Below, one piece after another: positions 1-64,000 of a stretch of DNA of 64,000 nt. A model generated the notes under the pieces. It was not told the origin of the DNA. It saw only the letters and a list, made by a program, of their open reading frames with translations, and did no database searches. A program made the translations under genes and the position numbers. The stretch's first letter is position 1. Each line of letters starts with the position of its first letter. The DNA is taken from the NCBI GenBank assembly GCA_033065855.1, contig JAVXUO010000979.1, forward strand, positions 32,816 through 96,815. The letters are read 5' to 3'. This DNA is from Escallonia rubra (lineage: Eukaryota > Streptophyta > Magnoliopsida > Escalloniales > Escalloniaceae).

Positions 1-26
1 CTTTGCAATTAGGAACTACAGAGACT

Positions 27-80
27 CGTCACTCTAACAAAAACCGACATAATCGTCACTCTAACAAAAACCGACATAAT
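27..80. repeat. 27-bp tandem repeat, two copies
   Basis: A 27-base unit beginning CGTCACTCTAAC is present twice, head to tail and without visible differences, so the duplication is recent. It lies in otherwise unassigned sequence. Confidence 0.85.
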
Positions 81-831
81 GTGCAAACATTGTTTACACT
101 TAACAAATTAACAATGTCAACAACTGTGCCATGCTGCAATTATCCCCTTTTCTTAAGCGCAATTTTGTTCAGAATTAGCATGATTGCTTTTTTCTCAGGA
201 TAAATTGTGCGCTTCAAGTTGCATCCGCGTCCTCATGTTTCGTCATCTCTTATGTTATTACATTATAAGTTCCAGTGTATGATGGAGTTTTTGCAGCAAA
301 ATCACTGGGCTTGCCTACTACAAACGTCTTCTGACTTTTTTTTTTCTCTCTTTTTTTTTTTTTTGAGTTTTTCTGAGTAATGGGAAGGAGCATGATAAAA
401 CTTTATCAATTGTAGTTGTCAAATGCTTTTCCTAACACAATCTGCAGCGAAAGGAGAGCTCAAATGACCCAAAAAAAGAAGAAGAAGGTAATAAAAGCGA
501 AAAAAGAACTAGAATTTCTTTTTCTTCTCAAGAATTAAGAGCAGAATATCTTGGTAAATCGAACAATCATATGCTATCAATAAATAATAAATCGAGATTG
601 GCAGCGGTGTTAGCGCGCAGCTAACACTCAACGGTCCAAACCCGCCCGCACGCACGTACGAATGCACCCACACACACCAATCGCCCCTTTATTTGTTTAT
701 AGCAGCTCTCCATGTGGGTTGGTCAATTAGTCATTGGCCAGCCACCCTTGCTGCTATCCTGTACAAACACCATATTCTTTTGGATGCCCTTTTCTTACTT
801 TCTATGCTCTGTCTCTTCATGGGTACTCATG
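81..831. other. Intergenic, 3' flank of the TauE/SafE gene
   Basis: No gene is recognisable. It holds poly-T runs near 340-365 and an A-rich stretch near 470-500. The part next to 832 should include the 3' UTR of the minus-strand transporter gene; no polyadenylation signal stands out enough to call. Confidence 0.5.
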
Positions 832-3800
832 TTATTGACTGCTGCAAAAATCCAAAAACCCCATGAACTCGTGATTTTTTATCATCTTGACGCTCTTGTC
901 AATGCCAATGACCCCTGAGGAAGATTCACACACAGAAATAACCAAGTTAGCCTTTAGATGAACAATGTTCTCTGCTTTAGTTCAGTAAAATCCGTCGCAA
1001 TGCGGAATCTTGTAATTACCCATTGTTAAAGCACTAGTGAATATGACCGCGGAGAGGATGAAGATGATGAGTGAAGCCCTCTTGAGAATAGCTATAAGTT
1101 TTCGGATGAAGAATTGTCCCCAAAATCCAGCCATAACAGAGACAAACATGAGGTACAAAGCTGCAAAAGACGAAAAATGCTTGTAGTAATCAGGTTCGTA
1201 ATACCGAGAGCAGCAACAACGGTAATAGAAAGGAAAAAGGACAAATAGGAGATCAAACTGAGAACATACCATAAGGAATAGGGAACCTCTTGAGGAGGTA
1301 AAACTCCACAACAGATAAGGATGATGAGAACATCATCACAAACGTTGCTGTCGCACTGGCCACCTGCGTGTCAATGAACAAATTGGTTTTCCATTCCTGT
1401 CAGCTCCCAAACAAACACGAACCATCGTACAGAATTCGTAAAAGATGTCGTGTATGATCGTGATCCAATATATAAATCGCGTATTGTCCACTGTATTTTG
1501 TTCTTGTTCAATGCATCCCAAGAAATATACTAGTCTGGGACAAACCTTTCTCTTTGTTTCATAGCAGACAGAACTGTACAATCATTAATTGTAGTAGCAA
1601 CAAGAACCTAAAAAATTCATATTTCAAGTTGCTCTACTTTCTGTCGGCCATGGCGGCGACGGGATACGATATACAGCAGTAGTGCAGCTTTCAGCAAAAG
1701 CCTGTTCTCTGTTTAAAAATGCATCCCCAAGCAAAATAATGCATGTAAAGGATAAGCACATAGGTTGCCTAGTCATTTTTCAACTTCTTTAATGTCTTGT
1801 GAAAGGCAATAGTAATGGCATCTGAGACGATGAGTATTTGTTAAAGAATGTATGAACAACCAATCTAAGATGGACCAATACCTAAATCTAGCTTATAAGA
1901 CCACAGTTTTACTGAATTTCCTTGATTATGACCACAATATTAATAGTAAAAGGTAGTCCATCAAAGGTGCAGATCAACTTAGAATATGGTCTTGAGGAAA
2001 TATTTGGGAGATGAAGATCAAACCTGTGGGATGACACCAATCTCAAGTAAGAGCGGTCCAAGAATGAATCCACCACCAGAACCTAGTAGGCCTCCAACGG
2101 TGCCTCCCAAAATGCCGCATAAGGCACAGAATGCAAGATTTGGTGCAGTCCAATCGATTGCAGCCTCGCATACAGATACCGGGTTCCCTGTGTTCCGCCT
2201 TTTCTTGCTTTTGTTGTACAAATCAGCGCATTCATACCCAAACACTCCAAGTGCAACGGGGAGCTGAAAGACAAACCGTGGCTGCTCATGTTGAACTCGA
2301 AGGAACAAGACCAAAATAAAGACTCTTCATCAAGTAGGTTCTAGAGTACCTGAGTCAGCGTGAGCACCCAATACCATGTACTACAAACCACTAAATCATT
2401 CTGCAAAAACAGTACCAATCGTGTAAGCACCTTATTATGAATTATAGGCTCAGTTTGCTGTTCACTATGGTTAAATGCCTCCATGGTCTATTTTGGTTTA
2501 ACACAGACAACTGCAGTCAGGCTGCTCAAATGCTAAAACGTTTGGTAGCCAAACGTGTCACAGAAAACAGAAACAAGAGAGACACACAAAGGAATTGTTT
2601 AGCACAGAGCTTTTTTACTTGCCTTAAAGACCTGAAGAAGTAGAAAGGAGATCCATACAAGCAGAAGCGCCAGAATCCTTTTCCACCTCAGGTTGAACAG
2701 GAAGATTTGCTGAGAGATTGAAGGGTAAGTGAAACTCCTCAATAACACAGCCAAAAACAAAACAGGAAAGATAGATACTAATGTAGGCATTGCTCACCAT
2801 TGCCGTTTTCTCCTCCCTAGGTTCCAATGGTTCGTACTCTGCATCAATTAGAACTGGAAGCCGCACAGAAACAAAAAATACGACAATTAAAATGGACATC
2901 TTAAACCTTATTACTGGAAGTTTCATATTCATCGATGGAAAAAGTAATGTAAATTTTTTTGGTGCCTTACGTTCGCCACGAGAATTAACTAAAGTCGCTT
3001 GTTGCTTCGCCAATTCTTTCTGCAATTGTCCCACAAATAGGAAAAGCAAGATATCTTGATCAGATGGTCACCGTAACTCCAAATCAAGCATACTGCCCAC
3101 AACATGTAACCACACCGACAACTATTTCTACCATTCAAGAACACAGCAGTGAAAAAGGCCACTGTGGATTCAGTTTTCCTAAAATTGCATTATTTCAGTG
3201 GAAGACCCCCTTGCCAAATGAATATATAAACTAGTTGCATTTACGCTAACAAGTAGGAGAAATAGAAACGTGTGTAAGCAAACATTTGCACAAGAAAAAC
3301 CTATGTAAATGCAATTAACAGTCCTTCACTTTATAATCTCGCATGACGATGTACCATAATCTAAACTTGGTACCACTTTTTGTTCTTATTGGAGTCCCAA
3401 GTACTTACTTTCCTGTTCAATTCAGAAGAGTGCTACAATCTACAGCAGAAATTCTAATTCATGTTGTGCATCCAACAGTACTAACCTTCAATATAGTCTC
3501 TTCATTCCACATCTCAAGTCCCTTAAAAAATGACCTCGTTGAAGTCCCTATCAGCAATCATTAATGAAGAGGTTTAAAAATTGCACTTGTAAATGTCAAC
3601 AGTAAGAACTTATGATTAATATTTAGCATAAAAGATGAGAAAACAAATAAAAAATAAATGCATGGGAGGTAAGTGACGACTGCAACATGCTAAATTAAGC
3701 TAAGATCCAACGATCTAGGTATCAGTATGTCTGGTGAACGAGATAATAATATATTGTCAATTGACTTGGTAGAAAAGAACTGGCCAAGCTCCAATAATTC

Positions 3801-4402
3801 ATACCCAAGAAGAGAATGATGATGAGGACCGTGATGAGCCAATAGGGGAAAACAACACTGAGAGCCACACCAAGGGTAATGCCTAGCATGAGCATGGGCT
3901 GGAACAGAAGTGCCAGATCGTAGTCTAGGATGGGTACTTCTCTGCATGGATGGGGCACCCTTAAGTTGTACCAAACTGAAGATGCTGATGCCCCCATTAT
4001 CATACCTGCAAAAAGGAACACACACTTTGGACATCAGTCTTCAATCAGAATTTCACCTCGTGTACAAACTAAGGATGACCCTGTTGACACTCCTATAACT
4101 AGTGTATAGTCATTCATGCATAATTGCATAAACTAAAACTATCTACAGTTGTACCTGCATAATTGAAGGTAATAATTAAGGGCCATGACCAAATACATGA
4201 TCCCAAAGTTTTCCCTCAGCTCCAGGTGTGTTAGCCTGGGAATGCAGCTGCGTTAAAACTATAGTATAGCTTTCTCATGTTTACTTTTAAAAAAAAAAGT
4301 CGGCTTAATGTGGTGTCCGGAAACCGGAAAGTCTAACCAAAAAAAAAAAAAGTTTTCCCTCATCATCCATGGAAAGTAGCTAGCCTAGTCTCGTAACCAT
4401 GG

Positions 4403-4446
<44 letters not shown>

Positions 4447-4610
4447 AGGGTGCCTATGGACATGCACAGATGAATGAGTGGCTAACCGACTACAAACAAC
4501 TTGGCAAGGATAAGCGAGCTTAGGACTTGTCTCGATTTTTGTCCTAAAATTTGTTTGAAATGCTGATGTCATGTGGAGGGCGGTTCTCTTTTCCCTGAAC
4601 AACATGCATC

Positions 4611-4641
<31 letters not shown>

Positions 4642-5082
4642 TAATGTGTTACACTTTGAAAGCGCAGCGGAAGCCTTGGTATCTAACCCCACAATCAAGG
4701 TAAGCATGGGGCTGAAAATGCCGCCACCACCCACCCCACCCACCGTCCCAAACGCCGAACCCAGGAATCCTATCACCGTCGCCAACACAATCCTCCAACT
4801 AAACCTCAATTCCTGCCCAAAACCAATCAACAAAAAAACCTCCAATCATAGAAAGAATTGTCCGAAACATGCCTAAAACAGAGAGAGAGCAAAGCAAACG
4901 TACGTACGTACCGGCCAAACTTTGGATTCAGATCCGTACGGCTCTCCGGCGGAGCGGTTGAAGGGTGAAAACAGAGACGGGTATTTGTCGCCGTAACTCG
5001 ACAAGTCCTTGATGAAGAGCACGGACGCAACAGCCATTGAAAACCCCGCGAGAAGGTAGAGCACAAAGCCTCTGGTGGCCAT
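832..5082 (-). CDS. Sulfite exporter TauE/SafE family protein, 12 exons, 459 aa
   Basis: This is a polytopic membrane protein of the plant TauE/SafE family, bacterial relatives of which export sulfite or organosulfonates; the plant substrate is not settled. Exons as read (all minus): 5082-4912, 4812-4653, 4005-3805, 3547-3486, 3019-2971, 2838-2798, 2709-2623, 2400-2350, 2263-2024, 1363-1270, 1160-1020, 914-832. All phases agree and give 460 codons with stop. An N-terminal hydrophobic segment (residues about 5-24, [20 protein letters not shown]) is followed by the first half-repeat with [16 protein letters not shown]. The second half-repeat has [18 protein letters not shown]. The C-terminus [13 protein letters not shown] is family-typical. 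Length fits plant members. The start is the first ATG of exon 1, immediately before the hydrophobic segment. The donor after exon 7 appears to be GC rather than GT. An expressed locus seems likely because every reading frame is open. Substrate specificity is unknown. Confidence 0.93.
4404..4442. repeat. (TA)n then (CA)n microsatellite in an intron
   Basis: An uninterrupted TA run followed by a short CA run lies inside intron 2 of the TauE/SafE gene. It is a likely length-polymorphic marker. Confidence 0.9.
4614..4642. repeat. (GA)n microsatellite in an intron
   Basis: A run of GA dinucleotides lies about ten bases inside the exon 2 donor of the TauE/SafE gene, on the intron side. On the transcribed strand it is a CT tract. 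Confidence 0.9.
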
Positions 5083-5236
5083 GGCGGTCTCGTGCTGCGT
5101 TTACTTGCACTTGCGTTACTCTCTGAAACGAGAGAGACCATGTGATATTTATGTATATATGGACAGAGAGGCGCCGAGAGAGAGAGAGAGAGGAGAGAAA
5201 GAGACAGAATCTGTATAATATAATTAGCTATATAGA

Positions 5237-5276
<40 letters not shown>

Positions 5277-5460
5277 TATATACTGTGTAATGGTCGGTAA
5301 TTCGGCCGCACATGTGACAGGTCAGAGAAAGCTGACTCGGCATTTCCAAATCGGACCAACCCGCGAGCAATCAGCGTGCACACGTGGCGCGCCAATTACG
5401 TTCGTGCATCTGTGGTACTGCGTTTGTTAAGGTGAACCGAATCTTAAAACAAACTCCGTT
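5083..5460 (-). promoter_or_regulatory. Upstream region of the TauE/SafE gene
   Basis: This is the 5' flank of the minus-strand gene. It carries several GA runs (about 5174-5202 and 5254-5276), which read as CT-rich tracts in the sense of transcription, and a TA run at about 5235-5255. A TATA-like stretch lies near 5140-5158, about 60-75 bases above the ATG. CT tracts are common in plant 5' UTRs and core promoters. No transcription start can be fixed from sequence. Confidence 0.4.
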
Positions 5461-6120
5461 TTACAATTAATTCGTAACAGCTTTTGTTGCTCGAGATCGT
5501 ACACTTGTCTAAGCTCGTATGTTAGAGATTGCGATCGATGCATCTGTATTTCGTAAAAAGACTTGGAGATCGTGATTACTTTTTATAATATTTTAATTAA
5601 TTCGTGTGTATTAAAAATATTTATTATCGGTCGATGATTGGCTATCCGATATACTTAGCGAAAGTTATATTTAAATCATTGAGATTTAAGACTCGTCTTA
5701 TGTTTTTTTTAACGAGAAGACAAATTTTGCTTTGCTTGAACAAAGAACAAGGACAAACTTTATTGCAACCCATATTAACCCATATCGGACCAATGTGTCT
5801 TAAGAAGTGTCACGGTTGAACTTTAGACCACGATTTTTTTGGGGTCAGGATTGCGCTAAATAATTAGGGAATAGGTAAACGAACTCCAAAGAAGCCATAT
5901 AAACTCCGCTTCAACTCTTCAGCAATAGTATGACGTGTATCGTCACATAAACAGCTCAAGCAATATTCAAGGGGTTCCAGTCATGAAAAGTGAGATGTTA
6001 GTCCTCTCATCAGAGGGTGTGCCAAACCAGTGTGTGCTTCGCAGTGATCGGACCACTTTCGTTTATAGCTGTATACTATTTTGATGAAAGACATGTACGC
6101 TTTAACATTAGAACTAGCCG
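5461..6120. other. Intergenic, nothing recognised
   Basis: AT-rich sequence with short ORFs only. I see no gene, RNA or classifiable transposon. Confidence 0.5.
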
Positions 6121-6125
6121 ATGTA

Positions 6126-6236
6126 AAACTCAATTATCACGTATCAATTTCTTTAACTACCACGTTGCTAAAATGGAGGGAACTCAATTATCACGTATCA
6201 ATTTCTTTAACTACCACGTTGCTAAAAGTAAAACGG
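6126..6236. repeat. 55-bp tandem repeat, two copies
   Basis: A unit that starts AACTCAATTATCACGTATC and ends in TGCTAAAA occurs twice in tandem. The same unit, more diverged, begins the second large duplication copy near 7518. Confidence 0.8.
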
Positions 6237-7167
6237 AGGGGATCCTGGTCCACATGGACAACAGAGTGTGGGTTTTGCTTTCTCATGTTGGTAGAGCAGC
6301 GAGTCGTCGTTGGGCAAGTACGACAGATAAAGTGGGCAAACAAAACACAGGCAACCACTTGATGGTAAAGGCGCGTGGTTTAAAGAAATTTTTTTGTCTA
6401 CGAGGGATATATATTAGAAAAAATCAGAGATGCTACAATTTGATTTGGATACGTTTACCATATTATTACGTATATAGAGGACAAGATTTATAAAACATTT
6501 TCACATTTTCTTAAAAATGAAAATGGAAAATACTTATAAAAATTAAAATGAAAAATGAAAATGAAAAATACTTAAAAATTAAAATGTATATAGAGGACAA
6601 GATTAATTGTCAATATGTACGGAATTGGGGGAAGAGCCAAAATTTGTTCATTCTCTCCCAATTTTTAAAGAAAAAAATATTTGGCTCCATTTTCCCCCTA
6701 ACATTTCTCTCTTTTGTGGTCTAAAATATTCTCTCTGTCTCCTCTCTTGTTTCAACCGCATTTATTTTGCTGTTGAGATTTCTTTCCTTTTTGTCCAAAA
6801 ATATGGAATCCGGTTTGTCGATTCAACTATTATATGCAGCTCCTGAATGGAAAATTCAAAGTTCAAACTCTTTAATGTTTACTGCCGTTTTCACTGTTTT
6901 TATACTCTCTCAACTCAAAATTTATTGAGTATTAATGCATTTGTTTTTCATGTAACATTGATATAAAATTTTCTTTTTCACAATTATTTGACCACACAAT
7001 AAGACTTGGACTTTGTGACCTTGCTAGGAGAAGTGAATGACTTGACTCGTGACGTCTTCGGGGAATAATCTTTACCACTAGACTATTGTTTTGATCTCTA
7101 ATAAACAGTGAGCGCGTCCTACCGTTGGCATCCAAAAGAAAAGAAAAGGGTATTCCCATGTGAGGTC

Positions 7168-7204
<37 letters not shown>

Positions 7205-7503
7205 AGGACAAATATTTTTTTTTTTTTTTGATTTTTTAATTTTATTCCTATTTTTCTTCAAGAAATTTTTACAAATTATAGAATGTATTTAGAAGGGGGG
7301 TCGAAGTGTCTTGCTCCTCATGATGGTTGGGACCATAAGAATATTCACTATACCATTTAAGATTCCTATTAAATGTACTTTTGAAAAGTACGTGTAATTT
7401 GTCTAATTATAAAAAAATGGAGATAGCGTTATTTCAAATGTCATCTGTGTGCGATTAATTCAATAGTAATTATCCCGTACAATTATATCGGATAGTCTGG
7501 TCG
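6181..7503. repeat. Large tandem duplication, copy 1 (about 1.3 kb)
   Basis: This block matches the block at 7518-10795 in the same order and orientation. Shared landmarks include GGACAAGATT (6477, 7798), CATTTCTCTC (6702, 8944), a tRNA-like segment (about 7010, 10300) and ATAGTCTGGT (7492, 10781). Copy 1 lacks the Tourist-like elements found in copy 2, so it approximates the uninserted state. A TA microsatellite at 7170-7200 is specific to this copy. No coding function is apparent. Confidence 0.85.
7005..7100 (-). repeat. SINE-like tRNA-derived segment, copy 1
   Basis: On the minus strand a box-A-like stretch (TCTAGTGGTAAAG) precedes a weak box-B-like stretch (GTCCAAGTC) by a spacing usual for tRNA-derived SINEs. 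The paralogous segment near 10300 has the better box B. No tail or target duplication was seen, so the identification is tentative. Confidence 0.35.
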
Positions 7504-7940
7504 TAAAACCCCCTTCAATTATCAACTCTCAATTTCTTTCGCTAACACATTGATTGCTAAAATGGAGGGGATCCTGGTCCACATAGACGAGTGTGGGTTT
7601 TGCTTTCTCATGTTGGTAGACCAGCGAGTCATTGGGCAAGCACGACAGATGAAGCGGACAAAACACAGGCAACCACTTGATGGTAAAGGCGTGGTCCAAG
7701 AATATATATATTTTTTTTGGTCTACGAGGGATATTAGGAAATGTGAGATGCTACAATTTGATTTGGATACGTTTACTATATTGTATTGTATATAGAGGAC
7801 AAGATTCATAAAACATGTTCGTATTTTCTTAAAAATTAAAATGGAAAATACTTATACAATCACATAATTCCCTTCGAAAAGAATTTGGCTGCTACCTAGG
7901 TTAAAGAATCTTTCTCCTACCTCTCATATAACGACATTTA

Positions 7941-8711
7941 GGCTAGGTTTGACAAAAATTTTTTGCTTTTTTTTTCAGTTTTTAAAAACTGAAAAAAAGG
8001 AGAGTTTGGTTACCATTTTTTTTCAGTTTAAAAACCAGTTTTTAAACTGAAGAGTAAAAAAAAACCTCAAGAAACTTGTTTTTTTTTTCTCTTTTGATTT
8101 TTTGTTCACAGACCACAACCACCCCCCTCCAATCGCCGGCAGCCACCTCAGGCGACCACCGTCGGCCGTCGGCGACCACCGCCGGAGACTGCCAGCAGCC
8201 ACCTCCGGCCGCCGGCGACCACCTCTGGCCGCCTGCTACCACCTCCGGCCGCCGGTGACCACCGGCAGCCACCTCCGGCCGCCGGCGACCCCTCCGGCCG
8301 CCGGCCACCACCCCGGCCGCCGCCGACCACCCCCGGCCGCCGGAGACTGCCGGCAGCCACCGGCCGCCGACGACCACTGCCGAAGACTGCCGGCTGCCAC
8401 CTCCGGCCGCCGGCGACTGCCGGCAGCCACCTCCGGCAGCCGACGACCACCGCCGGCGACTGCCGGCAGCCACCTCCGGCCACCACCACCAACACCGGCC
8501 ACCACCACTACACCCCACAACCGCCACCGCAAACCACCAAAAAAAAAAAAGTCAAAATAAAAAGGGTTACCAAACACCAAAAAAAAAAACCTAAAAAAAA
8601 AAAGGGTTATCAAACACCCACTTGTTTTTATAAAAAAAAAAATTAAGCTGCTCTTTAAAAAACTGCTCTTTAAAAATTGAAAACCAAATTTTTTTTTTGT
8701 CAAACGAACCC
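7941..8711 (-). mobile_element. Tourist-like (PIF/Harbinger) element A with GC-rich core, 771 bp
   Basis: The ends are inverted repeats (right end on the minus strand GGGTTCGTTTGACAAA; left end GGCTAGGTTTGACAAA) flanked by TTA on each side (7938-7940, 8712-8714). A 3-bp TTA duplication and GGG-starting inverted repeats are typical of PIF/Harbinger Tourist elements. Long poly-A/T arms enclose a core at about 8130-8490 made of imperfect copies of a roughly 30-bp CCGGC-rich unit. The long ORFs through this core are low-complexity by-products, not proteins. No transposase is encoded, so the element would need one supplied in trans. Confidence 0.75.
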
Positions 8712-9038
8712 TTAATATTTATTTTTTTGTTTTCAGTGACTTTTATTTAGTAACGATAAAAAAAATTATTAAGAATTGTCGTTGAAAGTGTTAGCAGAAA
8801 AATCACCTGAAACATTTATAGACTATTAATTGTCACCATATACTAGGTTGAAGGAAGATTCCTACAACCCTGGTAGCAGCCAAAGTTTGTTCATTCCCTC
8901 CCAGTTTTTAAAGAAAAAAAATCTGGTTCCATTTTTTCCTCTAACATTTCTCTCTTTTGTGATCTAAAATATTCTTGCCATGTGGGTTTTATTTCCATTT
9001 TGGATATCATAGATTTGATGAGTGTCAATATTGATTTA

Positions 9039-9223
9039 GGGGCCGTTTGACATGCTTTTTATTTTCTCTTTTTTTTTCAGTTTTAAAATTTGAAAAAACA
9101 ACCTTGGTTTAAAAATTGGTTTTTTAAGCTGAAGAAAAAAAAAAAGGAAAACGGCTACCAAACGCATTTATTTTTTCCAGTTTCCAAAACTGCAAAAAAA
9201 AGCCCTGTCATACGGACTAGTTC
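9039..9223. mobile_element. Short Tourist-like element C, 185 bp
   Basis: It starts GGGGCCGTTTGACATG after TTA and ends before TTA; the right end on the minus strand contains TCCGTATGACAG. The inverted repeat is imperfect, with a few extra bases at the right end. It has the same poly-A/T arm style as elements A and B but no GC core. Confidence 0.45.
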
Positions 9224-9428
9224 TTAGACTCAATTTTTTTTCTTTTACATATTAACATCTTGAGATCTATTTCGCATTTTTTAAAACAGAGAGATATATG
9301 AGATTAATATTGAACAACCCATTTTTCTCAATATTTTGAAAGATAGCCAATTTTCTAATTGGTATAATTAAGTAGAAATACAAACTATTTAACAGGAAAA
9401 CAAAGGAGTATTCTTGAAGAGCATCTTA

Positions 9429-9992
9429 GGGTTCGTTTGACAAATTTTGTTTTTTTGGTTTTCAGTTTTTAAAGAACAGTTAAAATTTTTTTTTTATAAA
9501 AACAAGTGGGTGTTTGATAACCCCTTTTTTTTTGAATTTTTTTGTTGGTGTTTGGTAACTCTTTTTATTTTGACTTTTTTTTTGGTGGTTTGCGGTGGCG
9601 GTGGTGGTGGTGGTGGCCGGCGGCCGGAGGTGGCTACCGGTGGTCGCCGGCGGTGGCAGCCGGCAGTCTCCGGCGGCCGGAGGTCGCTGCCGGTAGTCTC
9701 TGATAGTGGTCGCCGGCGGCCGGAGGTGTTCGCCGGCGGCCAGAGGTGGCTGCCGGCAGTCTCCGGCAATGGTCGCCTGAGGTGGCTGCCAGCGGTGGGA
9801 GGGTGGTGGTGGTGGTCTAAGAAAAAAAAACCAAAAGTGAAAAAAAAAACCAGTTTCTGGAGTTTTTTTTTTTAATCTTCAGTTTAAAAACTGGTTTTTA
9901 TATTTGAAAAAAAATGGTTACCAAATACTCCTTTTTTTTTCAGTTTTTAAAAACTGAAAAAAAAGAGCAAATTTTTTTTGTCAAACTGGCCC
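9429..9992 (+). mobile_element. Tourist-like (PIF/Harbinger) element B with GC-rich core, 564 bp
   Basis: The left end GGGTTCGTTTGACAAA and the inverted right end are flanked by TTA on both sides (9426-9428, 9993-9995). It is the same family as element A in the opposite orientation: arms and order agree, and the core at about 9595-9800 is a shorter array of GGCCGGAGGTGGC-type units. The size difference from A lies mostly in the number of core units. Confidence 0.78.
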
Positions 9993-10294
9993 TTAGTTAG
10001 TAGGTATTTTCATCTGCATTTCTTCAATCTCATGATTCTCTCTGTCTCCTCTCTTGTTTGAACCACATTTATTTTGCTATTGAGATTTCTTTCCTATTTG
10101 TCCAAAAATATGGAATCTGGTTTGTCAATTCAACTATTATATGCAGCTCTAGAGTGGAAAATTTCAAAGTTCAAACTCTTTAATGTTTACAACCATTTTC
10201 ACTGTTTTTATTTCCTCTCAACTAAAAGTTTACCAAGTATTAACGCATTTTTTTTTTCATGTTACATTGATATAAAATCTTCTTTTTCACAATT

Positions 10295-10415
10295 ATCTGA
10301 CCACATAATAAGACTCGAACATGTGACCTTGCTAGGAGAAGTGAATGACTTGACTCGTAACCTTGGCCTAAGAGAGGCGAATGATCTTTACAACTAGACT
10401 ATCACTTTGAACTCT
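10295..10415 (-). repeat. SINE-like tRNA-derived segment, copy 2
   Basis: The minus strand reads a box-A-like TAGTCTAGTTGTAAAG followed by a good box-B-like GTTCGAGTC. It is homologous to 7005-7100 within the large duplication, with extra bases between the boxes. No poly-A tail or target duplication was found. Confidence 0.4.
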
Positions 10416-10795
10416 AATAAACAGTGAGTGCGTCCTACCATTGGCATCCAAAAGAAAAGAAAAGAAAAGGGTATTCCCATGTGAGGTCATCATATATAAA
10501 TACACACAAATTTTTTTTTAAATTTTATTCCTATGTTTCTTCATGAAATTTTTACAAATTATAGAATGCATTTAGAAGGGGGTTGAAGCGTCTGCTTCTC
10601 ATGATGGCTGGGAGTTGGGACCATAAGAATATTCACTATACCATTAAAGATTCCTATTAAATGTACTTTTGAAAAGTATATGTAGTTTGTCTTATTATAA
10701 AAAATGGAGATAGCGTTATTTCAAATGTCATCTGTGTGTGCGATTAACTCAATAGGAATTATCCCGTACAATTATATGGGATAGTCTGGTAGTAA

Positions 10796-13220
10796 AAAAC
10801 CCTTTGTAAAAGATAAAGAGTTTCATGTCTTACTGGAGGGTAGATAATTATAGTAGAAGGAATTCATTAATGTGATAAAAAGTTCCTTTATGTACAGAAA
10901 AGAAGTTCATATTTTTCTTTTGATGCATGAAGATGCAATCTGGTGAAGTGAACTTTGCCAACAAAAAAAAAACCCTAGTAGATTATATTCGCATACATAA
11001 TTCACAAACTTACTTGTCAGTAAAGCACGGTGGTTCAAGTTTTTAAACACTTTTGGAAAAATTGGTTTGAATAACAAAAGTATTAATTTATCCCACATTT
11101 TTTTTTGTTTTTTTTGAGATTGTTCATTTTAGGGCTTCACTCTTCTTATCCGTTTATCATATTGAAAGAGAGTAAATAAACACTTAGAGATACAAATGGG
11201 GGTACGAAAATAAACAAAAGAGAGAAGAAATAGCGCCAATATATATTCTACTCAATTTACAACTGTAATTAGCAAAAAAATATTGAGAATCTTGCATGTT
11301 ATTTGATGCCTTTTCCGGTCATTTTCTCACATCACAACTATTTTCAACATTTCTACCCAAGTATCTTACACAGCTTTTAGCAAGTTTTTCTTCCAATTTT
11401 TCAAACGGAAAATGATTCTGCTAAAAACTGATTAAAATTGCTTTTTGAAAACTAAGTCTGAAAATTGGTTTTGAGAATCAATCGTAAACAGGCTCTAAGT
11501 CACATCTTTTGACCTAAATTAGCCAACTAGTTTAGATAAAAGAAAATTGTTTGTAAAATTATAATTTCTGGTTAGCAGATAATATAATACGCTGACATAT
11601 TCAGGAACCAGGGGAATAAAATTAGGATTAGCCTTGGAAAATGAGAGGCATGTGTCGCTAAAGAAGTTAAAAAAATTAGATACGTCTTTGTAGCTAATGG
11701 TGTACAAGTTGTAAAGTGAAAGAAAATTCAAAGTAGGATGAAAGTACTTTCCACTGCAATTGTGCTAAATAGATTAAGAGGACGCTGGGAATTGATCATC
11801 AAAAGTAAAGTTTTAACTAAATCAGAATCAGTTCTTAAAGTTTAATTTAAGTTATTTAAATAGCTTTGACTTAAGGATATGGAAGATGTTTAGATAGAAA
11901 GTGCCAAAAGTAGGTATAACCATAAGTGTTTTATGATTGGAAGCGCCATTTTTAATGACTATTTATACGTGATGATACTCTAATAATTCTTTTGATCAAA
12001 TCTCATTCTCCAAAATTGGTTAAATCAGAATCCGAAAAACTGAGAGTTTTGAATTTGATCAGTTTTGAGCATTTCCAAACAGAATTTAATTAATTTACTT
12101 CTTTGGTGAACTTAAACCGATTTGACCCTCCTAGAATTAATCTTAAACGCTCTCTATTTCTCTGATCGATTCTTTCAGACTCCTGACTCCTTCAACATTT
12201 GTAACAATTTTATTTAGTGTACGTGGTTGTGCCTCCTTTACAATTTTATTTGGTTACTTGACCCGAGATACGTAGAGCTCTTAGGAGGAAGTGGAGGTGT
12301 TCACGGCAAACTAGTTGTATTCCTTTAGGCAATAAATGTTATTAAAAGATAATAAAGTGCGGGAGAATGTTTGCACTGAGGATAGATTCTTTTAAGAGAG
12401 TCTTTGTTCCCTTAATTCTACGTAGGAATATAACCTATCCGCTTACCAAGATAAAACATATGAATGTTTATAGTGAGATGATGTACAACGTCTATGTTAT
12501 AACAGTTTTGGTAAAAAGATTGTCACTAGAATTCTTTTGTCAATATTATTAATATTTTGTAATAACGATTTTGTATCTTTACAATACAAATACAATAAAT
12601 TTTTTATTACAGCAGAATTATTGTAGTGTCCGTTATAATAATTAGTGTAGAGAGAGAAGAAAAAAATGAGAGAGTATTCAATTGTGGAGATGGGGCCTGC
12701 ATATTTATTTATTTATTTATTATGCACCTAAAGATGCACGTGAGTGAGTAGGTGAGAAAAAAAATGAGAGGCCTGCATATTTATTTATTATGCACCTAAA
12801 GATGCACGTGAGTAAGTGAAAAAAAAAATTAGAGAGTATTCAACTGTGGAGATGGGGCCTCTTAAAGATGCTCGTGAGTAGGTACATGTGGAATGATCAT
12901 GCAAAGTATTGTTTATAACACACTTTTAATCTAACGAACACCTTCAAAGGGTGTTTGTAGACCCAATATACACTTGAGTTCTTTGAACTATGGGCGCGTT
13001 TCTAATATGGTCTTTAAAGTCCTACTTTCGCTAAAAGAATAGGAATGATTTTGTTACTAAAAATGTTCTTTTTTGTTCACCTTGTTCTTCACCCCATCGT
13101 CTCCAATCCTTTCCCCCTCCTTTACTGTAAATCTACCCTTCCATTTTATTTTGTGACTTTCAATATAGGAAAAAGCTGTTAACCCCATCCCAACCCTATC
13201 CCCTAACATCCCAAAAAACC
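10796..13220. other. Intergenic, one local duplication
   Basis: AT-rich sequence without a gene. At about 12662-12850 a segment containing TATTTATTTATTATGCACC and AAGATGCACGTGAGT is repeated, with the flanking AGAGAGTATTCAA motif on both sides. Nothing else could be classified. Confidence 0.5.
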
Positions 13221-13225
13221 ATCAC

Positions 13226-14179
13226 AATAGCGACCTGGTCCACGGATCTTTCACAGAGTACTGCCTCCCTCATAAGAGCTAGCCAAGTAAGTACTTCTAA
13301 GATCATAGGCAAGATCATACAAGGGGAAATCTCATATTCTCTCACATTCGATGCAGGATATCACAATCTCTCTCCTCATGCTTTAGCATCCTTATTAAGA
13401 CTCGACCACACATAGCTCACAATCTTCATCTCTAGCCAATGTGGAATATACACAGCTTACCTTTGTTGCCCTAACCATCCTTTTGATGTGGGATATATCG
13501 GACTTGCCTTCATTCTTCTTAATCATCAGCAAGCCGACTGGATCGCCCAACCCGAGCTTTCAAGTATCGGTTCTGATAACATTTGTAACGACCTGGTTAA
13601 TGGCCCCACGCACCACAGGGCATTGCCTCCCTAAAAAACACTAACTAAGTAGGTACTTATGAGTTCATGACATGGTCTTATAAGCCAATCACAAATCATC
13701 CTGCATCCGATGTGCGCTGCCTCCCTTAAAAAGGCTAGCTAAGTAGGCACTTATGAGTTGATAGGCATGGTCTTATAAGGCCAATCACAAATCGTCATAC
13801 GTTCGATATGGGATATCACAATCTCCCCACCTTATGCCTTAACGTCCTCGTGAAGGCTCGAATGCACATAGCCCAGAATCTTCCTTTCTAGCTGATGTGG
13901 AATAAACCCAACTCACCCTTACTTGTTCAAACCATCCTCTTGATATAGGATATATTTAGGCTTGCCTTCATTTCCCCTAGCCATCAGCAACCCGACTGGA
14001 TAAGCCACCCCGAGCTTTCATGAGTCGGCTCTTATACCACCTGTAACGACCCGGTCCACGGCTCTACCATAGGGCAATGCCTCTCTCAAAAAGGCTAGCC
14101 AAGTAGGTTCTTCCGAGTTCATGGTCAAGGTCTTATAAGGCCAATCAGAAATCATCCATATCTGATATAGGATATCACA
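13226..14179 (-). mobile_element. TRIM-type LTR retrotransposon fossil, three-LTR array
   Basis: On the minus strand each LTR runs from about TGTGATATCC to GTCGTTACA and is followed by a tRNA-Met type primer site (TGGTAT.AGAGCC). LTR copies lie at about 13226-13365, 13584-13820 (enlarged by an internal duplication) and 14042-14179. The two internal segments are each about 220 bp and end in a purine tract. The whole array is bounded by the exact 5-bp repeat ATCAC (13221-13225, 14180-14184). It has no coding capacity, as is normal for TRIMs. The array could arise by recombination between two copies. It is an old non-coding fossil. Confidence 0.85.
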
Positions 14180-14184
14180 ATCAC

Positions 14185-16655
14185 TCTAGGATCACTGTAT
14201 TCATGCTAGCAGTCTACTAAGGAGGTGACGACAATTTGCCAAATTTGAGTGTTCGAGTAGTTGGGAAAAAGTGGTGGGAACATCCCCACTTGTCAATGAA
14301 GGGAATATCTTGGGTGTTTGAATAGTTGAGAAGAAAATGGTCTGAGACCACTGTGTTTCTGCTGGTGATCTAACAAAGAGGTGAAGACAGGCGTTTGGCG
14401 ACGGAGGCATCGAGGTGGTGGCTGCGATGTTGAGATGTGGGTAACAGATCTAGTAGTTACGGGGTAAGATGGTGATGGTGGTAGGTGATGGTGGTAGCTT
14501 GACATTTGTGAGGTTTAGTCTATGACAGAGATGGTGGTGGCAATTATGGTAGGTTAGGTGATCACTGGCGCTTGATAGTAGTGGTGGGTCGATGGTTGTT
14601 GGGTAGCAGCAGCCACAGAGAGAGAGAGAGAGAGAGAGAGAAAGGGGGAGAGCGAGCAAAATTAATATTAAAACCTTGGAGGACGACGAGAATAATTTTT
14701 ATTGACAATGTTAAACCAAAACTTTAACTGAAATGTCACCGAGGGGACCAAAATAGAGACATAGCATAGCTTAAGAACCGTTCTAGCGAAAATAGGAGTT
14801 CGGGATCATTTTAGATATGCGCCGATAGTTCAAAGTTCTAAAGTATAATTAAACCCTAAAATTAAATTTACTTGAAAATTAAATTTATAATGCACAAAAA
14901 GGTGCTTATGAACATGTGCAATACATTAATTAATAATCGTCAAATGATCATATTGGTACCATTGAACAATCACTTTATTCTTACTGACACGATGGGAGGG
15001 AGTTTGTAGAATCAACGTAGAATTACATTTACTAGAAAATTTGAATAGTCGCAACCCTTAATTTAGAGTTGAAAAAAGAAGGGATTGGTTTCAATTCAAC
15101 AGATTCCAGCTATGATTTACACGTGCGAAGTGCAAAGCGCTGTTAAAACTTCCAATAGCGTCATTAGGTTGCACAACACATATATTTGCATGCACTGCAC
15201 ATGTGAGCCCATGCCCATGTCCAGTTTATGCTACTAGACTAACGGAGCCTCTCACATGGGCTCATATAAACTCATTAACTTTCGCTTTCAAGCAATATAC
15301 GATTGTCACATTTTGACGCTTGAACTTCTTTATATTTTCTCCCCTTTAGGATCTTAGATTTCCTTAAGCATTTGATGAAATGGTGAGATTCTTGTTAGTC
15401 CTTACACATTGTAGTTTACGCTATGGCCAGGACAGGAAAATCCCCGCAATGGATACTTGTAAACTTTAAGAATTAAAGTTACTTAATTGATAAGTTGACA
15501 TCATTTTATCAATGTTGTGAATATTGGGATCAAACTATTTACCATGAGGTTAACTTGGGAGGACAACAATCAGTCGTAAAACCAAGTTTGTAACCAACTA
15601 CCACAAAGGGCTCCTCTTCCTCATAGTTCAAACCCCAACCCTCCTTCAAATAGCCTTAATTTTTAAGGGTAAATTATACAAATATGTATAGGGATTTTGT
15701 TTACGAAATTTGCTATCTATGAACTGTTTCAATCTTGTCCACTATCTTCGCTTCCGTGAACTATTCCGTCCAAATGGCCTATTGTGAGCCTTTAAGTAGG
15801 GCAAAAGTGCAAAACAATAATGTTTTAGTTAGAATAAAAGTTCAAAAACAAATTTAGTTGTAAAACTCTACTCCCTGAGTTTCCTATTTACATTACCTTT
15901 GTCAACTGAGCTGACTCAACTCATCCACTACCACTCACCCACCCCTCGCCACCACGACTGCAATGCACCCACACCCCTCACCATCACCTGTTGGAAAGTT
16001 TGAAAAGTACTTCTAAAATAAAGGTCTTTTTTCAATGGTTGTGTGCCTTTCAAGTATTTTTTAAAGGTTGTGACGTTTCTTTTAAAAATTGTTTGCATTA
16101 AAAGGTGTTTGCACCCTTTCAGGTGGTATAAATAAAAAAATGTCTTGTAGAAAAAAGGCTTAGACAAAAAGTTAGATAAATCTTAGAAAAATAAGAGAGA
16201 AAGACACTAGAAATGCTACTAATTAAAATGCTTTTTATATCGAATATGTGGGCGATTTGATCAAACGGGTTCACAAGTTTTTATGTAGTCACGCTTTCAA
16301 AGGAAACATCGCTTTGAGCTTGTAGGTTAAATCTTGGATCTTCGTTCCTCGTTATGGATACGACATTGATTTATAGTCGGGGAATAAACATTTTGTGTTT
16401 CTCAGAGGCCAGCCATTTTTCCATTTATTTATTACTTTTGCTATGTACATACATACAAATGCTGAGTTATTTTCACAATTTATTTGCTAATTTTACATGT
16501 AAAACGATTTTCTAATAAATTTGTTCACAAACAAAACTAATTCTTCTCCAACATCACCACCACCATTGCAATCCTCGAGAGTCCCAGGATGTCAAGCACC
16601 CACCCCCACACTCCCCCAACTTCACCAAAACCACCACCATGCTGCCTTGACCATA
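14185..16655. other. Intergenic with (GA)n and a SINE-like remnant
   Basis: No gene is supported. A GGTGGTGATGG-rich stretch at 14370-14600 ends in a GA microsatellite (14615-14641). A tRNA-like remnant lies at 15535-15630. Remaining sequence is AT-rich and unassigned. Confidence 0.5.
15535..15630 (-). repeat. Possible SINE remnant
   Basis: The minus strand has a box-A-like TGGTAGTTGGTTAC and, about 60 bases on, a box-B-like AGTTTGATCCC. The spacing fits a tRNA-derived SINE head. There is no clear tail, and confidence is low. Confidence 0.3.
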
Positions 16656-16659
16656 GTAA

Positions 16660-17345
16660 TACCGTACCAAAGTTTGTACCGTTTTCTTAATAAGATGGAA
16701 CGTACCGGTACCGGTACCGTCTCGGTAATTTTCATCAATAATATACATTTGTAATATTCATTTATTGACTAATTATCAAAATATACATATATTTTTTTTG
16801 CTAACAGCTCCTCTAGATTAAATGGTTTGTCCTATACAGCTTGAATTACGTTAATTTTCAAATAAACTAAATAGCTTATTCAATTTAAGTACCTCCTCTA
16901 GGATTATCTCCCTTTTCAACGATTTCATTATCAAATTGTTATGTAAGAATAAGTTGTTTGTTCAATAATAACGTATTCAGGTTAAAAAAAAGCTATTTTT
17001 GTGTGTATGTGTGTGTGCGCACTCGCGCACATGTGTGTAAAAAAGTACATCATATACATTAAAGAACATGATAAAAAATTTCAGGTATAAAGAAAATCAA
17101 AACTAAGTGAATATTATAAGCAAGAAGTTACAGAGATTTTGATTGATAGAAAAGAACTTAGAGTTTTTTTTTCTATTTAGTCTTTATATAATCGATTTAC
17201 AAAATTTCTAACAAAATTTGTTACCTTTACATTTTTTAAGGAAACGGTACAAAACTAAATATCTCGGCCGGTACATAGTTTTCGACCGGTATCACCTGTA
17301 CCGGCCGGTACAACCGGTACATAGCGGTATTTTGACCAGTATAAA
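16660..17345. mobile_element. Possible inverted-repeat element rich in GGTACCG
   Basis: The left part carries ACCGTACC and GTACCGGTACCGGTACCG motifs; the right part carries the inverted set (GGAAACGGTAC, GGCCGGTAC, ACCGGTAC). About 500 bp of AT-rich sequence separates them. This suggests a non-autonomous DNA element with subterminal repeats, but target duplications were not identified and the ends are approximate. Confidence 0.4.
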
Positions 17346-18079
17346 ATGTAAGGGGTAACTTACCAGTTGAAGGCAAACTATGGCATCTGTGGCCTTGACT
17401 AAGGCCCAATTTCGGTCCCACGAAACTTGGGATCTAGCATCTGTTTGTTGCTGATGGTGTCTTTCTTCACCTTAAGGCTTGTGATTATGAGCTGATCGGG
17501 ACGACTGTTAAAAGACCGCCAAACATGGTCTCTAAGTATCATAAAGTGGTCGCTTAATCAAAATAGCAGCAACATATAGTTGTGGCAAAAAAGGTGGCTA
17601 TAGCCCGGCTTGTTAATTTTGGTGCTTAGCAAAGAAAAGGTTGTCACTAGTATTAGCCATCGCTTTGACTAATATCGACCGATTCAAAATTTTAATCAGA
17701 ATAGGTGAAAAAAAATAATTAATTCAGCGATTGCCATCTTTGACCATTATCATATGCTGTCGCAATAGACCAGTGAGTTTAATTGCCACGTGACCGCGGG
17801 ATAAAGCAATCATACCCCATGGTTGGTTCAACATTATTCTATGGGTTCCAGGGGGTCAATCCCATGTGAATCTATATTCTCCCACGACAAAGTGGAGTTA
17901 GCACTTCGGATGACCATTTTTTCTTCCTTCGTCTATTTGTGCTGCAGCATCTTCCCTCATGATTGTTTCATATATATATATATATATTTCATGAATTGAT
18001 GTGAAAGTAACGTAACCCATTTTTTTTTTGGCACTCTTGCAGCCTTGTATAGACTGACCTCTTGACTTTTTTTTTTTTT
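17346..18079. other. Intergenic, nothing recognised
   Basis: No gene or classifiable repeat beyond a short TA run near 17970-17990 and a poly-T tract just before the Mutator-like element. Confidence 0.5.
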
Positions 18080-18365
18080 GGTTAATTACACACGGCATTG
18101 AGGTTTACCCTATTACACGGACTTATATTTTGAAAATTACACTCCGCTCCATTTCTTTGACGGTGTTAACGGTGGCACACAAAAAGACATTTTTACCCTC
18201 GTATATTAACTACACAAGACTGAGAATATTTCTAATACATTTTTGCCGACGGTTTGCCCGCCACCTCTCACTCTCTCCGCCATCTGTTTCTTCCCCTTCC
18301 CCCTGAAAACTCATGCTTTACACACACACACACAAATCGATACCATCGATACTTACTGAACTTCA

Positions 18366-18615
18366 GTGGCAACCAACGCGTGCACGTTCAGCAAGAATCC
18401 GCTCCAAATCCAACCAGCCTTCCAATCACCGACGATTTTCGGTGCTTCACTTGGCGGTTGTAGGAGTCCGTTGAAGCTAGGGTGCGGAGGTAGCCGGAGG
18501 AGGCGTGTTTCGCGGTGCAATCTGTGCCCAAGGGGGGCGCCACGGAGGAGTCCGACAGCATGCTTGTATACGCGCCCACGCCGTCCAATCGTGATCTTCG
18601 TACTCCTCACAGCGG
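18366..18615 (+). pseudogene. VTE1: Captured exon 1 fragment of tocopherol cyclase
   Basis: VTE1 encodes the plastid tocopherol cyclase of vitamin E synthesis. The fragment begins at an ATG with a Ser/Arg-rich, transit-peptide-like leader (MATNACTFSKNPLQIQ...). In a shifted frame it then reads SMLVYAPTPSNRDLRTPHSG, which matches the start of the mature VTE1 region (Arabidopsis has VYVPTSPNRELRTPHSG). It stops at AGCGG followed by GTAATT, which fits the donor of VTE1 intron 1, after HSG. One frame change separates the leader from the conserved part, so no intact N-terminus is encoded. The rest of the gene is absent. Position inside the MULE inverted repeats shows capture by the transposon, not a native gene. 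Recognition of VTE1 is from memory of the family sequence. Confidence 0.75.
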
Positions 18616-19320
18616 GTAATTCGAGTTGTTTCTGTTAGTTTTTATTTATAGCTGTGTTTAGTGTTTGATTCAGTAGTTAGTTTGGCACGCATTATCAATT
18701 TTGGCATGTATGCGCACGAGTTCTGATGGGGCTGAGAAATAGAAGGAAGAAAAAAAACTTATGTCTTATTTTTATTGCTTGTTGTGGCTGCTGGGAAGGA
18801 AGAAAAAATTTTGTGTCCTGTTTTCTGGGTATTTTATTTGTTTGATTGGCGACGAGGTGGCGGTCGACGGGGAGGAGATGGCCGGCTGGGAGGAGGCGGC
18901 GGCGAAAGAGTAGGAGGTGTCATTGCTGCCAGTAGTTGGAATCAAAGAGAGAGAGAGAGAACTGGGGTCTGATTTGTTCTAATCAAATTTTGTAGAGAGA
19001 GAGTTGGGTCTAATTCGCCGCCGGTATCTTGATCAAATTTTGTTCTGATTTGCAGCTTGCATGAAACTTATATCTAGCCTTTCTTCTCTCTTGCTTGCTT
19101 GATGAGTTCTTTGTTATAGATCCTTGACATTTTTTGGTTAGAAGAGAAAGAATGAAGGGAAGGAAGAAAGGGAGGAACAAGGAGAAAGAAAAGGGAGGAA
19201 CAAGGAGAAAGGTCTGTAAGGGGGAAAGAGAAAGAAGAAGAAGAAGAAAAACCCTAAAGGGCAAAATGGGGGTTTTACTCAAGAAAGGGAGGGCAGTTTG
19301 TGGATGAAAAATCCAAAAAG
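18616..19320 (+). other. Interior of the Pack-MULE after the captured exon
   Basis: The first 100-150 bases look like the beginning of the captured intron. Then follow a GGCGGCGG-rich stretch (18850-18910), a GA run (18945-18960) and a purine-rich stretch (19140-19250). This second part may be captured from another gene's 5' region, but I cannot name a source. Confidence 0.4.
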
Positions 19321-19499
19321 TAAAGTGTCAGGGAATCTTTAGACAGAGTTAGGGTCCCCGTCAATTTTGTAGGGCTCCGTGAAATGCGGGTACAAACCTG
19401 GGGGAACGGAGTATAATTTTCAAAAGATAAGGGGGTCCGTGTGTAATTTAGGGTAAACCTCAGGGGTGCCGTGAGTAATTAACCCATTTTTTTTGGTTG

Positions 19500-22400
19500 A
19501 GAAAAGTTAGGAATATATATCAGAATTTATTTTTGAGACTGGATATACAAAGAGTAAAGAAATTGTAAAAGACAGGAAATATGGATGGCATCCCCACCCA
19601 GGAGAGCTACCAGCCAAACAACTAACTACAAGAACGAAAGCACCACAAGGAAATTATCAAAGTGACATGCCAATCCTAGGAAGAGGCCGCACAAGCTGTA
19701 CATAATCAAACCATTCCTATTGAACTCTTTTACTAGATCGGATAACAAAAGCCGTCAAAGTTGATGAGAGGGATAAAGGACCAGCTTTTCCTTGAGCGAC
19801 GTGTGCCGAGTGCAATTCCTTATAGTTAGAAGTCAGTGAACACAGACAAGTGGTAGAAGATGGAGGCATCCTATTCCTATTGGGTATGGTCATCTACAAC
19901 ACGAAATCTCCATCAAAAAACAGCATAATGACATGTAAACAATTAGCTTAAGAACCCAAATGATGCTAGAACTTAGAGCTAACTCAAAAGCACTGATTTC
20001 ATCAGCAGAATTTAGAACATCGGTAAATGCACCAATCGAAACCCAATCATGATTGAATAGTATCATGCCCAGACCGTCTTTCCCGTCCACTGGAGAACCG
20101 ACAATCGAAATAGCACAGAAAATAGGAGAATATGGAATAGCACAACTACAACAATCTGAAAAGTAGATGGGATGAAGAGGAGGGTAGAAATGATCATGAC
20201 AATTGATTTGAACCTCCGAATGGTTATGTTCTTATGCTGAACTTTACTAAGGCGGCTATAAAAATAACGCATACGCTGAAAACTAGTCATCAAAACTTGG
20301 ATTTGAAAAATGATCAGTCGCAAATAAAAAAATTTATGTTTGAAGTCACCGCATTTCGACGAAGCCAGATTGACTACAGTATAGAAAAAATTCTCACCAC
20401 CCAGAGTAAAATTGTAAAGTGGCTGACTAACCAACCCCATAACCAAATTGTGGCTGAGTAGTTTGGCAAGTAAGACATCGGTTGTTTCCCGATGAAAATT
20501 TTCCAAATCAAACAAACCCAAGGGCATTCAAGAAAAAGATGTTCACGAGTCTCTGGTTAAGAAAAACAAAGAGGACATTATTCGTTAACAGGCAATGACG
20601 TTTAAGAAGTTTAGAAGAAAGAGGTAATCTATGATGGATGAATTGCTATAGAAATATTTTGAGTTTTTCTGGGATTAGAAGTTCCCAAAGTTTAAGCCAA
20701 AGAGCAGAAGTCATCTAGGGAGTGGGTTGAGGGGGGAAGAACTATCAATCAAGAATCTATAGATGGAAGCCACTGAGATGGAATTCCGCTTTACAAATGG
20801 CCAAAATCTCAAGTCCTCAGACCCATAAGGCAATAATTGGAGGCTCAAAATTTGGGAAATAATTTCCGCATGAAATGTGTGAAAAAGAACTCCGAAATCC
20901 CAACTATTAATATTATGGATAAACAAATTGGAGATAAGCCAAGTAGCATTCTCACTATTACGGAAGTTCTTTAACGTCGTAGCAGGGATATAAGGCATGC
21001 ACCAATCCATCCAAACTGAAATAGATCTTCCATCCCCTATATGCCATTGTAAGCCCTATTGAGAATATTCTGTCCTACCAAAATACTCCTCCATATCCAT
21101 GACCACGTTCGAGGTTGATTCTGCTGAAGAAACTGATTCCTATCAAAGTATCTCTCTTTAAGTACCCGAGCAACAAGACTTTGAGGGTTATACCAAATTT
21201 TCCAGGCCTGTTTGGTATCGTACCCCCTTTTGTTCTTTTCTGAACACAATCCATAAGTTCTTGAGCAATTAAAACATTATCTGAAAGGCAACGCCCCGGA
21301 ACAAAAGCATTTTGAAAAGGTAAAATCAAATCGCACATAACCAGTTTTAATCTGCTCACGAGCACGTTGGAGATGATTTTATACACAACATTACACAAGC
21401 TAATTGGACGGAAGTCCACTGCCGATTTAGGAAAGTTAACCTTTGGGATGAAAGAAATGAAGGTGCAATTCACCTCCCGAAGCAACTTACCAGAATTGAG
21501 AAATGAAAGGACGACAGTAATAACTAACCGTCCCATAAACCCCCCAACAATGCTTGGATTTCTTTTACAAATTTACTTCAATTGATTCATGTCTTTCTCA
21601 ATTGAAAGATTTCTTTTACACGTTTACTTCAGTAAATGTTGTGGCTTTCTCGATTTCGGGCTTTATTAACTAATGTGTACTCCATATCTTCATATAAAAA
21701 AATAATTTTACACAATTTGATCTTTTTTCAATAAGTATGTTCCTTAAATTAATTTTTGGAATTATTTTAAAATTTGGAGCAGTTCCCGAATAATTCTTCA
21801 CAAAATGAAAGAAAGTTTACATCAATTATTATAATCTTAAAAGCCAAATCCCTTAGAGAAGGCAACCTGTAACTGGGAGGCTACGAATAACTAGCGAAAA
21901 GCTTTAATCTAAGCTTCAAGATGCCAAAAACTATCCGAACTCCGAACTCGTAAGGCCCCCAAGACTTTATAGAGTTTATGCATTAATTGAAATAAGGGCG
22001 AACTGGCCACCGCTAAAGACCATACTCCTTTGATTAAAGGGAGGCATTGAGGGACCGAAAGCCACATGGCGTCAAAGGAATGAGAAAAATGATGAAAACT
22101 ACGAGCCGATTCGGTAACACGCTAAATAGAAGCATGATCTGATATCTAAATTGCTAAATTCTTGGCTATCGTGTTAGCGTGAAGACCAATCAAAGAAATG
22201 AAAGCCATAACTCGATCCAATTTCTCATAGATAAATCCATGTGATGGAGACTCTCGAACCCAAGTAAATAAAGGACCACCCAACTAATATCAGACAGGCC
22301 AAACGATTCAAGAAAATCGCGAAAGACTAAAATTCCTGGGGGAACAATCAATTTACAATTGGATTTTTCCGAGGAATCTAAAATCTAATTGAAGTCATCG

Positions 22401-22560
22401 CGCAAATAGATAGGACAAGAAAAAGGACGCAAAATAGTAGCTACAAAATTTAAAGTACAAGACCATAAACAAACCCATACAGCTTAGCCTCACCATTCAA
22501 ACCAAGCAGAGTAGCGAGAATCTAATTTTTATTCACATGACAAACAGTCACATAAATAGG
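19500..22560 (-). mobile_element. L1-type LINE, decayed
   Basis: On the minus strand, in the usual order: an endonuclease-like remnant (about 22500-21850, several frames), a reverse transcriptase piece at 21536-21240 (FISFIPKVNFPKSAVDFRPI, SLCNVVYKIISNVLVSRLK, FQNAFVPGRCLSDNVLIAQE), a zinc-knuckle/RVT C-terminal region at 21249-20711 (WKIWYNPQSLVARVLKERYF), and an RNase H remnant near 20090-19890 (DGKDGLGMILFNHDW). The catalytic RT core with the YxDD box is missing between the two RT pieces, which are almost adjacent. Many stops and frame changes show that it is inactive. The 3' end cannot be placed exactly. Confidence 0.8.
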
Positions 22561-22639
22561 GGACCGCCAGCCTAACCATTAAGTCCACTGCTGAGTTTAA
22601 TTGGATTAACCCCAACAAATGAAGAATGTGTTCAGGACT

Positions 22640-23380
22640 CGTTAGAGTCACTATGGGCTCTAAGTGACGCCATTCGAGTTGACTAATGACCCCTCGACTT
22701 TTATGAATAACATAAATCATGTATTTAAACAATATTTGGATCAGTTCATCATTGTTTTCATTGACGACATCTTAGTGCACTCTAAGTCAGAAAAGGGGCG
22801 TGTTGAGCACCTAAATGTTATCCTACAAACTTTGAAGGATGATCAGTTGTATTCTAAGTTCAAGAAATGCGAGGTTTGGTTAGAGAAATTCATATTTCTA
22901 GAACATATGGTGTCTGAGGATCGAATAGCTTTTGACCTCTATATGATTGTTGTGGTGACCGATAGGCAGAGCACTGTTATAGAAGTGTGAAGGTTTTTTT
23001 TTTTCCTAGATAAATGGGTTAGTACCGTTGAGTTTTAAGAGGTTTCCGAGAATAGTTGTGCCTTTGACTCATTTTACTAGGAAGAACACTCGATTTGTTT
23101 GGAATGAGAAGTGTGAGGCCAGTTTTCAAGTTGGTGTTTGCACCTGTTTTGACCTTACCATCTGGTTCTGGAGGTTTTGTAATATGTAGTGATGCCTCAA
23201 AGAAAGACTTAGGTCGTGTTTCAATGCAGTGTTATTCGTATGTTCTGAAAATCTCAAACCTTATGAACAAAATTACCCTACCTCATAAGGGTTTTTTTAT
23301 TTCTGACAACTGTTATTGTGCTCAGTTCTTTGGTATGGTGCTCTGGATATATGAGTTTTGAGGGGGATGGTGATGTATAT
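22640..23380 (+). mobile_element. Ty3/gypsy retrotransposon fossil (RT and RNase H region)
   Basis: The plus strand shows the RT signature of Ty3/gypsy elements (FIDDILVHSKS) and, further on, an RNase H start (SDASKKDLG). LTRs, gag and integrase are not visible nearby. It is broken in several places and is clearly old. It abuts the LINE on its left. Confidence 0.8.
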
Positions 23381-26300
23381 CATGCGTAGAGTGTTCTTTT
23401 AGGATCAGTTTTAAGTGTAGTTGTTACACTTGGTTTGGGACCAACTCTTTCTGAAATTGGATTGCAATATCTCTTCCAGGGTTTCCTTCATTCGCCATGC
23501 ATATATGTATAACTTAACGTCAAGAAATATAGCAATGCACTCTCACAAGAAAAATATAAGGTGACTCTATTGGCATTTATGAACTTCCATCGTGGGCGGT
23601 TGCCTTGATATGCTATATAAGAAAAAGTTGAGTAAGACACAAATCTGCAACATCTTTTGCGAAGTCCACCCTTTTGTCACTATAAGAGTCCATGCAGTAG
23701 GCATTTCACTGTGATATGAAAATACAAACATTCTTCATTGGATTTTGGTACAAATGCATATGTGTCAAAGGTATGATACTGTTTTCTCCTTCATAGTGGT
23801 TTTCGACAATAGATCGATTGATATCGCTAAATTTGAGCTAAAATGTTCTCTCTGTTTAATGAACTATCATCAATGCGATTCTTAAATATTGTCTCAAGCG
23901 GTAGACTAACTTAAATTTTGAACTCATTCTCTTTCTTTCTTTCTTGAAATTAGAGTCTATTACCTCATACTAGAGAATGTAGTTGATTGGAAAATTAAAA
24001 TTGCATCTCATCTTGTGCATTGCATGGGTCCATTAGCTAGTATATATAATGTGGTCCAGGATCAATGATGCCGACTATCTATGACGATTGAATAAAACCA
24101 AAATACGGCATCAAGGCAAAAAAAACTAATTTTGTGCCACAATAAAAAATTGTTATGCTGCACTCATATGACCTGAGTTTTAATAGGTAATACAGAGAAC
24201 GGCATCTGGGTTAATAGCCTTGCCCTGTAATGGGAAGAACTTGGCTGTCAAGTTATAGATTACCGGTAAGATCACTCGCCACCGCCCAGGATGAGACAAA
24301 GTTATCAGACGTCAAGGAAAGGAGGGAACTAAGATAGAAAGGAGGCTACTACATACTTTCATCAATCAATTACTAGTGGGTGGAGGCAATTTTGGTAAAG
24401 CCATCCCAACTTGTGTCCCCTCCTAAGTTGTCGCCATGCGTGGGTTGATTGTGTTCGTGAAATTTGGGTGTTCTATGGAATGATGTGTCAAACAATGGGC
24501 AGATCTAATGTTTGGTAATGCCGGAGACGATGAAGGTGGTAGGTTTTGGCCTTCTTCGGCACTTGAGATATGGCGGCGAGGTAGATCTCGTTAATTATTA
24601 ATGCGTAATGTGTAAAGTGCTCACAGTGACCAAGAATTGCTGCGCAGCAGGTAACCGTCCGTTAAGATATCATTTTCGTTGTTTCATTTTGTTGTTTTTG
24701 TATTCTCGAAAAGGTTACAGTTATTTATAATTTTCAGATTATGTTTTTGGAAATACCAAGTCTAAACGCTGTTCACCAAATCCTTGCAAATATATTATTG
24801 AGATTCACTTGACTTATTCTGACACATAAATTTATCGAAAAACGGAATTCAATAGAGATAATATGCCGCAATATTTTCATGTAATGGTTTTTTTATATTA
24901 GTCACTGGATTCAATTTTTTGTAAATCGTATCAAAACAATTGCATGCTTTCATTTTATCAGAACCAGAATCTATTTCATACTTTTGAAAATACGAAACAA
25001 AATCTAAGAATATGGTAACCAAGCAAAGCAAGTCACGGTGGGCGCTTCCCGTTTGAGCCCAAGGGCTGAAAAAAATGACAAATGCTTTGAGAGATAATTC
25101 CAAAGTTATTGATTCCAATCCCAATACTACTGGACCATTAATTGCACTTCTAGTTAAAAAAAAAAAAAAGAAGAAGAAAGAAGGAAAGAAAGAAGCAGTG
25201 TAAGGATGTGGGCTGCAACAACCTAATAACATAACATAAAAGGTTACTTCACAAATTGTGGTATAGGAAGTTGCTTACCAAAAAAAAAAAAAAAAGTGGT
25301 GTAGCCATTTAACCCATGTGACCATATTTGGCCACATTATTTCTTCAACTTACTCCAACTTATCTACCCAAAGTGGACCTTTTTTTTTTTTTTTATTGTA
25401 ATCCAAAGTGGACCTTTTCAGTTTCCCCTACAGTGTGATTAAGAATCTGATTTGACTATGTTTGAGACATGGAAAATCCTTGCAGATTTAGCAATTTTCC
25501 AAGGCAAAATACCGACTTAGATTGGCCAAGTAGAAAGAAAGCTCACTATTGGATCAGATCCCACCAGGTAAATATCAAATCAGAAATCGTAGCTGCTTCG
25601 AGGAAGGTGCAGACATTTATTCGCACCCAGCCAAGCTTGACAATTATGGGAGACTATAGATTGGCAAATTAGAAAGAGAGTTCACTTTTGGTGTGGTGAT
25701 CAGATCCCACCATGTTTATATCAAATCAGAAATCATAACTAAAATCATGGCTGTCCGCACCCAACAATTATGGAAAATTATGTACACCATCTCTCTTCAA
25801 TTTAAAAAATGTCACTAAATGAGTTTCAGCGATAAAGAATTGTCGTCATAAATTATAACAATAGCGAGAAAATACAATAGATAGGCTCTCAAACATTATT
25901 GCAATCCTCGGTTTATCGGTCTTTGCCGAAATGATTCCGAGTTAATGCCTTCTCAATGCGCACTTGCATTTTGCTCTCTTTCCAGGAACTTCATCTAATT
26001 AAGAAACCCCAGCCCAATACACCCACCCCCAACCCAAATAAACTAAAAAAACAATCAAGTCAAATGTCTCACATGCCAACAAGTCATTGATAACATAGTT
26101 GACGCTCAATTAGCCCGGGCATTATACTCCTAATAATCATAACAAGTGTGAATTTTGATGCTTAACAAAGTTTGTCACCTCCAATGAACTATGCGTTGCA
26201 CTCCCACTGATGCGATTAAATGAATCAAACTACTCAAATGCAACTCTGACGATTGATGGCTCAATATTCAACTTTGCACGATTTGGTTTCTTTCGTTATC

Positions 26301-26878
26301 TCGATAGAGGAAAGCTACTCAAACTAAGAGCCCCGCTAGTTTGCCGCGTATTCAAGCGTGAAAAAAGAAGTGCCACTAACTTCTTTCGATTTTGAGCATG
26401 AGCACATGATTCAGCAGCAATAGCAAGGGATTCTAGTAGCCTTTTATCCTGCCAGTAGCTTATTCTTCACTTTCAAAGGCAAAGCCCTCTTAACGGAATG
26501 ATGAAAAAGTTTTCTCTACAAAATAAGAGTTGGAAAGCTGAAAATTTAGCATAAATTATTTAAGGGAATGATGAAAATGCGATGAAACCTAAGAGCATGT
26601 ACCTTCAAAATTAAACCTGTATTTTGATTTAGAAACCCACATTGCATGCACATGGAGGGCCCTTTATACCATGTCGGACGGTGTTTGTTGAGCTGCCCTA
26701 TGCTATATGGAAACTGTAGGGAGGGTAGCTTAGGATGAAAGAAATGATTATGTATATTTGGTAAAATTGGGCATAAAAGACAAGAAACCTGTATAGAATT
26801 CGCAAGTCACACAATAATATTAAAGTCCCAAATAGACCATGTTAATAGAATTAATAGAAGAAAAAAGGGGATAATTAT
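23381..26878. other. Intergenic with a local duplication
   Basis: No host gene is supported. A duplication of about 143-bp period lies at 25505-25785, with shared ATCAGATCCCACCA and TATCAAATCAGAAATC. Poly-A tracts occur at 25155-25170 and 25280-25295. The rest is AT-rich and unassigned. Confidence 0.5.
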
Positions 26879-29631
26879 TGTCGACGTCAAGAAAGTGAGT
26901 TTGCAGTAGACGTGGAGGTATTACAAAAAACACAGTTTAAGTCAGATGTCAAGCACGCTGATGTAAGACAGAGTAAAAAAATGAATAAAGACAGAGACCA
27001 AGGATTCCTAGACGGAGGCCCAGGAGTGACAGTGCTGCGAGAGCGAAGGCGCATAGTGAATATACGATCATAGTTACAGTTCAATGCTTAGGCCCAGAGT
27101 CAAGGTCCAGTGTCGGACGTCAGGGTCCTGTATGTTTTTCTCTCTAGAATTCTCTAGCTCTGAAATTATAGAGTGAGAAAGTGAAAATGAGTTATGTTCT
27201 CTTGAAAATGAATTCTCAAGTCCCATATTTATAGGGGTTGAGATGGTCATGTCATCAAGCGACTCGTGGCGCTCCTTGGGAGTGACAGTTCGCTAAGGGG
27301 GCCATAGATGTCAATGCTCCAAGGGCGGATCCAGGAAGTCTAATCGAGGAGGGCCAAAAAGTCATGAAAATAATTGATGGCTAGAGTAAAAGGGAATGAG
27401 AAGGTTAACTCTTACTGTATAATGAACAACAAATTACTAATCTTGTATGAAAGAAACTTAACGCATACTGTATAGATGTACTACAAACGTAATCATTAAT
27501 TATCTGAGTATAATAGTCATGTATAAGTTAACATATATAAGAATTTAAACTAAAAAAAGGAGGGAGGGAGAGAGAGAACTAACCTTGATCTATTTGTTTT
27601 TTTAATTTGGAGAGATTTAAAATTAGAAATTTAGAACAATGAAGATGGAGCAAGAGAACGAGAAAGACAAAGCTCATGATGACATGTGGTATAAAGAGTA
27701 AAAAACATAACAAAATGAAATCCTAATAAATTTCTTTATACAATATAATAATATTTTTGTAAATATTTTAGATATAATTACCTATCATCATTTAAATAGT
27801 TAACAAGAATTTTTTCAAAAGTTGGGGGGTGTCGTGGCACTCTCGGCTCATGCGGCAGTTCCGTCCCTGCAATGCTCCATGGACTGCTGGTTGGCATTTT
27901 ACGCAGCCTGCCCCGCATAGCTTCTCTATGTCTATCCGAAAAGACTGGCTCATACAGCACATGTGTGGCCAAAGAACCCCTTGATCTAGCCATCAATCCA
28001 AAGCTCTTCCTGATTCCCACAGAGGCATCCAGAGACGCGGATGACCTGGCAGCTATGTTGGAATGCCCGACATCCAACTTCTAGGTGAACGAGGCGCAAT
28101 ACCCTCAGAAGGCTCCCATCCCATAGTGACCCGGGGGTTATAGTCCTTAGGGGTGCCGATGAAAAGCTACCAATGACAGAGCACATAGACTAGTCACTCA
28201 AACACCCAGGTTGGGATAGTGTCTGAAGGGGTCACCTATCCTGCTGGCGAGTCCTTAAGCTAGAGCACTCAGAGCACGCCAAGGTAGTATCCCTAAAAAT
28301 TCGCCTACTTGACACGCCGAGGTAGTGTCCCAGAGGTGTCGCCCGCCCGACGAGGGCTGAGGTAGTGTCCAAAAAGAGTAACCTACCTGACACACCGATT
28401 AAGTGCCTCCGAGGAGTTGCCTACCCGAAGGGCAGAACTAGTGTCCCCAAGGACTCGTCTACCTTGCGTGAGGGGAGACTCTATGCTAGAGCATTTAAAG
28501 CTCCCTGATAGAGATAGTTTCCTGGAGAGTCACCTATCCCATGACGAGTCATTATGCCAGAGCAATCGGAGCGCGCCAAGGTAGTGTCCTAAAGGAGTCG
28601 CCTACCTGACGAGAGGGGAGTCTTCATGCCAAAGCACTTGGAGCTCCCTGACGGAGACAATGTTCCAGAAGAGTCGCTTATCCCCGTAACGAGTCCTTGT
28701 ATCGGAGCACTTGGAGCACACTAAGGTAGTGCATTGGAGGAGTCGCCTACCCGGTATGCTGATGTAGTTTTTCGAATGAGTTGCTCTAATGGTAATAGAT
28801 GAGTCCTCATGTCGGAGCACTTGGAGATTCTTGAAGTAGTGTCCTGAAAGAGTCGCCTACCTTGAGGGATGTTGCACACTCCAAAGAATGGGTTGAAGCA
28901 TGTTAACACGACCAAGTGAAGTTGCACATGGTGTGATGAAGGAATATACGAATGTCGAGTGCATGGAAGTGTGGCAGTACCGGGTGGGCACGACCTTATA
29001 AGTGACGTGACGCATGGGCATGGCGGGATATGTTTGATGCCAAAGGCACAACCAACGGATACGATACTCGTGCGAGGTAACGGGTGTCGTAGAGATAGAC
29101 ATCATGTTGGGGGCACATGCACGGGGACGGCGCTTGGATGCAGACGGGTGTCGTAGCGTAAAAGGGTTGGTGTCGCTGCCATGGAGCATAAAGCTCCCAA
29201 AAGAAGGAAAAAACTAGGGGTGAGGCAAGGGTGCCTTCAAGGAGAGGGAGGCCCCAATGGGTGAAGCAAGTGAGCCCCCAAAGGGTGAGGCAAAAGCCGC
29301 CAAGGGTTGATGCAAGGAAGCTTCCAAGGGGTGGGGAAAGGAGTCCCCAAGGAGTATAGCAAGAGAGCCTTGAAAGGGTTATGTGTGACCCCTTAGTCAA
29401 GGGGCCGCCATCGATTCCAACCCTTGAATTTTTTTTAGAGGGCGAGGCACGCGATGTCAATTCCAACACTTAGAATACTTTTGTTTCATAGATGCGGCAT
29501 GTGATTTGAGCGTGCTCCTTGGAACGACCGGTTAGGTAGTGTTGAAATTTGATCGTTGAACATTTATTGACGTGTCGCGAATGTGGGACTCAAGAGCGGT
29601 CAAAGGTACGTACCAGGATAGGCTAGCAACA
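26879..29631 (-). mobile_element. Long LTR-like segment, left copy (with a hAT-like insertion)
   Basis: Read on the minus strand it starts TGTTGCTAGCCTATCC and ends ACGTCGACA. It follows the same order as the plus-strand segment at 30618-33711: a GTTCAACG-type start, CCAAGGGG-type short repeats, degenerate minisatellite-like units, a series of GCTCCxxxTGCTCxGGCA units (28860-28100), a CCTATAAAT TATA box (about 27230), then GAGAATTCTAGAGAG and GCAGCACTGTCACTCCT. It is shorter than the right copy and more diverged. No matching target duplication was found. It is probably a solo LTR of the same non-coding-end family; a broken, old fossil. Confidence 0.65.
27320..27869. mobile_element. hAT-like non-autonomous element, 550 bp
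   Basis: The ends are CAAGGGCGGATCC and, inverted, CAGGGACGGAAC. CAATGCTC is duplicated on both sides (27312-27319, 27870-27877). An 8-bp duplication and CAGGG-type ends fit the hAT superfamily. The interior is AT-rich with no transposase. It sits inside the left LTR-like segment and therefore inserted after it. A relative begins at 38489. Confidence 0.75.
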
Positions 29632-30617
29632 ATGTGTATATTCAAGTGTACAAACGGTGGATACAATGCTATTTTTCCAGAGGACTAAGAGTAGCCTTTA
29701 AATACACTGTGTGGGGAGCAATGGTGCTACTGTGTTGGAGAAGATATGCGTGATGGAGAACCTATACATCATTGACATTAGCAGACTAAATATGGAGAAT
29801 TCCTACTCTCAAGTTTGCCTTTGATCTTCAAATACTTGTCATAGTCGGCTTAATTTACATCGAGGCTTGAGATCTCGAATTACAACATGCTATGCTAGCC
29901 CACATTGACTAGACATGGACATCATTTCTGATTCTTATACTTGGTAGACTTTGCCGTCTCCTAAACATACTTTTGAGTTGGACACCAAACTTTTCTGCTT
30001 TTTTATTAAGGTGACTGCCATCATCGTTATAATATGCCTTGTTTTCCTTCTATACGAAAATTTTTGTCTCAACACGCAAAGGGGGACATAGATGGTCGGG
30101 CCTAGGAAAAAGCGTGTTGGGCTGATTTGAGTGGTTTGAATGGTAAGAGAATCCATTTACATGGATCTGCTTTTGGGCAAAAATACAACTAGGCCAAGGT
30201 GCAAAGTCACATATTCTTAGTTTCCTAGAGCAACAAATTGGGTTGTGACGCAAAAGAAACAAACTATTACTATTAACACGAGAGCTAAATTAGAAGCTAG
30301 GTGACATAATCCATTATCTTTTTTTTCTTAGAATTATTATAAATATAACCATCAGAAAATAAATGAGGCTAACATCCTTAGCCTCTGGGATTCGATATAC
30401 AATGCTAATAACGGATGACAACCCCATTCGATAAGTTGTACCTAAAAAGAAAAGAGAAATAAACAACAAAATTAAAGCAGACAAAAGATAAAGAACTACT
30501 ACTTTGTTTGTTTGTCTTTTTGTTTGTTTATTATTATTATTTTTTAATATTTTTAAAGGAGATACAATAAACAAACAAAACCTACAAAAAATAAACTTAC
30601 AAATAGACAGAAACCTA
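29632..30617. other. Spacer between the two inverted LTR-like segments
   Basis: About 1 kb of AT-rich sequence without a gene. It includes a TTTG/TTATTATT-rich low-complexity stretch near 30500-30550. The last five bases, ACCTA, are the left target duplication of the solo LTR. Confidence 0.5.
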
Positions 30618-31566
30618 TGTTCCCAACTTATCCTAGTCGGACCTAGGGGCCCATTAGGGGTCCCGCTTCTCGCGAACACGTCGACACATTCAACGGTCAA
30701 TTTTTCAACGCATTGAATCGTTCAAAGTGCGAGCGCCCAAGTCACGTGTATTTTTCACTTCGCATGCTTTGTGCGCGACTTAGGCGCCAATTATTTCACG
30801 TTAACGTGACTCTCGGTAGCATGATCGTCTCGCCGCGACCACCCGAGCACCTTTTCATCAAAAATATCGACCGACGGCACAACCGGAGCGACGGGGTCAA
30901 GGGGCAAAGGCCTTGGCCAACCCCATGGGGTCGGCCTCGGCTTCCCCCAAGCCCATGGGGTTAGCCTCGGCCTCCATGGGGGTTGGCCTTGGCCTTCCCC
31001 CCCGGTTGTTCACCTTTCATGCAAAGTCCTTTTTGAGCTTTGTTCGCTTCGTACGATTTGTATATGACTTTGGCACCTTGTTCGTCACATGGGTACGACT
31101 CACGGCAACACGCACGTTATAACGCAACTTTCGGATTCGTCATTGCCCATCAAAACATGTACCGTCGGCACGCCCAAAGTTCACCGGAAGGGGGAGTGGC
31201 CTTGGCCTCCCTTCGTGGGAGTTGGCCACCCCCTAGGGTTGGCCTCGGCCTCCCATGGGCTTTGGCCTTGGCCTTCCCCCCATTTTGGCCTTTGGTCTCT
31301 CTTCCTGCGCGCACTTGTTTTCTCGAGTCTTTGCACCTCTGCGATGTTTACGGACGATCATACATCAATCTCGAGACGTCCGTAATCCGTCACCCGCGAC
31401 CGCGCACCACTCCCGTGATGCCTGTCACCCAAAGTCGCGCGCTACCGCCGAATGACCCGTCGCCGACGACCGCATACCATCACTCCCAACTTTGTCATTA
31501 CTACATATTGCATTAATTATTTTGTTATAACAGGCACACTCAACTCCCGTCCTGTCTCCAGGACAC

Positions 31567-32510
31567 CCGACGCGTGCCTGTGAGCCGTCTCCGTGACGAT
31601 CGTCGTCGTACCCGTGCGCCACTTTCATAACATGTGCCCCCGGCACCAAGTATTGTCTCGCGACGTTCGTCGCCGTACCCGTGCGCCACTTTCATAACAT
31701 GTGCCCCCGACACCAAGTATTGTCTCGTGACGTTCGTCGCCACGCCCGTGCGCCACCTCCATCATACGTGCCCCGGCACCGAGTATTGTCTCGCGACGTT
31801 CGTCGCCGCGCCCGTGCGCCACCTCCATCATACGTGCCCCGGCACCAGGTATTGTCTCCGCGACAATCGTTGCCGCGCCCGTGCGCTACTTTCATCACAT
31901 GTGCCCCCGGCACCAAGTATTGTCTCTACGACGATCGTCGCTGCGCCCGTGCGCCACTTTCATAACATTTGCCCCCGGCACCAAGTATTGTCTCGCGACG
32001 TTCATCGCAGCGCCTGTGCGCCACCTCCATCATACGTGCCCGGCAATAGGTATTGTCTCCGTGAATGTCGTCGCTGTGGCCATGCGCCACTTTCATCACA
32101 AGTGCCCTCGGCACCAAGTATTATTTCGCGATGTTCGTCGCCGCGCCTGTGCCCCACTTTCATAACATGTGCACCCGGCACCAAGTATTGTCTCGCGAGG
32201 TTCGTCGCCCCGCCCATGCGCCACTTCTATGATATGTGCCCCCAGCACCAAGTATTGTCTCGCGACGTTCGTTGCCACACCCGTGCGCCACTTCCATGAT
32301 ATGTGCCCCCGTCACCAGGTATTGTCTCGCGACGTTCGTCGCCATGCCCGTGCGCCAGTTTTGATAACATGTGCCTCGGGCACCAACTATTGTCTTGTGA
32401 CGTTTTGTCGCCGCGCCCGTGCACACTTTCCATGACATGTGCCCCCGGGCACCAGGTATTGTCTCGTAACGGTAGTTGTCGCGTCCATGCGCCATAATCA
32501 TGTTACGGGC
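31567..32510 (+). repeat. 67-bp minisatellite, about 14 copies
   Basis: Units begin CCCCCGGCACCAAGTATTGT and contain CTCGCGACGTTCGTCGCC and GTGCGCCACTTTCAT. Thirteen complete units and a partial first unit can be counted, 66-68 bp each. Because 67 is not a multiple of three, the long overlapping ORFs on both strands are artefacts. The array lies in the U3 part of the solo LTR. Confidence 0.92.
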
Positions 32511-32597
32511 GTCTAGGCATCACACTCATTCACCACATCATGTGCCCACGCCATGGACGTGGAACATGCTTCGACCCACTCTCCGGAGTGTGCAACA

Positions 32598-32930
32598 TTC
32601 CGAGGGGCTCCGCTCATAGTGCTGCGGCACGAGGACCTTCCGCAGCGGGATGGGCTCGTTACCACAAAGCCATCGCCACCACGGGATAGGCTCGTTACCA
32701 TAAAGCTATCATCGTCTTCATTCCGGGGGGCTCCGCTTGTAGTGCTCCGGTACGAGGACCCTCCGCAGCGAGATGGGCTCGTTACCACAAAGCCATCGCC
32801 GCCACGGGATAGGCTTGTTACCATAAAACTATCGCCGTCTTCATTCCGGGGGGCTACACTTGTAGTGGTCCGGCACGAGGACCCTTCGCAGTGGGATAGG
32901 CTCATTACCACAAAGCTATCGCCGCCTGGG
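32598..32930 (+). repeat. 123-bp tandem repeat, about 2.7 copies
   Basis: Units starting at about 32598, 32721 and 32844 share TTCCGGGGGGCTCCGCTTGT and GGGATAGGCTCGTTACCA. Each unit itself contains two related halves. Related, more degenerate units occupy 28100-28860 in the left LTR-like segment. Confidence 0.88.
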
Positions 32931-33716
32931 GTGACTTGCGTGACACTAGGCACTGAGCTGCGACCATGTCCGCTCATGTTACCGGTAATCATCGGCACCC
33001 CCATGACGATGACCCTCCGGTCACTCCGGGACTGGAACAGGTCTTTGGAAGGCATAGCTCCTAGTCCGCTTGGCAGTTCGCTATAGGGGTAACCCTCACC
33101 GCTGTCAGGTTATCTACGTGTCTCTTGACGCACGTTGTGGGATTCCGTAAGGGCTTGGACCGGTGGCTGGGGAAACATGCTGACTCTGATCATGCTGTCA
33201 TGGTGTGTTCAGTCTTCTCAGATAGGTAGAGTGACGCTGTGTGGGGCAGGTAGCACGAATTTGGGAACCGGCAATCCAATGGAGAACCGGTATTTTGGGA
33301 CCCCCTGGTGACGTGTCACTCCTAGGGGACGACATGTGGTACTTTATGACACAGGCACACTGTTTCCTATAAATAGTGGACTTTATGACTCAAAAAAGGA
33401 CTTTTGCTCATTTCTCACAAAATCATTTTCTCACTCTAGAATTTGAGAGCTCTTGGATTCTAGAGAGAGAAACACAAATTGGACGTAACATTGGACCGTA
33501 GCATTGGACCCTGACTCAGACCTTGACTTGGACTGTCGACTGCCGGCCTTGTCTCCGCAGCACTGTCACTCCTCACGGCCTGTCTAGGAAGCCTTGCTCT
33601 ATGCCTTTACTCTGCCCTCACTGTCTCTCACTTTGCATACTTGAAAGCTGACCTGGACTGCAGCCTTTGTGGCACCTCCACGTAGGTACGAACCCAATTT
33701 CCTTGGCATCAACCTA

Positions 33717-35369
33717 CCAACTGGATAACTAAGAACTAAAACAAGATAACTACTCAAAAACGCAATCACTGAAAATACACCAATAGTCTGTCCATCCCAA
33801 CCCATATCTAAACACATGGACCTATCATGCACCGCTGCCTCGTTCGCCGTGCTTCTACACCGGCGCTAGAACCACCACCTTTTTTCGGCCAGCTCACTGC
33901 TGCGAAGGCCTAGAGGACACAGAAGGCAAACACCAGGAAGAACTGCCACCTTTTCGGCCAACATACAACCAATAGGCTAACGTCCCTCACGGTCAGAGCA
34001 CCGGTGGCCAAAAACACCAATATTCTAGAACCTAGTAGACTCATAAAACAAATGCCGTTGAAAAACCGCCGTCATCTAGCAGTTGCGAACCTCACCTAAC
34101 GCAATAACCTACAAGCAGAGCATAGAAACCTCTCTACCAGCTATTGCAGAACACAAACCTCTCTAGATCTAAGGGGAGGGGGTCAACTAAAGGAGGAGGG
34201 GGAGGAAAAGACCCTAGAAGAAAAACCTAGATCTAAACTCAACAATCCATCTCCAACCCAAAACAGCCCAAACAAATCATGACGGCGAAACTCACAGACC
34301 CCGACCGCGAAATCAAAATTCACACAAAGCCACCACAACGATTGTAATACCATAGCAACCCATCAACCGAAAATAAAATTAAAAGGACCTGACAGCTTAC
34401 CTGTAAACTGTCGCCAATCCATCGCCGGCGCCAGAGAAGACATAAAACCATACCTGATCAAAAAGCTACGACATGACGGCAACGCCGCCTAGCTCACCCA
34501 TGCCTCCAAGATCCCACACAAAACCCTAACGAATCTTCACCAAAACTACCACGTCACCACCTGCTGGGAAAATCGGTAGTGGCGACATAAACGGAAGTAA
34601 GAGAGAGGAATATTTGGGAGATATGAGAAGCTTCGTTAAAGTCGCCTCTCTCAGAGGCATTTCACGGCTCATATATTCCACTATCTATAGGTGGGGAAAT
34701 GCATTGAAACTTAGCTCTTCTAATTATAGACTCACTAAAGGTGCTCATGCCCTCAAAGAAAATTATAAATCGAGGCACTCACGCACTTTCACTTGCACCT
34801 ACACCCACACTCACTTACGCACCTGCATCACAAACTTGTCATGCAGATTGGAAGGCCTAGCATGAAAGGCGTTATGTTATCTTTTATCCAAGTGGTATGG
34901 GACTGATACTATTTGATCCCTTTTGGAAAAACAGGTCTCGACTATGAAAATAAACTTAAAATCGCTTCGTACAATTTAAACAAACTCTGCACGCTTGAGC
35001 ATATTGCTCTCTCCCGACTGACATGACAGTGGTCAATAATAGACATTCATTCACGAGCAGATATAATACGTATACAGTTGATAAATCGAGACATTTTTAA
35101 TTAGTCGTTTTTCAGAAAGTAGAGTGCACAAACTTCGATAAACCCGTCGATTTCAATTCTTAACAAATGAGACAAGGCAGATGTGGAAGACAAGAAAGGT
35201 ACATGGTTTGGGTAAACAATAACAAGCCATGTTTTTGAAACACAGAGATCATTCTGTAGAAGCAATACGTGCCTTATCGAGTCGTATAATCGCAACAAAA
35301 ATTTCTTCAACAAAAATCAATAGTGGCAAATATTCTTTCTTATGAAGCATATGTCTCTGAGGTAGCCCT
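33717..35369. other. Intergenic, nothing recognised
   Basis: A fairly C-rich plus strand (33830-34560) without an ORF of note, then AT-rich sequence. No repeat signature that I can name, and no gene. Confidence 0.45.
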
Positions 35370-35374
35370 GTTAC

Positions 35375-36852
35375 TGTAATGACCCAGTTCATAGCCCCAC
35401 CACATAGCAATACCTTCCTCAAAATGACTAGCCAAGTAGGTATTTTATGAGTTTCTGGGTAGGGACTTATAAGGCCAATTATAAATCATCTCACATCCAA
35501 TGTGAGATATCACAATCTCCCCACCTTATGCCTTAGCGTCCTCGCTAAAGCTCGATCACACAAAGCCCATAATCTTCCTCTCTAACTAATGTGGGATATA
35601 CTCGGCTCACGCTTTGTTGCTCGAACCATCCTCTTGACGTGGGATATACTCGGGCTTGCCTTCGTTTTCCCCAACCATCGGTAACTCGACTGGATTGCCT
35701 AGCTCGAGCTTTTGAGGGTCGGCTTTGATACCATCTGTTAACCCTACGGTTATTTATCCTAAGATTATATTTGGTTTTGATGATAACCAACATTGATGTT
35801 TATGTTGTCTAACATGCATTGAGTTGATGAAGCAATAGGCACAATCTCATACTCATGCAAACGAACTATTAGACGAGCAACACGGAATTTCCAATGGCTA
35901 CTTTGGGACTACAGTTGACTGCAACGGCACATTACAATCGACCGTATTTACCGTTTGGCGCATTTAATGCACCACCTAACTCCAAACGGTCATATTAATT
36001 CCCAACTCTATAAATACTCATTTTGGGCATTGTTTTGATTCATCAATTGCATTCAAAGCTTTCTTATCTTTCATATACTCAAAGATCAAAGTAATTGTTC
36101 AATCTCTCGTATTTTTCATTGATTTCTCATCCATTTCAAGAGAGTATTTATTATGAGCTTACATTTGAGAGATATACACTTTCATAAGTCGTCATCATAC
36201 ACTCATCTATCTTGTTCTAGTGCTTAAACTTGTACTCATCTACTTCTTGAAAGTGAAATCTTTGTACACAAATTTTCATCTAAAGTTTCTTGTATCAAAG
36301 CTTGGGGTTGTCAAGCTTTGGAGCTTTGGGATTGTCAAAGCTTGTTCGAGCATCAAGTGATTGTAAGAGGTTAGATCTTGACCCGTAAGGAAGATCATAC
36401 TAGTGGATTCTAGGGCCTTTCAAGGGACTTTCTTGAAGGGGTGGACGTAGGCTTAAGGGTATATCAAGCCGAACCATTTAAATCTTATTGTCAAGTATCT
36501 CTAAATCCCTCTCTCTTTACTTTATCGTTTTACATTTGTGGTGAGATTGGTTAGTTTGTTTATTCAAGATATTGTGTTTGAGGTTTGTTGTTTGTAGCTT
36601 TTTCTAGTATCATTCATATCCTCTCTAACTTTGTAATATTTACTTGTTATTTTTTAAAGTAGTCTTAAAACCCTATTCATCCCTCCCTAGGGTTATCTTA
36701 TTGGTTTCACTATTTATAACGACCCAGTCCACGACCGTACCACAGGGCAATGCTTCTTTCACAATGGCTAGCCAAGTTAATTATGAATTCCTTGGTAGGG
36801 GGTCTTATAAGGCCAATTACAAATCATCCCACAGCCGATGTGAAATATCACA
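35375..36852 (-). mobile_element. TRIM-type LTR element fossil, second copy, with nested LTR
   Basis: Same family as 13226-14179. LTRs lie at 35375-35515 and 36715-36852, and the internal segment at 35516-35735 has a tRNA-Met-type primer site and a purine tract (AAGGTGGGGAGAT on the minus strand) next to the LTR. GTTAC is duplicated exactly on both sides (35370-35374, 36853-36857). A 974-bp SIRE-like solo LTR is inserted at the junction between the primer site and the 5' LTR. Without it the element is about 0.5 kb. It is non-coding, as expected for a TRIM. Confidence 0.88.
35736..36709 (+). mobile_element. SIRE/Maximus-like Ty1/copia solo LTR
   Basis: It begins TGTTAACCCTACGG and ends TTGGTTTCA. 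It carries the GGTTTTGATGATAACCAACA stretch near its start, a TATA box CTATAAATACTC at about 36008, and GGGGTGGACGTAGGC plus GCCGAACCA near its end, all of which are typical of SIRE-type LTRs. The flanking 5-mers CCATC and CTATT are an imperfect duplication. It is younger than the TRIM that contains it. No internal region remains. Confidence 0.75.
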
Positions 36853-36857
36853 GTTAC

Positions 36858-38488
36858 TTTTTCATTCTTTAACTAACAAGACTAGACAATAACATTTGCT
36901 TCCAACTTGCGCACGAAGAATTGACCCCACGGACTCGGCGAAAAAACCCCTCTCTGTAAAAACCAAAAACCCTTGTCTTCTTCATCTGTTCTCCGTCACC
37001 ACCACCGATTTCCTTCTGTGTGTGGTGGCATGGTAGCATAGGATTAGTTTTCTTTGTCCCAATTTCGTGTAGTATTTTATTTTAGTTGAGAATCTTTGTG
37101 ATTAGAGTTGGGTGATGAAGGGTGCTGTGATGATGCCAGATCTGGTCTTGTAATGCTGGATCTTCACTTGAGGTGTGGGTGGTTGCTCGACGGGCTCAGG
37201 AACATGGTATGGGCAGGTGCGCTTGACCGGTCAATCTTGAGTTGGTGGCTTGCATTGCTGCCAGTAACCGCTGCCAGTTGGCGTGGTGGTGCCATGGGTA
37301 GGAGATTGTAGGTGAGTCTGTTAGGAAGGGTTTTTTCCTACTAGGGTTGTCCTCCCCCTCCCCCCCTCCCCAGTAGATCCCCCTCCCCCTCTTCCTTTTT
37401 AGAAAAGGTTGGTTGATCGTTTTTGGCGTGGGTGGCAACCGAAGTCGCTGGTGATCAGGTTTCTCTTGGGTCCAATTGTGGGTGGCTGCAGAAGTTGTCA
37501 GTGATTGGTTTGTGCGGCGGTGGAGTTTTGGTGTGGAGTTTTTCGGTTGGTTGACGGGGGTTGGTTTTTTGGTTGGTGCGGCGGTTGGTTTCTTACGACT
37601 GCTAAGGGTTTTCGACGGTGGTTGACGGGGGTTGGGCTTTTCTGGTTGATGGTGACGTGGAACAACATGCAGTATGGCCTCGGGCCTCGTGTTTCGCGTC
37701 GACAGGTGTCCTTTGTTGTTGCAGTTGGTCTGACGTTAGGGGCAGCTGTCTGGTCATTAGATTAGAAGATTATATTGAGTTTGTTGGGTTTTATCTGTTT
37801 ACTTCCGTTCTTTACCCAAAAAAAGAAAGATAAAGATCAAAAAGGAAAAGAAAATAGTAGTTCTTTTCATTTTTCTTTATTTTTAGTTTACTTTGCTGTC
37901 CATTTATCTTACTTTATTTGGTGTTACCTATCGGATGAAATTGTCATTCGCTTTTAACTTTGTATTGTCTGTAATCTTTGAGAGGTTAAAGGATGTTAAC
38001 TTTGTATTTGTCTGTAATCTTTGAGGTTATGAATGCTAGTCTCTTTTATTTTGAGATGATATATATTTCTAATCACTCCCAAAAAACTTGCGCACGAATT
38101 AGCTTGTAAAACGAGCGCCGATCGTACCATCCTTCGTCTCAAGGTCAATAAATTTTTTAGTTGAAAGAACCTTATGGACAACAACTTTGTGAGAGCATGC
38201 ACTTTTCTATTTGCAAAGGACATATACCGTGGCCTTCACTAGACCAATACTAAGTTCTACACTTTGACGAATTGCGGTCCAATGGACAAGGCCGGCCCCC
38301 GTATGTCTGATTCGGCTGAAATGTTCGCCCTGCCCATGCTTTCCTTGGTGAGCTGTTGGCCTACCACAAGCGCTATAACCCGAACTTTTTTTTTTGGAGC
38401 CATCAGCCCGTCCGTTACATCACGTCCTTCTTGCCTTCTATTATACTTTTTTTTTTTTATTTTTGCCGCTTGTCGAATATGAAAAATT
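36858..38488. other. Intergenic, GT-rich block and a short duplication
   Basis: A GGTTGGT/GGTGG-rich stretch at 37030-37760 has no supportable protein. At about 37950-38035 a 40-bp segment containing AACTTTGTATT and GTCTGTAATCTTTGAG is repeated in tandem; together with poly-A near 37815 this resembles a LINE 3' tail, but the family is not identifiable. Confidence 0.4.
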
Positions 38489-38730
38489 CAGGGACGGATC
38501 CAGAAATTTTAATTGCAGGGGACTAAAAAGTAATAAAAAAAAGTTGGACGGTTTCGTTCAAGTTCACATAAATCGTGTAAGTTTATCATTATTTAACTTG
38601 ATAATGTTAGTCAATAACAAATTATTAATCCTTGACAAAAGAAACTTAACTCTTACATGTATATACGTACTATTAATATGATAATTAACTAGTGTTCTCA
38701 TTAAATAAATGTTTGTCTATATTTTAGGCC
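38489..38730 (+). mobile_element. hAT-like element, left part only
   Basis: It begins CAGGGACGGATCCAG and is recognisably related to 27320-27869 for about 240 bp (shared AACAAATTA.TAATC, GAAACTTAAC, TAATTAACTA-type segments). The right end was not found, so the copy seems truncated or too diverged. Confidence 0.5.
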
Positions 38731-39101
38731 ATCAAACTTAAAAACTTTTAACAAAATATTTTTGTCATTTTATAAAGATAAAAAGCTAGATTCTTGATTA
38801 TATTAGCCGGTGACTTATGACAAAAACTCTATCCTGACTTATGAGAAAAGTAGAAGTTACGACAAACAAGACTTCTGAATTTTGTAGAAATACCCTAGTC
38901 CCCAAAAAAAAAAAGGAAACGGATACCACAAAAAGAAAACAAGTAAAACACTTGCTAACAGGAGTGAAGCTTATGCAAAGTCAGAAAAAACAAGGGAAGA
39001 CATAAACAGTACAAGCCAGCAAGCCTTAAGTACAATCAACAAACAGCAGGCTAACCCAATTCCCTCCCATAAAAAAACCACCAAAGCACATGCACTTCAT
39101 C
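38731..39101 (-). other. 3' flank of the LEA gene
   Basis: AT-rich DNA with a poly-A run at about 38903. It should contain the LEA 3' UTR; no polyadenylation signal is called. Confidence 0.45.
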
Positions 39102-40813
39102 TCAAATCTTGCCATGGGGATCCCGGTGCTCCAACCTTATAACCCCCACCACCGCCCCCTCGTCATCCACCCGCCCAACATCATTGAAGTTCTGGCCGGC
39201 ATCCTGATCTGCCTTCCTCAGAGTGTCCGCAATGGCTCCGGCCGGCGTCTCCTCCACGTCCAGCTCCTCCACCATCACCTCCCCCGCGGGGTCCTCTCGC
39301 GCTCGCCGCGTCTCGTTCACCACATCCGTCGGCATGCCCAGCTTCTCCTTGATGGCGTCCTTCACGCTCCCGATTGAGCCAAAGATGTTACTCTTCCCAG
39401 CTTCACCCCTATCCAGTAGAAGGAAATAAGACTACAAGATCCAAATAAAAGGAAAATCTAAGACATGTCCATGAGCAAAATGTGTAGCACCAACCTATCA
39501 GCTGCTGTTTCCCTGTCTGCCTCGGCCCTCGTCCTGTCTTTATCTTCATTACCTTCTTCCCTCAGCTTGATTTCCTCCATTTTCCTTCTTGCTGCCTCCT
39601 CAGTTTCATTATACTTCTCCTAATGTATAAGCAATAAGTTGCTAAATTAGTAACAACAATGGTTGAATAAACAACACAACCAAAAATTAAGGCAATAAAG
39701 CAAAAAATGCGTCACCTTCGCTGCTTCAGTTGTCTCAGCTGCCTTGTCCTTCGTCTCTTCCTTCTTGCCCGTCAAGAATTCCATGGCTTTCCTCGCCGCG
39801 TCAGCTGCCGTATCCTTCAAATCTGATATCTTTCCAACGGTGGTATCCTTGCTTTCCTTTGTTTTCTCAGCCGTGTAATCCTTATACTCTGCCGCTTTTT
39901 CCTTCGCCTGCTCGGCAGTCTCCTTCGCCTTGTCCTTGGTCTGCTCGGTAGTCGCCTCTGCCTTGTCCTTGGTCTGCTCGGCAGTCTCTTTTGCCTTGTC
40001 CTTGTATTCACCAGCTTTGTTCAGAGAAGTGTCCTTGGTCTCCTTCGCCTTCTCGGCCGCATAATCCTTGTACTCACCCGCTTTGTTCAGAGAAGTGTCC
40101 TTGGTCTCCTTCGCCTTCTCGGCCGCATAATCCTTGTACTCACCCGCTTTGTTCAGAGCAGTGTCTTTCGTCTCCCTCGCCTTCTCTGCCGCCTCTTTTG
40201 CCTTCTCTGCTGTGTAATCTTTGTATTCCCCAACTTTATTCAGCGTAGTGTCCTTTGTCTCATTGGCCTTCTCTGCCGCGTAATCCTTGTACTCACCCAC
40301 CTTCCCCAACGTCGAATCCTTGGTCTCCTTAGCCTTCTCCGCAGCAGAATCTTTGGTCTCCTTCGCCTTCTGCGCTGCTGTATCCTTGTACTCTCTGGCC
40401 CTCTCTGTAGCAGAATCCTTGGTCTCCTTTGCCTTTTCCGCCGTGTAATCCTTGTACTCCTCGGCTCTCTCTGCGGCAGAACCCCTGCTCTCCCTCTCCC
40501 CCTCTGCTGCCTCATCCCTGCTCTCTCTCTCCCTCTCCACCGGTTCATCCCTGCTCCCCCAAGTCCTCTCCGTGGACTCATTGCTCCTGCCGGTTACAGC
40601 TTCTTTAACGGTCTTCAGTATGCTCCCAATAACACCTGGCCTATCTTCTTCCTCATCTCCTCGGTGGTACTCTCGTGGCTCATCGTACTTTGTCCTGTTA
40701 GCCTCTTCTTCCTCCCGAGCTCTTCTGTCTCTGTTCACATCGTGGAGCTCCGAGGCCGCCACCTTGGCAGCTGCCTCAGCTCTGTCTTCCTTCTCAGCTC
40801 GCGTCGACGCCAT
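39102..40813 (-). CDS. Late embryogenesis abundant protein (LEA group 3/LEA_4 type), 3 exons, 509 aa
   Basis: This is a desiccation-protective, highly hydrophilic protein expected to be disordered in solution and to fold into amphipathic helices on drying. Exons (minus): 40813-39716, 39619-39495, 39408-39102, phases consistent, 510 codons with stop. The start ATG opens MASTRAEKEDRAEAAAK. Residues about 120-350 are a long series of 11-residue units of the type TAEKAKETKDS and KAGEYKDYAAE, which is the group 3 LEA hallmark. The C-terminal exon (SVKDAIKEKLGMPTDVVNE... RLEHRDPHGKI) is family-typical. Length resembles large seed LEA proteins such as ECP63-like members. There is no signal peptide or membrane segment. 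Upstream ABRE-type motifs fit ABA and seed-maturation control. Part of the repeat array has very recently duplicated at DNA level. Confidence 0.93.
40020..40152 (-). repeat. 66-bp in-frame tandem repeat within the LEA coding region
   Basis: A 66-base unit coding for 22 residues (two 11-mers, containing LNKAGEYKDYAAEKAKETKD) is present twice with practically no nucleotide difference, followed by more diverged copies. It keeps the reading frame and shows how the array grows. Confidence 0.9.
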
Positions 40814-40940
40814 TTCTCTTCTTCTCACACTCAAAATCACTCCCTACACTCAAAACAATTTTCCTCCTCTTTGCTTTATGAACTGATAATCAAATGTAAA
40901 GTTTGCAAGACAGTGTTGGGTTAGATTTCAATCCGTGGAG

Positions 40941-40951
40941 TATATATATAT
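40941..40951 (-). promoter_or_regulatory. Probable TATA box of the LEA gene
   Basis: A TATATATATAT stretch lies about 130 bases upstream of the LEA ATG, the usual distance for a plant gene with a short 5' UTR. Confidence 0.6.
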
Positions 40952-41030
40952 CTGTAGAAACAATACTTAGCTGTGAGCTGTGTGAGATATGTGAGGATTG
41001 ACAAGTGGGGGATGGGTTAGCTGGGTGCTT

Positions 41031-41087
41031 GACACGTGGTAGCCTGAGGCGGTAACTGGACACGTTTGAATTCGGAGTGTGACACGT
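41031..41087 (-). promoter_or_regulatory. Cluster of three ABRE-type ACGTGTC motifs
   Basis: ACGTGTC on the minus strand (GACACGT on plus) occurs at 41031-41037, 41059-41065 and 41081-41087, roughly 220-270 bases above the LEA start. The first is part of CCACGTGTC, a G-box/ABRE. Multiple ABREs are the known requirement for ABA response through ABF/ABI5-type bZIP factors. The function here is inferred from motif and neighbour. Confidence 0.7.
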
Positions 41088-41099
41088 TGTCATTCATGC

Positions 41100-42539
41100 A
41101 AGATAATGTAACGCATGAAAGACTTGTCTGGATTGATTAGGGACGAACGGGATCGAGGGGGTGATTGTCGGCAATTGATGGAACTTTTGTAAGATTTCCA
41201 AGTGTCCACCTACGTGGCAATCAGCTGGTAGTCAGCACGGGTCAAATGTTTAAGGTTAGGCCCTATCAAATGTTTTCTTTTACTTTGGTAACCTCTGCTC
41301 TGGTCCTATCAACCTTTCATTGACCAACCATCTTTTGGGCCAAAGGTTGTGCCAGTGACATCAATGAGGATTTGGATGAAGAGACCCATTGGTGGGCAAG
41401 TGATACAAGAGTTCAATTTGGTCGGCTTATATGCTAAGCGTTAGCATGTCATTGCTAAGTTTATGAGAAAACTTTCCGTATGATTTATGAATATGACGTG
41501 ATGAAATGAAGATGTAAAATTTGACAAGATAGATCCGAATAATTGAGGTTGAGGTTTTGCAAGTCATCTACTTTGAGTTTATTCCAACTCATTAATGAGT
41601 ACATTCTAGGTCATTGATTTCTTTTCTCATCTCGAATGTTACAAATATATCTAATTTAGTCTCTTCGTAGTTTATTTGTGGCACGCGGGAAGGGATTCGT
41701 GCCATTTAACTGTGGATGCTTAGCGGGAATCCTCGTATCGTTATAAACGGTTGACGCCAATCCTGAATTTTGTTGGTTTCTGAGGGTTAGGATTAAATAA
41801 AAAAAACCTCACACAGGGTCATAACTATTATTTTATGTTTCAAGGTTCGTCGTATGTAAGTCTAGTTTTTTCTTTTTCTTTTTGGAAAATCAAGCATTTG
41901 AATTAATCCTCAAGTTACATTTCAAGCCGCCTTGATCTTTAAGAATTTGCTTAACATTCACAACTTCTTTTGAGCTAAGTGCTTGATACTATTTGGTTAT
42001 ATCATCATTATTATCATCACGCTGTTTTTTATTTTTTTTTAACTTATTTCAAATGCTTGTCGTATAAGACTATTTCTATCTTATTATGTTTGGAAAATCG
42101 AGCATTAGAATTAATCCTCAAAGGTAAAATTCCGCATTATTTATTTATTTTTTTTGTCTTTTCTTCAGAACTTGCTTATGTTACATAGCAATTTGTTTTT
42201 TAAAAAAAATCATAGAAAATATGTGTTAACATGCATCGGAGCACACATTGCCAAATAAAGAAAAAAATCATTTTTATGGTCAATAGAGTTGGATATGAGA
42301 ATAAGCTCTGATTCCTAGCCCACTTCTGAGCATACTTCTTCATTGTTATTACCATCTCACGCTGCACAGTAAGCTATCTTCGAATCAACGACGGAAACAT
42401 AAAGTTACAAGAGAGGGTTGGTAGAACAAAGATTTCAGCATGAGCTTGATTTTAATGGAGACTAATACTATTGCTTGACCATTAGCCTATGTCTTTTGGG
42501 CAAAAGAGCTCGCATGACTCAGATTTAAGCACGTACACC
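41100..42539. other. Intergenic upstream of the LEA gene
   Basis: One more ACGT-core motif (TACGTGGC) lies near 41211. Otherwise AT-rich sequence with poly-T tracts and no gene or named repeat. Confidence 0.45.
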
Positions 42540-44240
42540 TCATCCTGTTTGATACATTACTGGTTTAAAAAGATTGGTCCCTTTGAGATGACTATTGGCT
42601 TCATTCCTCTTGAAAGTATCTGATTTCCTTGGTTTCCGGGTCCATGTTCCATACATCTTGCAATGCCTTTCACCAGCAGATCTCTGCCATGAAGATTTGC
42701 TTTCAAGCATAGAAGCAACCCCGATAAGGCTGAACTTGGAGAACATTTTGTTTCTTGCAGTATATTGGCCATAAGTGTGTGGCTTGAAGGCATGAGGGGG
42801 TTGTGATTACCCTCGAAGTATCCTTTGCTAAAGGGGTTTGATTAAAAACTTGAGTATTTCAAACTCCTAGTCCACCCCTTAGCCTCTCTTTGTTTTGCCT
42901 AGTAGTTTTCTCCACAAAATGCGATTCTCCAGCTGATTGTGCATGTCCCCACCAAAAAATCTCTAGTTATTCTATCAAGATCATCTGGCATTGACAGAGG
43001 TAGCTTATCTGCTGATATGGTGTGAACTGGTATAGAACCAAGGAGACACTTAAACTTTTGGGATATATATCTTACAATCGATTTGCCTTCGACAGAGTCA
43101 AAATCTTCCCTTCTGTTCATTCTCTAAAGAAAGTGGGGTGCCAAGATACTTGCCATGAAGTTTTTGGAAGGGATTGTGGAAGAAGTCGGCCCCACTAGTT
43201 TTTACTGAATTGGATGAGTAGAGGGCTAAACAAGTTAGGAGGACTTGTCCAGAAATAAACTAAGCAATCATCTACAAGGAACAAACGATAGACTAGTGGC
43301 TTCTTCGAGAAATATAGACACCTTTTAAAAGTTGGCTCCTTTTTCGTTGAGAAAGACAAGTAGAGAGAACTTCAGCACAAAGAATGAGCAGGTAATGTGA
43401 AAGGGGATGTCCTTGTTGCAGTCCACACGAAGGTTCAAACTTTCAGAAGAGATAAGTTGATTAACATAAATTCGAAATACAGTAAGCATACTGTGAAATA
43501 TATCACAAACAAGTAATCAAGAGGTTAACGAAGTGCCAGGAAAAATTCATCTTAGAAAAAATGGCTTAAACTAATTTCCAATTGAACGCTATCATATGCT
43601 TCACTAAAATCAACTTTCAAAACTACAAGAGATGAAAACTTTGATTTGAACTTTTCTAACCTTGTCGACCAATTTATTATTTAGAAGAATATTGTCAAAT
43701 ATTAAGAAATATGTTTCCCTTGTTGATATAGCCAGTATAAGGAAAGGTGAGAACACCAGCTGTGATGTTTTCTCTAACTTTTTCGCATTTATGTGTACAG
43801 AACTTTGTAGCCATGCCAGCAGATCGTGGCTTTGTTAAAACCTCTGATGAAGTAAAAGGCTGCTTTTGAGTGTGCAATTTGTGTATCAGCAAGTCTAGCT
43901 GACAGAAGGTCGGTCATGGGCTGGTCTCTCCAGTTGTCATCTGGGACGAGTCTTGGCAGAGAAAATAGCAAAATGAGTTCAGGCAAGTTCCTTAATCAGA
44001 TGTACCCCTTTGACCCAGACACCTTGTTTATCTAGGTCTCAAAAATTTTCTTCTGGGCTCTAAGAATTTTAGTGCCAGAGCAAAAGAATTTTGTAGTTTT
44101 GTCTCCCAATGCCAGTCAATTTTCTTAAGACTTTTGTGCCCATTTGAGCTCTTCGAGATAAAGGATACTTTCGGCTTAGCTCCCAAGATTGCGTCTTTCG
44201 AATATTCAAAAGGACCTGCTAACCTACTTTGTTTTAGGAA
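42540..44240 (-). mobile_element. Second L1-type LINE remnant
   Basis: Minus-strand pieces in order resemble the RT of plant L1 elements: VDFSEAYDSVQ near 43610 (matching the FxKAYDSV box), RLFLVDDCLVYF near 43260 (the YxDD region, here VDD), and DDLDRITRDFLVGT near 42940 (the conserved segment after the RT core). Frames change often and the ends are not visible. No relation to the 19.5-22.6 kb LINE beyond family was established. Confidence 0.65.
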
Positions 44241-44803
44241 TAATCAGTGGCATTTCGGATCCTGTTTGAGCAAAACTTGAAGCTCATTGGCTTAGTAAAT
44301 TAAGCTCAACAAGTGATTTGAACTCGGACTCGTTCGAGTTTGCTCAAGTCTAAACATTTATAATCTCTCCATATTTTCTAAAGATCAATAAGAACTATGA
44401 ATCAAGGCTCAAAAAACTTTATAAGGACTCGATTTTCCTCATTTATGACCTTAGAAAGTAAGAAGCTTAATTGTCACATATTTCATAATGCATGAGATCA
44501 AAGAGAAGACCTTCAATTTTACCACTTGGAAAATTGAGCAAGACAAAAATGAAGCAAAAGAATGAACCGATGTATCGTTCCTTTGTCATGTTCGAAAAGG
44601 TAAATCCAAAAAAAAAGTGCTTGTTGATAGGAGGTGCAAGTGCAACTTGGACCAGTTGGATATGTTCGAAAGTCATTCCCTGTCCTGCCAATCCTCTTGG
44701 AGTGTGCTCAAGCCGAGCCCAACCGTCCCTATTCAGAGACTGGAATATTTCAGCCAATGCTTGCGAAGCATCGAATGGTACTTCTACTACCATTTACAGT
44801 TAA
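44241..44803. other. Intergenic, 3' flank of the first GT47 copy
   Basis: It contains a GAGCTC/CTCGAGT-type low-complexity stretch near 44280-44345 and otherwise unassigned AT-rich DNA. Confidence 0.4.
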
Positions 44804-47770
44804 TCAAGACTCACTGGTTCCATTGACTCTAGTGTTGAACCTTCTAAGCCAGATTGAGTAAAGTATCATGTGGAAAACATCATATGATTTTGGGGGAGAA
44901 TTCACTTCAAAGTGCCTCCTCACTTGGACACCCCTCTTCTGCATCCTTACATATTCCCTTTCAGAAATTCCCATCAAGATCTCCTTCAATTTTGGAATCT
45001 CCTCCACAGAAATTTCAACTGAGAACGACCTCCAACTTAAAACGTCGCTAAATGGTTTCACGTAATGCTCTTTAATCAAAACCGGAACGCATCCCATGTA
45101 AAGTGCCTCGACCATCCTTGGGCTTGCTACTTCAAACCCACTAGCGCAAATGCAGTACTTGCTCTTTCTGATCATCCCATAATAAGAGACCCCTTTCGGA
45201 AGGTATTGGTGAACCTGCACATCTTTGTCCTTATTCTCCCAATGCTTGAAAAGTACTGGCCTGATGGAACCATGAAGTCCTCCAGCAAAGAAAACCAAGA
45301 TTGAACGTTCAGAAGAGGGTGCACCGCCTATCATTCCATCTGTTTTATCAAATGGGAGATAGATTTCTGGGATGGACACATCTTTGGACGGATTGAAGCC
45401 TTCTGAAGTGTTTGCATTACATAGTACTTGAATAGAATTTTTGTGTAGGTCAGGAATTGTAAAGGAAATTTCAGGACCCTACAACAAAATAGTAAAATGG
45501 CTTGGTTACAAGTTTATAGTTGACTATTCCGACAATATTCCTTCTCGAAATCCTAAGAAGTTCCCATATTGAAACTCGGGAACGTAAATGAACTTCAGAC
45601 TTATTGCCGATACTAAGTAGCAGCCAAAAAAATTGTTTTCGTATATGTTTTCTCGATTTGAGATTGCATCTTAACAGTTGGGAGGCACCTCTTTAGCAAA
45701 AGTTCAGCAATGGTTTCTCACCTTGTCATGGCAGGCTAGCATGAAGTGATCACCTCCACGGCTTCGATTCCAGTAGGGGTATTTTGCAGCAACAAGACTG
45801 ACATAGTCTAGGGCTATTCTTTTCATGGGACCCCAAACATAGGAATCAGTCTCATTCACAACTTCGTTAATCATTGTCACACTGAAGGGAAGAAAATAAA
45901 CATGAGCTATGTTTGGATCTTTAGTCCGAAAATGGCTAACCTCTATGTTCTGTATAAAATGTCCCTCTATCGCATATATGTCCATCATGGGGCCATAATG
46001 GAAAATTGGGGGTTCTCCTTCTTCATAGACGAATACTTTGAAGACTTCTTCCATTTCCATGTAGCTCCTAATTTCATGGTCCAAAGTTAGACAACGAATG
46101 GGAGAGGGGAAAGGGAAACATTGAAATTACAACTTAATTGTGTTGTGGTGGCTTACATTAGATTGAACTTTTACCTTTAATAGAAGAAAATCTTTAGTGT
46201 AACGGTGATAGATATGACGTAGTATAACGGACCACTAGATATGACGAGATAGAGGGATTTCCCAAGAATAAGGGGTAAATTTTTTGCTATTCTTACGTCA
46301 TTGTTATCACCGTTGCATTGGAGTTCTTTTTGTTCTAAAGGATTATTTGGATTCATCGATATAAGGTGGTAATTCGTTTTTACCCGCATTTGACTAGTCA
46401 TCTAAGTACATTTGACTGAGTAATTGATAACACTTCAAAAGTATCTAAAAGGTCACAATTCACTGAGAGTTCATTCAACTTCTCATCTTTCTTTTATAGC
46501 TTAATTATATATTATGCAATTGTGAGATCTTAAGAGATCTAGTGTTGTAAAGTTGTTTAACTTATCAAAGTACAACAATCTAACCTCTTTCTTAAATCTT
46601 TATTGCAGAAATATTATTGCCAAAAGACCATCTTTCTGTAACATATCTGCAGTATTCGAAACTTGGAAATTCATGATATTTCCTAGTTCAAGTAGACGTC
46701 TTTGGTTTATGATCATGATCAAATAATAATTTTCATATTTCGAAAGCATACATTAGAAGCAACCATGAAAAGAACTGTGTCATTTGTGTCCCTGAATTGT
46801 TATTACCTGTGGAAGGCACCAGCGTTCCAATACGTTGGACCTCTGGGGATGTACTTGGCGTTCTTGCTCTTTCTCTTCTCACACTAGCAGAGTCATAGAA
46901 ACAAGATGAGTCTCATTCATGGTAATATTCAATGTTTCTACTTTCTCAACCCTGTTAAAGTGGTAACTGAGTAACCGGACAGTAGTGAAGTTAATGGCAT
47001 ATGGTGGTGGAGAGGCAAATGTTGCTTTAATTGTCCATTAATGAGTCAATTGAAACGACCAAGTCTATCAATCTAAGTCTTCTTATCCCACAAAGAGAGA
47101 TATATCTTTGTAACAAGAGATGTTTTTGAATTAAAGCTAAGCACCGAGATCCTGCGAGGTTGCTGGTGACCAGATGTTACTCTTGGCGATGTAAATTTTG
47201 GTCAGAAAAAAGACTTCCTAATCAAGACGTGATCCTTCTCCTGGTGTTAAATTAAGCTTTTAGCCTTTGCGACGAATTTAGGCGCAATCAAGAGTGGAGA
47301 AAACTTTATTATGATCGTGAAAGTTTCTATTTTTCCAGCAACTAGATTTCGAAAGGTTATGTTTATAACTCTAACATGCACACTGAATTTCACCAAGGCA
47401 ACTTTTTCGGAATAGGGGCCATGTATCAAGGATTCAAGGTGCATAGGGTAACATGTAAACTCATTATCTATTGACGCGAATGGAAATTAGCTCAACTTAT
47501 CAAACTAAGAGAGCATTTACCTGAAGTGGAAACAACAAAAAAGTGTACTCATTCATCCATTTAACATTTGCGTGGCGTGTGCGTGTGCTTGCGTGTGTAA
47601 AAAATTGGCCTTACTGGCAGTTCAGACGTGCACATCCATAGGGGGGTCTTTGAACCTAGCCAAGATATGATCCCACACACCACAAACAAAGGTAAAATGA
47701 TGCACAGGAGCTTCGAGGACCCGAGATGTGATGACCTCCAGGTTAGCAGCCATTTTCTGAAGTACCTCAT
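44804..47770 (-). pseudogene. GT47 exostosin-like glycosyltransferase, first copy, 5' half damaged
   Basis: This is a tandem paralogue of the gene at 56959-60044. Recognisable exons: 47770-47615 (MRYFRKWLLTWRSS then a membrane anchor), about 46952-46808, 46067-45722 and 45478-44804. The last two have exactly the lengths of their paralogues (346 and 675 nt) and are fully open, with FFAGGLHGSIRPVLFKHW and KSKYCICASGFEVASPRMVE. Exon 2 is about 103 nt shorter than in the paralogue (145 against 248): the LDRLEAGLGRARAAI segment is missing and the frame is lost. The conserved DWGPE motif is DKGPE here. Exon 1 is also much shorter than in the intact copy. The simplest reading is a recent pseudogene. 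An alternative is a transcript starting downstream that makes a soluble catalytic fragment. Confidence 0.7.
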
Positions 47771-48404
47771 CCTCTTTGTTCACCTCTTTTCTATGGTTTC
47801 CACAATGTGATTGCACTAGGGAATCAAGGCAAAGGTGCACCTTAAGCCCTGCTTGTATCTGAACGTAGATCTTAATAGTTATGGTACATGAAAGATTTGC
47901 CCCCCTCACCATTAATAGACAACAAGCAACTCTCTCTCTCTCTCCGGTTGAAACTTAATAACGAAAATGGTATTTATTGAACTTCATCAATCTGATGCTA
48001 AAGAGGAGCTGTGCCTGAAGTATATAATATAAAGATGAAGAAAAAGATAATTATATTGGAGAGAATGATAAAACTGAGTACAATGAGATATTTATATATT
48101 CAAGAAAAAACTATTCTTCCAGAAACAGAAAAGAAAATCTTATAAAAGTTATGAGAACTATAGAATGTTCTAGACATAGAACAATAGCGATAAGGTAATT
48201 TCCATATTAGTATATATCATCTAACATCCCTTCAAACTCAAGTTGGTAGATAACAAACAAGCTTGAGTTTGGAGGTTAAGTCTGGAGCGGTGTCTTGTTA
48301 CTAGCTACACTATGTGAGATCCAAGTTGAGATGAATTCCATGTGTAGAGTTCGGCAATGTAAGAATAGACAAGAATCCCCGGCAAATTAAAGTTCGACAA
48401 GCAT

Positions 48405-48690
48405 CAAGGTCTTAAGGCGAGGTCCGGCGACTAAGAACAGATCAGGAGTCCCAGGGCAAAGTCCGACGACCATAAAGGTCTCGGGGCGAGTCTGGCGACT
48501 AAGAACAAGGAAGGAGTCCAAGAACGAGGTTCGGCGACTAAGAACAAAGTAGGAGTTGGGCAAATTTCGACGACCATAAAGGTCTTGGTGTGAGGTCCGA
48601 TGACTAAGAACAAGGTAGGAGTCCCAGAACGAGGTTTGACGACTAAGAACAGAGCAAGAGTTCCCGGGCGAGGTCTGATGACAGAGGGAT
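48405..48690 (+). repeat. About 39-bp tandem repeat, seven or so copies
   Basis: Imperfect units built of GGCGACTAAGAACA, AGGAGTCCCAGAACGAGGT and a variant GACGACCATAAAGGTCT alternate. The array belongs to the internal region of the small LTR element. Confidence 0.85.
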
Positions 48691-49712
48691 TGGGCTAACG
48701 AAAATCGACAGAGGTATATATATATATAGACTAGTAAGGATCACGTGCTTTGCACGATATATAGTGATTTGAAATAAGAATATTCAAAATCTTGGTTACG
48801 AAATAATTAAAATTAATTAATACGACTATTATAAAATAAACGATAATAACAAATTAGTTGTTAACTACTAATTAAATATGAAAAGTTCATTATCCAAAAC
48901 ATAGTCTTACTTTCAAACCCGAATTTTTCACGCCAATTATCACCGATATTTTTCACTATTTATCATACTTATTCTTTTTGTTACATCAAATTGCCGCTGA
49001 ACAGAATTCTGACTATTCCATATTATATCTTGTTATCCAAGGTACACTGACATTGCAATTAGTCTCAAACATCTCCTACAAATATCTAACTCTCACGAAA
49101 CACTACAACTTTGATAGTACATTGATAAAATTGAAGAATTTTTTTTGAGATAATTAATATCAAGTGTTTATATTAGAGTTGTCTATTGTCCTATATTATG
49201 TTTTGATGGCATATATATGTCTAACAAGTGAAATTGAGAAAAACTTTGAATTATAATTAAGTTGTATTACGAAAGTTCAATAATCAACCTGAAAAGGATT
49301 GTCGAAAATAAAGTGCCTAACATGAAAAAGTTATTATTAATAAATGTATAACAACGTTTGTAAGATGAAATGGGTTAGAAGCTTAAATCTTGCATCTTTT
49401 AAATCAAGAATCAATCAAGCTCAAGAGATCTATCAGGACACATATAGAAACTGAACTGCTTAAGCAACAAATTTAGTAGCCCTAGCTTTCAATAATCTTT
49501 CCAAAGTTTTTGTATCATTCATTTTTAGAGTTTTGACACTTTTTCCTACAAGCATCACTACTAAAGTTCAAAATATCATCACTTTTGATTTTCAATATCA
49601 TTCATTACCTATCATTTTCCTTTTCTACCCAGTTATGACCATTTCTTGTATCGATGATTATTGGGGCTCAAAGTATCCCCTGCAATTTAGTTGCTTTTGG
49701 TAATGATCTATA

Positions 49713-50010
49713 ACTCCCTCAATCTAAAAAAAAATTTGATTTTTTTGAATTGTCCTACAAAAATTGATCAGTTTTCAAATTAAAAAAGTTTTTGTAGCTA
49801 TTTTTACATGTTTACCCTTTGTAGACATTTTTTTATTCTACTTCTCTCTCCACATTTAGTCATTTACCAACATTTTCTTCTCTACTGAATCAATTTCGTC
49901 CTGCCCCTCTCTCTCTCTCTTGGGATAGAATGAGAAACTCATAAAATAAGACTTATATCTTAAATAAACGTGCGTCAAATATGATCAAATAATTTGGGAC
50001 AAAGGGGAGT
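49713..50010 (-). mobile_element. Stowaway-like MITE (Tc1/mariner), about 298 bp
   Basis: The left end ACTCCCTCAATCTAA and the inverted right end ACTCCCCTTTGTCCCAAA match the CTCCCTCCGTCCC-type ends of Stowaway MITEs, next to TA dinucleotides. It matches the element at 61391-61680 in inverse orientation, with shared TTGATCAGTTT.AAATTAA and ACATGTTTACCCTTT. It is nested in the Helitron. Confidence 0.75.
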
Positions 50011-52102
50011 ATAAGTTTCATGTATCTCTTATTTTAGGATTAAAGTATAAAGCAAGTCTTTTTCAACTTTTTCTATCTTAAGTTCCAACGTTCGAGTACA
50101 ATTTGTCTAAAATGGCGCTTAATCTTAATTATACTTTCTTTTTTCTACTTTTCAATTAAAAAATCTATAGTGTAATCTAAGTTTCTCTTGATAGTGTACT
50201 ATAAAGCTCTCTTTTATATTTATCTAGCATGACCTTGTTCATCGTAGTAATAAAATATGGCTATTAATTTAGTTGTAGATGTAATTTAGCACATATTTTC
50301 CTTAAGATTTTTATTTTTAACACAGACTTTACCTACTCATCTAAAAAGTATATATACATATGTGTCTATGTGTGTCCTTTTGAAATCCATACTACAAAAT
50401 GTATGTGCGAAGTTCATATCAGATAGTGGTAATGAATTAAGTAATTTCAATAATGTTCACAAACCTACATTTTCACCCTATATTTATATATACCCATTAC
50501 AATTTTAATATAGATACAAATTCAACAAAAGTTCATCAAGAATAATTTGTAACCCAGATCATTCATTAAATAAAGACCTGTATCATCAAAATAAAAATAA
50601 AAAAAACATTTTACATATGGCATAAGGTTTTGAGAGTTAAGAAAATTATAGGGTTAATTACATCCATAACCTTGATGTTAGAGTAAAATTAAAAGTATGC
50701 CCATTAGTTTGAACAAATAACACTTATTTCGTTGACCGAACGAAAATACTGAAAGGATGTAAAGATCAAAATGTCTGTCACTTAGGAATGTAATTCTTCC
50801 AATGTCATTCATCATCCTTTCATCTCATCCATACACCACCGTCATCCATTTAGACTTTTGAGCTCCAACACACACAAAGACAACATATACATGCATCCAC
50901 AAACACATAGACGATATGCACACATACACGCCCCCCCCCCCCCAAATGGGCCACAACCACAATTACATCCCACCATCATTGTGTTCTTTAGCTTTTTTAC
51001 TTTTTTTTAGCCTTCTCACCCCAATCAACTTTAAATTTGTAGTTATATGCAAAAGTTAATAGAGGCAATAGCCGGTGCACCTTAATTTATAAGAAAAAAC
51101 ATGATAATACTTGGACTTAGGAACGGTTCTCTAAGAAGTAGGGACAATTAAGGTGCTCATTTTATCGATTTTGATGTTGATAAGTTTTAAGGTTATGTTT
51201 TGATAAGGTTTTCTTTAAAGGTGAACATAGACTTAGTATCATATTTATACGATTGGGCTAGATCCACTCCCACATTTTTGTCACTTAAAGATGCATTAGT
51301 AAACTTGTAACCTCTTTTAGCAGCAAATTGTTTATGATTAACCAAAAATATTGTAGTTTAGGCTCACATTCTTAAAAGTAAAAATACATTTAAGTTTAGT
51401 AAACCTTTTATTTCTAAGAAGGTATTTTTAATGGAAAAATTTGTAGCCATTTTAATCGCTTGAGATTATTTTGTACGCTGGGGGCGAGATCCTTACCCGT
51501 TTTGATTATATTAATAGTCTTATGTCACAAAAAAATGCATTAATGAACCTCTTTAGTGTCAAAATGTTTAAAATTAGCCAAAACAGTAGTAATTTATCCT
51601 CACCTTCTAAAAAGTCAAAATATTTAGAGAACTTTTTAACTTAAAAAGAATATTTTCAGGAAAAAGAATATTTAGTTGTTTAACCCCTTGCATATAAAAA
51701 CTTGAGAGTTTTCAAGTTAAAAAAAGTTATTAATCATTTAAGCTGAAATAAATTGGAGTCTTTATTAATTGGGGTTCATCTAATCCTATCACTTTATAAG
51801 AGCAAAATATGTGAAGACAATAGCCATATAAAACATGTTATCATGTAAATATATGATACATCGGGATACGATGCATCATATAAAGATAATAACCGTATGA
51901 AGAATATGATGTCATGAATACAAGATTATGTACTTGCCACGAACTCAAATTATAATTAGGAACAAAATTGTATGATAAAATCAATTCTTATGCATTTAAA
52001 AATTTCTAAAGAAACTCCAGTTTTATTATAGTTTTCTTACACTAATATGTCTGTAATTGAAATCTAGAATTAAACTTTAGTTTTATGATAGTCTCAATGT
52101 AC

Positions 52103-52874
52103 GAAAATGTTTACATTGAAATATATATACATGCACAATAATTAAAATTTGTAGCATATACATCAACACACAAATTCTGAAATACAAAATTTAAAAAGGA
52201 TTAAGTTTCTGATAAAATATTCAATCTAGTTATAGAAAACATTGTTCTCTGCAAGTTGTTTTCATTAATCGTGAACAGCTTGAGGTAGTTTAGCTTTAAC
52301 GTAAATAGAAGCAATAGGTTTTGATAGAAAAAATTTTGGTAATAAAAAAACACGCAGGATTTCAATGATGGTTTTATAGGTTTTCATAAGTTTTTTTTTC
52401 TTTCTAAAAGACAAAAGAACCCTTAACTCTAACTAAAACATATATTCCTATAAGATATTCTAAGGAAAGACGCTTGATGTCATAAGAGAAAATGTTTACA
52501 TTGAAATATATATACATGCACAATAATTAAAATTTGTAGCATATACATCAACACACAAATTCTGAAATACAAAATTTAAAAAGGATTAAGTTTCTGATAA
52601 AATATTCAATCTAGTTATAGAAAACATTGTTCTCTGCAAGTTATTTTTATTAATCGTGAATAGCTTGAGGTAGTTTAGCTTTAACGTGAATAGAAGCAGT
52701 AGGTTTTGATAGAAATTTTTTTGGTAATCAAAAAACACACAGGAGTTCAAGGGTGGTTTTATAGGTTTTCATAAGTTTTTTTCTTTCTTTCTAAAAGACA
52801 AAAGAACCCTTAACTCTAACTAAAACATATATTCCTATAAGATATTCTAAGGAAAGACGCTTGATGTCATAAGA
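52103..52874. repeat. About 385-bp tandem duplication inside the Helitron
   Basis: Two head-to-tail copies (52103-52487, 52488-52874) beginning GAAAATGTTTACATTGAAAT differ by only a few bases, so the duplication is recent. A much older relative of the unit lies at about 53115-53590. Confidence 0.88.
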
Positions 52875-53797
52875 GAAGCCAAATACACTCTTATTTTTTA
52901 ACAATGATCTAATTCAAAATGAGTATTTGATGGGAAAAAAAAGTTTTAAGTGAAGATTTCAGTTTAAAAAGGGTATCTTAAGGAAAAAATATATAAAAGA
53001 ATTAGCCATTTAACCCCAGTCAAGATTACATATGAATTTAGAAAATCCTAAAAACCTCTAATTTTATGATACCTCCCTTATATCAATATGTCTGTATTAA
53101 AAATCTGAAATCAAACTTTAGATTTACGACAGTTTCAATGTACTAATATATTTGTATTGAAATCTATATACATGCAGAATAATTCAAATATGTAGCATAC
53201 ACATTAACATAGACATATGAAATACAAAATTAAAAAGGATTGAATTTCTGACAAAATATTGAATTTAGCTTAGGTATATTATATTTTTCGAAAAAGGCTT
53301 TAGAAAATATGTTCTCTACAAGTTGTTTTCTTTAATCGAATATGACGGAGAAAATTATAGTAATTCTATTGTATTTTAAGTCAAAACATCAAGCATATTG
53401 CCAAATAAAAAATAATTTAACGAAAGAGACTTGATATTGTATGAAAAGTAAAAAGAACCCTTATTTTCTTAAACACTTATTAAAAATAGGTATTTAATGA
53501 AAAGAAAAGTTTTTAATTAAAAGTCAAAACAATCCTTAACTCTAACAAAAACATATATTCCAATAATGGTATTTTAAGGAAAGATACTTGATATCCTATG
53601 AGAAGTCCAAAACACCCTCATTTTTAAATAAAACTCTAATTTAGGAAGGGTATTTAATGGAAAAGAAATGTTATAAGTCAAAAATACCCTTACTTACCCT
53701 TAATCTTTTATGGAAATATCAATTAGAAAAGGGTATTTTAAGGAAAGAAAAGATTAGCCATTTAAGCCCATACGTGCTTTTATATATGTATAGATAT

Positions 53798-53800
<3 letters not shown>

Positions 53801-53857
<57 letters not shown>
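53801..53857. repeat. (TA)n microsatellite
   Basis: A long uninterrupted TA run. Together with the shorter TA run at 48716-48729 it appears to be the tract into which the Helitron inserted. Confidence 0.92.
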
Positions 53858-53858
<1 letters not shown>

Positions 53859-54293
53859 CAAGAGTTGATGAACAGTAAAAGTGGACAGTGGCTTGGGTTT
53901 CAGCATAAGCGAAGATCACTGTGTAAAAAGGACAGGAAAGAGACTAAAATTCTGAACTCAAGAAGCAAAGAAAAGCACGATCAGAAACAAAAGCACATGA
54001 ATTGGCCGACAAAAGGCCGTCCGCTAGAGTTTGCGAAAATAGTTGAAAGACTCTCAAACCGGTGGATTGTATGCCTTTGATACTATGATAGAAAAGGTGA
54101 AGGAAAAAATAATTATATTAGAGAGCATGATAAAACTGAGTACAATAAAGCCTTTATATAGGCAAGAAAAAACTATCATGTCAGAAACATAAAAGAGAAT
54201 GCTTTATAAGTTATGAGAATTATAAAATGTTCTAGACATAGGACAACAGCGATAAGGTAATTTTCATATTAATATATACTGCATCATCTACCA

Positions 54294-56958
54294 ATTCACA
54301 TGTCTTTGATAAAGATGTGTTGGAATGGCAGGTTGCTAGGACTTTTGAGACAATGTGAGAATTCCTTAAACTTATAACGATCAAGCCATCGTAGATGACA
54401 TGATGTGCCTAATCCCATTCCTCCGTTTCAAATGGCAGGAGTAGTGGTATTTATTGGAGGACTGTAGGCAGGAATTTGCTTTTCTAGAATTACATTATTA
54501 TCATTCCAGATTTGTATACAGCTAAGGATGAACACTTTTGTTCTAAAAGCAAGTACATGTACGTAGGTTCCCATCCCTTTGGAGATTTCCTCCCAAAAAC
54601 ATCAAGCAATCTTTCATGAACGAGAAAGTTCTTCACTTATTTCTAGATCATTACACGTGCGGAAGTGACTGTGCATGCATGTTTGCATATGAACTGGAAT
54701 TTTTTGGTTGTGTTTCGCGTGCCAGATTATTCAGTCGAAGGACACAATAAGAGAAGGATAAATCATGATATCATATCTTGTCCGATAAGGCATACAGAGT
54801 ATATCATATCCCATGCTTGGACGAAATCCAGATTAGTGACCAGATAAGATTATCTTGCCCAATTTCTATTTCTCCTATAACCACCACGAGCAGCAACCAT
54901 CACTACAACCACCCACCGGCAATAACATACCACCACATCAGCACGGCCACCCACCACCACTATCGCAACCACCTATTCAACACCTCCAACAGATCGCACC
55001 CACCCCCACCACTGCAATTCTGCAACCACCAAACACCGCACTACCTTCTCCGCTGATGTGCGACAACGGGTGCAGTGCTACCGCCGTTGGCTACTGCGCC
55101 TGTTGTAGTGTAGTCTTGGCCCGTTTTTTTTATCCCCAAAATGCTTGGACAAATTAAATAACACCCCCCCTGCATGCATGGCCAAACACCAGATAGTTCT
55201 AGTTTTATCTTATCCGGCGTGCCAATCACAATCTTACGAAGTTATTCTATTTCTCTTTAACAAAATCCAGACAGAAATCGACAAAGTGATGCAAATAACA
55301 ATGTATTGTAGTATCTCCATGGAAAGAGCATGTCATACATAGTAGGTTAATCATGTAGCCGTAAAAAAGAACTCTATCTTGGAAAGGTTCAATGATACTT
55401 TTGCACTGCATTCGGATCCACCCAGTATGTACTGGGACGCGTGCAAGAGACTTGTCTGTAAGGAAGTGGCAGATTTTTTGGCCAAAATGCTTCCTTTGAC
55501 GGGAGCTAAAAGTAGAGTTTCAGAGACCTAATTATTCCTGAACGGAAGTGAGAGTCTATACCTGTGGATTTTGTGGTTGGGTTGCTAAGAACCGCCAAGA
55601 GGTTAGTTTTATGGGTGATTGTTAGTTTTATAACCAAGCCATTTCATTTTCTTCTAATGAATTCCTTGGTAGATACAATGCAGCTAAACAACCAAAACTA
55701 CATGTTCTGGTGATGAATCCACTCTTCACATCCAGAGTTTGGCGTAGTTTGCAGAATGCTTTAGGTACATGGCTTGATTTAACGACCGCTTACCACGCTC
55801 TAATAGATGGACAGTCCAAGCACAATCTATTTAGCACCAATGAGAAAACCAGAAGAGTTATAGATAGTTGTCACTAATAGAGCATAGACCTCAGTCTTAT
55901 GATTAGTGTTACTCTTCTGAAACTATGAATTCAAGAGTCAGAGTAATGATATTTCTTAAACCTATGTAACAGCGTGAAGCACAAATAGAAGTATTCAGCT
56001 ATGCGCCCCTAAGTTAGCTTTGGTTCCATTTTCATGGATAACTTTTTCTTGCTGCTACTCAGGTAATAGAAAGATGTGTATGTACTATTTTCAATATAGT
56101 AACAATTAATAGTTACTAAACAAACTCAATGACATTTATGTCTACAACTTAAACAACATTTCGTTCTAAACAACATCTTTAAATAAATGTCACTAAAATT
56201 ATATAGCAATCATTGATTGTTGCTAAGTAGGGATTGTAGGCATCTTCGTACAACCTGAATAGTAGCCAAAAATACTCCCAATTAGACATGCGTGCGCCAT
56301 GACACCACTAACACCTAACAAAAGCTAAGCATAAAAGAAAAGGATTTTGCTTTTCAATCCATGTTCAAACTAGAAAGATCTACCAATGACAGGCTCTTCT
56401 TTCCCCCTAACGTTTGTCAAGAACAAGAGATCAACATCACAAACTACTCACTTCGTTCAAGTGGGCATATTCAACTCCTCTCCATTCCAAAAAGAAATTA
56501 ACTTCATACCAAGACTTGCCAAAACTTTTCCAAAATCTTATCATGTGAATAACTGTGTTCAACCACTACTGTGGTTTACCTGTGCTTTGGTGCGAGCAAA
56601 CAAAGTGGAAATCCCATTGATAGACACTAGCTGCAAACTAATCATGTTTGCATCTACCATCAACCTATATTCAACAGCACTTGGCTACCTATACATTTCC
56701 ACAGACATGATAGTTTGTTTATGACCTACGCCTAATACATGTACAAGAAGACCCAAAAGTTAGTAATCCATCGAAAATACCCAAAAATAATACGATATCT
56801 TATTGCCCAAAACAATCCACTAGTTTATGAAAGAAATCAGTTACGCACTACTATTCTATAGAATAACCAATCGAAACGAAGAAAAAAGAGAACAAAATTA
56901 ATGTACCAGTTCTTCTACACAGCTTTCTCAGTGCATCCCTCCTCGGCCAATGTTCAGG
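54294..56958. other. Intergenic, C-rich island with flanking inverted motifs
   Basis: At 54880-55060 the plus strand is an ACCACC-rich stretch flanked by CATGCTTGGACGAAAT (54810) and, near 55140, ATGCTTGGACAAAT; GATAAG motifs occur on both sides. It could be another non-autonomous element with a low-complexity core, but ends and target duplication are unclear. At 55435-55490 the plus strand shows KEVADFLAKM, reminiscent of the end of a LINE RNase H domain; too short to call. A 112-codon ORF at 56386-56724 resembles nothing that I know. Confidence 0.35.
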
Positions 56959-59900
56959 TCATGATTCGTCAACACCGTGAACACGAATGTTGAGTCTTCT
57001 AAGCCAAACCGAATGAAGTATCATGTGGAACACATCATATCGCTTGGGAGGCAAATTGACCTCAAAATGCCTCCGAACTTGTTGACCCCTCCTCTGCAAT
57101 CGAATGTACTGTCTCGATGATATTCGCGTTAGTATATTTTTCATGTTTGGGATATCCTTCACAGGAATTTCAACAGAGAAGGACTTCCAGTTAAGAACAT
57201 CGCTGAAAGGAGGCACGTAGTGGTCCTTTATGAGTACAGGAACACAACCAGTGTAGAGTGCCTCGACCATTCGAGGGCTTGCGACTTCATAGCCACTTGG
57301 ACAAATGCAGTATTTGCTCTTCCTCAACATGTCGTAGTACGAGACACCTTTCGGGAGGTATTTGTGAACCTGGACTTCGTCATCCTTGTTCTCCCAGTGC
57401 TCTAAAAGTATTGGCCTAATCGGGCCATGAAGGCCTCCAGCGAAGAAAACCAAAATGGGGCGATGCGATGGGGATGGCCCGCCGAGCAAGCCTTTCATTG
57501 TACCACCTGGGAGAAGAATTTCTGGAAAGGATACATCTTTGGAGGGCTTGAATCCTTCAGAGGTATTCGCGTTACATAGGGCTCGAATCGAGTTTTTGTA
57601 TAGGTCAGGAACCGCGCCTGACAGCTCAGGCCCCTGGAATGCACAATGACTGCAGAACTTAAACATTGCTGGACATGGCGTTAACAACGGGGATAAATTG
57701 CAAGGGAAAATAGAATCACTATCACTTCTTCAACCAAGTGAAAAATTAACTAACAGGAAAATAGTGAACACGTTATACAGAAAGAAGGCCAAATTTTGGT
57801 GTCCAAGTGTTGAGGTTTTAATATCCTTAATCTGTATACTCTATGTAGTACATAGCATTTTGTGTACATAGACGGTATATAGGAGGTATATTTAGGGTAG
57901 ACTTTCGTAGTTTTAGGAATAATTAATATTTAAAAAAAATCATGAAAAAAAAAGCAGTATCTCGATCTCCCCACATATTTCATCTCTTTATTAATCACTT
58001 AATTTGAACAAATCAGAGGAAAACGCCTGCCTTTCCGCCTATGGTCATGAACAAAGAAATCTATATCCAATTAAGTTCTATAGCAATTCTCTCTTATAAA
58101 TTAATCATGCCAAGGAAAAGGGGAGGTTCCGTCCTAATAGGCAATTTTAAGGGCATTATGTTGGATTCTCACCAAATGAATTTTTAAGGTAGTCTTACTG
58201 TTCACAGAACAAGGCGATAATCGACATGTTTCCAAGATAAGAACCAATTCAAGCAAGAACAACGACGATAAGTTAAACCAAACTTGACCATGTGGACAGT
58301 TTGTTGTTATTAGCTAATTTTGGAGGTAGTGCAACAATTCCTTACCCAATCATGGCAAGCAAGCATGAAATGATCAGCTCCAAGGCTTCGGTTCCAGTAA
58401 GAGTACTTTCCTGCGAGAAGATTGACATAGTCTTTGACTGTCTTCTTCATTGGATGCCAATCATGGGACTCACGCTCGTAAACAAAGTGAACGATTGCCG
58501 TCACACTAATTGGAAGAAAGTACACATGCGCTTTGTCTGGATCTCTAGTACGGAACTTGGTGGTCTCCATATGGTAAATAAAATTTCCCTCCATAGCGTA
58601 TATGCTCTTGCAGGGACCATTATGAAAAACCGGGGGTTCTCCTTCTTCATAAACAAACACCTTGAACTGTTTTTCCATTTCTAAGTAGCTCCTACAATTG
58701 ACAAGAGGAGCGCGAGGTTTAGAAATATACACTCCAAGAATATGTCAGATGTTTTCTAAACCACCATGAGAATGGTACCAATTTCATAATTGCACCGAGT
58801 CGCTACGTTCGCACCAATTAATCTAAAAAAATTAGACGACGCCAATTTTCCTAGAAAAGAATACAACACATAATGACCGTGAGAGTGTACTTACCTGTGG
58901 AAGACACTTGGATTCCAATACATAGGACCTGTTGGAACGTAATCGGAATCATTTAGACGATGCCCATTTTTAGCGTCTCTAATTGCGGCTCGAGCTCGCC
59001 CAAGACCGGCTTCAAGCCTGTCCAAACTTGTGTACTCTTTCCGAATCTTCACGTCGATGGGAAAGTCATGTGACTGATTCAAAGAAGGAATAATGTGGGT
59101 TTCATCTGCGGTGATATTCAAGCTCTCTTCCTTATTTGTAACCTGTGGAATTAGTTTGAGACATTGTCTATCAGCTATACATGTATTGGCCCAACAGCTA
59201 CTTTCTTGTTCTTAGACAAAGACTTTCATGTTTTATGGACAGATGACGTTGGGAAAGGCCAAAATAGGACATTCTTGAACCCAATTTGTTTCTCCTTTTT
59301 ATTACTCCTCTCCAACTCTAAATATTTGACCCTTATAAGTATATATATGCTTCATTGTACCTATTAATAATGCGAGTTATGGAATGAAAGGCAAAATCTG
59401 TGGCTTTCTGATTCATAGAAATAATTGAAATAAAAAATAAGAACAACAAACCCAAGATTAAAATTTAAAACATAACACAAGCCCATACATAACCCACATA
59501 TCAAAAATGAAATTGAGCATGACTGTTCATTAAGAATGTTGTAAATCGTGCATCATGGTTGTAACCTAAAAGTTTACAAAATCGCATACCATTAATTAAA
59601 ATGCCAACTATATAGCATGATGTACAACACTCTGATGCAGGCCAGAGAACAAAGGCTTACTACATGAGGTGGAGTCTCTATGGCTTCTACAGCAAGCGGG
59701 GGCGCAGAAGAGCGGTTAACGATGTTGTCGGGCGACAGAGCTTCCTCCCTCCGGCCACCACCCACCACCCTTGGCAGCAAGTCCAACCTTTTCTCCGGCG
59801 GTGCAACAGGTCCCTCTGTAGCCGTAGAAGAAGACGAAAAAACACTACTCCTGCCACCGCCACTGAAACTCCATATCCTAGTGTAATAGCGAAAATCAAA

Positions 59901-60044
59901 GCCCAGATTCGAGCTATTTGTGCCCAGCAACCCCACAAAGCCAGACACCACCACCAGTGGCACCACCAGGTACAACACCAGCTTTGATGACCCCGATGTG
60001 CATGCTTTCCACCATGAAAACACCCCTTTCTTAAAATCCCCCAT
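56959..60044 (-). CDS. GT47 exostosin-like glycosyltransferase, 4 exons, 550 aa
   Basis: This is a predicted Golgi type II membrane glycosyltransferase of CAZy family GT47, of the plant group that includes At5g03795-like proteins; family members build cell-wall glycans, but donor and acceptor are not predictable here. Exons (minus): 60044-59661, 59142-58895, 58691-58346, 57633-56959; phases agree, 551 codons with stop. A membrane anchor lies at residues about 20-41 (LVLYLVVPLVVVSGFVGLLG), followed by a Ser/Pro-rich stem. The exostosin domain includes FKVFVYEEGEPPVFHNGP, AHVYFLPISV, DHFMLACHDW|GPE (split by the last intron), FFAGGLHGPIRPILLEHW, KSKYCICPSGYEVASPRM and PPFSDVLNWKSFSVEI. An in-frame GTG three codons upstream is ignored; the first ATG (60044) is used. 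Length is normal for the family. A CT tract at 60306-60328 is likely in the 5' UTR or promoter. Confidence 0.93.
57690..58345 (-). other. Intron 3 of the intact GT47 gene
   Basis: The AT-rich interval between the third and fourth coding exons (intron 57634-58345) has normal GT and AG ends and no recognisable insertion. Confidence 0.8.
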
Positions 60045-61390
60045 CCTCCCCACCCTCTCTCCCTTACAGAAACTTACCTAATAAAACTTTTCAGCCAAAA
60101 CCCATGTACTAACTTGGTTTCTGCTAGGGGAAAAGCAGAAATTGTGTGTGTTTTGTGTGAATCTTTTCTGGTGGGAAAAAACAAAGGTGGGTTGTGGGAG
60201 GAGGGGAAGAGCAACAACTGGTAAGAGATGGTTGCGCCACCCACGCCAAGCGTCGACCTGTTTTGTCCTCGTTTTTGAGTTCCGCTTGCCTTTCATGCAA
60301 AATTCTTCTCTCTCTCTCTCTCTCTCTTGGTAATTATGTTTCCGTTTCTGCCCTTTTCCCAATTACTACCCACCGATTATGTCATAAATCTGGCACTTTC
60401 CTTTTTCCTGTCCATGATTGCCTCGAGTATTCAGTCCTCACTACTCGCTCCTTAAAGATTTCATGTTTCATGAATATAGAGGTGATTATATATATATTAT
60501 AAGGTTTGACCAAGTGAAATAAATGTAAAGTTATTCTTCTTGATTACAGAGAATTTTAATACCTTTCTAGCATAATATTACGTTTTTTTGAACATTTTTT
60601 ACTTTGGAACTGCTATCGGCGCTTTTTATTTAAACACCGTCCTTACTTTATAGTTAATTGATTTTGAAAATCAATTACACAGCGATTTAGTCTTCCTTTT
60701 GTTTTCAAGAATCAGTCTAAACCAGGTTTAGTCATTAGAGAGTTTTAATGACAAAAACCATCTTAATTTGAACGACAAAGTTTGGTTTTTTTTTTTTTTT
60801 TTTTTCACTAAGACCTATGTAACGATCATTTTTGGACACTGCTGTTACAGCAAGAGTACCAAATCAGTTTCGGCAAAGAGAGACTAATAGTACGTTTACG
60901 AGTAGGTTTTGCAATATGCCGAGATCGGTAATAAGCCCATCCCGGTCCGAAAATAGAGGGGCTGAGATTATTTATTATTTTGGTGCCATGCTCTAAATGT
61001 GAACTTGTTTGACACGGTTTCCCCCTCCCTCCAAATTCTGGAAAAAGTCATCTTTCCTTTTAAGGCTTTAACGAATTTGCTTTTTGAACCTACCTTTAAA
61101 CTTGAACATGGTGTGTTGTACAATGTACCCTTCTAAGTTGTAATCATAAGGCATTATGATACCGTTACAATGAACATTCTCTCCTTACAATAAATTCTTG
61201 ACAGAAGCTGCTTGGCCCGGGCTTACAATGTCAATTACTCATATTTATGAGAAAGGGTGGGTATTAATTAATTAGATTAATTGGGAGATAGAGGAAGGAG
61301 GAGAAAGATGCGCAAGACATTAACCTTTTCAAAATGTCAATATTTTGATTATTCACACTCCATTTACCTCTTAAAGTACTAAAAACATAT
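60045..61390. other. Upstream region of the intact GT47 gene
   Basis: It contains the CT microsatellite at 60306-60328, a TA-rich stretch near 60490 and a poly-T run at about 60785. No convincing TATA box is at a usual distance from the ATG. No further gene is seen. Confidence 0.45.
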
Positions 61391-61680
61391 TCTCTCCGTC
61401 CTAATTTAAATTGATCATGTTTGAAGTGTTCGGTTGTTTAGGATATAATTCATATTTTATGAGTTTCAGATAAAAAAATGAGTTTCACATTCTACTTCCA
61501 AGTAGAGATAGAGAGAAATGATGGAATAAAGTGGGTCAAGAGAAAGAAAATGGGTTGGTGAAAGATTAAATGTAGAGAGAAATAGATTAAAAAAAACTTC
61601 AAAAAGGGTAAACATGGAAAATCATTTACAGAATATTTCTTAATTTAGAAACTGATCAATTTTTTGGGACGGAGGGAGTA
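61391..61680 (+). mobile_element. Stowaway-like MITE (Tc1/mariner), about 290 bp
   Basis: It starts CTCTCCGTCCTAATTTAAAT and ends GGGACGGAGGGAGTA. These are inverted ends of the Stowaway type. It is the same family as 49713-50010, which is in inverse orientation. The right-hand TA is present; the left one seems mutated. Confidence 0.82.
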
Positions 61681-62464
61681 TTATTCACCATTTTACCAAT
61701 AAAAAAGGCCGGTGTGGACTATTATATATAGCGTATCAAAATAGAGGAGGGTGGAGCAGAATTTCTGTTATTCGACAAAATTCACACATATTGGTTGCTA
61801 AAAGATATATTAGCGACACTTTCTTTGACATAAAAAATGGTGAAATTAACCCAAAAAAAAGAGCACTAATATAACCTAACCTTAAAGGATTAAATTGCCT
61901 CGTACTTATGTAGAAGGAATCAAAACCGAAGAGTGACCACTCCCATTTTATATACCTTCAAAGGGTAAAGGGCGCTTTGGTCCTTATAGAGAACACCTCT
62001 CTCCCATTTACATTTGTCCTCCTTCTTGCCGCTGCCATTTACTCTAACACTTGTGGGTTCACATTTACTGAAATGCTATAACTGCTGGGTTTCATTTCTG
62101 TACTTATTGCTGTTCTTAGTATATATACGCTGCAGCAGAAACCGCCAGCTTGAGCTGTTACACATGCATTGGCATCTTGTTTTGGGGATAGATATGTACA
62201 AAGGAGAGAAGTCCTGTAAAATCGCCAGGGGGCAATTTGGTCCTTTAACATTCAAGCTTTCATCACCCCTTCACGTGTCAGCTGCTCGGTGTTGCTCGAG
62301 TCTGTGATAGAGCAGAAGGCTCTGTAAGTTGAATTTTCTCAGCATTCAAGCCAAAATAGGAGCTTCTTCCATTAAAGATGGCTTTGGTGTCCTGCTGTCG
62401 TTATTCAAGACTGGCTTTTGGAACATCCGTGTTGAGGATGACAACATAGAAAGCAGAGTTTCAA
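61681..62464. other. Intergenic, nothing recognised
   Basis: A 97-codon ORF at 62014-62307 has a hydrophobic start but no family resemblance and no supporting context. I do not call it a gene. Confidence 0.4.
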
Positions 62465-63045
62465 AACAACCATATGTGTCATTTCAAGCTGTTGTCAATA
62501 CTGAATACAATGGGAATGAAGCATTGAATGCATATATGAACCCTAGCTAAGTGTTTCAGATTACCATCCAAGTATTTGTGTGAACATTTTATTAATGCTT
62601 TCTCATCTCTGATATAAAGGAATTTTGAAGGGCTACTTTTCAAGTTTTGTCAAACTTGTAAGTATCAAACGTACACGATATTTCATGCTTTCCGATCCAA
62701 TAAAAAAGGAAGTTCAACAGGTTGGTTATCAAGCTTCGTCAAACCATATGTGTCAATTTCAATGGGAACCAAGCAACGAATAATTAAATATATCAATCCA
62801 GTGTTTGAAATTAATATCGATGATAATTTTTTTTATCACTAAAATTGTTACGGCAGAGAATTCTTGCCTAATGCTTATGTGAACATTTTCATGCTTTCTA
62901 ATCCGATAAAAAGGAATTTCAAAAAGTTACATGTCCAGCTTTGTCAAACTTGTACATATCCAACGTACACGACATTTCATGCTTCTTGATCCAATAAAAA
63001 GGAAGTTCAAGAGGTTGTTTATTAAGCTTTGTCAAACTTGTAGGT
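62465..63045. repeat. About 275-300-bp tandem duplication, diverged
   Basis: Two successive blocks share, in the same order, ACCATATGTGTCA, CAATGGGAA, GTGAACATTTT, GCTTTGTCAAACTTGTA-like and CGTACACGA.ATTTCATGCTT segments. Shorter sub-repeats with GATCCAATAAAAA.GGAAG also occur. An open frame at 62329-62550 overlaps the first block, but the second block does not keep it. Confidence 0.7.
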
Positions 63046-63200
63046 CTATCAAACTTAATCTTGTGAATCTCTTAGAATGTGAGAAAATATTCGAATTGTT
63101 ATATGTAAATATTGTTGGAATGCAGTGACACAAATACAATAATCCAACATCAAAATTGAACTTGTCAACTCGAATATCACTTGCATTAACTATATACTAA

Positions 63201-63600
63201 GAGGGTGTTTGAGATTTATTTTATAATAGTCAAACTTGATTAAATCCTGATTAAATCAGCTTTGATTGTTTGAAAAAAAAAGGAAAACTGATTAAATCTA
63301 TTTCAATGTGTTCAAAACTGATTAAATCTGTAATTTTTATTTTCTTGGATTCTGATTTAGTCAAATTTGAAAATCAAGTTTAACAAAGACATCAAAATAT
63401 CTTCATATATAAACAAACGATGAATGCGCTCTTCAAATTTGAATTGACTATATATTAACTTTGACACACTAAACCTGCTTTCATCCTTTTCTATCCAAAC
63501 AATCTTTAATTTATGATACTTGCAATAATTAAAGCTGATTTAAAAAATAATTCTAATCTAATCAAAATTTAATTTTAAGAATCAATTTCAAACGACTTCT
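63201..63600. mobile_element. Tourist-like MITE, 400 bp
   Basis: The left end GAGGGTGTTTGAGATTTATT and the inverted right end GAAGTCGTTTGAAATTGATT are flanked by TAA on both sides (63198-63200, 63601-63603). A 3-bp TWA duplication and GTTTGA-type inverted repeats fit PIF/Harbinger. The interior is AT-rich with repeated CTGATTAAATC motifs and no ORF. Confidence 0.68.
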
Positions 63601-63974
63601 AAAGCAAATTTGACCCATTTTCATCCTCCTCTCAGCAAGAAAAGAAAGAGTGAGGATAGCTATGTGCAATAAACTAGTGAAGAAGGTGCCAGCTTGGGTG
63701 TCTCCCTTCCTTGCCACCTCTTGTGAGTTCAGACAAAACTGAAAACTAGATCAGAATATGAAATAGATGTGATGCACAATCAACCGAGGGTCCATTCTTA
63801 TATATGCTAGTCTTAGAAACTTGCATTCAAACTTTTGTCTACCACCTTTAATCTATAAATATAATATATGCGTAATAACCAAATAAAATGAGTTTGTACC
63901 AGAAAAAACGTTTTTGTTTTTTTCGAAAACCCCAATTAAGGTATTTGTTAGAACTGCAATTCATATATAACCTG

Positions 63975-64000
63975 TCGGTATGAGGAATCGAACTCAGGAC
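63975..64000 (-). repeat. Possible SINE box B at the window edge
   Basis: The minus strand begins GTCCTGAGTTCGATTCCTC, which looks like a box B of a tRNA-derived SINE. Box A would lie outside the window, so this cannot be confirmed here. Confidence 0.35.

Follow-up and report, generated by a model that had tools for sequence, protein, structure and literature searches.

A Pack-MULE carrying a decayed piece of the tocopherol cyclase gene VTE1 in Escallonia rubra

The stretch of DNA analyzed here, referred to as the window, comprises 64 kb of Escallonia rubra sequence. At 18080-19485 it contains a non-autonomous Mutator-like element (Pack-MULE). The 5' terminal inverted repeat lies at 18080..18150 on the plus strand and starts with GGTTAATTACACACGG, the 3' repeat lies at 19403..19485 on the minus strand, and GGGTTAATTACNCACGG represents the family end sequences of the element. 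The ends were delimited by alignment to each other. They measure 71 and 82 letters; their alignment has 66 equal letters out of 71 and 11 gap letters, and the local score of 83 compares with a best score of 25 among 500 shuffles. Thus, the long Mutator-type inverted repeats that an earlier note on this DNA had described are present. Filters for such repeats range from at least 50 bp in one published case to 100 bp in another, and 100-500 bp is called typical, according to PMC3310237; the 71-82 bp repeats of the window element fall below this typical range. Inward of these ends, the likeness of the arms was no better than in shuffles (91 and 66 of 300 were as good under two scorings), and no further copy of the ends was detected in the 64-kb window at E 1e-3. 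The candidate target-site duplication, with TTTTTTTTT at 18071..18079 on the left and ATTTTTTTT at 19486..19494 on the right, is a T-run of low complexity with one mismatch and hence not diagnostic. Two other structures with inverted arms were observed in the window. A large foldback element occupies 7941-9991; the similarity between its arms is about 80% over 393 columns, and each arm contains tandem repeats of the GC-rich CCGGCCGCC type. At 26880-33713, about 6 kb containing several tandem arrays is enclosed by long inverted arms that have decayed to 64% identity over 455 columns.

The element has no recognizable transposase of its own, as Pfam gave no match in eight reading frames and three peptides. 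Rfam had no match in the 64-kb window, and pattern scans of a viral collection returned zero and one matches. Other coding remnants of the window include reverse transcriptase fragments downstream of the Pack-MULE (21078-21536 and 22664-22987) and, on the minus strand, an LEA_4 reading frame with many in-frame repeats at 39647-40840 (eight stretches, E 1e-89). Two sets of exostosin GT47 pieces (Pfam PF03016) at 44804-46084 and 56959-58732, likewise on the minus strand, probably belong to two related genes.

The genome searched comprises 566 Mb in 3222 contigs. The earlier note had made its reading depend on inverted repeats shared with other elements of the genome, and these were found in many elements among the best 40 of 1933 candidates; all copy counts of the family are therefore lower bounds. 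At least 17 of these sisters (L085-L089, L091-L095, L097, L102-L106 and L110) have the 5' part of the window element up to about 18216 and also its 3' part, with a different cargo in between. The end of this cargo (31 residues) matches plant histone H2B tails in the PDB with E 5e-4, and we refer to these copies as H2B-type. Target-site duplications of the 9-11 bp expected for Mutator elements were found in them: among 11 of the 17 copies tested, eight were exact at 9 bp, one had one mismatch and two had two. L091 and L092 share the same insertion site and are possibly one locus counted twice. Based on the 9-bp duplications, the family was assigned to the Mutator superfamily.

Within the window element, all internal parts read on the plus strand. 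The 5' subterminal sequence spans 18151..18252. Junction alignment showed that sisters share it up to about 18216, and that 18217-18252 is equivalent to AGAATATTTCTAATA in L107 and L108, two sisters without VTE1. It is followed by captured VTE1 sequence, namely 5' flank and 5'UTR (18253..18365), exon 1 (18366..18615) and the start of intron 1 (18616..18808). The middle part of the element (18809..19121) includes 18846-18910 (GDEVAVDGEEMAGWEEAAAKE*), and the 3' subterminal region (19122..19402) is common to many other family members, with matches starting at query position 1043, and is also seen in L098 and L099.

The cargo, which the earlier note had assigned to VTE1, was recognized through the peptide VYAPTPSNRDLRTPHSG (18566-18616), the top match of the window to both the Arabidopsis and the rice VTE1 protein. 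The matches scored 32.7 and 33.9 bits, compared with 28.5 and 26.9 for the best of 200 dinucleotide shuffles. Pfam recognized the Arabidopsis query as tocopherol cyclase (PF14249, E 6e-144), with the domain beginning at residue 89, beyond the exon 1 part. The 20-residue cargo peptide had no match in Pfam or the PDB. Bacterial relatives were also consulted (80 of 267 retained, 79 of the 80 titled as cyanobacteria), and TPHSG occurs shortly upstream of the FFEGWY motif in 51 of the 80. A score matrix made from 42 of them, the other 38 being left out for want of HSG or of 17 residues, ranked 18566 first in the window with 16.2; one of 20 shuffles reached 15.7, which makes this result weak alone. 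GC content over 18366-18614 is 0.59 and exceeds that of 98% of the 249-bp stretches of the window. The leader contains no D or E among its 54 residues in the window frame.

The parent of the cargo is this genome's own VTE1 gene, located on contig C1626 (locus L090). Exon 1 of this gene starts with ATGGCGACCAACGCG at L090:2581, reads MATNACTFNKNPLQIRPAFQ...VYAPTPSNRDLRTPHSG and ends with LRTPHSG at a donor identical to that of the window, where GT stands at 18616-18617 in the register fitting the gene. Exon 2 starts with YHFDG at L090:3247. Joined, exons 1 and 2 match PF14249 with E 1e-22. Additional exon pieces were found beyond them in the correct order, so that residues 65-162 and 164-474 of the 488-residue query are covered; one piece found with the rice query overruns an exon end into a stop. 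Since the gene shows both features, the leader is the N-terminal region of VTE1 itself and the donor is VTE1's own, at the exon 1 position where it had been placed. When segment 18217-18680 was searched against the genome, four places were returned (all four candidates scored): the window, contigs C2897 and C1523, and the gene on C1626. Besides the two element copies, VTE1 is thus the sole match of the fragment.

The cargo had been described as exon 1. Exon 1 is indeed present, but the captured piece is larger, measuring about 0.55 kb with VTE1 upstream and 5'UTR sequence in front of the exon and roughly 190 bp of intron 1 after it. In the window copy the gene match spans L090:2469 to 3030. 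In the other two copies (L083, L084) it starts at 2430, and they retain about 36 more bases of the VTE1 5' flank. Alignment of the intron past 18615, which the earlier note had suggested, revealed that the match continues contiguously for about 190 bp, 193 bases in the window corresponding to about 180 in the gene. These observations bear on the idea that the element picked up a processed, RNA-derived VTE1 copy. Exon 1 alone is present, which leaves no exon-exon join as a test of this idea; against it, the gene match runs unbroken past the donor for some 180-190 bp and in two copies it begins about 150 bp ahead of the ATG, so that we regard a processed source as extremely improbable. On these grounds, either DNA or unspliced RNA served as the template.

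Next to the gene, the cargo proved to be decayed. One frame change had been noted between the leader and the conserved part. The disruption of the frame is real, but the count is not: compared with the gene there are two one-base insertions, a 21-bp deletion and GTG instead of ATG. The VTE1 cargo is dead as a protein. The search for other elements with the same cargo yielded the copies on C2897 and C1523, and all four lesions are common to all three VTE1-type copies, with one additional 1-base loss in the C1523 copy. Since the lesions are shared, a single VTE1 capture followed by spread appears likeliest from the sequences. It is very improbable that a MULE happened to insert into a VTE1 duplicate or pseudogene. 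A related MULE does adjoin the real VTE1 gene, showing that MULEs and VTE1 meet, but the VTE1 piece recurs with identical internal order and lesions in three copies on three contigs, and no other VTE1 piece in the window was better than E 0.22.

Measured across the entire captured segment, distances to the VTE1 gene were 0.071 for the window copy (36/533 sites), 0.077 for the C2897 copy (39/536) and 0.114 for the C1523 copy (56/534), which is clearly the most distant of the three. The window copy differs from C2897 by 0.007 and from C1523 by 0.043. Over 268/269 exon bases, the window copy has 10 substitutions, four silent and six not; the C1523 exon has 22, six silent and 16 not. With these small numbers, the exon gives no apparent sign of constraint. 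Both of these other copies are truncated, C2897 by the initial 19 bases at its 5' end and C1523 by its 3' terminus. Because of these losses, and because the window duplication is a T-run, no VTE1-type copy has a diagnostic target-site duplication. A regulatory role, in which cargo transcripts or small RNAs would act on the VTE1 gene, seems quite unlikely to us. The cargo is still about 88% like the gene, and PMC4858842 reports mRNA and small-RNA evidence for internal sequences of Pack-MULEs, but three copies were found and the cargo has decayed.

The intron part of the cargo links the VTE1-type elements to the H2B-type sisters. The stretch 18689-18808, contiguous with exon 1 in the VTE1 gene, is present whole or in part in all 17 H2B-type copies, one of which retains 62 of the 120 nt. 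Four of the 17 (L097, L102, L103 and L106) lack the middle part 18812-19060. Histone H2B cargo was also found in elements of another kind. Three of these were read (L120, L121 and L123) and contain no VTE1 sequence. L121 and L123, on C1387 and C1642, are Pack-MULEs with much of the histone H2B coding region. The H2B frame of L123 is open across the histone fold and on into element sequence (Pfam Histone E 6.5e-19; plant H2B in the PDB E 4e-62), and that of L121 is broken near its end. A genome search with the H2B cargo gave 212 candidates, and the best 40 all had E <1e-170. Replacement of VTE1 by H2B inside a VTE1 element had been considered and was dropped once the H2B elements without any VTE1 were found.

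The simplest account of these arrangements would be a hybrid of H2B-carrying and VTE1-carrying Pack-MULEs formed by recombination or template switching, the VTE1 capture probably having preceded it. Judged from the junctions, recombination of the VTE1-type element with an H2B Pack-MULE, or a template switch to one, would have given an H2B 5' half joined to a VTE1 intron remnant. Trees of the shared parts left VTE1-type and H2B-type copies unseparated with weak support and neither favor nor exclude the hybrid account; as the trees are weak in this way, the order of events rests on the junctions. Hybrids now outnumber the VTE1 type, with at least 17 copies among the best 40 of 1933 candidates versus three.

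An older layer of cargo was seen in L107 and L108 (C2459 and C314). These sisters share the family's 5' end and 3' part and some of its middle; of the H2B-type cargo they contain just the initial 27 nt. Their own, third cargo (MEARAKATVGLLEKIRPPRLED... in L108) can be read in L108 as MEARAKATVGLLEKIRPPRLEDAGLEDC..., a further reading being ...GDEVAVD, and had no Pfam match above the cut-off. Position 18846-18910 of the window seems, from this comparison, to be the end piece of a gene captured earlier, which is fuller in L107 and L108. The likely order is an element with the older cargo, then capture of VTE1, then hybrid formation with an H2B-carrying sister.

We also inspected the surroundings of the parent gene. 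Another MULE of this family occupies L090:1090-2270, which places its end about 160 bp before the captured segment begins and about 310 bp short of the VTE1 ATG. It is flanked by TATTATTA-like sequence. This neighbor could have been the vehicle that captured the adjoining VTE1 exon directly, and its closeness speaks for that. However, its end nearest VTE1 faces outward, the opposite of what simple co-mobilization needs, its 5' part is only 74% like that of the window element, and the 20 kb surrounding the gene (L100, L101) yielded no other family end. The meeting may also be chance, as MULEs are reported in PMC4858842 to favor the 5' ends of genes. We consider a direct capture by this neighbor unlikely. 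Co-mobilization as in the Pack-TYPE model, which needs two neighboring elements (PMC8903248), misfits because the near end faces outward and no second family end lies within 20 kb. Gap repair or invasion of an ectopic sequence, the capture models cited in PMC4858842, would fit better. Capture may have been a DNA repair event in which synthesis switched templates and copied the VTE1 locus, possibly aided by the neighboring sister element, and Mutator transposase supplied in trans would have moved the element.

In summary, a Pack-MULE almost certainly took about 0.55 kb of the host VTE1 gene, most probably through a single event; the reading frame was lost, and the element is present today at three genomic places. 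The ends, the family with its 9-bp duplications, the parent gene, the common lesions and the number of places were observed directly. A wider reading holds that Pack-MULEs here exchange cargo by recombination, as in the VTE1 and H2B fusion with its hybrid at up to 17 places versus three, and that the sister at the VTE1 promoter contributed to the capture and continues to influence expression of the gene; taken as a whole, this is unlikely.

The Pack-MULEs of rice, reportedly described by Jiang et al. in 2004, are likewise non-autonomous Mutator-like elements with a GC-rich host gene fragment whose parent gene is still in the genome. They share the 9-bp duplications, seen here in sister copies of the family. 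In contrast to them, the ends here are shorter than typical and the cargo is VTE1 exon 1. Tomato PM-ZIBP, described in PMC3310237, is also a multi-copy family amplified after one gene-fragment capture with a known putative parent; unlike it, no tandem ends were noticed here and two cargos are joined in a hybrid subfamily. Pieces of more than one gene in one element are also known from Pack-TYPE elements, for which PMC8903248 proposes element fusion; the model given there needs two neighbors, whereas VTE1 has one, with its near end outward. In the open-access literature we found no Pack-MULE with tocopherol cyclase or histone H2B and no usable account of VTE1 exon structure, and the passages on vitamin E were unrelated. 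The kind of event is well known; within the literature searched, the novelty lies in the VTE1 cargo and the hybrid subfamily. The locus provides a traced case of gene-piece capture by a MULE, parent gene included. Such hybrids combine pieces of unrelated genes that never met. With a MULE near its promoter, this vitamin E gene is a candidate for effects on tocopherol.
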